From Diplonema papillatum (taxonomy: Eukaryota; Euglenozoa; Diplonemea; Diplonemida; Diplonemidae), in NCBI GenBank assembly GCA_030068145.1, contig JAPJBO010000600.1, forward strand, positions 62,001 through 126,000: 64,000 nt of DNA, written 5' to 3'. Below, one piece after another: positions 1-64,000 of the stretch; the stretch's first letter is position 1, and each line of letters begins with the position of its first letter. Made by a program: the position numbers and the translations under genes. The notes beneath the pieces were generated by a model. It did no database searches and was not told where the DNA came from. It saw only the letters and a list, made by a program, of their open reading frames with translations.

Positions 1-350
1 CGAACGTTCAGGCACGCGCTTTTGACGCCTCTCCCTTTGTTAGATGGTCGCCGAGCATACATTGTGGCGGAAGTCTGCATCGCTGTGTTGTGATGACCTC
101 AGTCTGTTGCCCTTGTCCCGATTGCAATGCAATTGCAGTTCTTCGTGCAGATTATTCCGAAACGCACAAGAACTCTCTGGTGCGCATGATACCCTTTCGG
201 ACCAGCATGAACGCGCCTTTCCGCTAAGGTGGTTCTGTCCAACAACAATTGGAACATTGGACTTCTGGAGAGAAATGTTGTGTAGTTGGTGTTAAACTAC
301 TGTTTAGGCAGAAATTTCTATACTGCTAGCACCGGGGTTCTTCGTCGAAG

Positions 351-670
351 AAGAAAGAAGAAGAAAACGAAAAAGAAAAAGGCCGCTCCTGGTCCAGGAA
401 CGTGACGGTCAACCACAGCTTGCAAAGCTTGAGTCGGAGGCAGCACAGTGCTACAACCCCGTCCGCTCTGCCCTGCGGCTGACCGTCTCGACGAGCTTGT
501 GGTCAGCGCAAGCGCCAAGCCCCAAGGTGCGCCACGCCTTGATGCTTTAGTTTGGGAAATCGGTAGCCACTTGACCCGTAGGCCCGTGGCTCTGCAGTAC
601 CGCCGAACACGTGAAGCTTGGCTCCCGTGTAGCAGGCTTTCCCTGGTACCCGGTTCTTCGTCGAAGAAAA
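351..670 (+). repeat. Dispersed repeat family G, copy 1
   Basis: About 320 bases match, in reverse complement, the stretch at 32025-32341. Shared landmarks include the region around CTGGTCCAGGAACGTGACGG (about 390-410), the AGCACAGTGCTACAAC motif and the GAACACGTGAAGCTTGGCTC motif near 605-625. Both copies end in A/T-rich GAAGAAAGAAG-type sequence. Neither contains a credible ORF, so a non-autonomous mobile element or an old inverted segmental duplication are both possible. Confidence 0.75.
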
Positions 671-1646
671 GAAACGCGCGGTTTTGTTAGAAAGAAGGGA
701 GTGCCAGACCTCGTCTGTAAATGGCTCTTTTGCTTCCGAAGGACAGTCTCTGTGATGGACACTAGTGACAACCTCAAAGAGGTGCACCCTGTCGGATACA
801 TAAACGTGCAGTTGTGCCGCAACTGGGATTTTTAGTAACTCCGAGCAATTTTTGGACAGTTACGTAGGAGGAATTTTTATATATCTAGCCAAAAAAAAAC
901 AAAAAAACAAAAAAACAGCTACTTACTCATGTTGCGCTTTGCAGTGAACGAAACCGCAGTCAGCTGGTACAGCCTTACGAGGTCCATACGCGCTCCTTTG
1001 CGTCACTTTGCCAACCCGTCGGCGACACGTGGCAATTTGCTGCTTCCTTCTGCCAGCACTTGACAGGTAGTGTACAGGCAGTAGGTTTCTCAGTCTGACG
1101 ACAACCCGACAACCAGAAGGCATCTCGTTTCCAGCACGAGGCACGAGGCAACTTTCCTATTGTCTCCGCCTCCCTTCGCTCGACAGAAGCGCAGAAAATC
1201 ACTTGGGTGGCCTCCTTCCCCCCCGGGGGCCCAGAAATACCGCGGCTGTCCACCAGTTATTCGAATTCGTCCTTTTTTGCAAAATCAACGAAAACCTTTA
1301 AAAAACAATACGAGGGTGCATCCCTACCCCCCTTGCGAAGAAGGCGAGTGTTTGGGTACTTTAGCAGTGTGCCGGGATCATTCAAGAACACTTGGCAGTA
1401 ATCTGCAACAGCAGGGCGGACAGCCGCGGTCTTCGCTTTCTTGGCAACACGTACACAAGCCAGAAATACCAGCACCGCAGGCGCGGCAATTTTTTTCAAG
1501 CTATTGGGCCAGTCGCAGGTTCCAAAATTGAGGCTGTACGTTGCTTCAACGATGATCCAAAGGTGCAGTAACCGGTGCTGTGTACTGCTAGTGTGACTGC
1601 TGTACTGTAGCATTACTACTGGGCCCCTCAGCCAGGGCATTCTGTG

Positions 1647-1680
1647 CTTTTTTTTTTTTTGCTCGGACTTGGTCCGAGCA
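1647..1680 (+). other. T-run followed by a perfect small hairpin
   Basis: A run of about 14 T is followed directly by the hairpin GCTCGGAC-TTG-GTCCGAGC (8-bp stem). On the plus strand the T-run precedes the hairpin, so this is not a canonical hairpin-then-U terminator. On the minus strand it would be a hairpin followed by an A-run. Function unknown. Confidence 0.5.
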
Positions 1681-1731
1681 CCAGACCCATATATAAGCCA
1701 CTGCTAGGTACTCACACCACTGCCTTTTTAG

Positions 1732-1777
1732 CATTGAGTTCTTTTAAGTACATGAACCACATGGATTAGCATGCACT
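1732..1777 (+). repeat. Short dispersed repeat, partner at 26957-27000
   Basis: About 44 bases containing AAGTACATGAACCACATGG and ATTAGCATGCAC recur at 26957-27000 with only a few differences, in the same orientation. It is probably a fragment of a larger dispersed family whose other parts have diverged. Confidence 0.7.
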
Positions 1778-2311
1778 TTTTTTTAGCACTATTTGTGGAT
1801 TAGAAGGGTCGGCCTTTTATTTCGTCTTTTTTGGCCAGTCTTTCTGTTTTCGCCTTTTTTTTCAATTTCGAATACAACTTGATGCTTCCGGGAGTTGGTG
1901 CTCAAGAAAGAGTTGAGCCAGGGTGCTCTTGCAGGACCCCCTTGCTCTTTCTTGTCCTTTCCCCGGTAGAAGGTTTCAATCTGGCCCGTCCTGAGAAAGC
2001 CGCCACCGCGACAAGCGGGGCGATTTCTCGGACATACGAGATCAATTCAATAAGGTCATCTTTTTTATTCGTACCGTGTTGTGCTGATGGGAAGGTGTTT
2101 CACTTTTCTGGTGGTAGGCACACGTTTCTTGGAATGTTTCCAGTGAGGTTCTTCCTTTCGAGGTCCCGTATGCGTGTACAGGGTTGGGTCTTTCGACCCT
2201 TTTGCTTGTTTGTGTTCAGCTTAGTGTATGCTTTGGTGGACGGTGGCTTGATATCAATGCAAGTTCCACGAGGACCGGTGCTTGCGTTGGTCCGGGCTAG
2301 GGCTACGTAAC

Positions 2312-2533
2312 ATACCGTATTCAGAAAAACGTTGGACCGGACATACATTGGACCGGACTTACATTGGACCGGACTTACATTGGACCGGACTTACATTGGA
2401 CCGGACTTACATTGGACCGGACTTACATTGGACCGGACTTACATTGGACCGACCTGACAATTCTTGGAGCGTTTGGCAAACATGTGTGTAACTTGGGACG
2501 TTGTCTGGTCCAAAAGATTTCTGAATACGGTAT
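2312..2533. repeat. 16-bp minisatellite bounded by a 16-bp inverted repeat
   Basis: About eight tandem copies of ATTGGACCGGACTTAC occupy roughly 2331-2453. The array and about 60 bases of unique sequence lie between perfect inverted repeats: ATACCGTATTCAGAAA at 2312-2327 and its complement at 2518-2533. There are no unique spacers between units, so this is not a CRISPR array. The layout suggests a small foldback or MITE-like element whose interior has become a minisatellite. No clear target-site duplication was found. Confidence 0.85.
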
Positions 2534-3493
2534 TTTAATTCCTTGCGGACGGACGGAGACAATCTGAGGACAAAGGCAGAAGACTGCCTCGCATGCACGT
2601 TTGACGCGGGGGAAATCTGGGTGGGTTTAGTGCTTGGGCGGGAGGTGCCATGTTTGATGCTGGCGTCAAGTCTTCGAGAGAATGCACAAGTCTGATTTCT
2701 TCTTCTTATTTTCCACTTTTTCCCGACGACTTCTTTACCACGGAGGGGGTCCTCCAGAGTGCAGAAAGATTTCTGGGAGAAGCCGGGCAAAAATCAAGCT
2801 GAGGCCCCTGAAGTACGATGTGTCCCCTCCGTCCATCACGGGTTAAGTGGTTGCGGGCGCATTCAGCGGCAGCTGAAGGCGGGTGTGCTGCTGCTGGGTA
2901 TATCGATGGCAAGCCGTTTCTATACGACTTTGCGTGTGTCGTGGTTTCTTCTCCATTTTCTCTTTTCTTCCGTCCATTTTGTTAAGAGAGAGAGGGAACG
3001 GAACCTTGACAGTATTCTGAGGATGGAAGAGCCGGTATTTTAGAGTCTCCGGTTAGAGTGGGAGTCGAGTAGTAAGGGAAGGATAACGTGATTTCTCACA
3101 GAAGGGCTAGGTTGGAATTGATTTTGGTTCTGGAGAAATAAGGAAAGAAGGTTTGCGTCCGCGGCTGGGTAGTTCGTGATGCCTTCTTTGTGATTTCACT
3201 CATTCTCTTCTCTCTACCGATAGCTGTAGAGTACTCTTTCACTCTCACACTCACTTTTTGGCCAGCCAGAGCAGCAGAGGAAACTCACGCGACAGACACC
3301 ACAGAAGACAATCGCAGTGAATGTAGCCCTAGGCGAGGCAACTTTCCGCGATCCTGTACGGACCGTCTTCTTTGTTGGGCAAAGTCTGCCACGTGTACAT
3401 GGTAGGATGGCAAAACTCGGTGAAGGGGGCTTGGGCAGAGAGATTCTGGCGAAGTGCGATGTTGTGCACGTGGAGTATACACGGTGAGGTCCA
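2534..3493. other. Non-genic stretch
   Basis: No gene is supported here. At about 3030-3050 there is a weak match to the family D core (TTTTAGAGTCTCCGGTTAG). The remainder is mixed-composition sequence in which I see nothing else. Confidence 0.5.
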
Positions 3494-3622
3494 ACCTCAG
3501 AAACTGGAGTTAAAGAGGGTGTGCCCGAGTCGAGTCACACCCGAAAAGCGGGTGTGCTACACCAAGACGCATGGAAGTCCACCCGATTTTTAAACTCCAG
3601 CTTTAACTCCAGCTTCTGAGGT
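3494..3622. repeat. Foldback element with 22-bp arms, single-copy form
   Basis: ACCTCAGAAACTGGAGTTAAAG (3494-3515, read here in two parts) pairs with the sequence at 3601-3622 with one mismatch. Between the arms are short CACACCCG/CGGGTGTG palindromes. A truncated second right-arm motif (TTAAACTCCAG) lies just before the right arm, as if a duplication had begun. The same arms bound the larger element at 25851-26580, where the right arm has become a long tandem array. Confidence 0.8.
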
Positions 3623-3826
3623 GTACGGCCTATACCCTTCAGAGCCCATATTCTGAGGTCAAATAGGAGCCCAAATCCGTTCGGTGAGCCTTCTTCGAAG
3701 CATAGAACCGCGACTGTCTGGGTTTGGGACTCACAGGGTTACATACCCCACATGCACAGTATCGTACTTTGCCAGACTATTTCTCCCCCTTTTCCCTTTT
3801 TGGCATCGTCTCATCAAATCCCTGAG

Positions 3827-3927
3827 CAAGTGTCAGGCTGACCCACCCGGAAGCGGTTGATTCCGTTGGAGAGGTTTCTTGCTACCGGCGGAAGTTGCTT
3901 GGGGATAGCTCTTGTGGCTATTTTTTT
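3827..3927 (+). repeat. Dispersed repeat family E copy
   Basis: This is one of about nine plus-strand copies of a roughly 100-bp module. Its landmarks are GTGTCAG, a CCCACCCG block, GGTTGATTCC, a GTTTCT...CTACCGGCGG block and GTTGCTTGGGG(A)TAGC, usually followed by a T-run. Here the sequence ends near TGTGGCTATTTTTTTGC. No coding potential is evident. Confidence 0.75.
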
Positions 3928-4139
3928 GCTATTCGTATTTCGGGGAGACGGCATGATGGGCCTTCCATATCGATATAAAATGAAATGGTCCGGCGGCGTG
4001 CTGACGTGGACCGAAGCAGAATTCGGAGGGAGAGCAAGCAGACCGAACGGTAAGTAGTAGTTGTCGGGAACTGCCGAGCACGGCGTGCTCTTGTGTTGGT
4101 GCCGCACTTACGGGACTCGGCAAGCTGCACGGAGTACAA

Positions 4140-4480
4140 TACCAGCTGCATAATTGCAGTTACCAGCAATGCATTGTTTTCATTCATTAACAACAAAAAA
4201 CACTCGAGGGACTGCCTTGTGCTTACTCCGAAAGAGGCAAGACGGGGAGAAACAATACAACCACAAAGTGGGTCTTTTTTGTTGAACGCTTACGCCCGCC
4301 ACTAAACCCAGATCTACCTGTATTTCGTATGGGCTACAGCACATTCATCTCAGTTGATCTTGGAAAATTGTTGCGATAGTGGGGAGTCACCGGCATGCCG
4401 ATGAGTACCACACTATGCTATGCCTTTGGTCGTTCGCAACTGGCAGCCTCCTCAAGTATTTTTCCTACACAGCAGGTGCG
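4140..4480 (+). repeat. Composite of dispersed families C and B
   Basis: The left part (CAATGCATTGTT, ACTCGAGGGACTGCC) resembles family C, also seen at 18945-19060 and 38405-38515. The right part carries the family B signature: GAACGCTTACGCCCGCCAC, AAACCCAGAT, a TTTCGT(A/G)TGGGCTACAGCACAT block and a final CAGCAGGTGCGTAACAC-like end. B copies also lie near 11740, 12240, 19060, 23380, 29220, 30640 and 56330 on plus, and near 33900 and 35510 on minus. Confidence 0.7.
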
Positions 4481-4687
4481 TAACACTGCGTTTACAAAAA
4501 AAAAAGTGGCGGCAATTTGTTATCCTTTTTGGCTTTATATTTTTCCTTTGAAAGAACGGACTGCTTCGGGCGTGAAGAGGCCGTATTGTCGTACTCGGGA
4601 AAGCGCGTGTCTGACGGGATAGGTTGGCAGGTGCACGTTGGTGAGCATGCGTGCGGGGCACGCTGCCCTCAAAACGAAGAAAATAGT

Positions 4688-4800
4688 GTAGTTTTAGTTT
4701 ATTCTTTTACTTTTCGTTGTCGACAACTTTATTTACTTTCAGCGACTTTCTCATGCCTTTTGGTGACTGTAATTTGAGCTTTCTTTCTCTATCGTCTGCA
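4688..4800 (+). repeat. Dispersed repeat J, copy 1
   Basis: T-rich sequence with TTTTCGTTGTCGACAACT and a TGCCTTT(T/C)(G/A)GTGAC block matches 26822-26936 in the same orientation. A third partial copy (GTGGTCGACAACATATTG) lies near 5020-5040. Nothing coding was recognised. Confidence 0.6.
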
Positions 4801-5138
4801 CATCCGGTATGCCGACGAGTTGTGAGTGGACACGCGTCCAAGGCACTCACTTCTGTGTGTGCTGAGTGTGCACGTCCTTCAGACAAAAGGTGCACCACTC
4901 GAAGAATCTCTGGATTACGTCGAGTTTTTGAGCGTGCACGTTGATAGCGCATCAATTTCGGGGCCACTACGGCGCACGCATTTTCAGAGTCAAGTTTTGT
5001 TTAATTATTTTACTTGTTTGTGGTCGACAACATATTGTAGTTGCGGTGTCATTCAGATGAGATCTAAAAGCCGCCCACGTCAAATTTTGTGAAAAAAGCA
5101 GATGTTCGTTGACGGCTGTCCGGAAGAAACCCCGCCCA

Positions 5139-5232
5139 CCCCCCCCCCCCCCCCCCCCAGGGGGCCCCCCTAAGCGGCCAGATTGCGGAGTCGTTGGCAG
5201 AATCTGACCTGACCCCCCCACCCCCACCCCCT
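5139..5232. repeat. C-homopolymer tracts
   Basis: A C-run of about 20 bases (5139-5158) is followed within 80 bases by further C-blocks (CCCCCCACCCCCACCCCC). Similar C- or G-runs occur at 5673-5693, about 8432-8450, about 8553-8575, 10568-10603 and 42411-42429. Such tracts are slippage-prone, so exact lengths and any frame crossing them are unreliable. Confidence 0.8.
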
Positions 5233-5462
5233 ATATACAGGCTATTTTCACTGTGGAGGGGGGACGCTACCTGTCACTCTCTAAGGTGGTCACCACAGCG
5301 GGTGGTCAGAAAAAGAAATTTTTTTTTTGGCCCAAATACCCCAAAACCCACACTTTGAAAATTTTTTGTGGGCCCACTTTTGCCAGGGAATTTTGACCAT
5401 TTCACCTTAGAGAATTCGACCACCCAGTCTCCAAGGCAACTGCACTGTAGAAGGGGGGGGGT

Positions 5463-5592
5463 TTGCAAGAACGTGCTTGGAATGGGTATGTGCTCAACAC
5501 CGCACTGGTCCCGTCTGCGCCGTGTTTCGGTCCTTTAAGCCACGGACACATAAGGCGGACCATCATCAGCGTGGAACCTGAGTGTCTGCAGA
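5463..5592 (+). repeat. Dispersed repeat family K, copy 1
   Basis: Core CCACGGACACATAAGGCGGA followed by CCATCATCAGCG. Near-identical to 7850-7986, with more diverged copies at 10733-10850, 11118-11252, 27360-27470 and 55830-55935, all on plus. Copies 1 and 2 lie on opposite sides of the hAT-like pseudogene. Both are preceded by a G-tract, and upstream of that by an AAATTTTTTTT stretch with TTAGAG and ACCACC motifs. The pair may therefore flank an old insertion. Confidence 0.85.
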
Positions 5593-6006
5593 CAGGACTG
5601 CGGTGTGGGGCAGGGGGCGCACTAAGGATTGGAGGGTGCAACGGGCAACGTCAACGTCTGCTAAATTTGGAAGGGGGGGGGGGGGGGGGGGGGCCAGTGC
5701 TGATACTAAGCCTGAGACCCAAAACGAAGTTGCTAACCCTGGGTGGGGGTGGGTACCCCCCCCCCCTACCCCCCCCCCCTCCTGGTGCAACCCACTGTGG
5801 ACCTACTGTGGGACCCACCTTAGCTAAATTCTCCAAGAAGTGGGTCAAAAAATTTTTTTTTCGAGTGCTTTTTCAGGGCATTAGCTTGGTCTCCGGCCCA
5901 TTTTCCAAATTTGGACCGATAACGGCTTTTTTGCGTTTTCACTGTTTTTCTGCAATTTTTGCACTGAGTTGGCTCGCCTGCCGGTGTCTCTGCCTCCTCT
6001 CCGGCC

Positions 6007-7422
6007 TCAACCTGCACCTGCCCTCCAGTCGCAGGTAAGCAACAGCAGGAGCTGCCGACCCGAATCCGCAGTATCTTGTCTCTGAGAAAAGTAGAAAGGA
6101 GTTGACCGGAACTGCCTGTGCCGTTCTTTCTCGGAGAGGAATGCCTCAAGAAAGGCTTTTACCTCGCTCTTTGGCAATCCATCAGTGTCGCTGTACTCGG
6201 CCACTAATAAGAGCGTCAACAGCTCCTGCAGTGAATCATCCCCCAGACTGCCACGCAGGCGGGTCTTCAACAGCTTCAGCATGGAGAAGAGCCGTTCAGG
6301 GCTTGCGTTCGCCAGTGGCATGAGCAGCGATATGCTCATGATGGTGGAAGTGCGGGGGTGGTGCGGTCGTTTAAAAAAGGGTGACTGCCCCGGAGTACGT
6401 CTTTCCATGCGGGTTGGCTTCGTAAAGCCTCTTCAGAGCCGCAAGCACACCCGGCAATTCACCCTCAGCTTCCTGCAGAATTGGGGGCTAAAAAAAAGCA
6501 TTGGCCCTGTGGGCTGCCCATTTGCGTTCACCAGCACCTTGGTTTCACCATAAAACGTTAGGATGGTGGAGAGATGCGTTGTTGCAACGTCGGGGTCACC
6601 ACCTTCCCGAAGAACAGGTCCACTAGGATCAAACAGTGAGCTCATCGCAGTAAGAAGAGGGGCAATGCGCAGGCGGTTTTTAATGGCAGAGAGTAACGCA
6701 TTGAGGTACGGCTCTGCGTGTTCTGTGTGGTAGGCCTCAATGAATCGTGCATCAATTGCTGTGAAGCCTTCCAGACCCTCATATGCAGCATTCACGACAT
6801 CGGCGTCCTCGGCTGTGCCGGGATCGAGACCGAGTACCTCTGGAGCAAGCATGGGCCGAGTAGTGAACACTGGAAGATGTGAGTCCCCCAATGCAGTGCA
6901 AACCAAAGCTGCTGCCTGTAGTGTAGAGGAGAAGACGGGGGAAAGGCGCAAGGATGCGCTTGAGTAGGCGGAAGACTGCAGCTGCTCCAATGTCTGGCGC
7001 CGATGGGGCGGGTTCTTGTTGTCCTCATCAACCAATGAATCAAAGATTGTCATGGTGGAGATGAGGAGGGCGGTTGGCCAATTTTGCCAACCTCCACGTG
7101 TCATATGCCTTGCCTTTGCTTGGACTTTCACGTACTCCTTCAGCGTCTTTGTACCTCCTCCCAGGCTCGCCACGTCCTTCTTTGTCCACTTGGCATAGTC
7201 TTGCGAGTACAGCTTCCCCCACTCTGCATCCTCGCGAACAGCCTTCGGCTCGTCTGCTGGCTTTGGAGCAGGTTTGGGCTTCTTACTTGTGACAAAGCCT
7301 TGCAAGGTCGATTGACTTGTTTGACGCTTCATTTTTCGACTTTCTATGTGTTTTATCCCTGGCATTTTGTCTGGTAGATAGTTTGGGTCAGAATGCAAAG
7401 AATCTGTGGCGATAATCTGCAT
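6007..7422 (-). pseudogene. hAT-like (ZNF862/KRBA2-type) transposase, frameshifted
   Basis: The start region reads MQIIATDSLH and then a K/R-rich stretch with STLQGFVTSKKPK, which resembles the N-terminal tag of many hAT and ZNF862-like proteins. The open frame runs to a TGA at 6433-6435. The frame-shifted continuation around 6480-6370 is also protein-like (VLAALKRLYEANPHGKTYSG). A third segment from about 6360 carries the hAT C-terminal dimerisation signature, SLLMPLANASPERLFSMLK followed by KTRLRGSLGDD, and ends at 6007. Two frameshifts are therefore needed. Both sit at homopolymers (G5/A8 at 6483-6497, A6 at 6373-6378), so decay and sequencing error are both possible. The catalytic middle of a typical hAT protein is not evident at this length. 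It is likely a dead or internally deleted element. Confidence 0.75.
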
Positions 7423-7431
7423 CGCCGGCGG

Positions 7432-7641
7432 TTATCTCTTCGCACGTGATGTGTCATGCAGAGCTGTTGTTCTTTCCCCCGTGCCCGTCCAACTTGCAAT
7501 CAAACTGGCCACTTCTACTGGTGCTGGGAAGTGGGATTCCCACTGCGTGCACTCCTTCTGTAGCCGTTGCTGGTGCAGTGGTTGCCCCTCCAATTGCACA
7601 TTGGCCACCGCTGCCGGCGCCTGGGGGACGATGCAGTCACG
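7432..7641 (-). pseudogene. Short ORF tail upstream of and in frame with the hAT-like ORF
   Basis: About 69 codons on minus end in ...LHDTSRAKR-stop (TAA at 7432-7434). Nine bases later, in the same frame, comes the ATG of the hAT-like ORF. The same tail with the same stop (KHDTSRTKR-TAA) occurs at 17771-17800, in a sequence otherwise unlike this one. This segment could be the end of a first element-encoded protein, or the upstream part of the transposase interrupted by a stop. On the far side it is truncated by a long T-run at 7651-7668. Confidence 0.45.
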
Positions 7642-7849
7642 GTAGTGCCATTTTTTTTTTTTTTTTTTCCGGCGGCCTTTCCAAATTCTGACCGACGGTC
7701 CAAATGTGGATATAGAAGCTTATCCCCTGGCTTTTTTGGGAGGATTTGGGCCAAAAAAAAATTTTTTTTTCTTGGTCGCTGCTGAGGAAACCACCTTAGA
7801 GCGGTCACCACCCTGCTGCACACAGGCCCTGCAGGAGGGGGGGGGGGGA

Positions 7850-7986
7850 TTGCAAGAACGTGCTTGGGATGGGTATGTGCTCAACACCGCACTGGTCCCG
7901 TCTGCGCCGTGTTTCGGTCCTTTAAGCCACGGACACATAAGGCGGACCATCATCAGCGTGGAACCTGAGTGTCTGCAGACAGGAGG
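7850..7986 (+). repeat. Dispersed repeat family K, copy 2
   Basis: Nearly identical to 5463-5592 over about 125 bases, including GTGCTCAACACCGCACTGG and CCACGGACACATAAGGCGGA, and again preceded by a G-tract. The two copies lie about 2.4 kb apart in direct orientation around the transposase remnant. They could be remnants of element ends or two independent insertions. Confidence 0.85.
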
Positions 7987-7999
7987 CTGATCGTAGCTC

Positions 8000-8600
8000 G
8001 TCACAGCCAGGATCTGCCCTTTCGTGGTTTTCTAGGTGCCGTTTTTTCGAAATTCTCTAAGTACGTTTCCCAGCGGATTTGCCTGAAAAACAGTTTTTGG
8101 GGGGGTATTGGCATTTTGGGAAAGCACATGGTAAATCGGCCGAATCGGCCCGAATTTTCACTTTTTGGGCCAATTTTCCAGATTTTGGCTGATTTTTGAG
8201 TGCATTGCAGGAATCTTGATTTTCGGGGAAACTGACTTTGCTCAAAAGTTGCTATGTACATTTCCCTGCCAAAAAAGTGCAGGAAAACATTTTGGTGGGG
8301 AATGACCTTTTTTTCCGCAAAAGTGGGTTTCGATTTCGAAAACGAGGAGAACGGATTCATCTGGAGGAAACGGAGTACCCACTCGGCACCGGGGGGTCTG
8401 GGAAACACCCCAAAAACAGCCCCCAAAACGACCCCCCCCCCCCCCCCCAAAGGGGGGTGCAACGTGCAACGGGGGCAACGTCCCTTAGTGCGCACCCTGG
8501 GGGGGGGTCCCTTGCAAAGTCGTTGGGGGCTCTCAGGGTAGTGTCAGCACTGCCCCCCCCCCCCCCCCCCCCCCCGGGTCGAGCTAATTTATTCCTGGGT
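8000..8600. other. Non-genic stretch with pyrimidine-rich and C-tract DNA
   Basis: No gene is supported. The sequence has many short A/T blocks (GATTTTGGCTGATTTTT-like) and two long C-tracts (about 8432-8450 and 8553-8575). Open frames are broken by these runs and show no motif. Confidence 0.5.
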
Positions 8601-8634
8601 GAGCTTTTTTTCAGGCTTTTTTTCCGACTAATTT

Positions 8635-8754
8635 GTTCCGGGAAGTGAAAATTTATTCCGGGAAGTGAAAATTTGTTCCGGGAAGTGAAAATTTGTTCCG
8701 GGAAGTGAAAATTTATTCCGGGAAGTGAAAATTTGTTCCGGAAACTGAAAATTT
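8635..8754 (+). repeat. 20-bp tandem repeat, about six copies
   Basis: The unit TTCCGGGAAGTGAAAATTTG (with T to A variants in the last TTTG) repeats about six times. The same unit appears at 10268-10345 in this orientation and at 10460-10520 in the opposite orientation. The satellite family is therefore dispersed and partly palindromic. Confidence 0.9.
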
Positions 8755-8818
8755 GGGGTTTGCCAAATTTTCCAGATTTTCACCATTTGTGTGTGATTTT
8801 TACAATTTTTGTGTAAGG

Positions 8819-9226
8819 TACGCATACCCGAACCCCCCCCCGCATACCCGAACCCGCAAACCCGCATACCCAAACCCGCAAACCCGAACCCGCAACCCGC
8901 GTACCCTAACCCCGCAAACCCTAACCCGCAAACCCCGCAAACCCGCATACCCAAACCCGCATACCCAAACCCGCATACCCTAACCCGCAAACCCATACCC
9001 TAACCCCGCAAACCCGCATACCCGAACCCGCATACCCGAACCCGCAAACCCGCATACCCTAACCCGCAAACCCGCAAACCCGCATACCCAAACCCGCATA
9101 CCCTAACCCGCAAACCCGCATACCCTAACCTCGCAAACCCGCATACCCGAACCCGCAACCCCGCGTACCCTAACACTGCAAACTCCGCATACCCTAACCC
9201 GCAAACCCCGCTTACCCGCATGCGAT
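8819..9226 (+). repeat. Degenerate telomere-like repeat block
   Basis: About 400 bases of interleaved short units: CCCGCAAA, CCCGCATA, CCCGAA, CCCAAA and CCCTAA. On the minus strand this reads as GGGTTAGGG mixed with GGGTATGC and GGGTTTGC. TTAGGG-type units are the common telomere repeat in many eukaryotes, but here they are a minority among variants, so the block is at best interstitial telomere-like DNA. The Gly/Val/Cys-cycling frames through it are by-products of the repeat. Confidence 0.8.
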
Positions 9227-10254
9227 AACGTTTTTCAAATACACACAGCAGAACAAAGAAAGGGGGGAAAGGTGGAAAATGCAGATCAAACGGGAGTAGA
9301 ATGTGCACACTCGCTTATCCGACTCTTGACTTACTATGCCGTGTTCTGAAAGCTGTCGAGGGGCCCCTCCATAGGTTCTCGCATGATTCGTTCGCCTATG
9401 TAACACTATCCGTTTGTAGTACGCTTCGCAATTGTGTTCTTGCACTCTAGCCGAATGGCGGGTGGCGGATTTCCGCGCTCGGGCGCAAGACACAATTATG
9501 CTGCTTTTGCAGTGCAAGCCGAACCCGGTTCGCGACTTCGGTTGCGGTAAAGTGTTACAAAGTCTTCGGCTTTCAGATCCGGATACGCGTATGCAACAGA
9601 TAGTTAGAGGTCACTTGAAGGATACCCGTGTGCAGCGTTCGAAAGAGTTTGCGTATCTGGAGTCTTTTTTTTTTTTTCGGGGGGGTGCCCTTTTGACCCT
9701 ATGTATTTTAATATTTTTTGAGAAGAGAATTTACGACAGCCTCGAGGATATTCGTCATTTCCTGCGTTCGTCCAGTGTAATTGTCGTCCAAGTTACTGAC
9801 CGTGGGAAGGGGTTCCAAGTACATGCTGTTAAGTCTGTCTGAGTGCGCGATGCAGTTTACCGATAGCCACCGCGTGCCTTCTGTGCCAGGGGTCGGATAC
9901 GTTTACTTGCTGACCGGTGCTAACGTTGTAGAAGGCCCACCTATCAGCCTGAGTTCAGCTCCACAAGGTTCGTTTCGTTAAGGCAACTCATGATCACTTC
10001 GGTGTGAGGGATTAGTCCTGTTAGAAACTACTTGTGGGCGCCTGCTCCGTTGCGTGGTCTTCTCTCCGTACAGTGTTCCACATCTGGAAGGTCCTTGCGT
10101 TCAGTTCGCGCTTCCTGTGGGCACAAAGACAGTCGATGACTTCAGGAAGGAATCAGCCATTCTTGCGTGATGTAATGTGGAGTGCAGATTCCGTTTGTTG
10201 CCACCTTGGGTTGTCAGCCCAGTCCTCCCCAGTTCTGGGTTCGGTCCGGGTCCC
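9227..10254. other. Non-genic stretch
   Basis: No supported gene. It holds a T-run followed by a G-run at 9663-9688, and otherwise unique-looking sequence of moderate composition. The open frames of 100-136 codons carry no recognisable motif. Confidence 0.5.
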
Positions 10255-10560
10255 GTGAAATTAGGTGAAATTTGTTCCGAAACTGAAAATTTGTTCCGGG
10301 AAGTGAAAATTTGTTCCGGAACTGAAAATTTGTTCCGGGAAGTGAAAATTTGTTCCGGGGTGAGTTTTTTTTCTGGGAGGCTCACTGATCGTGTCAGCCA
10401 TTTTTAGCCCAGAAATGAAAAAAAACTCACCCAGGAACAAATTAGTCAGAAAAAAAGCCCACCCCGGAACAAACTTTCACTTCCCGGAACAAATTTTCAC
10501 CTCCCGGAATAAAAAAGTCGGAAAAAAAGTCGGAAAAAAGCCACCCCGGAATAAATTAGC
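10255..10560. repeat. Snapback built from the 20-bp repeat
   Basis: The left half (10268-10370) holds several GTTCCGGGAAGTGAAAATTT units, ending at a GGGGTGAGTTTTTTTTCTGGG stretch. The right half (10418-10555) carries the complement (AAAAAAACTCACCC, then CACTTCCCGGAACAAA units). The two halves can fold on each other around a centre near 10390-10410. The C-tracts at 10568-10603 follow directly. Confidence 0.8.
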
Positions 10561-10732
10561 CCCACACCCCCCCCCCCCGGCCCCCCCCCCCCGGGCCCCC
10601 CCCCCTGTAGCGCTGTAGCCACCCACACGGGGGGTTGATCTTCGGAGTTCACGTTCGTATTACTTGTACTTCCGTTGCAGCTTTTTCACTAAGTCACGCC
10701 TGCCTGAATTAGGATGAGGGAGGGTTTGGAGG

Positions 10733-10850
10733 AACGTGAATGGATACGTGCTCAAGCACCGCACTGTCGCATCGTGTCTCGATCTCTTAAGCCACGGACA
10801 CATAAGGCGGACCATCATCAGCGCGGAGCCAGAGAATCTGCTAACACAGG
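10733..10850 (+). repeat. Dispersed repeat family K, copy 3
   Basis: Shares GCCACGGACACATAAGGCG and CCATCATCAGCG with copies 1 and 2, but has a diverged left half. Same plus orientation. The region after it (10850-11000) is unique-looking and non-coding. Confidence 0.75.
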
Positions 10851-11117
10851 GCAGCGGTTCGCCAGGCGGCAGTTCGCAGCTCGTCATAGCCGGGACCACC
10901 CATGCTGAGAGCACAGGCAAATCCGTCTCGGGGAGAAGGCCCCCCGTCCGAGCCACCAGTTTGAAAACTCTGTTCGTGAACGTTGCACTACCCTGAATTT
11001 GGATGGATGGGGGAAGGGTGGGCAGGATTCTTCGCCGGACAGCATTTTTCGAGACGGAGTTGATCAGTAATTTCGTTTCCCCCAGATGATAACGAGAAGC
11101 GGGTGGGGGTCTGGGAG

Positions 11118-11252
11118 GTGCAAAAACATGCTTGCAAGGAATGGCATGTGCTCAGCACTGTGTCCTATCTGCACACCGTGTTTCGGTCCTTTAAGCCATG
11201 GACACATCAGGCGGTCCATCAACGCGGATCCTCAGTGTCTGCAGACAGGACA
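11118..11252 (+). repeat. Dispersed repeat family K, copy 4
   Basis: Diverged copy with GTGTTTCGGTCCTTTAAGCC and ATGGACACATCAGGCGG, followed by CAGTGTCTGCAGACAGGACAG. Plus orientation. It ends about 35 bases before the MITE at 11289. Confidence 0.75.
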
Positions 11253-11288
11253 GCTGGCGTGAGTCTGGTTTTGTGAAAGGGTGTCTAA

Positions 11289-11496
11289 CATGCAGGGTCA
11301 AAACCTTGTGTCTTTTTAAAACGCTCCCGCGGGGCCGATGGACCCAAAAAAAAAGTTTGGAAAAAACAGAATTGCTCAACTTCCTTAAAAATTACTGCAG
11401 AGTTTGTTCCAAACTTTTAAAATTCAAAAACCCCAACTTTTTTCCAGAATTTTTTTTGGCCATTTCCAAAAAGACACAAGGTTTTGACCCTGCATG
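11289..11496. mobile_element. MITE with 29-bp perfect terminal inverted repeats
   Basis: The left end CATGCAGGGTCAAAACC... (11289-11317) is perfectly complementary over 29 bases to 11468-11496. The element is 208 bp long and A/T-rich inside, without an ORF. CTAA flanks both sides (11285-11288 and 11497-11500), a plausible 4-bp target-site duplication. Perfect arms suggest a recent insertion. The superfamily is unassigned. The duplication resembles but does not equal the TTAA of piggyBac-like elements. Confidence 0.9.
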
Positions 11497-11737
11497 CTAA
11501 CGCCTCCCGTTGGTCGTTTTGCCCAAACGTAAGGTTTCCGTGGAGGAAGCCGCGGAGTCGTAGTATCGGTAGCCGAGTGGCACATAAAGGTTCATGGCAG
11601 GATACGGAGACAATCCGAAGAGGACAACCCGTCTTTGCAGGTCGTCACGACTCGACGCCCTGATTACGTAGTGAGCATCGATAGAAGCAAAGCAAACGTC
11701 CCATGAACCCGTGCAAAGGGTGCCACGATACGAACGC

Positions 11738-11905
11738 TACAAAGTGGGGATTTTTTTGTTGAACGCTTACGCCCGCCACTAAACCCAGATTCACCTGTGT
11801 TTCGTGTGGGCTACAGCACATTTACCTCCTTTGATCTATCGCACCTGGCAGTCTCCTCAAGCATTTCCTACAAAGCAGGTGCTTACACAAAAGAAAAACT
11901 ACCGG
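11738..11905 (+). repeat. Dispersed repeat family B copy
   Basis: Contains GAACGCTTACGCCCGCCAC, GTGTTTCGTGTGGGCTACAG, ATTTACCTCCTTTGATCTAT and an ACAAAGCAGGTGCTTACAC end. A second partial copy follows at 12236-12330 (GAGCGCTCACGCCCGGCAC, TGTTTCGCGTGGGCTTG), and its tail (TACAAAGCAGGCGCTTATAC) may be at 12522-12545, separated by unrelated sequence. Confidence 0.75.
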
Positions 11906-12545
11906 AAAACTCGACAGCGCCAACCTCTTACCAGGCTAGCGACCGGAAACGCAGGCAAAAAGGCACGGGTGCGGTGATGAAGGGTATTTGGGTCGATCGG
12001 GGTCGAACTGGGCGGCAAGGTGGGTAGGATAACGGACGCTCACGCACTTCGCGACGCACAACGGGAGAACCAAAATTGAAACTTCACAGAAAAGCAGAAA
12101 AGCAGACGGGGAGGTGAGGACATTTTTTTCTCCTTTTTTTTCCCCCCCCCCAGTGTGCCAGGTCCCTGTCCCTGGCTCTGACATCTCTACCGGGATGGGT
12201 ATCTGGGTATCTAAATGGGCAGGCGAGCCGCTGCACTGCAGGAGCGCTTGGGTTGAGCGCTCACGCCCGGCACGAAACCCGGATTCATCCCCGTGTTTCG
12301 CGTGGGCTTGTTCGACTTGTTGCAAAGCAAGCTACTGTTGTTTCTCTGGACGGTTGAAGCGGCGAACCTCGTTCGGATTGTTAGTCTTCTGAGAACCAAC
12401 TTTATTCCTCATGACTTCAACTCAGAAAAATGCCACGATTCCGTGATGGTGGCAAGGCCAGTTTTGCTAGAACTTACAGTCAGGCGCCTGCCAAAGAACC
12501 GTTATTATTTGATTCCCACCCTCTACAAAGCAGGCGCTTATACAA

Positions 12546-13520
12546 GAAAAGTAGTGGTATCATGCTATGGCTAAAGATAAAACATGGATCTCGCCTCCGA
12601 GCGCAGAGCTACGGAGTATCTGCTACCTGCTGCTCCCTGCTGATGCTGCGCATGGTTGGTGTACCATCCGCCAGCACCAAACGAACTTCCTCTTCGTTTC
12701 TTCTCGTTGGCGCCTCTTCGTCGAATCAGGTCCCGTATCCGTTCAATGCCCATCGGACCGGCTTCACGACACTCTCTACGCCGGGGTTTTTAAGTCTCCG
12801 GTTGACCTTCTGTAGGGATGTGGGGGCGAGGATGGTGGTGGGTGGGAACTTCGGTTGTTGCTGATAATACTTCATTTATTCAGAAGGGCGGGGATCTAAG
12901 GCAGGACGGAGGGTGCCGTAGTTGAATGTTTCGCACAAAGCTGCCTCTTTAGCGGACATCCATGATCCGGCCTGGCCTATTGTTGGTCGGTCACGACAGC
13001 GTTGACATACGAAGACATATGAAGACTTGTTCCCTTTCCAGTCTCTCACTTGCAGACTGCAGACACCAGTCAGGTGGGGTGTCTTGTCTGAAGCACCCTG
13101 TGTTGCCGTCCGATCGAGTTTCAACGGGAAGACAGATGTCGAGCAACGGCGGGCCCAAATAGAGACTTTCGCCCTGCGAGCCGTCGTTCAACGCGAGCTG
13201 GGTACGTCTGCACAGAGTATTTGCCTTGCGCTCAATCATACAGTAATTGAGTGATACACACATCTCAATCTATTTGACAACGAGCTCTTAGCAATGTCTG
13301 CTGAAGCCGGCCGGGGATGTTTGGTTGTTGGAGCGGTGAGAGCCCATCGAAAGATGCGAATAGCACACCAGTTAGCTGGTGTCTGGTGCACACACCTCCT
13401 TGGATTGAGAACAAAAAAAAAATGGAACCGAGCTCCGAAGTGCAATGCTTGCAGGCACACCAGTCAGCCCGTAATGTCCTCAGACTTTGCCGTGAGTGTT
13501 AGCACCTGCGTGCTTCCTTT
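12546..13520. other. Non-genic stretch
   Basis: No gene supported. A family D core (TTTTTAAGTCTCCGGTTGACC) lies at 12794-12815. The rest looks like unique sequence, with A-runs near 13410. Confidence 0.5.
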
Positions 13521-13640
13521 TGTTTCCGACGATCCCGTGAAGGCGTACGTAGATTGGTGTCTTTCGAACTTTTCTTTTCAGAGTGAAAGTTCGCTTGAGG
13601 ATCCAGAGGTTTAGAGTCTCCGTGTGACCGTCGTCGAAAG
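13521..13640 (+). repeat. Dispersed repeat family D, full module
   Basis: The module begins TTTCCGACGATCCCGTG, has GATTGGTGTCTTTCGA followed by a T-rich tract, then GAGTGAAAGTTCGCTTGAG, and ends in TTTAGAGTCTCCGTGTGACC. About a dozen further full or partial copies were found, all on plus: 12794, 21282, 21462, 22565, 26785, 32615, 32740, 34660, 36843, 37890, 39640-39835 and 57960. Confidence 0.8.
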
Positions 13641-13861
13641 ATTCCTTTAGATATCGTATTTTTCAGAGTTTTTTTTTTCTGCGATGCGAAGGCATGGCAT
13701 TTGATGTTTGCATTCGATTCCAGTTCACACTTGTTGATGGTTGGGTTTCGGCAATCAACCGGCGCAGCAATCGGAAGAGAAGCGGGCCAGGTGGCTTTCT
13801 TCGTATCGAGCTGAGGTTGCTGTCCACGGGGGAGTCGTCCAGCGCAGACCACCATTTGCCA

Positions 13862-15318
13862 CCATTTGTACTCCGAGGCGAGACTTGCGTCAGGACCGCT
13901 CGAAAACAGTAACCGTCGGCACAGGAACTACCGGTTCAGAAATAGATGGGATAGACCTAAATTGTGCGCACCGGCTGAAGTGCACACGTGTAGTTCTCTG
14001 GACGGCCATTCGTGCTTCGAGGTGAGTCTTTTGTCAGAACAGCTCGAGAACAGTCGAACAACCGTCGATACCAGAGGAACCACCAGGTTTGAAATGGATG
14101 GGACAGACCTAAAAAAGTGTGCACCGGCTGGAGTGCGCGCGCCGTTCTCTGGATGGTCGTCGATCGTGCCCCGAGACGAGACTTGCGTCAGGACCGCTCG
14201 AAAACAGTAACCGTCGGCACCAGGAACTACCGGTTCAGAAATAGATGGGATAGACCTAAGTTGTGCGCACCGGCTGAAGTGCACACGTGTAGTTCTCTGG
14301 ACGGCCATTCGTGCTGCGAAATGAGTCTTTTGTCAGAACAGCTCGAGAACAGTCGAACAACCGTCGATACCAGAGGTACCACCGGTTTTGAAATGGATGG
14401 GACAGACCTAAAAAGTGTGCACTGGCTGGAGTGCGCGCGCCGTTCTCTGGATGGTCGTCGATCGTGCTCCGAGAGACGAGACTTGTGTCAGAACCGCTCG
14501 AAAACAGTAACCGTCGCCACCAGGAACTACCGGTTCAGGAAATAGATGGGATAGACCTAAATTGTGCGCACCGGCTGAAGTGCACACGTGTAGTTCTCTG
14601 GACGGGCCATTCGTGCTCCGAGATGAGTCTTTTGTCAGAACAGCTCGAGAACAGTCGAACAACCGTCAATACCAGAGGAACCACCAGGTTTGAAATGGAT
14701 GGGACAGACCTAAAAAAGTGTGCACCGGCTGGAGTGCGCGCGCCGTTCTCTGGATGGTCGTCGATCGTGCTCCGAGACGAGACTTGTGTCAGAACCGCTC
14801 GAGGAACAGTAACCGTCGCCACCAAGAACTACCGGTTCAGAAATAGATGGGATAGACCTAACTTGTGCGCACCGGCTGAAGTGCGCACGTGTAGTTCTCT
14901 GGACGGCCATTCGTGCTCCGAGATGAGTCTTTTGTCAGAACAGCTCGAGAACAGTCGAACAACCGTCGATGCCAGAGGAACCACCGGTTTTGAAATGGAT
15001 GGGACAGACCTAAAAAGTGTGCACTGGCTGGAGTGCGCGCGCCGTTCTCTGGATGGTCTTCGATCGTGCCCCGAGACGAGACTTGCGTCAGGACCGCTCG
15101 AAAACAGTAACCGTCGGCACCAGGAACTACCGGTTCAGAAATAGGTGGGGTAGGCGATAGACCGAAATTGTGCGCACCGGCTGAAGTGCACGTGTAGTTC
15201 TCTAGACTGCTATTCGTGCTCCGAGAAGAGTCTTGTGTCAAAACAGCTCGAGAACAGTCGAACGACCGTACCAGGAGCTACCGCTTTTGAAATGGATGGG
15301 ATAGACCTAAATAGCGTG
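13862..15318 (+). repeat. Satellite array: about 150-bp units in about 300-bp dimers
   Basis: The landmark GACTTGCGTCAG/GACTTGTGTCAG recurs at 13882, 14180, 14480, 14781 and 15080, a spacing of 298-301. Each repeat consists of two related half-units. One has GAAAACAGTAACCGTCG and the other GAGAACAGTCGAACAACCG. Both halves share ATGGGA(T/C)AGACCTAAA, GCACCGGCTG and GTTCTCTGGA. The spacing is not consistently a multiple of three, and frames through it repeat only by virtue of the DNA. A dimeric higher-order layout with near-nucleosomal half-units is typical of centromeric or heterochromatic satellites, but at 1.5 kb this is a short block. Confidence 0.9.
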
Positions 15319-15870
15319 CACCGGCTGAGATGCCGTGGACGAGGCGGAGAGTGTGGGACTACGTTTTGGGGGATCTTTCGTTTATTTTATTTTGCCTGTT
15401 TCATCCGCGAACCAGGGCTTCTAGATCGTGTTGCAACAATCAACCGGGGAGACCTTTGGGTTGTCGACAATCAACCGGGGTCGATGTAAAGTCTGGTGTC
15501 TGTCGACGTTGCTTGTTATCCTTCCTTTTTTTTTTTTTAGCGTTTATCCATCGGCTCTATTCCCCGGTTCCCCGGGGTTTGTCCTCAGATCCACCAGCAG
15601 CGCAGTTGATGCAGAGTCACGGTGCACTGGTGCAATTGCACGGGAGTGGACACAAGCCGGTTCGGGGCCGGGGCCCTACCTTTTTTTTTTCATCTACCGG
15701 GAGACCGGCCCTAGCTTGCTGCTGGAAGTCGGCTAAGAACACCTTGAACCTTTTTTTCCTGTTGGCTCATAATGAAGAGGTTGCCGGTGCTGCACGTACC
15801 GGAGCGGGGTCGTAGTGGATTCGCTGGGACGAACCCAACGCCTCGACAGGGGCGGTCGTTGCGCGCCTCG
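15319..15870. other. Non-genic stretch
   Basis: No gene supported. It contains a short direct repeat (CAATCAACCGGGG, near 15438 and 15470) and T-runs at about 15528-15539 and 15681-15690. The 161-codon plus-strand frame across it shows no motif and runs through the T-runs. Confidence 0.5.
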
Positions 15871-16149
15871 GGATAATGGCAGTGATAACCGCACGGCCAC
15901 GTCGATTTCCCTGCTGGGATAATGGCAGTGATTACCGCACGGCCACGTCGATTTCCGTGCTGGGATAATGGCAGTGATAACCGCACGGCCACGTCGATTT
16001 CCCTGCTGGGATAATGGCAGTGATAGCCGCACGGCCACGTCGATTTCCCTGCTGGGATAATGGCAGTGATAACCGCACGGCCACGTCGATTTCCCTGCTG
16101 GGATAATAATGGCAGTGATAACCGCATGGCCACGTCGGTTTCATTCAGG
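15871..16149 (+). repeat. 46-bp tandem repeat, six copies
   Basis: Units start at 15871, 15917, 15963, 16009, 16055 and 16101, exactly 46 apart. Landmarks are GGATAATGGCAGTGATAACC and CGGCCACGTCGATTTCC. The last copy carries an extra ATA. Because 46 is not a multiple of three, the periodic frames on minus cycle through all three phases and are not a repeat protein. Units are contiguous, with no spacers. Confidence 0.95.
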
Positions 16150-16580
16150 GTTGAAAAAAAACTCCTGGGCTCGCGACACCGGTGTGGTGTGAAACTTCAG
16201 GTTTTGAGAGTCACCGGGCGACCAAGCAAACTTATTCCTCACATCCCCCCCCCCCGGGGGTGTTGTTCTTTTTTGTTGGGCACGAAGAAAACTGCTCGCC
16301 GACACGCTATGCTTGTGTATTTTACCCCTTTACCCACGCAAAACGGGGGTTCGGCCCAGGTTGCCAGGAGTCGAGTGCGTTGCAAACGAAGCGGAAGGTG
16401 GGTCGGGCCGCTCTAAAGGATTCTTGTTGGTTGTTGGGCGCAAGACTTCAAGCGAGGGGTAAAATTACGGTGTTCTTCTCGAGAGCGATGGGGTAATAAC
16501 CTTTGTACAAGTGTTAGTTCTCGTCGGAATAGTATTAATCTTCTAAGATCTTCGATCTTATACGACAAAAAAAAAAAAAT
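16150..16580. other. Non-genic stretch with repeat L
   Basis: No gene supported. At 16526-16580 the sequence TAATATTAATCTTCTA followed by ATACGACAAAAAAAAA matches 23628-23695 on the same strand. It directly precedes the left end of the candidate transposon at 16582. Confidence 0.5.
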
Positions 16581-17203
16581 ACAGTATGTGGTGTGGTCGG
16601 TATAGCCAGGGGGAACTACGGGGGAACTACGGGGAACTGACCTTGGGGTGTCTTTTTTTTTTTGTAGTGAATTTTTTCAAACGCCACGCATCGGCGCCAA
16701 ACCGGGAGCTTTGGAGTGAGCAAAACGGTTCCTCTTGCTCGGGCTTTCAACAGAAGGGCCAAGCCTTCTGAAAAATGGAGCCTTCGGGGTGTCGGGGGTG
16801 GTGCTTTCGTGACGCCGTGGCATGAAGGATTCGTTGGAATGTAGACTCGAACGCTATCGTAGGACTCGCAGAAGTCGGTTGGCTCACGCTTGCAGGAACC
16901 TAAGTAAAGCTCGCTACCGGGCCCCCTCAACGTTCCCCAAGAGGACTGAAGGAAAAGATCAGTTGCTACCATTGCGTGCTTGTAGGTCCTTGAAAATAAT
17001 CGCGTTATCGTGACGGATGGCAGAGGCCTGACCGATCGAGATATCTTGGACAGCCCACAGGTAAAATTGGCAGCACGCAATCAAGAGTCCGGTGAGACGA
17101 AAGGATGTGCTTGAGTCCAACTTGTGTCTGCATGGAAGGGAAGCTGATTAGAAGCTACTTCTTGATAAACTACATGCCCTCACCCGAAGCGTGCCACTTA
17201 AGG

Positions 17204-17770
17204 CTAATGTTGTTGTGGGCAAGATCTCTGGAACAGAAGGATGCAGAGCCCGAAGAACGCAAGGCTTTGCCGTGTCCGAAGTCTCCCTCTCACCAGCGAA
17301 AGAAGCAAACAAGCCAGAGCCTCTCCTTGCGCGCCATTCCGACACTCCAATCCCTCTTGGGTTTGGGCAAGAAGGTGATCCGCAATCACGTTCAGAAGCC
17401 CAGGTGGCGTTTGCATCAGCTCCTCTACTCCTGGGAGAAACCGGAAGCTGTCCGGAGATGGTACCTGCATTCCAACTCGTCCTCTTGGGAAAGGCCAGTC
17501 GACGGCTGTATGCAAGTGGGCGGGGGTCTTGGGACTGTGAAGGCGTGACTACCCCACAAGAAGGACTCGCTGTCTCTCTGTTCTGCCCCTGCCGCCATAG
17601 CCATCTTATCCTCGGCCAAGCACCAGTTTCTCCTCCTGCAACGCAACCTTGCCTTCGGCATGGCCATTATGACTGTCATTCTGGTTATCAACCTTACTCC
17701 TCGCGCGGGTTGCCGTCTTCGACCGCGACCGCCTAATACAAATAATCTGTGGCGATTTGCGGTGTCGCGG
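17204..17770 (-). pseudogene. Possible further decayed element coding sequence
   Basis: Past the TAA at 17771 the same frame stays open for about 60 codons and is protein-like (HAEGKVALQEEKLVLGRG). Another minus frame (17515-17204) contains RFLPGVEELMQTPPGLLN and IADHLLAQTQEGLECR. These pieces look like fragments of coding sequence, but no frame joins them cleanly and plus-strand frames of similar length overlap. Treat as possible remains only. Confidence 0.25.
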
Positions 17771-18494
17771 TTATCTCTTAGTACGTGATGTGTCATGCTT
17801 TCGCCTCTTTAGCTCGACTTGATCGGCGCGCTCAAGCGCGCGTTTGGTGCCTCGCTTCTTCTTCGATTGCTCGTCCAGGTTCATCGGTTGCTGCACCGGC
17901 GCTTTCACACGCCGCACTTCACTTTCTGGTGCTCGTGGCACACCCGCTCACTCCACTTTTCGTGTTCCGTAGCGTTGAACACCGCCCATCTCGCCGCACG
18001 CTCCGCCCTTTTGGGAAAAGATCCATCCCCCACCCTCGCCGCTGAACTCGTGCCGTCGTCAGCTGTGTCTCGAGCACTTCCATCGTCTCCGAACCACCAC
18101 CTCGTACCCCGTGAGGCACGGCGGGGCTCCCACCGTTTTCAGCGACCCTATCTTCTTCAGTTGGCAGAAGCGGTCCGTCGCCGTTTCGCTCCAGCGCATC
18201 CCCGACGGTTTTTAAAAGTTTTGAGAGTACCCTCGCACGCATGCTCAACGGTGTCTCGTCCGTCGTCGCTCCGACACTGCCCGGAAGATCCAGTTTAGTG
18301 CACACTTCAAAGTCGACGGCGAGCTTCGCCATCGAGACGTCACCCGCCACCGACCAGCACATCCCATCCAGCTCCCGGAACCACCTCTCCTCCGACCGCC
18401 GCGAAGGTCTCCGGTCCCGCGATCGCTTCGAAACCCGGCCGGCGCGCTCTGATAGAACATTTCCTGCTCTCCTTACCGCAGCTGATCCTGTCAC
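17771..18494 (-). pseudogene. Decayed element-encoded ORF with basic C-terminus
   Basis: The 191-codon frame from 18494 contains protein-like sequence (ELDGMCWSVAGDVSMAKL, then RARVLSKLLKTVGDALERNG) and ends at 17919. From about 17920 a shifted frame is clearly coding-like. It is rich in Lys and Arg (SKKKRGTKRALERADQVEL) and ends KHDTSRTKR-TAA at 17771-17773. The same tail and stop occur at 7432-7455. One frameshift near 17915-17930 therefore separates two parts of one protein. The basic tail resembles a nuclear-localisation segment. The family is not recognised; a transposon accessory or transposase N-terminal protein is an inference from context. Confidence 0.45.
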
Positions 18495-18926
18495 TACCTG
18501 TCAAACCGTGACTCCCAGTCTGTCCTTCCTTCTCATCCTATTCCTTCCTCTTCGGGGCACGCATAGCACATGGCCGCTCTGCGCAAGGTGGGACCGTAAT
18601 ACTGCACCTTTGTAGCTCTTCCGCCCAGGCCGACTGCAGAAAGTGGTCGCCACAAAGGAATTACCCCCCGAAATTCACCGATTTTGGCCTGGACCAGGTG
18701 GCTTGTCTCCTGGGTCTTTGATCTTGATACGCTCGAATTACCTGAAATTGTCCTTATTTTGTGACGAAAAAGTGCAAAGTAGCTTAGAAATGCTCTCCAG
18801 GACCCAAGGCTGCATCCCTGAAGCACTCAGCGAAAAAACAAGAAACGAAAAAAAAAAAGACACCCCCCCCCCATGTTGAACTACGGGGGAACTACGGGGA
18901 ACTGGCCCACCGACCACACCAGTATG

Positions 18927-19560
18927 GCGCTTCCGTTTGTTTGTGCGCGCTAGCGGCTTTTCACCTGATTTGGTGAGTTGCTTTTAGTACGCTGCCAACT
19001 ACTAATTTTTAGTACCAACAATGCATTGTGAACACAAAAGAAGAAAACGAGGGACTGCCTCGTGCTTATTTCGAAGGAGGTGAGAGGGCTCCCTGAACGC
19101 TTACGCCCGCCACTAAACCCAGATTTACTGGTGTAATCCGGTGGTCTTGGTTGTATCAAGGGGTGTAATCGCCTCCTCAACTCATTCCCATCCTGGTCGA
19201 TCGGTTTGTGCACCAAGCTGATTCCGCTCCATGGGCGGCATAGCCAAAGCCTTACACTGTCGAACATCGGCTGATTTTGTGCGAGTCTGCCGGTAAAGAA
19301 AAGGCTCGACATTTAATCAGCCGGCAAGCCGGCTGATCGCGCGCACACTGAGTACTAAATGCAAAAAATCGCCAGGATTCGCCTTTTTACCCTACTTCGG
19401 GCGTACTTGAGAAGTTCGTAGTAAGTTCATGGAAAATAAGATTTCTACTGCGGATCACACCATTTACCTGGGTTGCATGTGGGCTACGCACCTAACTGGC
19501 AGCCTCGTCAAGTATTTCCTACAAAGCTGGTGCTTCATACAAAAAAATAGAAAGGAGAAG
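18927..19560 (+). repeat. Families C and B, composite copy
   Basis: At 18945-19035 family C landmarks appear (GTGCGCGCTAGCGG, GTACGCTGCCAACTACTAA, CAACAATGCATTGTG). At 19060-19135 the left half of family B follows (GAACGCTTACGCCCGCCAC, AAACCCAGATTTAC). A separate right half of B (GGCAGCCTCGTCAAGTATT, CTACAAAGCTGGTGCTTCA) lies at 19497-19540, about 350 bases further on, suggesting an insertion into a B copy. No gene is supported. Confidence 0.65.
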
Positions 19561-19761
19561 AACCAAATAGCTCTTTCTGTTTAGCTGCGCTCTCGGCAAT
19601 GCAGGCGCTTCTGGCTCATCTTGTTTGACTATGACTAGGACTTGCCAGATCGTAGGGGCGCGCGCTCTGCGATGGAGTTTGCGCCAGCGACAAAATGGGA
19701 CTCTTTTTGTGTTTCCGGCGATGTTCGCTCAGTCAGTTGCCTGTGACGGCTTCCCCCCCCC

Positions 19762-19883
19762 CCGACGACAACTAGTGTCAGACTAGCCTATCCGAAGGCA
19801 GTTGATTTCTTTAGGCAAGGTTTCTCTACCGACGGAAGTTGTTTGGGTTAGCGGTCTTTTCTTTTTTCTTTTTTTTTTTTTTT
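19762..19883 (+). repeat. Dispersed repeat family E copy with long T-run
   Basis: Full module from CCGACGACAACTAGTGTCAG through CTACCGACGGAAGTTG, ending in a T-rich run of about 25 bases (19857-19883). It is one of the longest T-tails in the family. Plus orientation. Confidence 0.8.
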
Positions 19884-20103
19884 GCTGTTTGCAGTCAGGG
19901 GACTTTAGCACTTTGTCTGACCGAGCAAAAAAGCCGGTTTCAGCCAAAAACGCGGTTTTGGGCCTGTGGGTGTCTGTGTGCCTGGAACCGTCGCCCGCGC
20001 CCGTGGTGGTGAGATATAGGCTTGCGGTGGCGGTATGCACGTTTATCAAACTACGGAGGTGGTGAGTGACAAGCTTCGAATAGCAGTGACACCGTGACGC
20101 GCC

Positions 20104-20228
20104 AGTACTGTACAGTACAGGTACAGTACTGCGGCCACTTGAAATCGAATTCTATAAATTACTTTTATTTTTATGAAAACCCGAAACCGGAAAAACCCGG
20201 TTTCTGAAACCGGGAAACCGGGTTTCTA
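20104..20228. repeat. Two short palindromic clusters
   Basis: 20104-20130 is an AGTACTGTACAGTACAGG-type palindrome. 20177-20228 contains alternating CCCGAAACCGG and CCCGGTTTC motifs that pair with each other. Both can form small hairpins. No associated gene was seen. Confidence 0.6.
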
Positions 20229-21280
20229 AAGTCCCCTAGTTTGCAGAGTTGTTCTTTCGACCCCATTCTCCATCGCAGGATCATCAAGTTCAGCGTAACA
20301 ATACGGACCCCGTAATCGCTATGGCTGGCGAGCAGAATGTGGGGCAGGGTGGATAGTTGTGAGGGAACAGTACCCCGGGAAGGGTTTATAGCCACCTCGC
20401 GGCAGAGTATGAGTCGGGTGGAAAGAGATGCGTCGTGAAGAGAGGGAAGGAATACTCACACGGGGAGCGCCGCCCCGCAGTTTATATCGGCATTGAGTAT
20501 TTACGCTGCAATAGGTAGGGGCTGATCATTTAGGAAAGAAGCGGGGACAGGCCATGACTCGGGACCCTCCGCCCGCCACCGACGCGGCCAGTGCCTTTTG
20601 GGGGCTAGAAACAGTACAGTGTTCCATCCGAGATGACCTTGTTGCGGTCGCTGTAAAAGAATGTTGAAGTATGGCTAAAGATAAAGTGGTGTCACCTGAG
20701 GGGGTAATCTCAGGGCCGCCCACGTGATAAGCCGTTAAGCAGTGTGAACTTGAAATGCAGGTACCACAGGGGTAAGCTTGCAGTTAAGCTTTGCCGTTAA
20801 GCAGCGGCTGCCGGCTTATCCCGTGACACCTTTTATATGTACATTATTGAAAGAGTAGCGTTGGCACTCTTACAGGTTCGTTCCCTCGTAGCTCGCCGGG
20901 AACGGGCACTCCAGTGAAACTGGGTATGTTACCGTTGATAAAGCAACTGCGCAGGTCTTCTCTTTGGGCGTCGACCCCGCTCGGGAACTCGACTGGTCCC
21001 GTGTTTCCTACCTCGATCTCCATCTAGTCGTCACTTTCACAGACTGCTGCGGCACCTCTTCGGTGACTGAAGTGCGCCCGTCTCGAGAAAGGCGTTGCCC
21101 GTATCCCGGGCGGTGAAGATGGAGTGACCGAGGGGTCGCGGAGGGATCATTCCCGGAGTCGAGGCTTGCACAGATAAACGAAGCAAACGGGCGAACAGCA
21201 TCAATTGGTCAAATGATGATGAAAAATGATGCGAAATGTTGTTTAACCCCCCCTGGGGAACGGGATCCTGAAAATGCTCT
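20229..21280. other. Non-genic stretch
   Basis: No protein-coding frame of interest. A short direct repeat (GCCGTTAAGCAG) occurs near 20731 and 20793. GGAGGGATCATTCCC near 21138-21155 superficially resembles the 3' end of small-subunit rRNA, but the flanks do not support it. Confidence 0.5.
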
Positions 21281-21281
21281 T

Positions 21282-21530
21282 TTTAGAGAGAAAGTTCGCC
21301 TGAAACGCCAGGGTTTTGAAGTCTCCGGGTGACCGTCGTTATGGGAAGATATCCTTTGTGCTCTGAGTGTTTGTAAGAGTGGTGGTTACACGAGGTAAGA
21401 GAATCGATGGTGTTGGCCACTGGTGGTTTCGGCCCCCCGGGTTACTTCCGACAGGCCCTCCTTTTTAGAGTTAAAGTTCGCTTGAAATTCCGGGGTTTTA
21501 GGGTCTCCGTGTGACCGTTCATGAATGGGT
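21282..21530 (+). repeat. Two partial copies of family D
   Basis: 21282-21345 (TTTTTAGAGAGAAAGTTCGC ... GAAGTCTCCGGGTGACCGTCG) and 21462-21520 (TTTTTAGAGTTAAAGTTCGC ... GGGTCTCCGTGTGACC) are about 180 bases apart in the same orientation. Confidence 0.75.
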
Positions 21531-22088
21531 TCTCTTAGAGCAAGAAAGGGCTATGTGGTTACGGGTTGTATATTTAGTGCACGCTTTCGTTACGGGTTAT
21601 GGCTAGCCATGTCCGGTACTGTTTGTGACCGACACCAAGTACATTCCTTCGTGGAGTGTAGTCTTGTTCTACAAGTTGAGCAGGGGTTGCCTTGTAGCCC
21701 GTACGGTCTGTTGTCCGCGTTTATATGTATTTTCTCGCAGTGTGGTGCTTGGGCTTCGCGACACTTGCGGTGCTTCACTTTTTGTTGGCTTCGTTTAACT
21801 TTGCACCGTCGTTCCGAAATGCTCCCTTCAGTGCCAACATGTACCATGAACAAGTAGACAGGTGCTTCGTTGTGCGTTCAAGTGTCGATGAAGAATTCTG
21901 ATCAACACCCAAGGCACGCTGTCTACGCCTTCACAACACATTGTCGAGCACCGCGCAAGATTGTTAGCGCTTGAGGACAGTGGCAAGAAAGAGCGGGCAG
22001 CGTTTCGCCTTTTAAAATGCGGATCACCACGTATTTCCTCCCTCGGCACACCCGAAGCCGGGGTACACGATCGGCTAGCGCATGGCAA
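21531..22088. other. Non-genic stretch with diverged repeat M
   Basis: No supported gene. At about 21890-21966 the sequence GAATTCTGATCAACACC, ACGCTGTCTACGCC and GCAAGATTGTTAG is a diverged copy of repeat M (42897-43062 and 47737-47900). Confidence 0.5.
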
Positions 22089-22286
22089 CTACGCTCGTTG
22101 GTCTGTGCAATTTGAGTGAGAAAGAAGCTGTTGTGCAACAGAATCGCATCTACGCTCGTTGGTCTGTGCAATTTGAGTGAGAAAGAAGCTGTTGTGCAAC
22201 AGAATCACATCTACGCTCGTTGGTCTGTGCAATTTGAGTGAGAAAGAAGCTGTTGTGCAACAGAATCGCATCTACGCTCGTTGGTC
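22089..22286 (+). repeat. 61-bp tandem repeat, about 3.25 copies
   Basis: CTACGCTCGTTGGTCTGTGC starts at 22089, 22150, 22211 and 22272, exactly 61 apart, with almost no divergence between units (one G/A difference). High identity indicates recent amplification. Contiguous units, no spacers. Confidence 0.95.
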
Positions 22287-22625
22287 AGAGCGAGCGTCGT
22301 GGAAAAGAGCCTGTTGCACGAAAAAGTCGCTTTCACTGCGGCGCCGAGAGAGAGTGTCCCCTCGTCTCGACCTAGAGCCTGTTGCGTGTTGCCGAGCCCG
22401 GCTCAAACTACTGTTTGCTTGAGTCCCCCCCGGTTCATTGCCTCAACAAGGGCCACTTGAAGAATTACGCGGCGAGCAAATGTGGTGCGGTCGTCAAGTG
22501 CACGCCGGACAGTTCTGACTGCCTGGCGACGGCTGTTTCATAGGCTGATTCGTGTTTTGAACAACAACCGGTTTCTAGAGCCTCCGGTTGACCGTAGAGG
22601 CGGGGGGAGGCCCCCCACCTCCACC

Positions 22626-22841
22626 CACACGGCGGACTCTCCCACCGGATGGGGGAGTGTTCGTGCGGTCGTTTGTGCGACTCCCGCATTGCGGGCGTCT
22701 CACTCCCGCATTGAGGGGGTCCCACTCCCGTTAAATTTCTCGCATTTTCCTTACTCTGCTTAGGAAATGCGGGAGTGGCACTCCCGCACGTTTTCACTCC
22801 CGCATTCACTCTCCCAACCGTTGGGGGGGGTCCGCCGTGCA
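22626..22841. repeat. Inverted-repeat element with internal short repeats
   Basis: CACACGGCGGACTCTCCCAC at the left pairs imperfectly with the complement at about 22805-22841 (CTCTCCCAACCG ... GTCCGCCGTG). Inside are four copies of ACTCCCGCATT. About 216 bp, no ORF. Probably a degenerate MITE or foldback element. No target duplication was established. Confidence 0.55.
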
Positions 22842-23375
22842 GGGGGATAAACAGTTTCGATTTGGGCCCCCAGCTTAGTTCCAGTCCTGCAGGCCCTTCG
22901 CGGCTTTCTGAGTGGAAGCTTCGGTCTTTTCGTTCGGACCTTCCCAGAAAACGGGGGCCCCTTGTGTCAGTAGAGAGGAGAGGGCATCTGCCTTCTCTCC
23001 TTCTTTTGTTGTGGCAGAGCGTGCGCGATGTCCACCTGCTGTTTCCGGTTGCGACGAGGAAGGAATGCGTGGCGATCCACACCGAAAAAGCGGGGCGCAG
23101 AGACGAAAAAGGTGGATGGAGCTCGATCGCAAGACGATGAACCTGGAGAGGAAAAGAACAAGGGACTACCTATACTCAAGCAATCTGAAAGCACTATCAG
23201 CTCACACTGCCGAATCGGGCTTACACTTGAGCATGATGCGCCGAGGGTATCCCGCAGATGCTCTGTGTATGCGTAGTGGGTAACGGAGAAGGAAAAGGGG
23301 TAATGGCTGATGTGTGAAGAGTCATTTGGAAATGAACAGGGTGGTAGCCCCTACAAAATATGCAGGGGGGAAATA
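22842..23375. other. Non-genic stretch
   Basis: Overlapping frames of 80-205 codons exist on both strands, but none has a motif and several run through the inverted-repeat element next door. Nothing supported. Confidence 0.45.
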
Positions 23376-23700
23376 CGAGGGACTGCCTTGTGCTCATTTC
23401 GAAGGAGGCTAGAGGGGGAGAAACCAATACAGCTCAAAGTGGGTCTTTTTCGTTGAACGCTTACGCCCGCCACTAAACCCAGATTTACCCGTGTTTCGTG
23501 TGGGTTACAGGACATTTTACCTCCTTTGATCCATCGCAACTGGCAGTCTCCCCAAGCATTTCTTACAAAGCGGGTGCTTGCAGGAGCGTGAGCGGTTGTG
23601 TGAGAGCGAGAGGCAGTATGTCATTAGTCGGTTAATATTAATCTTCTACGACTAGCGTCATATACGACAAAAAAAAACAAAAAAAAGAAAAATAACGCTA
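23376..23700 (+). repeat. Family B copy followed by repeat L
   Basis: A nearly complete family B module: GAGGGACTGCCTTGTGCTC, AAGTGGGTCTTTTTCG, GAACGCTTACGCCCGCCAC, ATCGCAACTGGCAGTC, ending ACAAAGCGGGTGCTTG at about 23583. Repeat L (TTAATATTAATCTTCTACG, then A-runs) follows at 23628-23695 and matches 16526-16580. Confidence 0.75.
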
Positions 23701-24031
23701 AAGACAGTTGCTGCGCTAAGCCCTGAAACCCTGGCAGACTAGCCTACTCTATGAAAGTGATGGGAACTGCGTATTCGTTTGGAGACAGAAGAGACGATGC
23801 GCACCGCGGTAGGAACCTTTCCATACCTTCAGTTTGTACACTGTTTCGTGTTTCTCAAGATCTGGTTGGCACTGAAGGCAGGGTGGGAAGAGGGCGGGGG
23901 GAATACAGTTCAGTGTCAGGGCAGAATCCTGCTACTCTTCTTTGAGGGAATGCTTTGTTTTCTTCATAGGAGAGGCAGAAAATAAAGAGAGAGAAAAGGA
24001 GAGACAACTATCACTCCGGGGAATTTCCTGA

Positions 24032-24087
24032 CCGGGTAAAACCTGGGACACCCAGGCCCATTTTTGGGGGTCCCAGGTTTTACCCGG
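24032..24087. repeat. 17-bp perfect hairpin abutting the rRNA fragment
   Basis: CCGGGTAAAACCTGGGA (24032-24048) pairs perfectly with TCCCAGGTTTTACCCGG (24071-24087). The loop itself contains CCCAGGCCCA and GGGGG. The hairpin ends exactly where the rRNA-like sequence begins. It may be a tiny MITE or solo element end. Confidence 0.85.
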
Positions 24088-24452
24088 TTCAACATTAATG
24101 CAATTACGGTATGTGGCGCAAGCTGCTCGAGATATCTGGCGTGCTAATACATGTCCGAAGAATCCAACTCGATTCAACCCCGTGGCCTTAAAACCGCGGG
24201 TCGAGGTGGATACAAAAATCAACGCTAGCAATAGCAGCGCTGTGTGGATGAAACAGGTCAATCGAGTGATAGCACACGACTTCAAGTCGGTGCAAGCCCG
24301 CAAGAGCTTCTGCCCTATCAGCTTTTGACGGTAGTGTAGTGGACTACCGTGGCTGTAACGGGTACCGGGGAATTAGGGTTCGACTCCGGAGAGGGAGCCT
24401 GAGAAACGGCTACCACATCTAAGGATGGCAGCAGGTACGCAAATTGCCCAAT
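24088..24452 (+). rRNA. Diverged 18S (SSU) rRNA 5'-domain fragment
   Basis: The strongest part (about 24308-24452) reads TCTGCCCTATCAGCTTTTGA, a paired block, AACGGGTACCGGGGAATTAG, GGGTTCGACTCCGGAGAGGG, GCCTGAGAAACGGCTACCAC, ATCTAAGGATGGCAGCAGG and CGCAAATTGCCCAAT. These are near-universal eukaryotic SSU rRNA motifs with scattered substitutions. Upstream, CATTAATGCAATTACGG and GTGCTAATACATGTCC align in order with the earlier helices. A conserved stem is intact here as ACGGTAG/CTACCGT (24328-24334 with 24344-24350), with a C-G pair where most eukaryotes have U-A. Sequence after about 24455 no longer matches, and the gene's first part is missing. It is therefore a fragment, most likely a pseudogene or an rRNA-derived mobile segment. 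Confidence 0.85.
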
Positions 24453-25850
24453 AGCAATGGTGAGATTTGGAAATGGGGTATCCCCAGATTCCCGATTTCT
24501 CTCAAAAAAGTTTGCAAGTCGACTCCTTGCTAGCACGAGTAGCCGAGCTTGGCAATGTAGAGCACATAGGAATCTCTCTGCTGAGGCTTCGTTGCGCTTC
24601 TCTCCGCTGTGCTTTGAGCATCATAAGCGGAGACCAGTTTATCTGCCTCCTCGGCCCCCGCCCGTTTATGATTTGCGGGACCTTTTGTCTTTTTCTGCTT
24701 CGTTGGTGGGTTTGCCCTGTGCTATTTGGACACGGCGCACCCCCGCTGCGCGCCCCTACTGACGCGCGGTGCTCTTTTTGTCGAGAGATTGGAACGCGCG
24801 CACTAGCGGAACTCGCCTGCTTCGGCAAGTTTCGTGTTTTGGAGGCGCGTGCACATTCTTCCTTTTGGGTTTCTCCCCTCGGGAAATTGTTTGTGCGTAT
24901 GCGCTATCACCTGTTTTAGGTAATTTCCGCAGTAACGCTGCCATCCGTCACTTTTGATGATGACACCTGCGGTTGCTACCATGAAAAACGATGTTTGGAG
25001 GGGTGGAGCAGCCTTCGACGCACGCGAGACGAACGAATCTCGAACGCGTTGAACGACGATCTAGGCAGAGGGGGGGCGGGGGGAGGGCGATACGTAAGAT
25101 TTATTTTCTCATTTTTTTCCCCTGTGTCGGCGGGCTCGCCTGCGGTGAGGAACTTGACGTCTTGAATGGCAACGCTGAGAGATCAGGTTAAGCGCGGGTT
25201 AGCGGCGGGAGTATCTATGACTCTCTTAGAGCCGAAAGCCTCGTCTTTCAATTAAAGACACGCGCGAATGGACACCAAGGCACCACGGAGGTTCCTTTTG
25301 CCCTGTGTGACCTGACTATCTCGCAAAACAGCAAGGTTGCGGACTTGAAAGTGTCAGCGGGAAAAGAAGACCTTGCGTAGAGGGTTGACTCTAGTTTGAC
25401 TTGCACTGCAGTGGCGACACGTCTTTGTGGGTGGGTATTGATTTTCATATCTGTACCGACTTCTGTCGGCTGAATGAAAGAGAATTCGTGGAGCATGCCG
25501 CAAACCCTGCAGAGGTTTGAAATAGTGACACATTGACAATACCGTTGACTGTGTGGGCAGTCCTCGAAGAAAGGGTTGACCCTTGGAACGCTTCAGGCCA
25601 TTTTCTTCGTGCAGTCGTCTGGAAAGCTGCTGATCCGGCCGGGACGGGTAGGATCTGGGGAGCGTAGCACAAACTGAAGAAGTCGAGTCAACTACACCCC
25701 TGCAGGATTCGCATGCTTCCATTGAGGGGGGTGCTTTTGTACGTAACGGTTGATCGTTTCCACTTGTTTTTACCCTATTTCGTTTTCAGGTCAGGGGTCG
25801 CAGCCCCTGGGGTGCGAACGATCTCCGCAACTCGTGTACGCTGTGGTATT
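24453..25850. other. Non-genic stretch
   Basis: No convincing gene. Family C-like fragments occur at 24792-24840 (CGCACTAGCGGAACTCGCCTG) and 24893-24990 (ATCACCTGTTTTAGG, ACGCTGCCATCCGTCAC). Near 25745-25790 a piece of repeat M appears (GGTTGATCGTTTCCAC). The 150-codon plus-strand frame at 24467-24919 crosses these repeats. Confidence 0.45.
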
Positions 25851-26580
25851 CAGCCTCAGAGGCTGGAGCTAAAGAGGGTGCCCGAGTCTAGTCACACCCG
25901 AAAAGCGGACGTGCTGCAACCAAAACGTGTGTACATCCACACCTGAAAAGCGGGTGTGTCGCCCGCTTTTTTAACTCCAGCTTCTGAGGCTGGACTCCAC
26001 TGTGCTTTTAACTCCAGCTTCTGGGGCTGGACTCCACTGTGCTTTTAACTCCAGCTTCTGGGGCTGGACTCCACTGTGCTTTTAACTCCAGCTTCTGGGG
26101 CTGGACTCCACTGTGCTTTTAACTCCAGCTTCTGGGGCTGGACTCCACTGTGCTTTTAACTCCAGCTTCTGGGGCTGGACTCCACTGTGCTTTTAACTCC
26201 AGCTTCTGGGGCTGGACTCCACTGTGCTTTTAACTCCAGCTTCTGGGGCTGGACTCCACTGTGCTTTTAACTCCAGCTTCTGGGGCTGGACTCCACTGTG
26301 CTTTTAACTCCAGCTTCTGGGGCTGGACTCCACTGTGCTTTTAACTCCAGCTTCTGGGGCTGGACTCCACTGTGCTTTTAACTCCAGCTTCTGGGGCTGG
26401 ACTCCACTGTGCTTTTAACTCCAGCTTCTGGGGCTGGACTCCACTGTGCTTTTAACTCCAGCTTCTGGGGCTGGACTCCACTGTGCTTTTAACTCCAGCT
26501 TCTGGGGCTGGACTCCACTGTGCTTTTAACTAAAGCTTCTGGGGCTGGACTCCAGCTTCTGGGGCTGGACTCCACTGTGC
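25851..26580 (+). repeat. Foldback element with one arm expanded into a 37-bp array
   Basis: The left arm (AGCCTCAGAGGCTGGAGCTAAAG, about 25851-25873, quoted as two abutting motifs CAGCCTCAGAGG and CTGGAGCTAAAG) and the interior (CACACCCGAAAAGCGG, GCGGGTGTG) match the compact element at 3494-3622. From about 25967 the right arm plus spacer (TTTTAACTCCAGCTTCTGGG then GCTGGACTCCACTGTGC) is repeated about 16 times with a 37-bp period and very little variation, to about 26577. The first unit retains the ancestral CTGAGG form; later units have CTGGGG. The final units are rearranged (AACTAAAGCTTC and a truncated copy). Confidence 0.92.
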
Positions 26581-26821
26581 AAGGGAGATGGCGGCACTTC
26601 CCTGTACCTTCGTCGCGAACACTGCCCTTCTCGCTGAGTACAGCTGCCCCCCTGACCCCCCGTTCTTTCTTTTAAGCGGCTTGCGTGACAGTATCTATAC
26701 GATGCATCGTATCAGGAAAAGAAAAAGATGTGTCTGCTGCTTTTCTAGCGTATTTCAAGGTTGGAGCGGTACGGCCCGGCACTTTGAAGCTCCGGTTGGC
26801 CGTTGAGGCTGGGAAAGAAGT

Positions 26822-27000
26822 GCGTAGGTTTATTTTTTCTTCTTTTGCTTTTCGTTGTCGGCAACTATATAAATTTTTCAACATCGTCTCGTGCCTTTCA
26901 GTGACGGTATGTGTTTTTCTGCTTTCTCTATGCCGCCCGCGTCATGTTCGTTGAGTATTGAGTTCTTTGAAGTACATGAGCCACATGGATTAGCATGCAC
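26822..27000 (+). repeat. Repeat J copy 2 and 44-bp shared repeat
   Basis: 26822-26936 matches 4688-4800 (TTTTCGTTGTCGGCAACT, GTGCCTTTCAGTGACGG). 26957-27000 matches 1732-1777. Just before, a family D core (CTTTGAAGCTCCGGTTGGCC) lies at 26780-26806. Confidence 0.7.
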
Positions 27001-27016
27001 TGCCTCGATAGCCAGG

Positions 27017-27313
27017 TTATCGGATGACGTCGTCACCTGCCATTGCGTCGTCGAGGTCGAGCATTTGTGGCGCTAGCGGGATTTGGCTTTCTTGCGATTC
27101 CAACGACTGAGTCGGCGAGTACGAGGGCGGGCAGGTGTGCCCGTTTTCCACTTTCGAGGGCATTGGTGTGCCCGTGGTCCCCGGTCGTTTCTGAGAGCCG
27201 CTTGCCCTCGGTACCTTCTTCTTCCTTCGATGCACCCCTGAGTCGGGTGTGGTCGCTGCGGCCGGCGATCGGGCCTTCCGGTGAGTAGCGGTTGCCGAAT
27301 CATTCCGCAGCAC
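27017..27313 (-). pseudogene. Possible coding fragment, unknown family
   Basis: A 98-codon minus frame has uneven, protein-like composition: a basic Ser/Pro/Thr-rich stretch (KRPGTTGTPMPSKVENGH) followed by a hydrophobic-acidic end (QIPLAPQMLDLDDAMAGDD). No recognised domain. It lies among dispersed repeats, so it may be an exon or a remnant of an element-encoded protein. The ATG may not be the true start. Confidence 0.3.
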
Positions 27314-27359
27314 CGTCCTTTGTGTGTTTCCCTGGCTTCTTCAAGCGGCCTATCGTTGG

Positions 27360-27470
27360 AACGAAGGGTTCTGTGCTCAACACCGCACCGGCCCCATCTG
27401 CACCGTGTTTCGGGTTCTGTAAGCCACGGACACATAAGGCACAGCAAGCACCAACTAGAGCACAGGTAAA
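27360..27470 (+). repeat. Dispersed repeat family K, copy 5
   Basis: Diverged copy with GTGCTCAACACCGCACCGG, CACCGTGTTTCGGG and GCCACGGACACATAAGGC. Plus orientation, as in every other copy. Confidence 0.75.
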
Positions 27471-28785
27471 TCAGCTGGGGGAGAAGGCCCCGGTGACCGT
27501 GTCTGAGGGGTCGGTCAAAAGACTCTGCACAGGGGCGCTCGCCACATTTGTGGCTGCGCCTCGCCAGAACGCACCGACAAGGATCCTTTGCACACGGCGG
27601 CAAACTGCTGGTCATTGTGATTCGCAGCAAAACTCCGCGAATGGCGCCAAGGAACTCGGATCCTCTGTTTGTGTTGAGGAAGCGTCGCTGGAAAACAATT
27701 GCTCTGCGCCGCCCCCTGAACCCTACCTGTTCGGTTGTGTTAATCAAGTGACTTAACTTGACTGGATTCCCACAGAAAACTTCGAGAATCAGTCGGCGCA
27801 GGGGTCATGAGCAAGAACGGGCAGAAGAGGGAGATTATGTACTATGTACTCGAGGTCCGACGACCCCGCAAGCGTACAGATTGGCGTAATTCGACATTGC
27901 AATGTGCTCCAAAAATGTAAGCCTGAGCAATGAGCGAACCAACACCAAACTGAAGATCATGTCCTGTCACAGTTTACATGTCCGTGCTTCACATGGAGAT
28001 CCCTAACTCAAGACATACAAGGTGAAAAAGAAGAGGGGGGGCGGGTTGCGGCTTATACGCGAAGTACCGTGAGGGGAATGTTTGTTTGTGTTTGGGCAGA
28101 ATCCTGTCTCCGTGGGTAGCGAGGGCGGTCAACATCGGTAAAGAAGGACCTGCCGCATGCGCCCGCTGCCGCGCGAGTTGTGGAGGGCCGGAAGAGGACG
28201 GATATCAATGCAGGGCTTACGCTCCACGTGTGGATTTCCACACGTCTTTTTTTTTTTTTGTGTCTCTAACAAGTTAGTCTCTAACAAATGCAATTTGTCA
28301 AGAACAAAAACAGATCGATGGCAGCGTACTATCCTCACTCCCGTTAGATGAACAACACAGGTTTGAAGGAAGTGCGCACAAACAAACCACGCAAACTACA
28401 CTCCACGTGTGGATTTTCCCCCCCACGTGTGCTTCCACGTGTGCTTGCTACAGGCTGGTCCACATGCAGCCAAAAGTCGCCAAGGCCGCACAGCCAGGTG
28501 TCGCCATCAGCGACGCTATTTCTTTGCCCGCCGGACATAGGAAAAGGGGGGTTTTTTTTTTTTCATCGAACCTGAAGCGTCCACATGTGAACCACACGTA
28601 TTTTCTCTGAGACCAAAAACGGAGCGTAAGCTATCTGTGCTTAACCCCTTGCGGGCCGAGGGGGGCAGGGTTGTCCAGGGCACGGAAGCCTTCTGAGGAA
28701 GCTCTGGGTCAAACTCAGGAGCTTCATGACTCCAAAAGGGACTTCGTAGTGGAAAAGGTTTCGTAGCGCATCTATTCACGCGCCC
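27471..28785. other. Non-genic stretch with C-type repeat
   Basis: No supported gene. At 28262-28372 a module with AACAAATGCAATTTGTCAAG, ATCGATGGCAGCGTACTATC and CACTCCCGTTAGATGAAC matches 44808-44925 in reverse. CCACGTGTGGATTTCCACACG (28224-28244, a palindrome) and several CCACGTGTG motifs at 28403-28445 form a small cluster. Confidence 0.5.
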
Positions 28786-29115
28786 CTATACCCAGCTTTG
28801 ACGAGCGATTTGCACGTCAATACCGCAACGGACCTCCATCAGGGTTTCCCCCGGCTTCGTCCTACCCAAGCACGGTTCACCATCTTTCGGGCCCCAACAG
28901 GTGTACTTAACCTCAAATCCCTTTCCAGTAAAACAGGATCGGATTTGCTGCGTCCTCAAGGATTGGCACATCTTCTGGTGGCATCACCCTGGAGACTCAA
29001 GTGTCCAAACACACCAACTTATGGTTATGCTATTTTCGACATCAATGTATGCCTCCCGTAAAGGTCCACCCTGTTGGACTGCGTGACGTTGCCTGCCGCT
29101 GCACGCCACATTTCA
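28786..29115 (-). pseudogene. Degraded ORF, unknown family
   Basis: On minus a single frame stays open for about 110 codons except for one TGA. It reads REAYIDVENSITISWCVW then TLESPG, stop, CHQKMCQSL and continues through TGKGFEVKYTCWGPKDGEPC to a stop at 28786. Its Cys, Trp and Gly spacing is protein-like. No family is recognised. The internal stop and the repeat-rich setting suggest a decayed element gene. Confidence 0.35.
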
Positions 29116-29124
29116 CCACAGTTA

Positions 29125-29160
29125 ATGCAGATCATCGCCACAGATTCTCTGCATGCTAAC
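29125..29160 (+). pseudogene. Fragment homologous to the hAT-like ORF start
   Basis: ATGCAGATCATCGCCACAG continues so as to encode MQIIATDSLH, the same ten residues that begin the hAT-like ORF at 7422. The two base differences (ATT/ATC and TTG/CTG) are both synonymous. After that the similarity is lost. It is on plus, opposite to the other copy. Confidence 0.55.
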
Positions 29161-29360
29161 CTCAAGTTACCGTGGTGCAGCGCGGGTTAGCACGGTCGAA
29201 CAGGAGGGAAACAATGGGTGTTTTGTTGTTGAACGCTAGCACCCCGGCGCTGCACCAGATTAGTTGGTGTCGTGTAAGCCACCACAGTTCTTCCCCTTCG
29301 ATATTTTGCCTGGCAGGCTCCTCAAGTATTTTCCTACCCATCAGGTGCAAATACAAACAC
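29161..29360 (+). repeat. Diverged family B copy
   Basis: Weak but ordered matches: GGGTGTTTTGTTGTTGAACG, CACCAGATTAGTTGGTGTCG, GGCAGGCTCCTCAAGTATTT and CATCAGGTGCAAATAC. It lies directly after the MQIIATDSLH fragment. This is the most degraded B copy I found. Confidence 0.5.
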
Positions 29361-29788
29361 CGCCAGGCCATAAAGGGTTGACGAGAGGGAGGAAAGACCC
29401 TAACTATTTTGTGCGGAGAGACGAGAGGGAGGAGAGGAAGGGTGGGAGAAGCTTGTGAATGTCGGCAGCAGGGTTCGAGAGGCGGGCCCCAGGGACCACA
29501 ACTGCCATGCGAAAAACATTTCCCCGGAGGGGGGTGGGGTGCTGTAGGGTAGGGTTTGCATTTTTTTTTGAAGCAAGCGCAGACCCTCGAAACGCTCCTC
29601 CACGTTGCTCTGTCGCAATGCTGACAGCATGTGTTGACGGAAGTACGCAGTACTCGCGCGTGCGTGAATGGAGGCTCCAGAAAAGATTAGCGTGGCGCTG
29701 AGAGTTCTTTTGCTCAGAGTTAAAGTTCGCTTGAAATGTTTGTGCGCACTACCGGAACTCATCTGCTTTGTTAGGTATCATCATAGTA
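29361..29788. other. Non-genic stretch
   Basis: GACGAGAGGGAGGA occurs twice (near 29380 and 29422). A partial family D motif (AGAGTTAAAGTTCGCTTGAAA) lies at 29717-29737, joined to a family C-like segment (TGTGCGCACTACCGGAACTC). No gene. Confidence 0.5.
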
Positions 29789-29986
29789 TGCAAGCAAAGC
29801 AAACAATGAGCAAATCAACCTTTTTGAGAAAAAGAAAACTAGATGATTTGCTTTTATTTGCTCGAGCGAATAATAAGCAAGTAAAGGCAAATAAAAGCAA
29901 ATAAAAGCGAATAGTAGGCAAATAAAGGAAAATCTAATTTGCTTTTTCTCAAAAAGTTGATTTGCTCATTCTTTGCGTTGCTTGCA
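29789..29986. mobile_element. 198-bp MITE with about 45-bp terminal inverted repeats
   Basis: TGCAAGCAAAGCAAACAATG and onward (29789-29834) is complementary to 29942-29986 (ending GCGTTGCTTGCA) with few mismatches. TA flanks both ends, consistent with a Tc1/mariner-like TA target. The interior is a run of GCAAATAAAAG-type short repeats with no ORF. The long near-perfect arms suggest a fairly recent insertion. Confidence 0.88.
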
Positions 29987-31410
29987 TATACGTCAGTGCC
30001 AACATATGCATTGTTAAAAACCGAGCAGTCTTGCGATGTCCATTGGTGAACCTCCTCGGTTTAATAGGTACCTGAAGGCGGAGCGAAACTTTCGAGAGTA
30101 TGCACTGATTTCGCGACCCATTCCTTTCCATCAAAGCCGTTCGGGTGGCGTGAAAAGCTCGTCTTCTAGTCTCACTTCGCCGACGGGGCACGGGCGAATC
30201 GGTGCCTGAGACCCTCAGCGCGATGGGACGTATCGTAGGGGGGGGTGGGGAATCGTTTAGTTTGATGTTCAGGCGTAGGGGGGAGAACATCTTAGTTTAA
30301 TGTTCAGGCGTAGGGGGGGAGGGGAGAAATAGCCTTTTCGACACCGGGTTGTCTACTCGAGCTTGAAAATGAACTTTCCGTTTTATTCATTGTTTTTCAC
30401 TTCATATGGGTTTTGTTTTCTTTTCGGCAACTCTGTTTCTGAGGGTTCGTAGGTACGGATGCGTAAAAACAGAGCAAATGATGGGCGTCGACTCGTTCGT
30501 TGGCAGCTGCGATGGACGAAATACTCGAGGAGCCTCCCCAGGTACTAAGGCTTGACAAAACAGCTACAAGTAAAACTTTGCTGTTGGACTCCTCCGCGGT
30601 AGGAACCGAGAGCGCCACTCACGACACCTTCAATCTGAGCCCGGCACCAAACCCAGATTTACCTGTGGTTCGTGTGAAGGGGGTATCGAATTAACACACC
30701 TGTGTTGTTATTCGATTTGTCGAATACTAAAAAAAGTTCCGGGTAGCCGGACCAGTATTTTTAGGCAACCAGACGTGTGTCAAATAGTTGTTATTATTCG
30801 GCCCCCCCCCTTCAGGATGCAGCACATTTCCTCCTCGGTTTGGAGTTTGGGCATCGTGGATAGCCATCGGCAACCCCAAATGAGAACTACGCTGTGCCAA
30901 CCCCATCGCTACGTGACCCGAGAGCAGTCACCCACGTAGCGTAGTTTGCCTTGTTGGCAACTGACAGTCCCTCGAGTATTTCCTGCAAAGCAGGTAACTT
31001 GTCAAAAACAAAAGACAAGGCATGCACGTCGTCGTCGTGTGAAAGGCGCTCTGGCGACAAGGGAAAGCCTGGGGTAGTAGTCACCGGGTGTTTCCTCGTG
31101 CGTGCGTAAAGGTTCGTGACTGGCGAATGACATCGCATCGGGTTTGCACTCGCGGGTGGACTGGAACTGACGATTACACTGGTAGGTAACAAAATGATGA
31201 TTGAAGTCATGGGTCAACTTTAATGGTTAACACCCTGTTCGGACTAGCTGGAAGATTGATATCACATCGAGTCTAATAGATACCTACGGGTGATACGGAA
31301 ATCATGGGTCAGCTTCAGAGCGTTGCCCGGTTCAGGCAAGCTGGCTCGATTAACCCGGGAGCTCTCGAAGTGGGGATTACCCCTGGTGACTAAAAGCAAA
31401 CGGTTTGTGC
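29987..31410. other. Non-genic stretch
   Basis: No gene supported. A direct repeat of about 35 bases (TTTAATGTTCAGGCGTAGGG-type) occurs around 30257-30320. A B-family fragment (CACCAAACCCAGATTTACC, GGTTCGTGTG) lies at 30642-30680. ATCATGGGTCAGCTT and GTCATGGGTCAACTT near 31302 and 31208 are related. The 107-codon minus frame at 30887-31210 lacks a motif. Confidence 0.5.
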
Positions 31411-31875
31411 TGAAACTCCGGAGTGTTTCGGGCGGATACTCACCCCGGCTTCGGAATCTGGAGGTCATCCGGGATGCTGGTGGACCACATATCTGCGTAG
31501 CTGCGTACCACTCTGGTGCCCCTACGGGGGTATTGAGGTTTTCGGGTGAAAGGTCCGATTGAAACTCCGGAGTGTTTTGGGCGGATACTCACCCCGGCCT
31601 CAGAATCTGGACCCTGATGCCAGTGTGCTGGTGGACCACATATCTGCGTAGCTGCGTACCACTCTGGTGCCCCTACGGGGGTTTTGAGGTTTTCGGGTGA
31701 AAGGTCCGATTGACACTCCGGAGTGTTTTGGGCGGATACTCACCCCGGCCTCGGAATGTCATGTGCTGGTGGACCACATATCTACACATGTGCAGCAGCG
31801 CGTACCACTCAGGTACCCAAACGGGGGGTTTGAGGTTTTGGAGTGGAAAAGTCCGCTGGAAACTCCGGAGTGAAG
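31411..31875 (+). repeat. About 149-bp tandem repeat, three copies plus
   Basis: AACTCCGGAGTGTTTTGGGC-type starts lie near 31413, 31561, 31711 and 31858 (spacing 147-150). Shared landmarks are GGCGGATACTCACCCCGG, GTGGACCACATATCTGCG, CGTACCACTCTGGTGCCC and GGGTGAAAGGTCCG. The sequence is unrelated to the 13.9-15.3 kb satellite, though unit length is similar. Copies are diverged by point changes and small indels. Confidence 0.9.
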
Positions 31876-31927
31876 TTCTTTGTGCGGTCGGCTTCTCCCC
31901 GCCGCCCCCCCCTCCCGATAACAGCCG

Positions 31928-32032
31928 GTGCCAGTCTATAGCCAGTTCCTAGCCCACCCGGAGGTGGTTGCTTTCTTTTGGCAGGGTTTTCTCTGCCAGC
32001 GGGACTTGCTTGGGGTAGCTTTCCTTTTTTTC
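31928..32032 (+). repeat. Family E copy
   Basis: Landmarks AGCCCACCCGGAGGTGGTTG, TTTTCTCTGCCAGCGGGACT and TGCTTGGGGTAGC followed by CTTTTTTTC. The reverse-oriented G repeat begins in its T-rich tail. Confidence 0.75.
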
Positions 32033-32341
32033 TTCCGACGACGCCAGGTTAGGTACCAGGGAAAGCCTGAGCCAAGCTTCACGTGTTCGGCGGTACTGCA
32101 GAGCCACGGGCCTACGGGTCAAGTGGCTACCGATTTCTCAAACTAAAGCATCAAGGCGTGGCACCTTGGGACTTGGCGCTTGCGCTTTTTCGCTGAACAC
32201 AAGCTCGTCGAGACGGTCAGCCACAGGGCAGACGGACGGGGTTGTAGCACTGTGCTGCCTCCGACTCAAGCCTTGCAAGCTGCGGTTGACCGTCACGTTC
32301 CTGGACCAGGAGCGGCCTTCTTATTTTTTTCTTCTTTCTCT
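32025..32341 (-). repeat. Dispersed repeat family G, copy 2
   Basis: Reverse-complement match to 351-670 over about 315 bases, including GAGCCAAGCTTCACGTGTTC and CCGTCACGTTCCTGGACCAG. It sits between two family E copies and shares their T-rich joints. Confidence 0.75.
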
Positions 32342-32346
32342 TTTTT

Positions 32347-32430
32347 CCCCGACGACCGGACTAGCCGCACCCAGGGGGTGGTTTGCTTTTTCTTGGCAGG
32401 TTTTCTACCGTTCTGAAAGTTGCCTAGTCT
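32347..32430 (+). repeat. Family E copy, diverged
   Basis: CCCGACGACCGGACTAGCC, CCCAGGGGGTGGTTTGC and TGGCAGGTTTTCTACCG. It follows the G repeat directly. The sequence then runs into T-rich DNA to about 32480. Confidence 0.7.
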
Positions 32431-32609
32431 CCATTTTCGTGTTCTTATTTTCCATTTTTCTGTTTTTCTTCAGTCTTGAGCAGCTTATAGCTGTAGAGGG
32501 GAAAAAGCCGCTTGCATGCTGAAACTGTCGGGTTTAGGGAATGCTAGTTCATAGGGGCTGCTGTGTCCATTTTGACACTTGCTTTTTTTTCCTGACTACT
32601 TTTGGACTG

Positions 32610-32870
32610 TTTCGTTTTTAGAGTGAAAGTTCGCTTGAAACTCCGGGGGTTTAAAGTCTCCGGGTGACCTTCGTCATTAAGGGAAGATATTCTGTGTGCT
32701 CTGAGTGTCGTAAGAGTGGTGGTTTTTAGAGTTAAAGTTCGCTTTTTGTGTGTGTTTCCGACGATCCCGTATGGGCGTACAGATTGGTGTCTTTCGATCT
32801 TTTTTTTTTTTTTTTTTTTGAAAAAGATTCGGCGTTTAAAGTCTCTGATTGACATGAATTTTCTTCTTTA
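32610..32870 (+). repeat. Two family D modules in tandem
   Basis: 32612-32675: TTTTTAGAGTGAAAGTTCGC, CGGGGGTTTAAAGTCTCCGG, TGACCTTCG. 32725-32860: TTTTAGAGTTAAAGTTCGC, TTCCGACGATCCCGTATGGG, GATTGGTGTCTTTCGATC, a T-run of about 20, then GTTTAAAGTCTCTGATTGAC. The modules abut and share T-rich boundaries. Confidence 0.8.
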
Positions 32871-33139
32871 CTCTCTTTTCGCGTTCCCGCAACCCGCCCC
32901 CCCGCCAGTTTCTGTGCGTTTGGTAGGCATCGTCTCTTCTGTCTCCATTCGGAAATGCTCCCAGTACAATGTTCCTCGTGTACTATTAAAAAAAACAAAA
33001 GAAATGCGCAGTTGCGTCATGAAAATAAGACTCGGGGGTACGGTCCCCTTTTGCCCTGCGGAATGCGAAAGAAGAGAAAAAAAGGTGGAATGTTTACATG
33101 AGCGCTAGTTTGAAAGGAAATGCTCGATGCTGCCCGACA
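32871..33139. other. Short unique stretch
   Basis: No gene or repeat recognised. A-rich near 32987-33004. Confidence 0.4.
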
Positions 33140-33610
33140 AAGAACCGAAGGGATCCCATGTGCTGTAACTACCGAACCACGTGCTGAACGGACGTGAGGT
33201 CATGCGGGTCTACCCCAACACGACAAATCACAAACACAACAGGTCAAAGTCCTGAGTGAGAAAACAACACACGGTGGTGTAAGCGAAGAACAAATCAGAT
33301 TGTGTTTGTATTGTATATCCCCCTTACCTACCCCCCCCCCGCATAAGATGGATAGCCAAACCCCCTTGATTAAGATGGATAACGGGCGAGAATGCCAATC
33401 CATCTTAAACACGGGGGTGAGGTACCCCTGTGCAAAGTGACTACACTGTAGTCCACAGTGCCCCCGTGTTTAAGATGGATACCCCCCTTAATTAAGATGG
33501 ATACTGCCAGAACCCGAGTTTTTCATCCATCTTATGTACGGGGGAGGGTAGGTACCTCTATATTTCCTCCCTTCCATTCGAAGTCGAAGCAGCTACGTCG
33601 AGTATTTTAA
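33140..33610 (-). repeat. Dispersed repeat family H, copy 1, interrupted by a MITE
   Basis: In reverse orientation it matches 34345-34590 and 41280-41530. Landmarks here are ACCACGTGCTGAACGGACG, AGGTCATGCGGGTCTACCCC, GTCAAAGTCCTGAGTGAG and, after the inserted element, CATTCGAAGTCGAAGCAGC. The uninterrupted copies show where the MITE at 33327-33552 went in. Confidence 0.8.
33327..33552. mobile_element. 226-bp MITE nested in an H repeat, TA-flanked
   Basis: Arms CCTACCCC...GCATAAGATGGAT (33327-33353) and ATCCATCTTATGTACGGGGG...GGTAGG (33527-33552) are inverted. TA lies on both sides (33325-33326 and 33553-33554). Inside, AAGATGGAT and ATCCATCTT recur, forming internal palindromes. No ORF. The TA target and size fit Stowaway/Tc1-mariner-type MITEs. 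Confidence 0.8.
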
Positions 33611-33894
33611 AACGGGAAAGGCTTGCCCCCACTGAGGACGGACGGTACGCAAGGCTTTCTTACCCCCGGTACGAGTCAACTATTCCGTGTAGTATCTGAA
33701 TACTTTCGAGAAAAAATAGTGCGGGGGAACCACTTGTACGCAATAAAGAAGCCAGCGAGAAAATTCCGTGAGCAGTTTCCCGGATTTTGAAGCATCGTGC
33801 GTGGTTTTCTCGTACTGTGGCGGGCGCCTTCCGCGTCTTTTCTACAAGGCAAAGTGGTCCTTCGGCAGTGTTTTTTCGTTGTAGCCACACAGGA

Positions 33895-34040
33895 AAAACA
33901 CTGTAAGCACCCGCTTTCGAGGAAATGCTGGAGAAGACTGCCAGTTGCGATAGATCAAAGGAGGTAAATGTGCTGTAGCCCACACGAAACACAGGTAAAT
34001 CTGGGTTTAGTGGCGGGCGTAAGCGTTCAACAAAAACCCG
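33895..34040 (-). repeat. Family B copy, reverse
   Basis: The reverse complement of the B module: TAAGCACCCGCTTTCGAGGA, AAATGCTGGAGAAGACTGCC, TGCTGTAGCCCACACGAAAC, TCTGGGTTTAGTGGCGGGCG, TAAGCGTTCAACAAAAA. High similarity to the copies at 11738 and 35505. Confidence 0.8.
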
Positions 34041-34344
34041 TTTTTCCACGAAAATGGGGTTGGCTAAAAACTTTTTTTCGCCACAGTGCCACAGGAATTT
34101 CATCTACACACAGTTGTGCAGCAAGCTCAAAACCCAAACCCAGTTCTAAACAAAGCCGGAAGCCACAACCTGCCGACCCTCCTATCTCCACGCAAAACGA
34201 TCGGTCGAGAGAAACTTTTTTGTCCTTTTTTTGTGAACCGTGAAACATTTTTAGCCAACCAAATTCATTTTGTTGGCTAAGCGGAAAACCACTGGCACGG
34301 ACCTTCGGATAGAAAAAAGAAGAAGAGGAAGATGGCAGGAAAGC

Positions 34345-34740
34345 ACTTGACGTAGCTGCTTTGACTCCGAATGGAAAGGGAGGAAATATAGGGGTAGAGG
34401 GGCGGATACAATACAAACACATTGTGACAAGCTGATTTGCTTTTCGCTTCCACCACCGCTTGTTGTTTTCTTACTCAGGACTTTGACCTGTTGTGTTTGT
34501 GTGTCTTGTCGTTGAGGAGTAGACCCGCATGACCTCACGTCCGTTCAGCACGTGGTTCGGTAGTTACAGCACTTGGGAATCCCTTCGGTTCTTTGTTTCA
34601 AACTTATGTGAAAAAAAGAGAGGGAGATAGAGAGAGAGAGGGGGGAGGAAGAGTGGTGTTTTTAGAGAGAAAGTTTTCAGCTGCTTCCTTTTGTGCTTCC
34701 GACGATCCCGTACGGGCGTACAGCTTTTTTTTTTTGTATA
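34345..34740 (+). repeat. Family H copy 2, then a family D module
   Basis: H landmarks: GACTCCGAATGGAAAGGGAG, ATACAATACAAACACA, GACTTTGACCTGTTGTG, AGACCCGCATGACCTCACG. D landmarks at 34660-34735: TTTTTAGAGAGAAAGTT, TTCCGACGATCCCGTACGGG, then a T-run. Between them is a GA-rich stretch (34612-34652). Confidence 0.75.
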
Positions 34741-34983
34741 AGCCAGGGACTTACATGGGTCTGAGAGATTTGGCGGGAAAGTTGGGAGTGCAGTGGGTGA
34801 AACTTGGGCAGTTGGAATGTTGCCTTTTGGCAGAAGTTTCCGACGCTTCTCGTCTCACGTTGGACACTGCTGCGTCATGCTCGCCCAGCCAGGTGCCAAC
34901 TTGGCAGTCAGAACGCGCTGCGGCAAGAAGATCGGGTAAGGGCGTTGGGGCAACAGGGTCTGTTTGTGTTCCAACTGAGAACG

Positions 34984-35343
34984 TTAGCCCCGAACTAGTT
35001 TCCTGGCGCCAGCACCTGCTCCGGTCAATACAAGACACCACGGAGACAGAGGTCTACGTAATCTAGACTTCTCTGCGAAGTTGCATAATTCCCGCACATA
35101 GTTCCTGCATGCGTCGATTGGTATGCGAATCCTCTGGGAGGAGCGAGTTGTTGTTTCATGAAGTCGGCTAGAGTGGCAGTCGTAGGTGCGATAACCCGAA
35201 TATTGGCTGATGCTGCGCTTTCGACTTGAGCTGCTGACACTTCTGCTTCCTGGGCGCACTCGAGCATGCCCAGCAGGTTCTGCATTTGGAGCTAAAAAGC
35301 CAGCGAGTGTGCCATCGAATCTCGCCCGCTTCTTCGGTGGCAT
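34984..35343 (-). pseudogene. Possible hAT-like transposase N-terminal fragment
   Basis: From the ATG at 35341-35343 the frame reads MPPKKRARFDGTLAGFLAP, a Lys/Arg block and (T/S)LxGFL motif like the start of many hAT/ZMYM-type transposases and like STLQGFVTSKKPK in the 6-7.4 kb pseudogene. A second, overlapping minus frame (35285-35025) is also protein-like (ADFMKQQLAPPRGFAY). A frameshift near 35285 may therefore divide one protein. Family B repeats lie upstream. Assignment is tentative. Confidence 0.35.
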
Positions 35344-35504
35344 GGTGCCCTGACTGACCCTGGCCAACACCCAAAAAAAAAACTGCCTGTTCAGAAGATT
35401 ATCATTCTTTTTTTTCCCGCCCGCCCAAGTTTTTTTTTTCGAGTAAACAGTAAACTTGGGAGACGGCCCAAGTTTGCTATTCATATATAAGCCCCTGGTA
35501 TAAG

Positions 35505-35700
35505 CACCTGCTTTGTAGGAAAATACTTGAGGAGGCTGCCAGCTGCAAAAGATCAAAGGAGGTAAATGTGCTGTAGCCCACACGAAACACAGGTGAATCT
35601 GGGTTTAGTGGCCGGCGTAAGCGTTCAACAAAAACGAACCACTTTGTAGTTGTATTGTTTCTCCCCCTCTAGCCTCCTTCGAAGTAAGCACAAGGCAGCC
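35505..35700 (-). repeat. Family B copy, reverse
   Basis: GCACCTGCTTTGTAGGAAAA, GATCAAAGGAGGTAAATGTG, CTGTAGCCCACACGAAACAC, AAGCGTTCAACAAAAACGAA and GCCTCCTTCGAAGTAAGCAC cover almost the entire B module, including its far end (CCTCGAGTATTTTCCC). Confidence 0.8.
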
Positions 35701-35712
35701 CCTCGAGTATTT

Positions 35713-35815
35713 TCCCGACGACAGCCAGTGTCAGACTAGCCCACCCGAAGGCAGTTGGTTTCTTTAGGCAGGTTAACTCTACCGGCTGAAATTGTTTGGG
35801 GTAGCGATTTTTTTA
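35713..35815 (+). repeat. Family E copy
   Basis: CCGACGACAGCCAGTGTCAG, ACTAGCCCACCCGAAGGCAG, TAACTCTACCGGCTGAAATT and TTGGGGTAGCGATTTTTTT. It starts immediately where the B copy ends. Confidence 0.8.
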
Positions 35816-36710
35816 AGGTCGTCGCCGTCGTCGGTGCTCTCGTACTCCGCTGTGGCATAGCGTAACGCTAAGTCGCAGCGCAGTAGAGAAGGCACACGAG
35901 TGCACGGCAGAGGTGGAGTTGTGGTGAAGGCAAAAAGTACTGGTGCTCTTCTTGCTGCGCGAGTCCTCGCGCAGGTTTCCTCCCAAAATCACCAGCATCA
36001 GCGCAGTCCGTTGTAGCCCAAATCTGCACTATTTGTAACCTTGCTGGGGGCGGGTTTGTGATCACTCGGACACCTAAGTCAGCTCTCGGTACATCCCGCG
36101 TCGCCAGTCCTGCCTACCAGAAGTGGCCCACTTAGAACCAGGATTCTACGTCAGGGTTCAATGAAGTAACCCCGAGCTCACGCCCATTTAAAGTTTGAGA
36201 ATAGGTCGAGGAAGCGATTTCCCCAATGCCTCCAATCATTCGCTTTACCTGGCGTAACTCCTGTTTCGGTTCTAGCTATCCTGAGGGAAACTTCGGAGTG
36301 ACCAGTTGCTAGAATGGTTCGATGAGGTTTGCTTTCGGAAACGACTTTTAAGGCGCTCGATACACCGTGTCGGTTTCGCTCTTCACCTTCCACCTCTCGC
36401 GGGTTCCCTCATTTTATTCGAGGTGGATCCCTTCTTTTTCCACCGCTTTGAGTTTTCCGACCATCGCCGTGTGGGTGCGCAGATCGGCTTTTGACTGGTT
36501 TGTTTGTTTTTCGACCTGCATGCTTTTTTTGGCTGGTGGGATTTCCGGCGGTTGGGGAAGGCCGGGTTTATCATTTATCGTGTACCTACCCTCCCCCAGG
36601 CATCTTGTTAAGAACCACCCACTGAACAAAGGGCACGTCGTGCGGATATAATAATGTGGGCCATAACTCGATTGGCTTCTTCTCGGCTGCTTTTTTTTCC
36701 CCCCCGCGCC
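35816..36710. other. Non-genic stretch
   Basis: No gene supported. A weak family D-like segment (GACCATCGCCGTGTGGGTGC, GATCGGCTTTTGAC) lies at 36458-36500. TACCTACCCTCCCCCAGGCA at 36582-36601 resembles one end of the MITE at 33327-33552. Confidence 0.5.
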
Positions 36711-37203
36711 TACCGACAGCTAGTGTCAAACTGACTTACCGGACGGCGGTTGATTCCTTTTGGCAGGGTTTCTCCACCGGCGGGCGGTGTTGGGGCTAGC
36801 TTTTTTTTTTTTTTTTTTTTTTTGACTGTTTCTTGTTAAACGGGTCGATGTTTTGAAGTCTCCGTTTGATCTTTTTTTGCGTTTTTTTTTTTTTTCTCGC
36901 CAAGTGCATGTCACTGCATGAGCAGCCCCTTCTCCCCGGACTTTGGTTGAGGACTATCTGCCTCTTGCCGGCCATTCAAGGAGAGGGCACAGCAGGGAGT
37001 CGTCCGTTCCCTCTGTCAAACCGCTGAGCTCCTTACTGAGGGCCTTCCGACCTTCATGTCTTCGAGACTGTTTCTTCTTTTGTGTTACCGACTATCAGCT
37101 GGGGTTGACGTGCTGTCCGTTGTCAGACTAGTCCACCCGAAGGCAGTTGATTCCTTCAGGCAGGCTTACTCTACCGGGCAGAAATTGCTTGAAGTGTGTG
37201 GGG
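36711..37203 (+). repeat. Two family E copies with a D core between
   Basis: 36711-36823 (CCGACAGCTAGTGTCAAAC, GCGGTTGATTCCTTTTGGC, then a T-run of about 22). 36843-36872 has TTTTGAAGTCTCCGTTTGATC. 37119-37203 is a second E copy (GTTGTCAGACTAGTCCACCC, CAGTTGATTCCTTCAGGC, CTACCGGGCAGAAATTGC). All plus. Confidence 0.75.
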
Positions 37204-37505
37204 GTCGGGCTTTTTTCCTCTCTTTTTGTTTTCCTCCAGTTCTTTAGCAAGAACTTTTTATCCCTGAAAACTTTTGTGATGATTGGTATTTCGTTCTTTC
37301 GGTCATCGGGTGCCGGGACAAAGTAGCTTGCCGCACTTTGTTCGGTGTGCTCACCCCGGTCGGCTGATGGCGACAAAAAAAAAAAAAAAAAGGCTTGTTT
37401 ATCGAATTCTGACGATAACGTGAGTGTCTTACTTCTGAATTTATTCTTTTTCTTTCTTCGCAGAACGCAAAGGCAACGCGAAAGATGCAAAATACCCGGG
37501 GGCGG

Positions 37506-37955
37506 TGATCGTGGGGAACCATTGGCAGGCCAACAAGCACCCCACCGCTTGCAGTTTTTTGTTGCGTGGCGGCAATACGTACGCAGCGACACCCGCCCCC
37601 GAAAAATAGGTGCCGAGCCGTGGAGCTTCTGAGTGAAGAGTTCGCTTGAAGAATGGGGACTGTCGAACTTCTTACCTCGGGGCTTACCGTTGGCCCTCGA
37701 ACCTCGCACGTTTGCGTGATTGCTGACACAAGAACGGTAAACCGGCACACCAAGCTATTGCTGTGATCGTGGGGAGCCATTGGCAGGGCGACGGGCGCCG
37801 CACCGCTTGCAGCTTTTTGTTACGTGGCGGTAATACGCACGCAGCGGCACCCGCCCCCCGAAAAATAGGTGCCGAGCGGCTCTCGTAGAGCTTCTGAGTG
37901 AAAGTTCGCTTGAAGAATTGGGAATGTCAAGTCTCCGGATGGCCATCGTCGAGAG
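37506..37955 (+). repeat. Direct duplication of about 165 bp, ending in D motifs
   Basis: GATCGTGGGGAACCATTGGC at 37506 recurs as GATCGTGGGGAGCCATTGGC at 37762, and the similarity continues through CACCGCTTGCAG, GCGTGGCGGCAATACG and CCGAAAAATAGGTGCCGAG to GCTTCTGAGTGAA and TTCGCTTGAAGAAT. Both copies join the family D GTTCGCTTGAA element. The second continues into CAAGTCTCCGGATGGCC. Confidence 0.85.
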
Positions 37956-38634
37956 GGTTTCTTGTATGGTCTCGTATATTGGTATGCGTGTTATCTTATC
38001 TGTGGTAGCAGCAGCGTATGTACACGTGTGTGTGCGTGTGAGTGTGCGTCAGGTGTTGCCGGTTGGACTACTCGACCTTTTCTTAGATTACTCCACACCC
38101 ACTTTCCCTCCATCTCACAGGAAGTCACCGTCGCCAGGTATTTGCTTCTCGGTTACTCACTTGATTTTTTTTTTTTGCGCGCTTCAAAAACCCCCTCCAC
38201 GCCTCTTCTACCCCACCCCCATTTATTTTTCATTCTAATGTTCTTGCTTGGGCAGATGCGTGCAGGATTGCCGCTGCGCTTCCCACGAAGCGACAATCGA
38301 ACTGCAAGAGAAGAGAGCAGCTTCCATTTTTCCGTGCCTAAAGCAGCAGCAGAGCAAAGATGCGGTTCACCGGTGCGGGTCTGTGTGCGGCGTGTAGGTT
38401 AACGCAGGGTCTTTTTTGTGTTAACAATGCATTGTTGGTACTAAAAATTAGTAGTTGGCAGCGTACTACATGAAACTTACCAAAGCAGATGAGTTCCGCT
38501 AGTGCGCACAAACAAAATGACTTTCTCTCAATGACTTTCTAGCGCTACTTGTGTGATTGCGTCTTTTCTCCCTTTTCGAGAGTTGACACTCGCTTGAGAT
38601 TCCGGGATTACAAAAGGCCCCGGTCTTGGGGATA
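37956..38634. other. Non-genic stretch with family C copy
   Basis: No gene supported. 38405-38515 is a reverse family C copy (AACAATGCATTGTTGGTAC, TAGTAGTTGGCAGCGTAC, GTGCGCACAAAC). 38578-38610 resembles the D core (GACACTCGCTTGAGATTCC). Confidence 0.55.
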
Positions 38635-39265
38635 CTTTCTTTATTGTCGCGGTCAACTCTTCGTCTCAGACGGCAGTGATGGCGCAAGCCCTGCGCGGCT
38701 CTCTGTGTTACAAGACATAACATCTTCATACTATCTTTTGGCAAGTCTTTCTTCCTGGACAACTCGTCTGCGATGGGTAAGTTCGGGCGATACGCAGAGC
38801 CACTCCGAGTAAGATCTGCATCTGGTACGCTCCGAAACTGAGGAATCCAGGTCTTCGACAGAGATGTTTCCACCACGTGGTGTACGTGAGAGTTCTTCTT
38901 CGAAGACGTTTCCTACGCGGTCGCCGAGGTTGACTAATCGAAAATAAAAGACTATTTAGTTCTCTGCCATTCGCATTCAGCACGAACTTGAAGTCTTCTT
39001 TATTTTCGCGGTCAACTCTTCGTCTCAGACGGCAGTGATGGCGCAAGCCCTGCGCAGCTCCTTGTGTTACAAGACATAACATCTTCATACTATCTTTTGG
39101 CGAGACTTTCTTCCTGGACGGCTCGTCTGCGATGGGTAAGTTCGGGCGATACGCAGAGCCACTCCGAGTAAGATCTGCATCTGATACGCTCCGAAACTGT
39201 AAGATCTGCATCTGGTACGCTCCGAAACTGAGGAATCCAGGTCTTCGACAGAGATGTTTCCACCC
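38635..39265 (+). repeat. Direct segmental duplication, about 245 bp, period about 360
   Basis: CGCGGTCAACTCTTCGTCTC starts at 38649 and again at 39009. Similarity runs through ACGGCAGTGATGGCGCAAGC, AAGACATAACATCTTCATAC and GGGTAAGTTCGGGCGATACG to GGTCTTCGACAGAGATGTTT. The second copy has an internal extra GTAAGATCTGCATCTGATAC block. Differences are few, so the duplication is recent. Confidence 0.9.
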
Positions 39266-39276
39266 CCAGTCGAATT

Positions 39277-39752
39277 CACTCGCTCTCCCGCTAACCTCAC
39301 TTTTAGTGAGGAACCCAAAAAACCTGGGTAGGGCTTTTTTGTTTCCCGCCCCTGGGAAAAGTTCCCGCGTTGGTGCAGGCTATTGGCATCTTTTTCCAGG
39401 GGACCACCCAAATCTTCTAAAGGGGGGGGTCCGGTACGGTACATCCAGGTGGAGAAACCCGTTGGTTGCAATAAACGTGTTGACCAGCATACTGGTGGCA
39501 CTGCTGCAGCCACGCCGAGCAGAGAGTAGACCGTGATGAAATGCTTTGGCAGCACGATACCACCAACGGGAAAAAGGTGAGGAATTCCTCATGAGGAATT
39601 CCTCACCCTCTTTTTTCCAGCCTCTTTTTTGTGTTTCCGACGATCCCGTGGGACGTACAGATTGGTGTCTTTCGACCTTTGTTTGTTTGTGAGGTTCAGT
39701 TTTTTTTTTTTTTTGAGGAATTCCTCGCACTTTTTCGTTAGCGGGGGCACTG
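39277..39752. mobile_element. Element F1, about 476 bp, non-autonomous
   Basis: The left end (CTCTCCCGCTAAC) and right end (GTTAGCGGGGGCACTG, 39737-39752) are inverted. Contents match F2 (41850-42233): CTTTTAGTGAGGAACCC, GCGTTGGTGCAGGCTATTGG, AAACGTGTTGACCAGCATAC and several GAGGAATTCCTC palindromes. It carries an inserted family D piece (TTCCGACGATCCCGTGGGAC) absent from F2. The left end is degenerate. Confidence 0.75.
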
Positions 39753-39771
39753 TTACCGACAATCACCCTTT

Positions 39772-39992
39772 TTAGAGTTATAGTTCGCTTGCGAATCCGG
39801 GATTTTAGAGTCTCCGGGTGACCTTCGTCGAATGGGTTCTTATAAAGCTATTACGTACTGGGTGGGTTTGCAAATCTTCTGTATCACACTATGGTATTCT
39901 ATCTTCCTTTCTGTGATTGTGCTAGGTGTTTCCTCTATTGCCATGTTCTACTGCGTAGGTTGGCTTCTTTCCGTGGTCCACGAGAGACGGCT
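39772..39992 (+). repeat. Family D copy and left copy of a direct repeat
   Basis: 39772-39835 is a D core (TTTTAGAGTTATAGTTCGC, TTTTAGAGTCTCCGGGTGAC). 39869-39992 (TTTGCAAATCTTCTG ... TGTTCTACTGCGTAGGTTGG ... CACGAGAGACGGC) matches 40857-40983 across the intervening ORF. Confidence 0.8.
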
Positions 39993-40036
39993 TTGTTGGC
40001 AACCATTGACAAACCCGAAAGGAGCGGATACCGTGT

Positions 40037-40759
40037 TTATGCCGATAGCTGCGGTACGCCTTGTGTGAGCGCCTGTTTCCAAGCGTAAGCCGTTCGCCAC
40101 GGTGGCAGGATGTCGATGGTCGGTTGCAGGTGGTATTCGATGAGCTCGAGAAGGGAGAACAGCTTCGCGGCAGTGCCCACGAAGTGCAGGTGCTTCAAAG
40201 TCAGCGTGTTTCGGTAGAACGCCTGGTACGCGCGCCCGGCCTTCGGGACCTTCCAAAAGGACGAGAAGTTCGGGATGACGAACAGGGTGTCCGCGTCGAA
40301 GGCGATAGTCGTCGCCCAGTCCTTCGATTGCCGCGATGATCGGAACCGGAGCTGCCGGCCGGATGGCACCTGCGGCGAAATACGCAGCATTTCGACGCCG
40401 AGGAGGCGGAGCATGTTCGCCTTGGGAAAGGAGTCGCTGGTGTCGATGGCGGCGCCGGTGACTTGCTGGCGGAGAAGCTCCTCGAGCTTGGAAAACGTCA
40501 TCCCCGGCTGGTCGATAAGCTTGAGGGCGTGGCTCACTAGCGACACGGGGGGCAGGTTAGCGAGGTCAACGTGCTTGAGAGACCGCTCCCGGTACTGCCT
40601 CTGCATCTGGCGCTCCGACTCTTCCTCCAAGCTCGGCATCCACCCCACGGGTCCTTGCACGCCCATCACTCGTCGTGCCTTCTGCCACAACTCAGGGCAC
40701 ATCAGGTTCGAAACCGGCTCCATCACCAAAGGCGCGGGTGCCGTTGCTACCTGCATCAT
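40037..40759 (-). CDS. Hypothetical protein, 240 aa, framed by direct repeats
   Basis: A 240-codon intron-less minus frame with protein-like composition and no recognised domain. It has several short helical-looking stretches (SLEEESERQMQRQYRER near 43-59; HALKLIDQPGMTFSKLEELL near 76-95) and a C-terminal half rich in aromatic residues (ATTIAFDADTLFVIPNFSSF; LFSLLELIEYHLQP). No signal peptide, membrane segment or catalytic motif is evident. Base composition is more GC-rich than the flanks, and competing frames on plus look like shadows. Diverged direct repeats of about 125 bp lie on both sides (39869-39992 and 40857-40983), so the gene may sit in an inserted segment, or the flanks may have duplicated. 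The ATG at 40759 is the first in frame. An upstream exon is possible. Confidence 0.55.
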   Translation of the reverse strand: MMQVATAPAPLVMEPVSNLMCPELWQKARRVMGVQGPVGWMPSLEEESERQMQRQYRERSLKHVDLANLPPVSLVSHALKLIDQPGMTFSKLEELLRQQVTGAAIDTSDSFPKANMLRLLGVEMLRISPQVPSGRQLRFRSSRQSKDWATTIAFDADTLFVIPNFSSFWKVPKAGRAYQAFYRNTLTLKHLHFVGTAAKLFSLLELIEYHLQPTIDILPPWRTAYAWKQALTQGVPQLSA

Positions 40760-40856
40760 CCTGCACAGTTTTAAGTGCTCTCAGGTCTCGGGTCTACTTT
40801 CTTTTCTTGCACTGCCGACGATCAACCTAGGCCTTTTTTTTGTGTTGGGGGTTGGC

Positions 40857-40983
40857 GAGTTTTTGCAAAACTTCTCTGTGGTGTTCTATTTTCCTTTTTG
40901 TGGTTGTGTTAGCTGTTTCCTCTGTTGCCCTGTTCTACTGTGTAGGTTGGCTTCGGCCCCTTTTCGTGGTCGACGAGAGACGG
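40857..40983 (+). repeat. Right copy of the ORF-flanking direct repeat
   Basis: TTTGCAAAACTTCTCTGTGG ... TGTTCTACTGTGTAGGTTGG ... GACGAGAGACGGC. About 80 percent similar by eye to 39869-39992. It does not start or end with obvious LTR dinucleotides, and no primer-binding site was seen. Confidence 0.75.
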
Positions 40984-41029
40984 CAATGCTTGTCTGGGTT
41001 CCTTTTTTTTTTCGGTTTCTCTGTTGCAC

Positions 41030-41130
41030 CAAACGACAGCAAGTGTCAAGACTAGCCCGACCTGGGTGGTCGATTTCCTTCTCGGTGGGATTTTTTCTGC
41101 GGGTTTTGCTTTTTTTTTTTTTTTTTGCTT
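41030..41130 (+). repeat. Family E copy, diverged
   Basis: AACGACAGCAAGTGTCAAGA, CTAGCCCGACCTGGGTGGTC, GATTTCCTTCTCGGTGGG, then a T-run of about 17. Plus orientation. Confidence 0.7.
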
Positions 41131-41274
41131 AACTTGTATGTGGGTGTGTGTTATGGGGTGTGTGTTTTTTTCTGACGATTGGTGCCTGTCGGCTTTTTCT
41201 GTTTCTCTTTTCGCTTGTAGTTTAGGCGGTGACTTTCGTTTCCCTTGAAGTGTGCCTGCGAAGGTTGGTTTGCG

Positions 41275-41530
41275 TTCAAAAATACTCGACGTAGCTGCTT
41301 CGACTCCGAATGGAAGGGGGAAAATATAGAGGTAAGGGGCAAATACAATACAAACACAATCTGATTTGTTCTTCGCTTACACCACCGTGTGTTGTTTCCT
41401 CACTCAGGACTTTTGACCTGTTGTGTTTGTGTGATTTGTCGTGTAGGGGTAGACCCGCATGACCTCACGTCCGTTCAACACGTGGTTCGGTTGTTACAGC
41501 ACTTGGGATCCCTTCTGTTCTTTGTCGGAG
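41275..41530 (+). repeat. Dispersed repeat family H, copy 3
   Basis: AAAAATACTCGACGTAGCTG, GACTCCGAATGGAAGGGGG, ACACCACCGTGTGTTGTTTC, GACCTGTTGTGTTTGTGTG and AGACCCGCATGACCTCACG. The same orientation as copy 2 and opposite to copy 1. Confidence 0.8.
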
Positions 41531-41714
41531 CATCGTCGAGCATTTCCTTTCAAGCTGGCGCTTATGTAAAAAGCCTCCCCCCCCAAACATCACCATCTAA
41601 GATTTCCCCCCGAACGTTTCGAGAACATGTCCCCACAACCCCCCTTATGTTGACACTTGTGTCGCGGGCTCTCCTCCTTTTGGCATTCGCCCGCCCTTTA
41701 TGGCGGCGGCTAGC

Positions 41715-41795
41715 ATCTTGACGGAGAAAGAGAGAGACGAGTTCGAGTGCCGGGACCATCTCTCCGGGGAGTTTCCGGTCTCCTCACTTATCTTC
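41715..41795 (+). repeat. Dispersed repeat I, copy 1
   Basis: GAGAGAGACGAGTTCGAGTG, GGGACCATCTCTCCGGGGAG, TTTCCGGTCTCCTCAC. Related copies are at 56718-56790 and 58752-58815, all on plus. Confidence 0.7.
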
Positions 41796-41849
41796 GTGCT
41801 GCTACGGAGAGAAAGATGCTCATACGAGAAATCCTTCCCCTCCCGGAGG

Positions 41850-42233
41850 CAGTGCTCCCGCTAACATATCACTTTTAGACTGTTCCTACTTTTAGTGAGG
41901 CACCCGAAAATCTGGGTTGGGCTTTTTTTTTTTTCCCCGCCCTCTCGCGTTGGTGCAGGCTATTAGCATCTTTTTGCAGGGCCCGGAGAACGGAGAAAAC
42001 CGTTTGTCGCAATAAACACAATGACCAACATACTGGTGGCTCTGCTGCAGCCAGCAGCCCATCACGCCGAGCAGAGATTTTTTTAGGCCGTGATGAAGTG
42101 CTTTGGCTGCACAATACCACCAACGGGAAAAAGGAGAGGAATTCCTCATGATGAATTCCTCACGGTGACACCCCTCTTTTTTTCCAGCCTCTTTTTTTGA
42201 ATTCCTCGCACGTTTTCGTTAGCGGGAGCACTG
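41850..42233. mobile_element. Element F2: 384-bp non-autonomous element, perfect 16-bp TIR
   Basis: CAGTGCTCCCGCTAAC (41850-41865) is perfectly complementary to GTTAGCGGGAGCACTG (42218-42233). The flanking octamers CCCGGAGG and CACCGAGG match at six of eight positions, a plausible decayed 8-bp target duplication. CAGTG ends and 8-bp duplications are typical of hAT elements, so F1 and F2 may be hAT-type MITEs. The interior contains GAGGAATTCCTC palindromes and no ORF. The possible mobiliser is the hAT-like remnant at 6-7.4 kb, but their ends have not been matched. Confidence 0.85.
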
Positions 42234-42896
42234 CACCGAGGTTTCAGCACGGTGATGCCACCAGATGGACCGCAGTCGAACACCTCAAAGCCAGTTTAGG
42301 ACGAATGCCGGTGCCGACATCCCACAACAATTCGCAGAAACTGAAGCAAGAGGTTTAAACGCGGCAACGTAGTAAAAAAAAAGAAAGCCAGGAACACAAG
42401 AAAAGGTGTGAGGGGGGGGGGGGGGGGGGAAGGAAACGAGAAGAAAAATGGAACCGACCGCAGGCTTTTTGTTCCAATCCCCCCCCCCTCTCTCGGAGAA
42501 GGGAGGTATGACGCCGGACGGCGTTCCTTAGCGTCGCCGTTGCGTATTGCAATGGTCCAGTACACGCCAGCATGCACCCCTACCTCGGTACAGTCACCAG
42601 TCCAGCTTGTGCGTGCTGTGAATCTTCGCACAGTGGTGTGCCCCAAAGATTCACCACGAGAAAGTTGGAGCAACCTTTTTCGCCAAACGCCAAACGACAC
42701 CCAGGTATCTCTACCGTGTAACGAAGCCCGCTTGAGCGTTCACCGTGAAGCTTGTAAACACCACCCTACCCACCCCCCCTGCGACGAGAGTAACCCTGTC
42801 CCAGTTCACTCGGTCGAAGGGCAATCCGCTCTCACAACAGGCAAGAGCCGAAGCACAAAAGGAGAAGACGTGCTGCATCCCCCAGAAAAAGACAGG
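42234..42896. other. Non-genic stretch with G-tract
   Basis: A G-run of about 19 bases lies at 42411-42429. The 172-codon plus frame and 134-codon minus frame both cross it and have no motif. Nothing supported. Confidence 0.45.
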
Positions 42897-43062
42897 CGCT
42901 TCGTTTTGTTTGTGAGTGCCGGTTGATCGTTTTCCCACTTGTATTTACCCTGTGTGGATTCAGGTATGGAATTCTGATCAACCACCAAAACACGCTGCCT
43001 ACGTCTTTTTAGCCTGCACAATACAGTGAAGGGCAACCCACAAGATTGTTGGTACTCAAAAC
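42897..43062 (+). repeat. Dispersed repeat M, copy 1
   Basis: GCGCTTCGTTTTGTTTGTG, GCCGGTTGATCGTTTTCCC, ACACGCTGCCTACGTCTTTT and CAACCCACAAGATTGTTGG match 47737-47900 over about 165 bases with few changes. Same orientation. Confidence 0.88.
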
Positions 43063-44160
43063 TGGGTTTCGTGCGGGGTGCGGGTGCCGATCGTTCAATC
43101 AAAAGAGGTAGCTTCCTACGTGTACAGGCAGCGCCACGGGTCGGTGAAACTCTCTTCGCTGCGAAGTGGTCAGCGGGAAGCGAGCGGAGCAAAGTGTCGA
43201 CAACGACCTGACGAGGTTATGAAGAGGACGGGCAGTTGCGCGCACAACAGCAAAACAGCCCTTCCGGCACGTAACGTTGGGGCGGGAGAACACGAGCCTT
43301 GCTGCATAACGAATTCTCTTGCGTCGAAGTCGCCACTTGTGTTGGCAGTGCATGTTTGGTACTGGAGATAGTTGGCGGCGTACTACATGCAACCTTCCAA
43401 AACAGGTGAGCACAAAAGAAAGAAAGCGTCGTGCTAACGTTTAGCATTAAACGACAGAGCAACCGAAGCTCGGCTGTAACTGGCCCATCTGCCCGTCTGT
43501 AGCCCAAGCTTGCTGGGTTTCGAGCCCTGAAAGCCAGATCGAGGCGGGGAAGGGCGAACAGGCGGAGGGGTCGGCGCTAGAAAAACGCACCGCGCGCTCG
43601 GTTTTCTGACATTCCCCAAAAGTTGCACGGCGCGCACACCGGTTTCGAAAAAGCAGAAGGCACTCCGCAGGCTCGCAGGCTCAACACCGCACTGATCCCA
43701 AAGAAGGACTACACACGTGCGGACGAACAAAACCAATTCGATTATTTTTGGTCCACGTTCGTTTAGACGTCTCGTGCGACCCTGTTCCGGAAATGGTCTT
43801 GCCGTGCAACTGTACTGCCAGGGAAAGAGAAAAGGATGAGACTCTTGAGAAGGAGCTCGGATAGTGGAGTGTGGGTGCATAGACCGCCACCCGCGTAACA
43901 ACGCACGGTGCTGGCAAAACGTCGTAGGGCGGAGGACGAGGATCCCCATTTTGGTAGAGGTATTTGCTGGGAGGCGGCAGTCCCCATTTGATCCAGAGCT
44001 CAATCCTCCGCACTGCTGCGGCAACGGAAGGTGCTCTACTGAGTTGGAGGCTCAGGGCAGAGATGCTAGGCTGCTTGCCGGCTCTTCCAAGATTCGAAAT
44101 GAACGAGGACCTTGCTAAGGGGTCCTAAACCCTAAAAGAATGCCATGCGACAACGTGATC
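43063..44160. other. Non-genic stretch
   Basis: Minus frames of 100-196 codons overlap each other here (43434-44024). They include short protein-like runs (RRIELWIKWGLPPPSKYLY) but no recognisable domain, so none is called. A family C-like end (TTGGCGGCGTACTACATGC) lies near 43372-43390. Confidence 0.4.
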
Positions 44161-44299
44161 GTCTGCCACGAGGAATATCCGGCTGGACCAGGTGCAGCTC
44201 TGGCGAAAAACGAAGAGACGGCCACCTGCCGTCCGCTACACCGGAGGATGCCGTGAGCGCGCTGGTAGGATTGCCGCGGCTGCCACATGGCGGGACGCC

Positions 44300-44600
44300 A
44301 AAAATCCCGCGTGCTATTGGTTAATGCCCCGTGTGCTGCGCAGGATATGTCACGAAAGGTCCACGCTCGAACTGCCAGCGCTACAACCGACTCAGCAGGA
44401 CGACAAGTGCTACCGTCGAATGCCACGCGTGCTTGTCGCAGCCAGAGACGACAAGAAAGGGCTTTGCTTGGTAAGTCTGTTTCAGGCTGGACGACAACAG
44501 AAACCCGAGGCTGTTGGCGAATACCCCGTGTGTTGGTCAGACACGGCGAGAAAGGACTTGCGATTGGCAGGTCTGTCGGGCCGACGAGACCCACGACAAG
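44300..44600 (+). repeat. Three imperfect repeats of about 100 bp
   Basis: AATGCCCCGTGTGCTG (44323), AATGCCACGCGTGCTTG (44419) and AATACCCCGTGTGTTGG (44520) head three related stretches, each followed about 30 bases later by (C)GA(G/C)AAAGG. In one or another plus frame they encode PRVL(V) followed by KG-type motifs, but the frame changes between copies. A 200-codon plus frame spans the block (44192-44794). I cannot tell a decayed repeat protein from a DNA repeat. Confidence 0.4.
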
Positions 44601-44807
44601 CCTGGCGAATCGATGCTTTCCTCGCGCTAGTTTTCGCCGCCCAACCGTGTGAGTCCGGGGTTAAATCAGCAGGCGCGACGCGGCACATGAACGAACCGCG
44701 GCCTCAGTTCACGGAGGACGATGTCGCGGCTTTTTCCTGTGCGATACGGGGGTGGTTCGTGGAGCGCGAACTGGGTCAAGCAACGCGGGAATAGTTGTGT
44801 CGCTCTT

Positions 44808-44935
44808 GACGGAAGCGCACTTCCTTCAAACCTGTTTTGTTCATCTAACGGGAGTGAGGATAGTACGCTGCCATCGATCTGTTTTTGTTCTTGACAAATT
44901 GCATTTGTTAGACACAAAAAGAAGCGCTTTGCAAT
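44808..44935 (-). repeat. Reverse copy of the 28262-28372 repeat
   Basis: GCACTTCCTTCAAACCTGTT, CATCTAACGGGAGTGAGGAT, AGTACGCTGCCATCGATCTG and CTTGACAAATTGCATTTGTT are the reverse complement of the 28 kb sequence in the same order. Confidence 0.85.
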
Positions 44936-45439
44936 GATTCGCTTTTTTCTCGCGAAAGAGGGTCGGTCCTGCTTATTGTAGAAACTGCACACCTTCAGCT
45001 GATCGTAGAGGGTCGAGTATGCCTTGTACAACTCGCAGTGGAAGTTTCTGTAAACCTCAACTTCTGCCATGGAAGGGACGTACGTTTGAATCTGCGGTGA
45101 GTGAGAGTGCGAATTCTATATTTGCCTACGTTGGCCATCCGAAACACCAAAAACAACGTAACGCTATGAAACACCCTAGTAGCAGCGCACGGAGGAGCCT
45201 TGCTCGTCCAGCTTTGCGTCTTTTGGGCCCTCTTTTTACGTAGGGGTTTCCTTTAGTTATCGTGTCGGGAATCTCCGTGTGCACGACATGCAAACTCAAC
45301 CGGACATGATAAAAACACTACCACTATTTGATCCTGCTACTGTTCGGCTTCCCGGAACTTTTTTGGGTTGGCAGGTGTTATTATTCGACCCCCCCCTTTA
45401 CACAAAAAGAGAAGATGTACCTCGGTGAGCGTTGGAGGT
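44936..45439. other. Non-genic stretch
   Basis: No gene or repeat recognised. Confidence 0.4.
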
Positions 45440-45443
45440 GAGC

Positions 45444-45672
45444 CTAAGGCAGTCGACGGAAAGTTGAGAGCGTGGGCGAGCGGCACCGCCGGCACAGCTG
45501 GTCGTGGCGATGCGGCGTGGGTAGTGGACGGGGGGGGCTGGGATACAGGGGACGCGCCAGCCTCCGAGGGCTGCGAAGAGACCGCGCTGGCCGGCGCCGC
45601 CGCTGCCGCCGGCGGCGCCGTGATCGTGCGCGCCTGGTCGAATGTTGCCGCATACAATCGATATGCCTCCTG
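45444..45672 (-). CDS. Possible Ala/Pro/Ser-rich exon
   Basis: A GC-rich island on minus in an AT-richer setting encodes EAYRLYAATFDQARTITAPP, then an Ala/Pro/Ser-rich stretch, then LNFPSTALGSPPTLTE. A CGCAG acceptor-like site stands immediately upstream (near 45673) and a GAG/GTACAT donor-like site at about 45443, so it could be an internal exon. Neither neighbouring exon was identified. The family is unknown and low-complexity composition makes the call weak. Confidence 0.3.
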
Positions 45673-45920
45673 CGCGTGTGGGGTCCGTTGTTATTGGTGC
45701 TTGTTTGAGGGATACGGAAAAGACAAGAAATATTTGATTTTTGCGGTCGTCTCCGTCGGTCCGGTAGTGTGCTACCTCCGTTATTTTACACTCGTTCTCT
45801 TTTCATCTCACTACTACTGAACGTACTCTTTCACTCTTTTACTCACTTTGGCTCGCCGGATGTAGTACGACTGGGATGGTATCCCAATCCACGTTCGGTA
45901 GATCCATTTGTTCTAGGGTA

Positions 45921-47612
45921 GGCACAGCCGGCATATTTTTTGTTGGAATAATTAGCTTATGGCCACCAAGAAACTTTTTATTTAGCTTATAGCCACAAAA
46001 AACTTTTTATTTAGCTTATAGCCACGAAAAACTTTTTATTTAGCTTATAGCCACGAAAAACTTTTTATTTTGCTTATAGCCACAAAAAACTTTTTTATTT
46101 GCTTCGAGCCACATTTTGCAAATTTTTGGTCATTTTCCTGAGTTGGCAAAATTTTGGCCGAAACTTTGGTCGATTTTTTGGTCGAATTTTTGGTCAAATT
46201 TTTGGTCAAATTTTGGTCAAATTTTGGTCGATTTTTTGGTCGATTTTTTTTGGTCAAAATTTTGGCCGAAATTTTGGTCAATTTTGGTCTACAATTAGAC
46301 TCCAATCCCTGAGAACACACCCATGGCGGGATTCGAACCATTTACCCAGCCATTGACTGTGACAACTGTGCGATTTGGATTCGAACTCAAGTTTCCAATT
46401 TCAAGTTTCAAGTTGCAAGTTTTAAGCTTCAATGTGTGGGATACGTTTGGGGGAGTCAAGGTGATTCTGGGGTAGCGTCTAATCTCATCCCATTTCAACT
46501 TTGCATAGGTCTCGTTTACTTGGACCCCCTTTCTGCCGATTTGCGACTGCCGACTTGCGGCGCAACACTTTGGCAACCATTGCGTTGTTAACTCTCTTCA
46601 TCAGATTCCTGCAACCCGGCGGCATCTGGACGGCCGTAGTGGGAGCAAGGGGTGCAACACGCTAAAAGACCGGAAGTACCGGGCATGCATGTTGCGAGCA
46701 TACGGGTGCTGAAAGAGAAACCGGGAAACATGATACATAGCTCGCAGAGTTCAGACCAGGGTACTTTTCGGTGACACTCTCTTTAACGCAAACGGCGGCA
46801 AGCTCTTTGTGGACGATTTTTCAAGTCGGTTCTTATGTAGCCTTCGGGCGTAAACACACGCGTTAAAGAGAGTGTCACCGAAAAGTACCCTGGTCTGAAC
46901 TCTGCGAGCAATGTATCATGTTTCCCGGTTTCTCCTTCAGCACCCGTATGCTCGCAACATGCATGCCCGGTACTTCCGGTCTTTTAGCGTGTTGCACCCC
47001 TTGCTCCCACTACGGCCGTCCAGATGCCGCCGGGTTGCAGGAATCTGATGAAGAGAGTTAACAACGCAATGGTTGCCAAAGTGTTGCGCCGCAAGTCGGC
47101 AGTCGCAAATCGGCAGAAAGGGGGTCCAAGTAAACGAGACCTATGCAAAGTTGAAATGGGATGAGATTAGACGCTACCCCAGAATCACCTTGACTCCCCC
47201 AAACGTATCCCACACATTGAAGCTTAAAACTTGCAACTTGAAACATGAAATTGGAAACTTGAGTTCGAATCCAAATCGCACAGTTGTCACAGACAATGGC
47301 TGGGTAAATGGTTCGAATCCCGCCATGGGTGTGTTCTCAGGGACGGAGTCTAATTTTAGACCAAAAAAATTGACCAAAATTTCGGCCAAAATTTTGACCA
47401 AAAAAAATCGACCAAAAAATCGACCAAAATTTGACCAAAATTTGACCAAAAATTTGACCAAAAATTCGACCAAAAATTCGACCAAAATTTCGGCCAAAAT
47501 TTTGCCAACTCAGGAAATGACCAAAAATTTGCAAAATGTGGCTCGAAGCTAATAAAAAAGTTTTTTGTGGCTATAAGCTAATTCTCCCAACAAAAAATAT
47601 GCCGGCTGTGCC
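45921..47612. mobile_element. 1.7-kb foldback element (near-perfect palindrome)
   Basis: The left arm (45921-46789) and right arm (46860-47612) are reverse complements over their whole length, around a 70-base loop. Outer ends are GGCACAGCCGGCATATTTTT and its complement. Inner ends are CTCTCTTTAACGC and GCGTTAAAGAG. The left arm is longer because a 29-bp repeat (TTAGCTTATAGCCAC then AAAAACTTTTTAT) is present about five times (45950-46090) but only about once on the right. Both arms contain TTTTTGGTCAAA-type short repeats. There is no credible ORF; the Phe/Trp/Gln-cycling frames are repeat products. Long arms with internal subrepeats are the hallmark of foldback-type elements. No clear target duplication was seen. 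Confidence 0.93.
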
Positions 47613-48285
47613 ACATATTTTTTGTTTGTGTGTACGTGTGTAAACCCTGTTTTGAGTGATTTAACACAGCACGCTGCCATCCGACACTTTTTGATATAGA
47701 CAAGCAAGCTTGTTACCATAAAAAACAGACAAGACAGGCGCTTCGTTTTGTTTGTGCGTGCCGGTTGATCGTTTTCCCACTTGTATTTACCCTGTGTGTA
47801 TTCAGGTAAGGAATTCTGATCAACCACCAAAACACGCTGCCTACGTCTTTTCAGCCTGCACAATACATTGAAGGGCAACCCACAAGATTGTTAGTACTAA
47901 AAAAAGACTCTTGTGGCATGCGCGGGTGTCCGTGATTCAAAAACAAGCCCGGTTCTGTTTCCCTGGCTCTCAAATAATAGGAACGAGTCCACTGGGGGCA
48001 AACGACACCATTGGGAAGTGAAGCACTTCCGCGTACACCAGACGCATACGGGTCGACCACCGATGTTACTAACAAATGGATGATCAAGCATGGGATAACA
48101 AGAAATCAATATCTTCGAATCGTATTGTTCGTCTCTAACCCCGAGAGAAGGAAATATCAAAACCGAAGTCCGTAGCGGTTCTCTCTTGAGTTTCGTCTTT
48201 GCGCGGGATCACTGAATACAAGTGTTCCTGGTCGAACGTTTGTTGCGCACAATCGACACGGGTAGGTGTACGATTTTCCGCTATT
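47613..48285. other. Non-genic stretch containing repeat M copy 2
   Basis: 47660-47740 has a C-like segment (CACGCTGCCATCCGACAC). 47737-47900 is repeat M copy 2 (GCGCTTCGTTTTGTTTGTG to GGCAACCCACAAGATTGTTA). The remainder up to the HRD1 stop shows nothing further, although it could include a 3' untranslated region or an additional exon of HRD1. Confidence 0.6.
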
Positions 48286-50059
48286 TTAAAGCAAGAGCAG
48301 TTCCTCCACCTCTCGCTCCCCTCCGGGTGGATTCTGTTCGAACCACAGCAAACATACCGCGAGCTCGTCTTGCGTGGTGGCAGGTTCTTGCACCGCAGGT
48401 GGCTCTTCTGCTGCGTGCGGCTGTCCGCGGGAGACGTCGATCGTTTGCCGGCAGTATGGACACCTGTCGTCGTGTTTTGGATTCTCTCGATTCTATGTAG
48501 AGTGAATGCTCTTGGGCCTCTTGACTCCGAGAAGAAGAAAGCCAAGACTGAAACTTCCGCATCGGCGCTCTTTTTTTGAACTCCGTCAAGGCCTCGTTCC
48601 GCGTTCTGCACATCTACACCACAGAGGTAAAACTCTTCTTCGACCGCAGGAAGACGACGTGAGGCGATGCCACAAGGGGGGGTTTGGGCAGAAGGATTCT
48701 GCCTGTGCAACAACCAACAAAGACCGCTAAACCCAGAGAAACGATACGACGCCCACAAGTTCGGTTCTGGGTATGGTTGCCTGCCCGGTGGACCTCATCC
48801 TACAGGAAACCTGTAGGGAGAGAAGAGAGAGAGAGCAGCGAGCGAGAGTCTCCATGGATACCCTGTGCTCCTGAGCGCAACACCTCCATCGCCAATCTTC
48901 TCCAGTCCAGCCTCAGGTGCTGAAGCTAGAGCTGGAGTAAAAGCGGGTCCCACACCCACTTCTCGCGTGTACCATGTTGTATTTTCCACGCTGTTCTCTC
49001 GTTCGTGCGTTCCGAGGTGATCAACAGCCAGAACAAGCGTGCGGGCACTTGCAAGGAGGAGCTTGACAAAGCAAGAAAAGGTGCACACGTAGTCTGCCTC
49101 TCGAGCCACTGTCGGAGACAGTGACGGTGGAAGATATGGCCGCAGGCGAGCTTCTTCGCGTCTCCCGCAAGCAAGTCGTCGAAACAAATCGAGCAGATCG
49201 GCTCGTTCGAAAGGTCGTCTTCGGACGCGTTGGGGAAGTTGGTGTCGAGGTGGAGCGCCAGACGCCGGTAGTTCAAGAAGTTGCAAACGGTCCTGTAAAC
49301 CCGGCGGATGGAAAGCAGCGAATCGCGAAGCAGGTTGAACGGCAACCCGTAGAACGCCGTGATCGTGTACAAGAAGCTGAAGCAGATGATGAAGCGCAGC
49401 GACTCCGTAATGATCTCGAGGTAGAACCGCGCCGCGCCTTTGCCCTGCCACCGGCGGTTTCGGCGGGCGTCGACCAGGTGAATGATCAACCGCACCAGCG
49501 AAGACACGGCGTACACCGCCATGACCATGAACTCCTCGAAAAGCAGCAGGCGGACGGAAAGACCGTTGGCCAGCATGTCGGCGACGAATATACGCCCGGC
49601 GGCGCAGTCGACGAGGATGAGGAGGAACAGAAAGAGCGTCAGCCGCAACTCGCCCGTTCCGATGGCAGGCGTTTGCTCTATGAACTCCAGCCGCGACTGT
49701 GCGAGCCAGTGGAATATCTTGCACAAGACGCATATGACGAACAACGCGACTGCACGTATCCCGTAGCGCTCGCCGAAGATGGTCAGTGTCATGAAGATCT
49801 CCATCAAAAAGATCGCAACGTTCTCCCTGACCCGCTCGATCTCTTGGTCCCGCAACTTCCCGAGGAAGATGACCCGCACGATCTCGAACAGAGCGTACAC
49901 CAACACGACGTACGTGTTCATCATCAGCACATTGAACAGCTGGTTCTGGCTCAGCGCCACCACCGACGGATAAAACTGCCTGTGGTTGAAAAAGGCTGAC
50001 GCCACAACGACCCCAAGCACCCCGGTGCTCACCAGGGAGTATATAGTAAACTTCCGCAT
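48286..50059 (-). CDS. HRD1: HRD1/synoviolin-type ER membrane RING E3 ubiquitin ligase (two exons)
   Basis: Role (family knowledge): HRD1 is the membrane ubiquitin ligase of ER-associated degradation, moving misfolded proteins from the ER for proteasomal destruction. Seen here: exon 1 (50059-49089) encodes a multi-pass N-terminal half with about six hydrophobic segments (near residues 7-25, 42-66, 82-97, 103-120, 138-160 and 170-196, with another near 217-238). It has the HRD1 landmarks FYPSVVALS and KIFHWLAQSRLEFIEQTP, then a RING-H2 with Cys289, Cys292, Cys306, His308, His311 and Cys314. The last two RING cysteines appear only after splicing: donor AC/GTGTGC at 49088, acceptor CAG/GTGTCC at 48464, giving QTTCPYCRQTI (Cys325, Cys328). 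Exon 2 (48463-48286) ends the protein at 382 codons. GTATGT after the codons for DELA could be a second donor, so a longer C-terminus is possible. The tail is shorter than in animals and fungi. Confidence 0.9.
48464..49088 (-). other. Intron of the HRD1 gene
   Basis: GT at 49088-49087 and AG at 48465-48464 on minus. Removing about 625 bases keeps phase (split Thr codon AC/G) and restores the RING C-P-Y-C pair. Reading through instead gives ...TTCAPFLALSSSS and a long tail that loses the last zinc ligands, so splicing is strongly favoured. The intron includes a GA-rich stretch (48816-48852). Confidence 0.85.
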
Positions 50060-51104
50060 TCTGTCGACGTTCGAGTTGCTTCTTCTAGTGTTGGTCTTTG
50101 TCCCGCCCTAAGTGAATCGGGCCCCGGACCGCCCGGTACAGCACGTCCGAAGGGTGGGCTCGTGGAGGATCGAACGTTCAACTTCGTCTTTGTTTCTTTT
50201 TAATCTTTGCGTTTCCGCCTCTCCCCCCCCCGCCCCCCCCCCTGCGCCCGCCTTTCACCACCCACCGCAACTCCCTCCCACCTGGGCATTTTGAGGTTGG
50301 AACAAACACGCACGTACTTCCCATGGGGTTGCCGCACATTTCCTTCTTTTTATATGTCTCAGCAACTGTGGATTTTGACAGAGTGAACTGAAGCCTTCCA
50401 TCTCTTCTTTCTTTCAGATGCGGCATGCTCGCTCTTGCCGAGCGCTAGCGCCCGGCCTCATGTAACGAATGCCACGGGTGGTTGGTTGACGAGGAGCTTC
50501 ACCGGAGACTCACTTGTCGATTCGCCGTGGGAGGTCTTCTGATTATCGGCTGGTGTCCGCGTCGGCGTTTCTTCGTCTTTAGACTTCTTCTCTGATTTAG
50601 CGTCGTCCCATCGTACAGGCCCGCATGTAGCAGAAGGCGGAAGAAACGAAATTGGTTCTCTACAGGATTCGGCACAGTTGAAAGGTCCACGTCTGCATTC
50701 TAGTAAAGGTGGGGCTAGCGGAAGCAGTGTGTAGCTTGCTGCCCGACGGGAGGGCAGGCCATCGTTAGGAGTCTGTCGTCATTGAAAGCGGTTGTTTGGC
50801 AGGTACATGAACTAACTTGCTTGAGGAGAAGATCCTTCATGTGGGGGCTTCAGGTTTTAGCGGCTTGTATCCATATGATAGCCTGCGGAATCTGAAGTGT
50901 CAGACCACGCTCAGTTGCCGTCCAGCCCAGACCCCGAGACGCCTCTGGAGTCTCGGCAGTGAACTGCGGCTGTATGGCCGTGTGTCCAAAACATCGTTTT
51001 GTCTTCTTTTTTACACTGCTTTCATCGATTGGGAGGGTAGCTTCCGTGGGTGCACGTTTCCCCTCTGTTTCGCCACCTCAGGATGTTGCAGGCCTTGGAG
51101 CCGG
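50060..51104. other. Intergenic region upstream of HRD1
   Basis: 50221-50290 is C-rich with broken C-tracts. Upstream of the HRD1 ATG I see no definite promoter element. At 50886-50948 lies a diverged copy of the 3' end of the neighbouring 1,259-codon gene (listed separately). The 108-codon plus frame at 50817-51143 is a shadow crossing that copy. Confidence 0.6.
50886..50948 (-). pseudogene. Diverged duplicate of the 3' end of the 51-55 kb gene
   Basis: On minus, CCAGAGGCGTCTCGGGGTCT then GGGCTGGACGGCAACTGAGC aligns with CCGGAGGCGTCCTCGGAGTC then TGAGCTGGACGACAACTTAG in the gene (51150-51207), with about one deleted base and scattered changes. The frame is lost. It lies about 200 bases beyond the gene's stop. 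Confidence 0.7.
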
Positions 51105-54100
51105 TCAAAATGCGTCGTCATCATCAAAACTGTCGTCAACTGAATCCGAATCCTCGGGCCGCGCTAAGTTGTCGTCCAGCTCAGACTCCGAGGACGCCTC
51201 CGGTGTCGTCGGCGGCGATCCAGTCATCATCTGCAGCTGAGTGGCCGAAGGAAGCTCTGCGCTCCACACGTCCTGCATCCGAACCATCGCTTTGCCCCAT
51301 TCTATCGGATCCCCTTCGTCGAACGCCGATTGGGAAACGATGGGCGGGGGTTTGAACTCGCCATGACTGCCGCACGACTCTGACGAATGGGTCGAATCCG
51401 CACTGTTTTGACTACGACCATCACTAGGGTGATGATGGTGCGCGCGGTATCGAGATGCCTGCCGTGACGAGGGCGTCGTTCCGCTGTCATCGGTGAAGTA
51501 CAGGGCTTCAGGTTCGACCGCGCCGTCGGAAGAGTCGGAATCTCGCAAAGACGCGAAACCGCCGTCCGACGACGGTCCGACCATCTCGAAGATCCTACGC
51601 TCGACCGCATCGAACGGATCCCTCGCCCCCGGCGACGACGCAACCAGCGGCCCCCCGCCGCGCGAAGCCTCGGAGCTGCTGGCGGTGCCCTCGCCGCTGG
51701 CGGGATAGCTGCCGGGGGGTGTGTGCTCGTTCCCGTCGCTTTCGCCGCGGCGGGAGGCGACTTCTCCCGCGGCGGCTTGCCCGCGCCGGCGCCGGCGGCT
51801 GGCCGGCGGCGAGTACGCCCGGCGGAGGTCCTCGAGGATGGCGCCCTGCTCCGCTTTGAACGCCGACAAAATCTCTTCGAACGTCGGCTCGTCCGCCGCT
51901 GGACCGCATTCGACAACCCCGCTTGGGGCTTCCTCCAGTTCCGGCGTCCGGGACGCCGGCTGGCTGGTGAGCGGGAGGAGGTCAGCCGCCGCAGGCGGCG
52001 AAATTCCGGTTTGCAGCGGGGGATCGGCGCCGGACAGTTCGACCGATGCCCGTGGGGAGGCCGCCGTTGACGACGCAGCTGACTCCGCCTCGTACCGGGG
52101 CCGGGCGGTGTCGGCCGGGACGGTGAACGGCGCCGCGGCCTGCGGGAGGAAGCTGCTGATCATGTCGAACGACGGCGACGGCACCGCCGGCTCGCCGTCC
52201 GACGAGCCGCTCCCGCTCGGACCCCCCCTCTTTTTGCCGGGCGAGCTCGAGAACGCGCTCCCCGCCGTCTTCGCCGGACCCCGGCCCTGCCCCAGCGCGC
52301 TGCTGAGCGCCGGGGACCCGCGGTCGGGGGGCGTCGGCGGGTACTTGGGGGTCAGCTGCAAGCCGGGGGTCGTGGGCGACGCCGTCGTCTCGCTGGTCGG
52401 CCCCGGGTGCTGTTGTTTCGCGCGGGCGCCGGCTTCCTTGCGCAGGGCCCGGAGCGCTGCTTTGACGAGCCGCAGGTCCGCGGCGGTGAGATGCCCGTCG
52501 GTCAGGCACGCCTTCAGGCGCCGCGTCGTCGCCCGGGTCGGCTGCGGCGGCGCGTTCGGGTCCGGCGCGACGGTTTTACCCCGCCGCGGCGCCCCCGCGT
52601 CTTCGAGAGGCCGCACCGTCGCCGACGAACGTCTCGCCGCAAGCGGCAACACGTCAGCAGCCGGGGTTCTGAGGTCACGAGTGCGGCGGGTGCCGCTCGC
52701 GTCGCTGTCCGAAGACGTTCGGATCGAGACGATCCACGGCGTTCCCTCCTCCCACCCGCCGTGCGTGGGGTCCCGCCGGAACCCCGCCTGCGGTCCTCCG
52801 ACTTCGTCGACCCCTCCGTCGGACCAGTCTTCCCGTCGGTCCTCCTCGAACGCGTACGCGTACTGAAAGCCGGCCAGCCGCCACGGCGCTTCGAGGCGCC
52901 GCCGGCGCGTCGCTCGCGCGCCGAGCGCGACCGCCCTGACCCGCGCCGCGCCGCCCGAGCCGGAGAGGCTCGGGGACCGCTCGGGGTACCCCGCGGAGGG
53001 TCCCCCCGAGGAGGCGTCGGCTGACGCGGCGGACCGGACGGCGAACGCCTCGTGCGGGCCGAGGAAGCCGTCGTCGATGGGGAGCAGCCCGTGCAGGTTG
53101 CCCGCGGAAACAGCGGCGGGGGCATGGCCGCCCGGCGGCTGGGGGGAGGGGGGCGACGCTTCGGCGTCGGCGGAATACTGGAGGGACGGGTTGGTTTGAG
53201 ACGCGCTGAGCGTCGGCGAATCAGACCGCGACAACGACCCGAACCCGCCACCGCTCCCCCGCGTCGAAGAAGAGGTGCCGTCTGAAGGGTCGAGCGCCCT
53301 CCGCAGGCCGTCTACCGATCCCCGCAGCTGCTCCACCACCGCGCGCCGGTCGCCGTACTCGAACGACAGCACCGACCGGTCCAGCGCCGCGAGCGCCGCC
53401 CGCACCACCCCAGCATCTCCGCCCTCCGGGCGGACCGGCACCGCCTTCAGCATGCCCTCCAGCGCCCTGCTCAGCCGCAGCACGGCTTCCTCCGGCGCGT
53501 CGCAACCCGGCTGTTTCCCGGCCCGCTTCCGCCGCCAGCTGTCGCCGGGCTCGTTGGGGTGGCGCACCGACAGCGACGGGATGTCGTCGTCTTCTTGGAT
53601 GGACCCGTCGTCCTTCCGGTGGTGGCCCCCGGAAGACGTCCTGCTGAGGGTCGACACGTCGGACGGCGGGTGGTCAACTACCCGCGGCGTCGACTTCACA
53701 GAATCCGCGAGATCGCGCGATTGCGTGCGAATGCTCGACTGGACGACGGTCCGCGGCGTGCTGCGCCGGGACTCCGTCACGGAGGACGTCGTGGTGCCTG
53801 CCGCCGGCCGCTGGTTCAAATGGCGGGGGGTACGCAGCTCTGATGATGCCGTCGTGGACGATACGCTGCGGGACCTGAAGTCCTCGGTCACGCTGTCCGT
53901 CGGCATGCTCGCTGCCCTTGCGAACTTCGTTTGCCCCCCCCGGGTGCTGGAGGAGAAGGACGACGACCGGCTGCTGTCCACCAGCTCGGCCGGACCTCTG
54001 CGCCTCACGTCCGGCCTTTCGAGGAGCTCGACGAACCGGGTCGCGGCGCGGGCCCCGCCGTCGCTCCGGTAGAACAGCAGCGCCGCCCTGTGGACGGCGC

Positions 54101-54884
54101 GCAGGGTCGCCCACCGAGAGGGTACCGGCACCCGGTTATCCGCGCGCACCCGCGCCGCGGCTTCGAGCGCGAACCAGGCTAGCCGCCGCTCGGTGCGCGG
54201 CAGCGTCTTCGGCAGGCTCCGGGGCCCCGCCCACCCCGACTTTCGCGCCAGCCTCGCGAAGTGCCCAAGAGTGTCCTTCGCGGGCGTGCGCCTCGGGGGC
54301 TCTGTTTCCCGCGGTTTCCGGCTGCCTCCTTCGGACTCCGTTTTTCGCGCCGGTTTCTCTGCGTGCCCGAAAGTGCTTCCCGGGTGCTCTGTTTCCCGCG
54401 GTTTCCGGCTGTTTCCTTCGGACTCCGTTTTTGGCGCCGGTTTCTCTGAGTGCCCCAAAGTGCTTCCCGGGTGCTCTGTTTCCCGCGGTTCCCGGCTGTT
54501 TCCTTCGGCGGCCCGCCGGAGAGTGTCTGCGACGCGGCGAGCGGACGACGGGCCGACGACGGAGGCGAACGCGTCGACGGCGGGGCGCCTCAAGTACAGC
54601 GCCGCCTTGCGCTTCGCGTGGTACGCGGCGTTCCTGGGATCCGGCACCCAGCGGTACGCCGGCGGCGCTTCGGCCTCGGCCGTTATGCGCACGACCGTGC
54701 CACGCGGCTTCGGGGCATCCTGCCTCCGTTGCCTGCCGCCAACTCCCCCTGCGCCACTCCTTGGGGCGCAGGGCTGGACCGCGGTGGCGACGAGCAGGTC
54801 GTGGACGTCCTTCGCCTTCCGCGCGACGCTTTCGACGGCGGCGCCGAAGACGAGCAACTCTTCGAACGTCGTCGGCGGCTCCAT
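51105..54884 (-). CDS. Unrecognised 1,259-aa Ser/Arg/Pro-rich, probably disordered protein
   Basis: An uninterrupted minus frame of 1,259 codons in a strongly GC-rich block. It starts MEPPTTFEELLVFGAAVES, and the following helix-like segment (residues about 8-38) is the only part also present in the upstream duplicates. Residues 127-155, 156-184 and a weaker 185-215 are three 29-residue tandem repeats (EGNSRKPRETEHPGST then F/LGH, EKPA). Two further helix-like stretches occur (RATLR-type near 255-295; AALAALDRSVLSFEYGDRRA near 490-520). Most of the rest is Ser/Thr/Pro/Arg-rich low complexity. The C-terminus is acidic (DSVDDSFDDDDAF). No catalytic motif, signal peptide or membrane segment. Long shadow frames on both strands are expected from GC richness, but the in-frame 87-bp repeats and broken external copies favour this frame. 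Introns cannot be excluded. Confidence 0.65.
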   Translation of the reverse strand: MEPPTTFEELLVFGAAVESVARKAKDVHDLLVATAVQPCAPRSGAGGVGGRQRRQDAPKPRGTVVRITAEAEAPPAYRWVPDPRNAAYHAKRKAALYLRRPAVDAFASVVGPSSARRVADTLRRAAEGNSREPRETEHPGSTLGHSEKPAPKTESEGNSRKPRETEHPGSTFGHAEKPARKTESEGGSRKPRETEPPRRTPAKDTLGHFARLARKSGWAGPRSLPKTLPRTERRLAWFALEAAARVRADNRVPVPSRWATLRAVHRAALLFYRSDGGARAATRFVELLERPDVRRRGPAELVDSSRSSSFSSSTRGGQTKFARAASMPTDSVTEDFRSRSVSSTTASSELRTPRHLNQRPAAGTTTSSVTESRRSTPRTVVQSSIRTQSRDLADSVKSTPRVVDHPPSDVSTLSRTSSGGHHRKDDGSIQEDDDIPSLSVRHPNEPGDSWRRKRAGKQPGCDAPEEAVLRLSRALEGMLKAVPVRPEGGDAGVVRAALAALDRSVLSFEYGDRRAVVEQLRGSVDGLRRALDPSDGTSSSTRGSGGGFGSLSRSDSPTLSASQTNPSLQYSADAEASPPSPQPPGGHAPAAVSAGNLHGLLPIDDGFLGPHEAFAVRSAASADASSGGPSAGYPERSPSLSGSGGAARVRAVALGARATRRRRLEAPWRLAGFQYAYAFEEDRREDWSDGGVDEVGGPQAGFRRDPTHGGWEEGTPWIVSIRTSSDSDASGTRRTRDLRTPAADVLPLAARRSSATVRPLEDAGAPRRGKTVAPDPNAPPQPTRATTRRLKACLTDGHLTAADLRLVKAALRALRKEAGARAKQQHPGPTSETTASPTTPGLQLTPKYPPTPPDRGSPALSSALGQGRGPAKTAGSAFSSSPGKKRGGPSGSGSSDGEPAVPSPSFDMISSFLPQAAAPFTVPADTARPRYEAESAASSTAASPRASVELSGADPPLQTGISPPAAADLLPLTSQPASRTPELEEAPSGVVECGPAADEPTFEEILSAFKAEQGAILEDLRRAYSPPASRRRRRGQAAAGEVASRRGESDGNEHTPPGSYPASGEGTASSSEASRGGGPLVASSPGARDPFDAVERRIFEMVGPSSDGGFASLRDSDSSDGAVEPEALYFTDDSGTTPSSRQASRYRAHHHHPSDGRSQNSADSTHSSESCGSHGEFKPPPIVSQSAFDEGDPIEWGKAMVRMQDVWSAELPSATQLQMMTGSPPTTPEASSESELDDNLARPEDSDSVDDSFDDDDAF
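54246..54506 (-). repeat. Three 87-bp in-frame repeats inside the 1,259-codon gene
   Basis: Boundaries near 54506, 54419 and 54332 give units of 87 bases (29 codons). The first two differ at few positions (EGNSREPRETEHPGST versus EGNSRKPRETEHPGST). The third keeps SRKPRETE and LGH but has diverged and lost codons. All length changes keep the reading frame, which supports a coding role. Confidence 0.85.
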
Positions 54885-55642
54885 TGTTGCGTTCCCAAGA
54901 ACGGAGGGTGCCTAATGTTACTGAGGCAGGGAGGGGGAAATCTGAGTTTAATCTTTAGGACACTGCCCGTTCTGCATGATGACGGGGATAGAAGCCTAAC
55001 AAGGGCACAAGTTTTGTTTTGAACCGGGATACAGGAAGATTTGTCCTGGTGCTAGCATCTTCGAAGATGAAAAGCGAAGATGAAATGCCCACGACAGTGG
55101 CGCGGTTTCACCGGGACACCTGTTGGTTGCCTGCCACCGACCCCCCGCTCCTCTGGACCACGGGCTGGACCGCGGTGGCGACGAGCAGGTCGTGGATGTC
55201 CTTCGCCTTCCACGCGACGCTTTCGACGGCAATGCCGAAGACGAGCAACTCTTCGAACGTCGTTGGCGGCTCCATTGTTGCATTCCCAAGAACGGAGGGT
55301 GCCTAATGTAACTGAGGCAGGGAGGGGGAAATCTGAGTTTAATCTTTAGGACACTGCCCGTTCTGCATGATGACGGGGATAGAAGCCTAACAAGGGCACA
55401 AGTTTTGTTTTGAACCGGGATACAGGAAGATTTGTCCTGGTGCTAGCATCTTCGAAGATGAAAAGCGAAGATGAAATGCCCACGACAGTGGCGCGGTTTC
55501 ACCGGGACACCTGTTGGTTGCCTGCCGCCAACCCCCCGCTCCTCTGGACCACGGGCTGGACCGCGGTGGCGACGAGCAGGTCGTGGATGTCCTTCGCCTT
55601 CCACGCGACGTTTTCGACGGCAATGCCGAAGACGAGCAACTC
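54771..55642 (-). repeat. 391-bp tandem duplication of the gene's 5' end
   Basis: GGGCTGGACCGCGGTGGCGA starts at 54771, 55162 and 55553, exactly 391 apart twice. Each unit carries the first about 38 codons of the gene plus upstream DNA. Copy 1 is the working start. Copy 2 still has the ATG and most of MEPPTTFEELLVFG, but its frame stops soon after. Copy 3 is cut at 55642. Identity between copies 2 and 3 is higher than between either and copy 1, so copies 2 and 3 arose last. Confidence 0.93.
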
Positions 55643-56329
55643 AGTACTGAGGCGGGGAGATTAGTAAATGTTTAGACAGAGAACACCGCCTCTCATTCTT
55701 CGAAGAAGATGTTGAGGTAGGTAGAGTAATGCAAGATGGGAAAAGGGAGTGTGGGACTCCTTTATCGCGGGGGTACTGTTTAGTTTCGTGTGGGGGCTGA
55801 ATCTTGCTTCTCGTGGAGGATAACGTGCATGCTTGGAACTGCGCGCCTAGCACCGTGGGCTTACCTGCACCGAATTTCGGTCTTTTCGCCACGGAACACA
55901 TCAAGCGGGCCATCATCGTCGCTACATCCAGGAGCGGGCACCACAGCAACAAATGTGAAAGAAATGGTTTCCGGAAACTTCCATAGTTTGGCACCGGTAC
56001 AGAGACCAACCTCATTCCATTTCTTTTGAAAGTGGGAGAACAAACACACGCGATACTGCACTTTCAGCAAAAAAGGGCGAAGAAGAATGGAAGCGTGCGT
56101 GTGTTGAGAAAAGAAAAAGCAACGAACTGCTGGGAGAATGAAGAACAAAAAATGGGTACCACGTTCTCCAGAGACAGGAGGTCTCGCTCTCTCACTTTGG
56201 GCGGAAGACTGACGAACGAAAGTGGGTAGAGTGTGTAGAAATACCCGGAGACGCCGCCCCGCTGCCTATTCCGACGGAGGCTAGAAAAGGGCGAAAATAA
56301 TTCGAGTACAAAAGACAACCGTTGTTGAA
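55643..56329. other. Non-genic stretch with family K copy 6
   Basis: 55830-55935 is a diverged K copy (TGCATGCTTGGAACTGCG, TTTCGGTCTTTTCGCCACGG, AACACATCAAGCGGGCCATC, ATCGTCG). No gene supported. Confidence 0.55.
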
Positions 56330-56455
56330 CACTTGTCCGGTCTTCCCCTGTGTTTCGTGCGGCGGGAAGGCAAGGGGCGTTCGGTGCGGATCCTCCTTTG
56401 GAATTCGCAGCTGGCGGTCTCCTCGAGTACTTCTGACGAAGCGGGTGTCCAATCA
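56330..56455 (+). repeat. Family B copy, diverged
   Basis: CACTTGTCCGGTCTTCCCC, TGTGTTTCGTGCGGCGGG, CAGCTGGCGGTCTCCTCGAG and GAAGCGGGTGTCC follow the order of the B module. The left half is lost. Confidence 0.5.
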
Positions 56456-58635
56456 AAAGTGATTGCGTTTGAGTGGTTCACGTCGGTGGTTTCGGGAGGA
56501 GAAAAAATGAGACAACGCGGTGAAATACCGCCTCAGAAGCGGGTGGCAACATTTTGGCGAGAAGAGCGGAGCTCGCGCGTTGGCGGCGCGGCATCGCTCT
56601 GTTAGCGGTTCGTCGATCCAAACCAGTCGACCCCAATCTTGGCGGGGCTGACGAGAAGGAAGCTCGCTGTGGACAACTTTGCCACTTCAGGCCACGTGAG
56701 GCTGACTTCCCACGCGATCAAGAGAGAGAGACGAGTTAGAGTGTGTTAGGGACCATCTCTCCGAGGAGTATCCGGTCACCCCACTCGCGATCAATACCGC
56801 GAGGCAGCTCAGAGGTTGCTGGCTGACTGTGCCCGCGCAGCCAAGAAGATGGCGTCGCGCACCTCACTTTTCTGCGCTGCTTGCCCACCTTCTTTTGACT
56901 CCGTCTTCTGCGGCCGGGTTCACCGTGAAGAACAGTTGAGTGGCAGCTCTCGGCTCCAACTTTTTTGGCGGGAACTTTCGCCCCGAGTCAAAGCGTTGGT
57001 CGTTATTTTCGGTTTTCAAACGTTGTTCGCAATGCCTCAGAGCATCGATAGGAATAGCTGAGGTCGCAGCTCTTTTGACTTGATAGAAAAAGAGGAGATA
57101 AGCAGGTGATTGTTCTCCTCTTTTTCTCACAGGGGAGTAGGTCCTGATTATTCGGGGTACGTTCTGGTATTTCCGACAGCAAGGATTTGACAGAATGGAC
57201 TGTAACGGAGGAAAAAAGCTTGCGGAGACGGTCTCTGCGCGATCACTGCAGTAAGAGAAGTTGGGTGGTCGTTGGTAGATCTGATTCTGGGAACACAGGG
57301 AAAGGTGTGAACGGTTGCGATGATCTGTCGGTTGGGTAGTTCGTGCTACCCCGTTTCTTGGTCATGTACATGTACCTTGTGTGTGTGTGTGTGGAGAAGA
57401 GAGTTGCTCGGGCGATGTTTCGTGTATCAGGACTCAAAAAAGATGTTTTCCACGCGGGCAAAGGCAAAAAAGCAATCCCGGGCTTGCGACAGACGAACGA
57501 CCGGAGAAATTCGCATCGCAAGAAGCAAGCGGTGATGGCGCTGAACCTGGAAACAACCAGCCTGACCTCTTCCTCATCAGCAGAGACTCCGACGAACGAC
57601 GATATCAGTGCACGTGTCTACAGTGCATATTTCCTCATTCCCCGTTGTGTCGGCAGGCTGAGTTGTAGCAGTAGAATAGTACTAGTCGTCACCCCCTCGG
57701 TCCGAGTAGAGACGGCAAAAAGTATGCAGGCAGCCGGGCAACAACCAAGAGAAGAAGGACCGGCATTTCCAGTGGCGCAGACGCATCGCTGCTTCTGAGG
57801 ACAGAAAAAGGGAAGCGGAAGGCCCCCGAAGACAGAGAAACAGGCCATTGTGGTGGGCGTTTGGAAAGAAGTGGATTCGTCGTGTCCCCCAATAGGGGGC
57901 AACGTTCCCGAAACAGGAAGCCGACGGCTGCGTTCTTTAGCGTTCATTGTGGTTTAGAGGTTTGGTGGTTTAGGGTCTCCGGCTGACCATTGAGGCTGTG
58001 AGGCGGGTAGTATGAGGGATGTAGGTATGATTATACACTTTAACTAACACTTTAACCACGGCTGTATTAGTAATAAGTATTGCGACCGACACAGAGATCG
58101 TAGATTAGTGTTTAGGCTGACACTGCCTTTCTCATCATAGCTTTTCGAAGAAGGGTGGAGACGACGAAGAAGCGCTATCCCGGAGGACAAAAAGCGAGTA
58201 TAGAAAGTGTCTTCTTCCTTTCCCGATTCAGAACTGGTGTTACCATAAGAATTGAGCAAAGACGAGTGTTTGATATCTTTGCCAACTACCGGGGGGCTGC
58301 AAGAATTCGGCCGTTGTTTGTGTGAACAACCTTGCTGCCATCAAGAATGCGAGGAGGTAACAATGGCGCGTTTCCATACTCAGTGGTTGCGTCGACAGAT
58401 TCCGTGTTGTGTCCAACCGAGCGGCAGTCGCTCCTCCACCTCTCAGGAAAAACCACCGACTGCGGGAACTCCCGGGAAATCTGCGACCAAGGGCAGCCCC
58501 GCTGCAGTCAACAGCGCAGGGCGCACGGCACCCCACGTGTCCTTCGTGTTTCGAGAAAAAGAGGAGGAAACGGGAAGGAAAATAAAAAGGTCAACGGGCG
58601 TTAATTCGCCGCGATACGGACGACGTCTGTTTCAG
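56456..58635. other. Non-genic stretch with repeat I and family D cores
   Basis: 56718-56790 is repeat I (GAGAGAGACGAGTTAGAGTG, GACCATCTCTCCGAGGAG). 57958-57992 holds a D core (TTTAGGGTCTCCGGCTGACC). Plus frames at 57343-57798 and 57381-57668 overlap in different phases. One contains a Cys-rich RRYQCTCLQCIFPHSPLC run, but no family is recognised, so neither is called. The 165-codon plus frame at 58252-58749 runs into the duplicated 76-bp segment. Confidence 0.45.
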
Positions 58636-58711
58636 TGGGCAACCCTCCGGTGCGCAATTGCCTATCTGGAGTGCAGCTGGGGAGTCCAGCAGGGAAAAGC
58701 AAACGGAGGAT
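58636..58711 (+). repeat. 76-bp direct repeat, copy 1
   Basis: GGGCAACCCTCCGGTGCGCA through GGGAAAAGCAAACGGAGGA is repeated without visible change at 59047-59121, about 411 bases away. It is followed by repeat I copy 3 (58752-58815: GACGAGAACATGCTCTCTCC, GGGGAGCTTCCGGTCGCC). Confidence 0.9.
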
Positions 58712-59046
58712 GCAGTGGAACAGAGAAGGGGGAAAGTGAGAGTGAGTGAGTGAGAGAGAGACAGAAAAAGACGAGAACATGCTCTCTCCGGGGAGCTTCC
58801 GGTCGCCTCCCTACGCCCCCCCGCCATACTGATACGGCGGGCGTTAATCGCTTCGTCGGAAGCGCGCTGGGCTGCGATTTGGCACTGTGGGTCACGGTGC
58901 AGATGTAGGCGCTGCCAGAGCCCGTTGTGGCGAGCGGGCTAGTTCGTCCCGCGGGGAATCGCTGTCTTGTCTTGCTATGGCCCCTTCGTTCTCGGCCAAC
59001 TGCGGCGCAGTAGTTCGCAATCTGAGATTGTACACCTGCCAATGGA

Positions 59047-59121
59047 GGGCAACCCTCCGGTGCGCAATTGCCTATCTGGAGTGCAGCTGGGGAGTCCAGC
59101 AGGGAAAAGCAAACGGAGGAC
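59047..59121 (+). repeat. 76-bp direct repeat, copy 2
   Basis: Identical or nearly so to 58636-58711. Upstream context differs (GCCAATGGA here, TTTCAGTG there). The segment between the copies carries no recognisable ORF. Confidence 0.9.
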
Positions 59122-59396
59122 AGTACTGACGGCTCTGCGCGCCGAACAAGGGTTTCGTTGAGTTATCGGCGTCCACTTCAGCTGAGGAAAGCACGGGATT
59201 CCTTTTCGTTTTTTTCAGGGGACGGAGTGTTCTTCCAAAAGTCTTTGATTCGTTGATCGGTGCTCGGTTGTGTGAACCTTCATAGACTGATGCGCGCAGC
59301 ACTAGGTCCTGAAGCATCGCATATGATTCGAAGGACGAGCATACGTTGTTCAGGTGACAAACAGTTTAACATCACATTTTCTCTTCTTTTCATCCC

Positions 59397-59462
59397 CCCC
59401 CGACTTGTGTCAGACTAGCCCACCCAGGGGTGGTTGGTCCTTCTACGGAGGGTTTTTACTGT
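59397..59462 (+). repeat. Family E copy, truncated
   Basis: CGACTTGTGTCAGACTAGCC, CACCCAGGGGTGGTTGGTCC, TTCTACGGAGGGTTTTTAC. Plus orientation. It lacks the GTTGCTTGGGG end. Confidence 0.65.
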
Positions 59463-60137
59463 TGCAGTTGTATTGAGTTCAGAAATGATGCGCTGTTGCT
59501 TTTTTTTCGGAAAGGGAAGAAAATGGAAAATGGCACGTTGACAAGGAAGGCCGATTCCCCCTACGAAAGGGTTCAGAATGGTACTGTGTCCCGCGGGCAA
59601 GCCACGAGCTACGAGATGTTCAACTTTACCTGTTGTCTGCGTCGGTACAGGTCTTTTGTTTTCTTGCGTGGTTTAGAGGTTCGTTTTCTTTTTCGAAAAA
59701 TCCGGGAGCACACATGGCACAGCAAAAGATAAGGGAAAGCGCGCAACTTTTCAGTTTCCGCCGTTTCTGGGGGCTCACGGGTTCTTCCTTTGAGGGTTCA
59801 CTTTCATACTGAAAGGATGCGTGTCACCCAGCCCGACGGGGGAAGGTGGTTCGACGCCTTGCTTGGTTCTACATTGTTGCTTTCTCTTGCCCTGACCAGG
59901 CCTCGTAGCTGCTCGCGACACGTAACGATAAGCGGGGTTTTAGAACATCGTTGAAACGAGTTTTTCAACTCAAGCCTCTATGCCGGGTGAATGTGTGGTG
60001 AGTTTCCGAATACTCTCGCGAGCGCACCTCGAAGGTATGCAACGGAAAAAATGAACCGTCTGGTCCGACACAGTGCAGGCGATGATTGCTGCGAAAACGC
60101 AGCTTTGAACGACACCACCGCCGACTCGAGGGGATGC
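59463..60137. other. Region downstream of FAS
   Basis: No additional gene supported. It probably includes the 3' untranslated region of the FAS gene. No repeat family recognised. Confidence 0.5.
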
Positions 60138-63100
60138 TCACGATGCCTTCGCGTAGGCGATGGAGTAAGCACCGCAAACAGATACCTTCACGGTTACCGA
60201 CGATACTCCTGCCTTCGAAGCCGCTTCCTCTGCTCTGCCGTGGAACACTACTTTGTTTTCAGGGGTGATCTCGATCTCACGCAGGGGGGCCGAAGCTCCG
60301 TCCCAGACTGGGTCAGATCCGACTTCTTGGAAGGATGACACCGCCTTGATCACTGCTTCTTTCGCGCTCCACTTGCCGGCCAGAGCGCTTCTAGGGTTAT
60401 CGGCTGCAGAAGCAGACGCCTGTTCGGCAGCCGTGAAGTTACGCTCCAAGAATGTTTGGTTGTCGAGAGGAATGGCGTTCAGGAGCTCCACGTCGCAGCC
60501 GATACCCTTCATACGGTCGTCCCCGGCTGCCGGGGCAGCGGTGAGGAGCTGCTGTTCAGCGTCGTCGAGGGCGTAGTTGAGGGGTTGCCCCGTGTAGCTT
60601 CTGAACGTGTACGACTTCGCCTTCGTGTCGTACGCAGCCCGAGCCAGCGGGTCGAGGTACACAGTCTGCTCCTGCTCGGGAGTGTACGGGGGTGCGTCTT
60701 TGACCTGGACGAGCTTGCCACCGGCGAGCGACTGGTGGTAGTGGTTGTAGCAGTCACGCTGACGCATGGCGCGCTTCGCCGCGTATGCCTTGTAGTCCGC
60801 CTCGTCGAGAGTGGCGAGGATGTAGTCGGGGTGGATCACGAGGCACTCGCCTCCGACTTGCCCGAATCCGAAAGACTTCAGAAGGCACGACTTGATTTCG
60901 ATGCCGTTCAACGTGCGTGACGGGAAGAACAAGTGGCTGAACTGCGCGAGCTTGCCGTCGACGTTGTCCGCGTTGCGGTTGCCGGGCACACGCTGGTGCT
61001 CGAGCATCTGCAAGCACCCGTTCAGCATCCACGCCGCGGCCGCCCCCTTCGGGTGTCCCGTCAGCCACTTCTGGAACACAGTGGGCAGCAGGTTTCCCTT
61101 CGACCGTCCCAGGTGGGCAACTTGTGCGTTCACCACCGACGACTCGTTGAAGTCGTTTGCCTGCGTCGACGTGCCGTGGAACGATGCGACGGAGATGTCG
61201 TCAACGTCCAACCCCCACACTGCCAGAGCTCCCCGCAGCGGCGCGATTGCCATGTTGCCGCGGTAGAAGCCTTGTCCGTACGTGTCGAGGGCGCCCTGTT
61301 CTTTGCGGCGGGCCCCCTCCTTGATCTCTTCCACGCGCTGCTCGACGTAAGCGGAGTTCGACTGCGTGCTGTCGTCATGCGACAGCTCGTCCTGCAGGTA
61401 TTCGTGCTCGCTCTGTACCCACTTCGCGATGTTGGCCCGCTCCACCTGCAGCTGACGCTTCCTCCAGTTGAAGTCGAGCAACCGCTGTGGGACGACGCCT
61501 CTTCGCTCTCTTGCTGTTGTCAGGATACCCTGGCCTGGCGCAGGCACCGACCGTCCTTCTTTGTCGGTCGCTGTGTTCGTCAGCCCCACAATTCCGTAGA
61601 TCGGCACTCCCATCTCGAAGGCAGTCTCTGCCGACATCAGCACGTGGATGCCTGCACCTTGCGACTCCATAAACCCTGCCCGCGATGTTGTCGTTGGACG
61701 CGACATTTCGGAAGGAGTCCTTCCCTTCAGCTCTTCCAGCGATGCATCCGACGTCGCCTGCATGTTCGCGAACTCGTAGCTTCCTTCTTCTCCGAAGTCG
61801 TCGTACCCGCCCGCGATCACAACCTTCGCCTTCCCGCTCACGATGGTCTCTACTCCGATCTCCACCGACTCTACCGCAGTCGCGCACGCACCCACTGGCG
61901 TCTTGATCGGCCCAGAGCTCGACAGCAGCAGCAAGTTGACCCACGCAGGCATCACGTTGATGAACGACTCCTGCAGCACGTCCTTCTGCACTGGTTGGTC
62001 CACAAAACGTCGACGGAAGATCCCCTGCAGCGAGTCCATTCCTCCCATTCCGCCTCCCGACGTGTTTCCGAGCTCCGACACGTGGATGTACTTGTAGAAC
62101 TCGTACGGATCTGTCACACCCGACGTCACCAACGCCTCGACCGTCGACACCAGAGTGTAAAGCGTGATCGGGTCCACCTGGTCCACCAGGTCCTTCGACA
62201 GCCCGTACCGCTCTGCGCTCCAACCGGTAGGCACCTGACCGGCCACCGTTCGCGTGAACTTCAACGCCTTCGGGATGTACAGCTGTGCGCCCTTCCGCAG
62301 CTTCGCCTCCCAGACTCCGACGCCTTTCTCCCAGATGTCCACTGAGTCCCCGTGCTGCAGCTTGAAAGCCTTCGCCTCCTCTTCCCCGCACTCCACAGGT
62401 GCCATCTCCTTGTCGATCGACACCTGGTGCAGCAGCATCTTCTTCTTCGGGTCGTATCCTCCGAACAGTTCCGGCTCGATCACACGCACTCCCGTGTGCT
62501 TCAGGATCTCTTCCTCGAACTCCTTCTTCACTTCCACGTCCTTCAAAGGCGCACCCGTCTTCGCGTTCGTCCATCCCGAGTACTTGGGGTCCCGCTGGTA
62601 CTTGATCAGCCCCATGATCCACGCCAACTCAATGCAGCCCTCCAGCGAGAACTGGCCGTCTGCCTCCATCTGCCAGCGCGTGCGTGAGCCTCCCCATGGT
62701 CCCACTTCGCCGTATCCCGTTACCACGACCACCTTCGCTGGGTCCACCATTCCCTTCATGTGTCCGATCTCCTTGTGCAGCTTCTCGTACGCCTTCAGTT
62801 CCGGGAACTTGAACTGCATGTTCGACCGCCTGTTCACTGTCGGCACCGCCGGCAGCTCCTCCTGGCCCACCACGCTGTTCTCCTTCCGCTTTTCTGCAGC
62901 CACCGACGACCTCACGTCTGCTACTTCGCGGATCGTCGTCCGCAGGCTCGACGAGATTCCGTTCAGGTTCTCTACTAGGTGAAGCCCGCCGTTCAGATCA
63001 GCCCACACTGGGTCACGCTCCGACAGCTTCACAATTTTTGGGTGCATCAGCGTCACGATGTTGAGGGCCATCTCCGGCGTCGAGAACGTCCGTACTCCCA

Positions 63101-64000
63101 GCTTCTCGATACCTTCAGCCACCAGGTTGTTAGCCGCCATCAGACCTGTACCACGCGTCCATCCGATCGACGCTCCTACAATCGTCAGGTACCTGCCCCA
63201 GTGCTCGCTGTGCCACTTGTTGAACAGCACCTCCAAGCCGATCTTCGACTCCGAGTACAGCCCGTCCCCGCCGAACAACCCGTGGTTGGGCGACATCGGC
63301 AGAATGGTCTGTGTCGGTCGCGACAACTGTCCTGCTGCCGCTTTCTTCGCTGCCACTGCCCCCATCAGCCGCAGTACGTTCGTCAGCATGATACGGTGCG
63401 CCAGCTCGCTCCTGGACCCGATCGTGTCAATCTCGATCCCCTGTTCGGAAATCGCAGCGAACGGCACGATGAAGTCGAGGTCCGTTCCGAGCCCTTCGTT
63501 CTTCTCATCATCGTACACGAAGTCCACCACTGCTTGGATGTCTCGCGACGACCCTCCGTTGAACGGGACCACATTTAGGCGCGAACCCTTAGCTCCCCAC
63601 TTCTCATACACGTCTCTGTAGAAGTCGCACGTCCTCCTCGAGTATGACGAAGTCGTGCAGATCACTTTGCACCCTCCGGCGAGCAGCATCTTTACGATTT
63701 CGATTCCGATGGAGCCCTTTCCGCATCCCGTGCACAGCGCCACCTTGTCCTTGAACGTGATGCCGTTGTTCGCAACATCGTGAAGTGCCTGCAGATAAAC
63801 CTGCGTTAACGCCTTGTTGTACTCGAACTTCATCGGGTCCTCGGTCGAGCGGCCCTTCAAGTTGAGCAGCGGCAAGATTTCGCCAACGCTACGCTTTTTG
63901 GTCACGTCTTGCTTGGACGAAACCGACTCTTCGCTTTCGATATCCGCTGGATTGGTGTAGACGCCGGCCAGGTTGAGCTCTTCCAAGATGGTTGCAAGTT
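60138..64000 (-). CDS. FAS2: Type I fatty acid synthase, fungal-alpha-type C-terminal part (KR-KS-PPT), cut by window edge
   Basis: The frame is open from the right edge of the window to TGA at 60138-60140, without introns, and continues leftward in protein terms beyond 64000; the codon at 63984-63986 (TTG, residue 1 here) is not a start. Function: makes saturated fatty acids in a cytosolic multi-enzyme complex. Domains: ketoacyl reductase, NADPH-binding TGCGKGSIG (86-94) and catalytic GDGLYSESK (Tyr244, Lys248); ketoacyl synthase, about 530-1055, with VGACATAVES (Cys701), FHGTSTQAND (His937) and TGHPKGAAA (His978, Lys980); C-terminal phosphopantetheinyl transferase, GIGCDVELLN (Asp1165, Glu1167) and GKWSAKEAV (Lys1209, Glu1210). 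This is the order of the C-terminal two thirds of fungal alpha subunits. ACP and any upstream catalytic parts would be outside. In stramenopiles alpha and beta can be fused, so a single-chain synthase is possible. All key residues are present. Confidence 0.96.
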   Translation of the reverse strand, partial: LATILEELNLAGVYTNPADIESEESVSSKQDVTKKRSVGEILPLLNLKGRSTEDPMKFEYNKALTQVYLQALHDVANNGITFKDKVALCTGCGKGSIGIEIVKMLLAGGCKVICTTSSYSRRTCDFYRDVYEKWGAKGSRLNVVPFNGGSSRDIQAVVDFVYDDEKNEGLGTDLDFIVPFAAISEQGIEIDTIGSRSELAHRIMLTNVLRLMGAVAAKKAAAGQLSRPTQTILPMSPNHGLFGGDGLYSESKIGLEVLFNKWHSEHWGRYLTIVGASIGWTRGTGLMAANNLVAEGIEKLGVRTFSTPEMALNIVTLMHPKIVKLSERDPVWADLNGGLHLVENLNGISSSLRTTIREVADVRSSVAAEKRKENSVVGQEELPAVPTVNRRSNMQFKFPELKAYEKLHKEIGHMKGMVDPAKVVVVTGYGEVGPWGGSRTRWQMEADGQFSLEGCIELAWIMGLIKYQRDPKYSGWTNAKTGAPLKDVEVKKEFEEEILKHTGVRVIEPELFGGYDPKKKMLLHQVSIDKEMAPVECGEEEAKAFKLQHGDSVDIWEKGVGVWEAKLRKGAQLYIPKALKFTRTVAGQVPTGWSAERYGLSKDLVDQVDPITLYTLVSTVEALVTSGVTDPYEFYKYIHVSELGNTSGGGMGGMDSLQGIFRRRFVDQPVQKDVLQESFINVMPAWVNLLLLSSSGPIKTPVGACATAVESVEIGVETIVSGKAKVVIAGGYDDFGEEGSYEFANMQATSDASLEELKGRTPSEMSRPTTTSRAGFMESQGAGIHVLMSAETAFEMGVPIYGIVGLTNTATDKEGRSVPAPGQGILTTARERRGVVPQRLLDFNWRKRQLQVERANIAKWVQSEHEYLQDELSHDDSTQSNSAYVEQRVEEIKEGARRKEQGALDTYGQGFYRGNMAIAPLRGALAVWGLDVDDISVASFHGTSTQANDFNESSVVNAQVAHLGRSKGNLLPTVFQKWLTGHPKGAAAAWMLNGCLQMLEHQRVPGNRNADNVDGKLAQFSHLFFPSRTLNGIEIKSCLLKSFGFGQVGGECLVIHPDYILATLDEADYKAYAAKRAMRQRDCYNHYHQSLAGGKLVQVKDAPPYTPEQEQTVYLDPLARAAYDTKAKSYTFRSYTGQPLNYALDDAEQQLLTAAPAAGDDRMKGIGCDVELLNAIPLDNQTFLERNFTAAEQASASAADNPRSALAGKWSAKEAVIKAVSSFQEVGSDPVWDGASAPLREIEITPENKVVFHGRAEEAASKAGVSSVTVKVSVCGAYSIAYAKAS

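Follow-up and report, generated by a model that had tools for sequence, protein, structure and literature searches.

The palindrome at 45921-47612 of the window (the 64,000-nt stretch of Diplonema papillatum DNA analysed here; features lie on its plus strand unless marked otherwise) is most likely an in-place repair scar in a single copy of a Mutator-like element (MULE), and not the architecture of a transposon family. In the explanation that we consider very probable for the locus as a whole, a MULE inserted normally, and in-place repair or a template switch then yielded an inverted copy of its left half together with part of the flank. The copy itself is best classed as one aberrant member of a multicopy MULE family. 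We regard the locus as a readable snapshot of a MULE turning into a hairpin: the source family, a transposase-bearing partner, the target site, the junction and the duplicated flank are all present in one assembly, and the sequence reveals nearly every step except the pathway.

In a gapped alignment, 45921-46789 pairs with the reverse complement of 46860-47612 with 739 matches and 11 mismatches around a 70-base spacer. Thus, the near-perfect palindrome with a 70-base loop described in the sequence-only reading, made before any database search, is borne out, and the pairing does end at 45921 and 47612. Given the length over which the arms pair, a chance match is ruled out. In this alignment, the right arm has three gaps (117, 1 and 1 nt) and the left arm one of 3 nt, and the mismatch count varies with the alignment chosen (12 in 725 positions, or 11 in 750 with the flanks included). 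The inner arms (46306-46789 and 46860-47343, 70 nt apart) are 99% complementary over 484 nt; the outer segments reach 95% (46121-46285 with 47366-47530) and 89% (45921-45982 with 47551-47612). Tandem Repeats Finder delimits a 29-bp subrepeat array in the left terminal repeat (45952-46113, 5.6 copies), which siblings also have, and a 12-bp GGTC-rich subterminal array (46149-46289, 11.9 copies), which has its mirror at 47372-47502. There are five 29-bp units in the left arm and one in the right, and the 117-nt gap in the right arm equals four units plus one base. The earlier description of about five copies in the left arm as the sole large asymmetry is therefore accurate. A stretch resembling a pol III B box was also spotted by eye near 46330.

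The genome searched comprises 271 Mb in 2,910 contigs. A 511-base query from the left arm returned at least 44 matches at no fewer than 40 places (40 scored of 118 first-look candidates), while a 33-base core pattern gave 112 matches with up to 3 mismatches, two of which are the palindrome arms and about 110 of which lie elsewhere. Hence, the search for further copies with the arm sequence, as proposed earlier, succeeded, and with them the true ends and the 9-bp target duplications of the element were found. Forty loci were examined: the window's own and 39 fetched from the roughly 110 other core matches. Ordinary copies (L010, L014 and L019) start with GGGATAATTAGC, or nearly so, and end with GATAAAAAGCCC; they carry 29-bp units at both ends in inverted orientation, with 9-bp direct duplications outside. 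We take the element ends beginning GGGATAATTAGC to resemble the maize Mu end.

Target duplications were tabulated in 42 rows, which represent the 40 loci plus extended versions of two of them. An exact 9-bp duplication is present in all 16 rows with both canonical ends, although two of the 16 are homopolymers and only weakly informative; ten rows have no recognisable 5′ end, and the remaining non-scored rows show no canonical 3′ end within the part fetched. A 9-bp duplication is also found in L046, whose ends are exchanged. The 15 two-ended copies, excluding the complete transposase-bearing one, measure 1,376-1,620 bp in 12 cases and 1,853, 2,291 and 3,105 bp in the others. MULE target-site duplications are mostly 9 bp long, and the two-ended copies of this family have duplications of that length. 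The accessible part of a report on Aedes aegypti MULEs gives 8-9 bp (PMC5225508).

Several copies show irregularities of other kinds. In L034, L046 and L047, which apparently form a subfamily, the interior is flipped with respect to an element end, and the breakpoints are similar. Self-comparison uncovered an inverted repeat in L025 (663 bp, 88.5%), located downstream of the core, and one of 256 bp (97%) in L017, the latter with one arm outside the element; the core is involved in neither. A search of an ordinary copy against Rfam gave 32 matches, none reaching the gathering score of its family, and a plasmid search gave no match.

The sequence-only reading had called the palindrome a foldback transposon. 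This is right insofar as the copy belongs to a multicopy DNA transposon whose long inverted terminal repeats are made of tandem subrepeats, as in foldback-type elements (29-bp units at both ends and the 12-bp array at the left end), but the palindrome is not the architecture of that transposon. An inverted duplication of the core occurs at one of the 40 loci examined, namely the window copy (L048 has a second core piece in direct orientation), and the pattern spanning the junction at 46859/46860 has one forward and no reverse match genome-wide with up to 3 mismatches. The left half of the element, 45945-46859, is colinear with siblings such as L010, L014 and L019, which run on into different sequence at the point matching this junction; even the unpaired spacer (46790-46859) is ordinary element sequence, found in the same place in ordinary copies. 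If the palindrome were itself the mobile unit and had inserted as such, its two left-type ends in inverted orientation would be accounted for, in keeping with the foldback-type ends of the family. Yet no direct 9-bp duplication abuts both ends, and the flank is inverted for 24 bp. Taking these points with the unique junction, we rejected the palindrome as a mobile unit and consider this origin very improbable.

The evidence for formation in place comes from the insertion site. The left flanking DNA at 45921-45944 lies outside the element ends of siblings and includes, at 45936-45944, the left copy of the target 9-mer, TTTTTTGTT, in the position where sibling duplications abut the element. Pairing goes on beyond the element end for 24 bp of this flank, whose exact reverse complement, target 9-mer included, occupies 47589-47612 (minus strand). 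The ends of pairing, which the earlier reading had taken for transposon, are hence flanking DNA for the outer 24 bp on each side. Past the inverted flank there follow one extra base (A, 47613), CATA, a direct copy of TTTTTTGTT at 47618-47626 and the normal continuation of the host repeat. In other words, the uninserted target site restarts at 47614-47626 and is continuous with the right part of the high-copy repeat hit by the insertion (47614-47910; at least 52 matches, with 40 of 2833 first-look candidates scored), and the direct second 9-mer of the window copy is displaced by the inverted flank. A pattern representing the uninserted site has 127 genome matches with up to 3 mismatches, 44 of them exact, and L059 and L061 align straight through the joint of the two flanks, as joined by script, at 90-91%. 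The inverted flank therefore argues that the palindrome arose in place; together with the uninserted target beyond it, it argues that a normal insertion came first and that the site gained the inverted half afterwards.

The following course of events would account for this arrangement. A non-autonomous MULE with subrepeat-array ends would have inserted in the high-copy host repeat with a 9-bp target duplication, a step supported by homology. Later, at the same site, break repair or a replication template switch may have deleted or skipped the right half of the element. An inverted left half (46860-47588, minus strand, from 46789 back to the element end) would have replaced it and continued through 24 bp of the left flank, and the junction would then have led back into the uninserted target, at a point 4 bp upstream of its 9-mer. 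The pathway that we infer is fold-back synthesis or template switching, ending on the uninserted chromatid. During the event or afterwards, the right arm would have lost four 29-bp units, and both arms would then have accumulated substitutions.

Several points weigh against this account. By inspection, microhomology at 46859/46860 amounts to at most 1 bp, which leaves no visible sign of a classical intrastrand snap-back. To account for the extra A at 47613 and for the CATA, one has to postulate an uninserted template, and no such template is observed at this very locus. Finally, since the host repeat is dispersed, the flank might in principle derive from another repeat copy. As to the pathway only, the scarcity of microhomology keeps the end joining of a captured fragment a serious alternative: the stretch 45921-46789 could have been captured, inverted, at a break inside the element without any fold-back synthesis, which would also suit the unmatched base at 47613. 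However, such a capture requires a free fragment with exactly these ends, and template switching explains the restart at the uninserted target equally well; we therefore give it appreciably less than an even chance.

Another copy bears on the proposed switch to the uninserted chromatid. In C8 (L062 with L041), the right end of the element is lost, and a T run is followed by a 221-bp direct copy of the left flank (99.1%) that leads into uninserted target sequence. Among the testable rows of the 42, a comparable flank copy is present in C8 only. Downstream matches to the left flank also occur in L010, L020, L021, L028 and L029, all five of which retain exact 9-bp duplications, and these matches are read as tandem, short or unrelated repeats. 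The two cases, the window copy and C8, suggest that repair may switch to the uninserted chromatid.

Inverted chimeras arise in some library types, and a junction almost without microhomology would be in keeping with an artefact of the library or the assembly. Nevertheless, the divergence between the arms speaks against it, with 11 substitutions over 750 aligned bases and the 117-nt indel, and so does the right side, where the host repeat continues as it should. We thus regard an artefact as highly unlikely. Two substitutions, at 46671 and 46688, are common to the arms; they co-occur in both and in no other of the 112 core matches. Being private to this copy, they indicate that the arms are copies of each other, made after the element split from its relatives. 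A substitution at 45947 is confined to the left arm, and an apparent arm difference at 46068 arises only from the way the unit loss was aligned. When polarised over the whole arm, the differences number about 5 on the left and 7 on the right; within 46301-46789, all 5 fall on the right arm, a bias that is only suggestive of error-prone synthesis of that arm.

The sequence-only reading had further proposed that the array grew after insertion, and that the high arm identity reflects a recent origin or ongoing arm-to-arm conversion. In 20 aligned siblings, the left array has five units in 13, four in three, three in three and two in one. Since siblings thus carry 2-5 units, mostly five, the asymmetry is best read as a loss from the right arm with no gain in the left, and growth of the left-arm array was rejected because the array is present in siblings. 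Conversion was likewise rejected. Arm divergence across 46301-46789 is 1.02% (5 of 488 sites), as against 0.48% pairwise among 19 siblings (L011 left out), and the one long stretch in which the arms are identical, 46405-46713, is near-invariant among those 19 siblings as well (0.14%), so that conversion is not needed to explain it. A recent origin can be accepted to the extent that the compared copies are all very similar, and the MULE family is read as young. These comparisons give no reason to date the palindrome after the spread of the family.

Some relatives of the window copy appear to encode the transposase. In a profile search with PF10551 (150 of 245 candidates scored), seven of the 11 best matches, at 68.5 bits each, fall in fetched core-bearing loci (C8, C496, C828, C988, C1740, C2020 and C2301). 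The frame in the C8 copy, with 63.6 bits for PF10551 and 36.2 bits for PF00872, extends uninterrupted between two stops (positions 1158-4749 of the copy), its upstream part including flanking DNA. C496 and C8, the only copies extended beyond the fetched stretch, are 99.9% identical across the left 3.7 kb. The C496 copy is complete: it measures 4,854 bp, has arrays at both ends and a PF10551 match of its own, and is flanked by two copies of TATAAATAT. One internal deletion (C8 positions 1119 to 4164), with which most of the transposase frame is gone, is common to 26 of 31 shorter copies, the five without it being L014, L034, L043, L046 and L047. Hence, the ordinary copies look like deletion derivatives that multiplied.

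The C-terminal part of the transposase (L041 frame 1-2820) presumably resembles an OTU cysteine protease by motif; its only Pfam match, PF10275, is not significant (E 0.33). A 1.86-kb insertion lies within the MULE copy of L018 (165-2026) and contains a 384-aa frame with a weak tyrosine recombinase match (PF00589, 26.3 bits against a cut-off of 27.1); it is perhaps a Crypton-like element. Downstream of the family copy, L018 has a second, different MULE transposase frame (3914-6001; PF10551, 43.8 bits). C142, beside L023, has a PF10551 match of a similar score class (48.3 bits), and no family matched the portion of its frame that lies inside L023.

MULEs with subrepeat ends are already known, in the accessible parts of the reports on Muta1 and Tm1. 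Muta1 and its relatives in Aedes aegypti, of which Muta1 is classed as a type 2 foldback element, share with the window family 8-9-bp duplications, long terminal repeats, short subterminal tandem repeats and many non-autonomous derivatives with variable repeat numbers; their subrepeats are of 9-15 bp, in contrast to 29 and 12 bp here, and the available portion of that paper contains no mention of a palindromic copy (PMC5225508). The Tm1 Mutator/Foldback elements of root-knot nematodes are similar in their composite repetitive terminal repeats, their mostly 9-bp duplications and their transposase-bearing and MITE-like members. However, according to the excerpt available, they have other terminal motifs, and their MITE-like class has inverted-repeat interiors throughout the class, as opposed to a single repair scar (PMC3169594). 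Galileo of Drosophila also has long, repetitive and changing terminal repeats, but the accessible sections place it in the P superfamily, with 7-8-bp duplications in D. willistoni (PMC3573991, PMC4168063).

As for the palindrome itself, human fold-back inverted duplications show the same unduplicated single-copy spacer, which is the signature of the fold-back model. In the part of that study available, they are large and have short inverted sequences at the spacer boundary (PMC3907307), whereas the window duplication is of about 0.87 kb and no clear inverted sequence was seen at its junction. Among the literature matches listed, judged by titles and abstract openings, there was no MULE palindrome with an inverted flank, although this does not prove that none exists.

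The closest likeness in shape is to Mu killer (Muk), the maize MuDR derivative, as described in the available portion of its report (PMC3440606). Muk is an internally deleted, part-duplicated MULE with both ends derived from one end and an inverted duplication, and the window locus likewise has a duplicated element end around an inverted duplication. The two differ in other respects. The arms of Muk hold about 1.3 kb of mudrA transposase sequence, whereas those of the window copy are terminal and contain no transposase coding sequence. The centre of Muk could not be sequenced, while the window junction and the history of its flank are readable. Muk silences MuDR, whereas the window locus, which resembles it in shape, is only a candidate silencer.

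The palindrome is probably without a function of its own at present, a static scar. A transcript of it, as modelled by folding, would be a highly stable hairpin that corresponds to the left-end region in the relatives: the predicted fold of the palindrome (1,692 nt) has -1444.5 kcal/mol, far more stable than that of a sibling (1,620 nt), with -601.1 kcal/mol. By analogy with Mu killer, in which two copies of one element end likewise surround an inverted duplication (PMC3440606, as far as the accessible text goes), the locus could act as a silencing locus, its transcribed hairpin giving rise to small RNAs that would silence the MULE family in trans. Both Piwi-domain proteins (8 matches, five of them evenly spaced along a single contig) and an RdRP (two neighbouring matches, taken to be exons of the same gene) are encoded in the genome, and a SYVN1-like gene frame (48926-50059, minus strand) points to the palindrome from 1.3 kb. 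These proteins, the stable fold and the facing gene make silencing by a hairpin transcript possible. However, about 165 nt separate the end of the left half from the transposase stop, so that no transposase coding sequence is included (46859 corresponds, through L010, to about position 992 of the C8 copy, where the frame ends at about 1158), and the similarity of the siblings suggests recent activity of the family despite the locus. Moreover, in the available text on Mu killer, the antisense transcripts associated with silencing start within the locus, with no read-through from a flanking gene (PMC3440606), so that the nearby SYVN1-like gene is weak support. We therefore consider this function doubtful.

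Slightly more doubtful still is a wider proposal on the same analogy: that the locus may be a naturally arisen Mu killer-like trans-silencer, produced by a single aberrant repair event and directing small RNAs to the ends of about 110 relatives, and that switching to the uninserted chromatid would make such scars repeatedly. If small RNAs come from the locus, it would provide a second system for silencing begun by a chance inverted duplication; otherwise it counts as an ordinary repair scar within a young family of transposons. In the genome, C924:13568-37564 contains five Piwi-domain frames of equal score at a spacing of about 5.78 kb, apparently a tandem Argonaute array.

Elsewhere in the window, very abundant short repeat families flank the palindrome at 45676-45858 and 47614-47910 (1533 and 2833 first-look candidates, with 40 scored each); both are possibly SINE-like. 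No tRNA was found in a search of the window. Fragments of nuclear-type rRNA genes occur in both orientations, at 24062-24428 and 25152-25269 on the plus strand and at 28746-29021 and 35978-36297 on the minus strand. The last 287 bases of the SSU piece are 94% identical to other genome copies (40 of 1473 candidates scored), some of which are about 7.63 kb apart, and the scattered fragments thus look like rearranged rDNA pseudogene material. Two tandem arrays are also present, one of a 299-bp unit repeated 4.9 times at 13871-15327 (92% matches) and one of a 37-bp unit repeated 15.8 times at 25969-26554 (99% matches).
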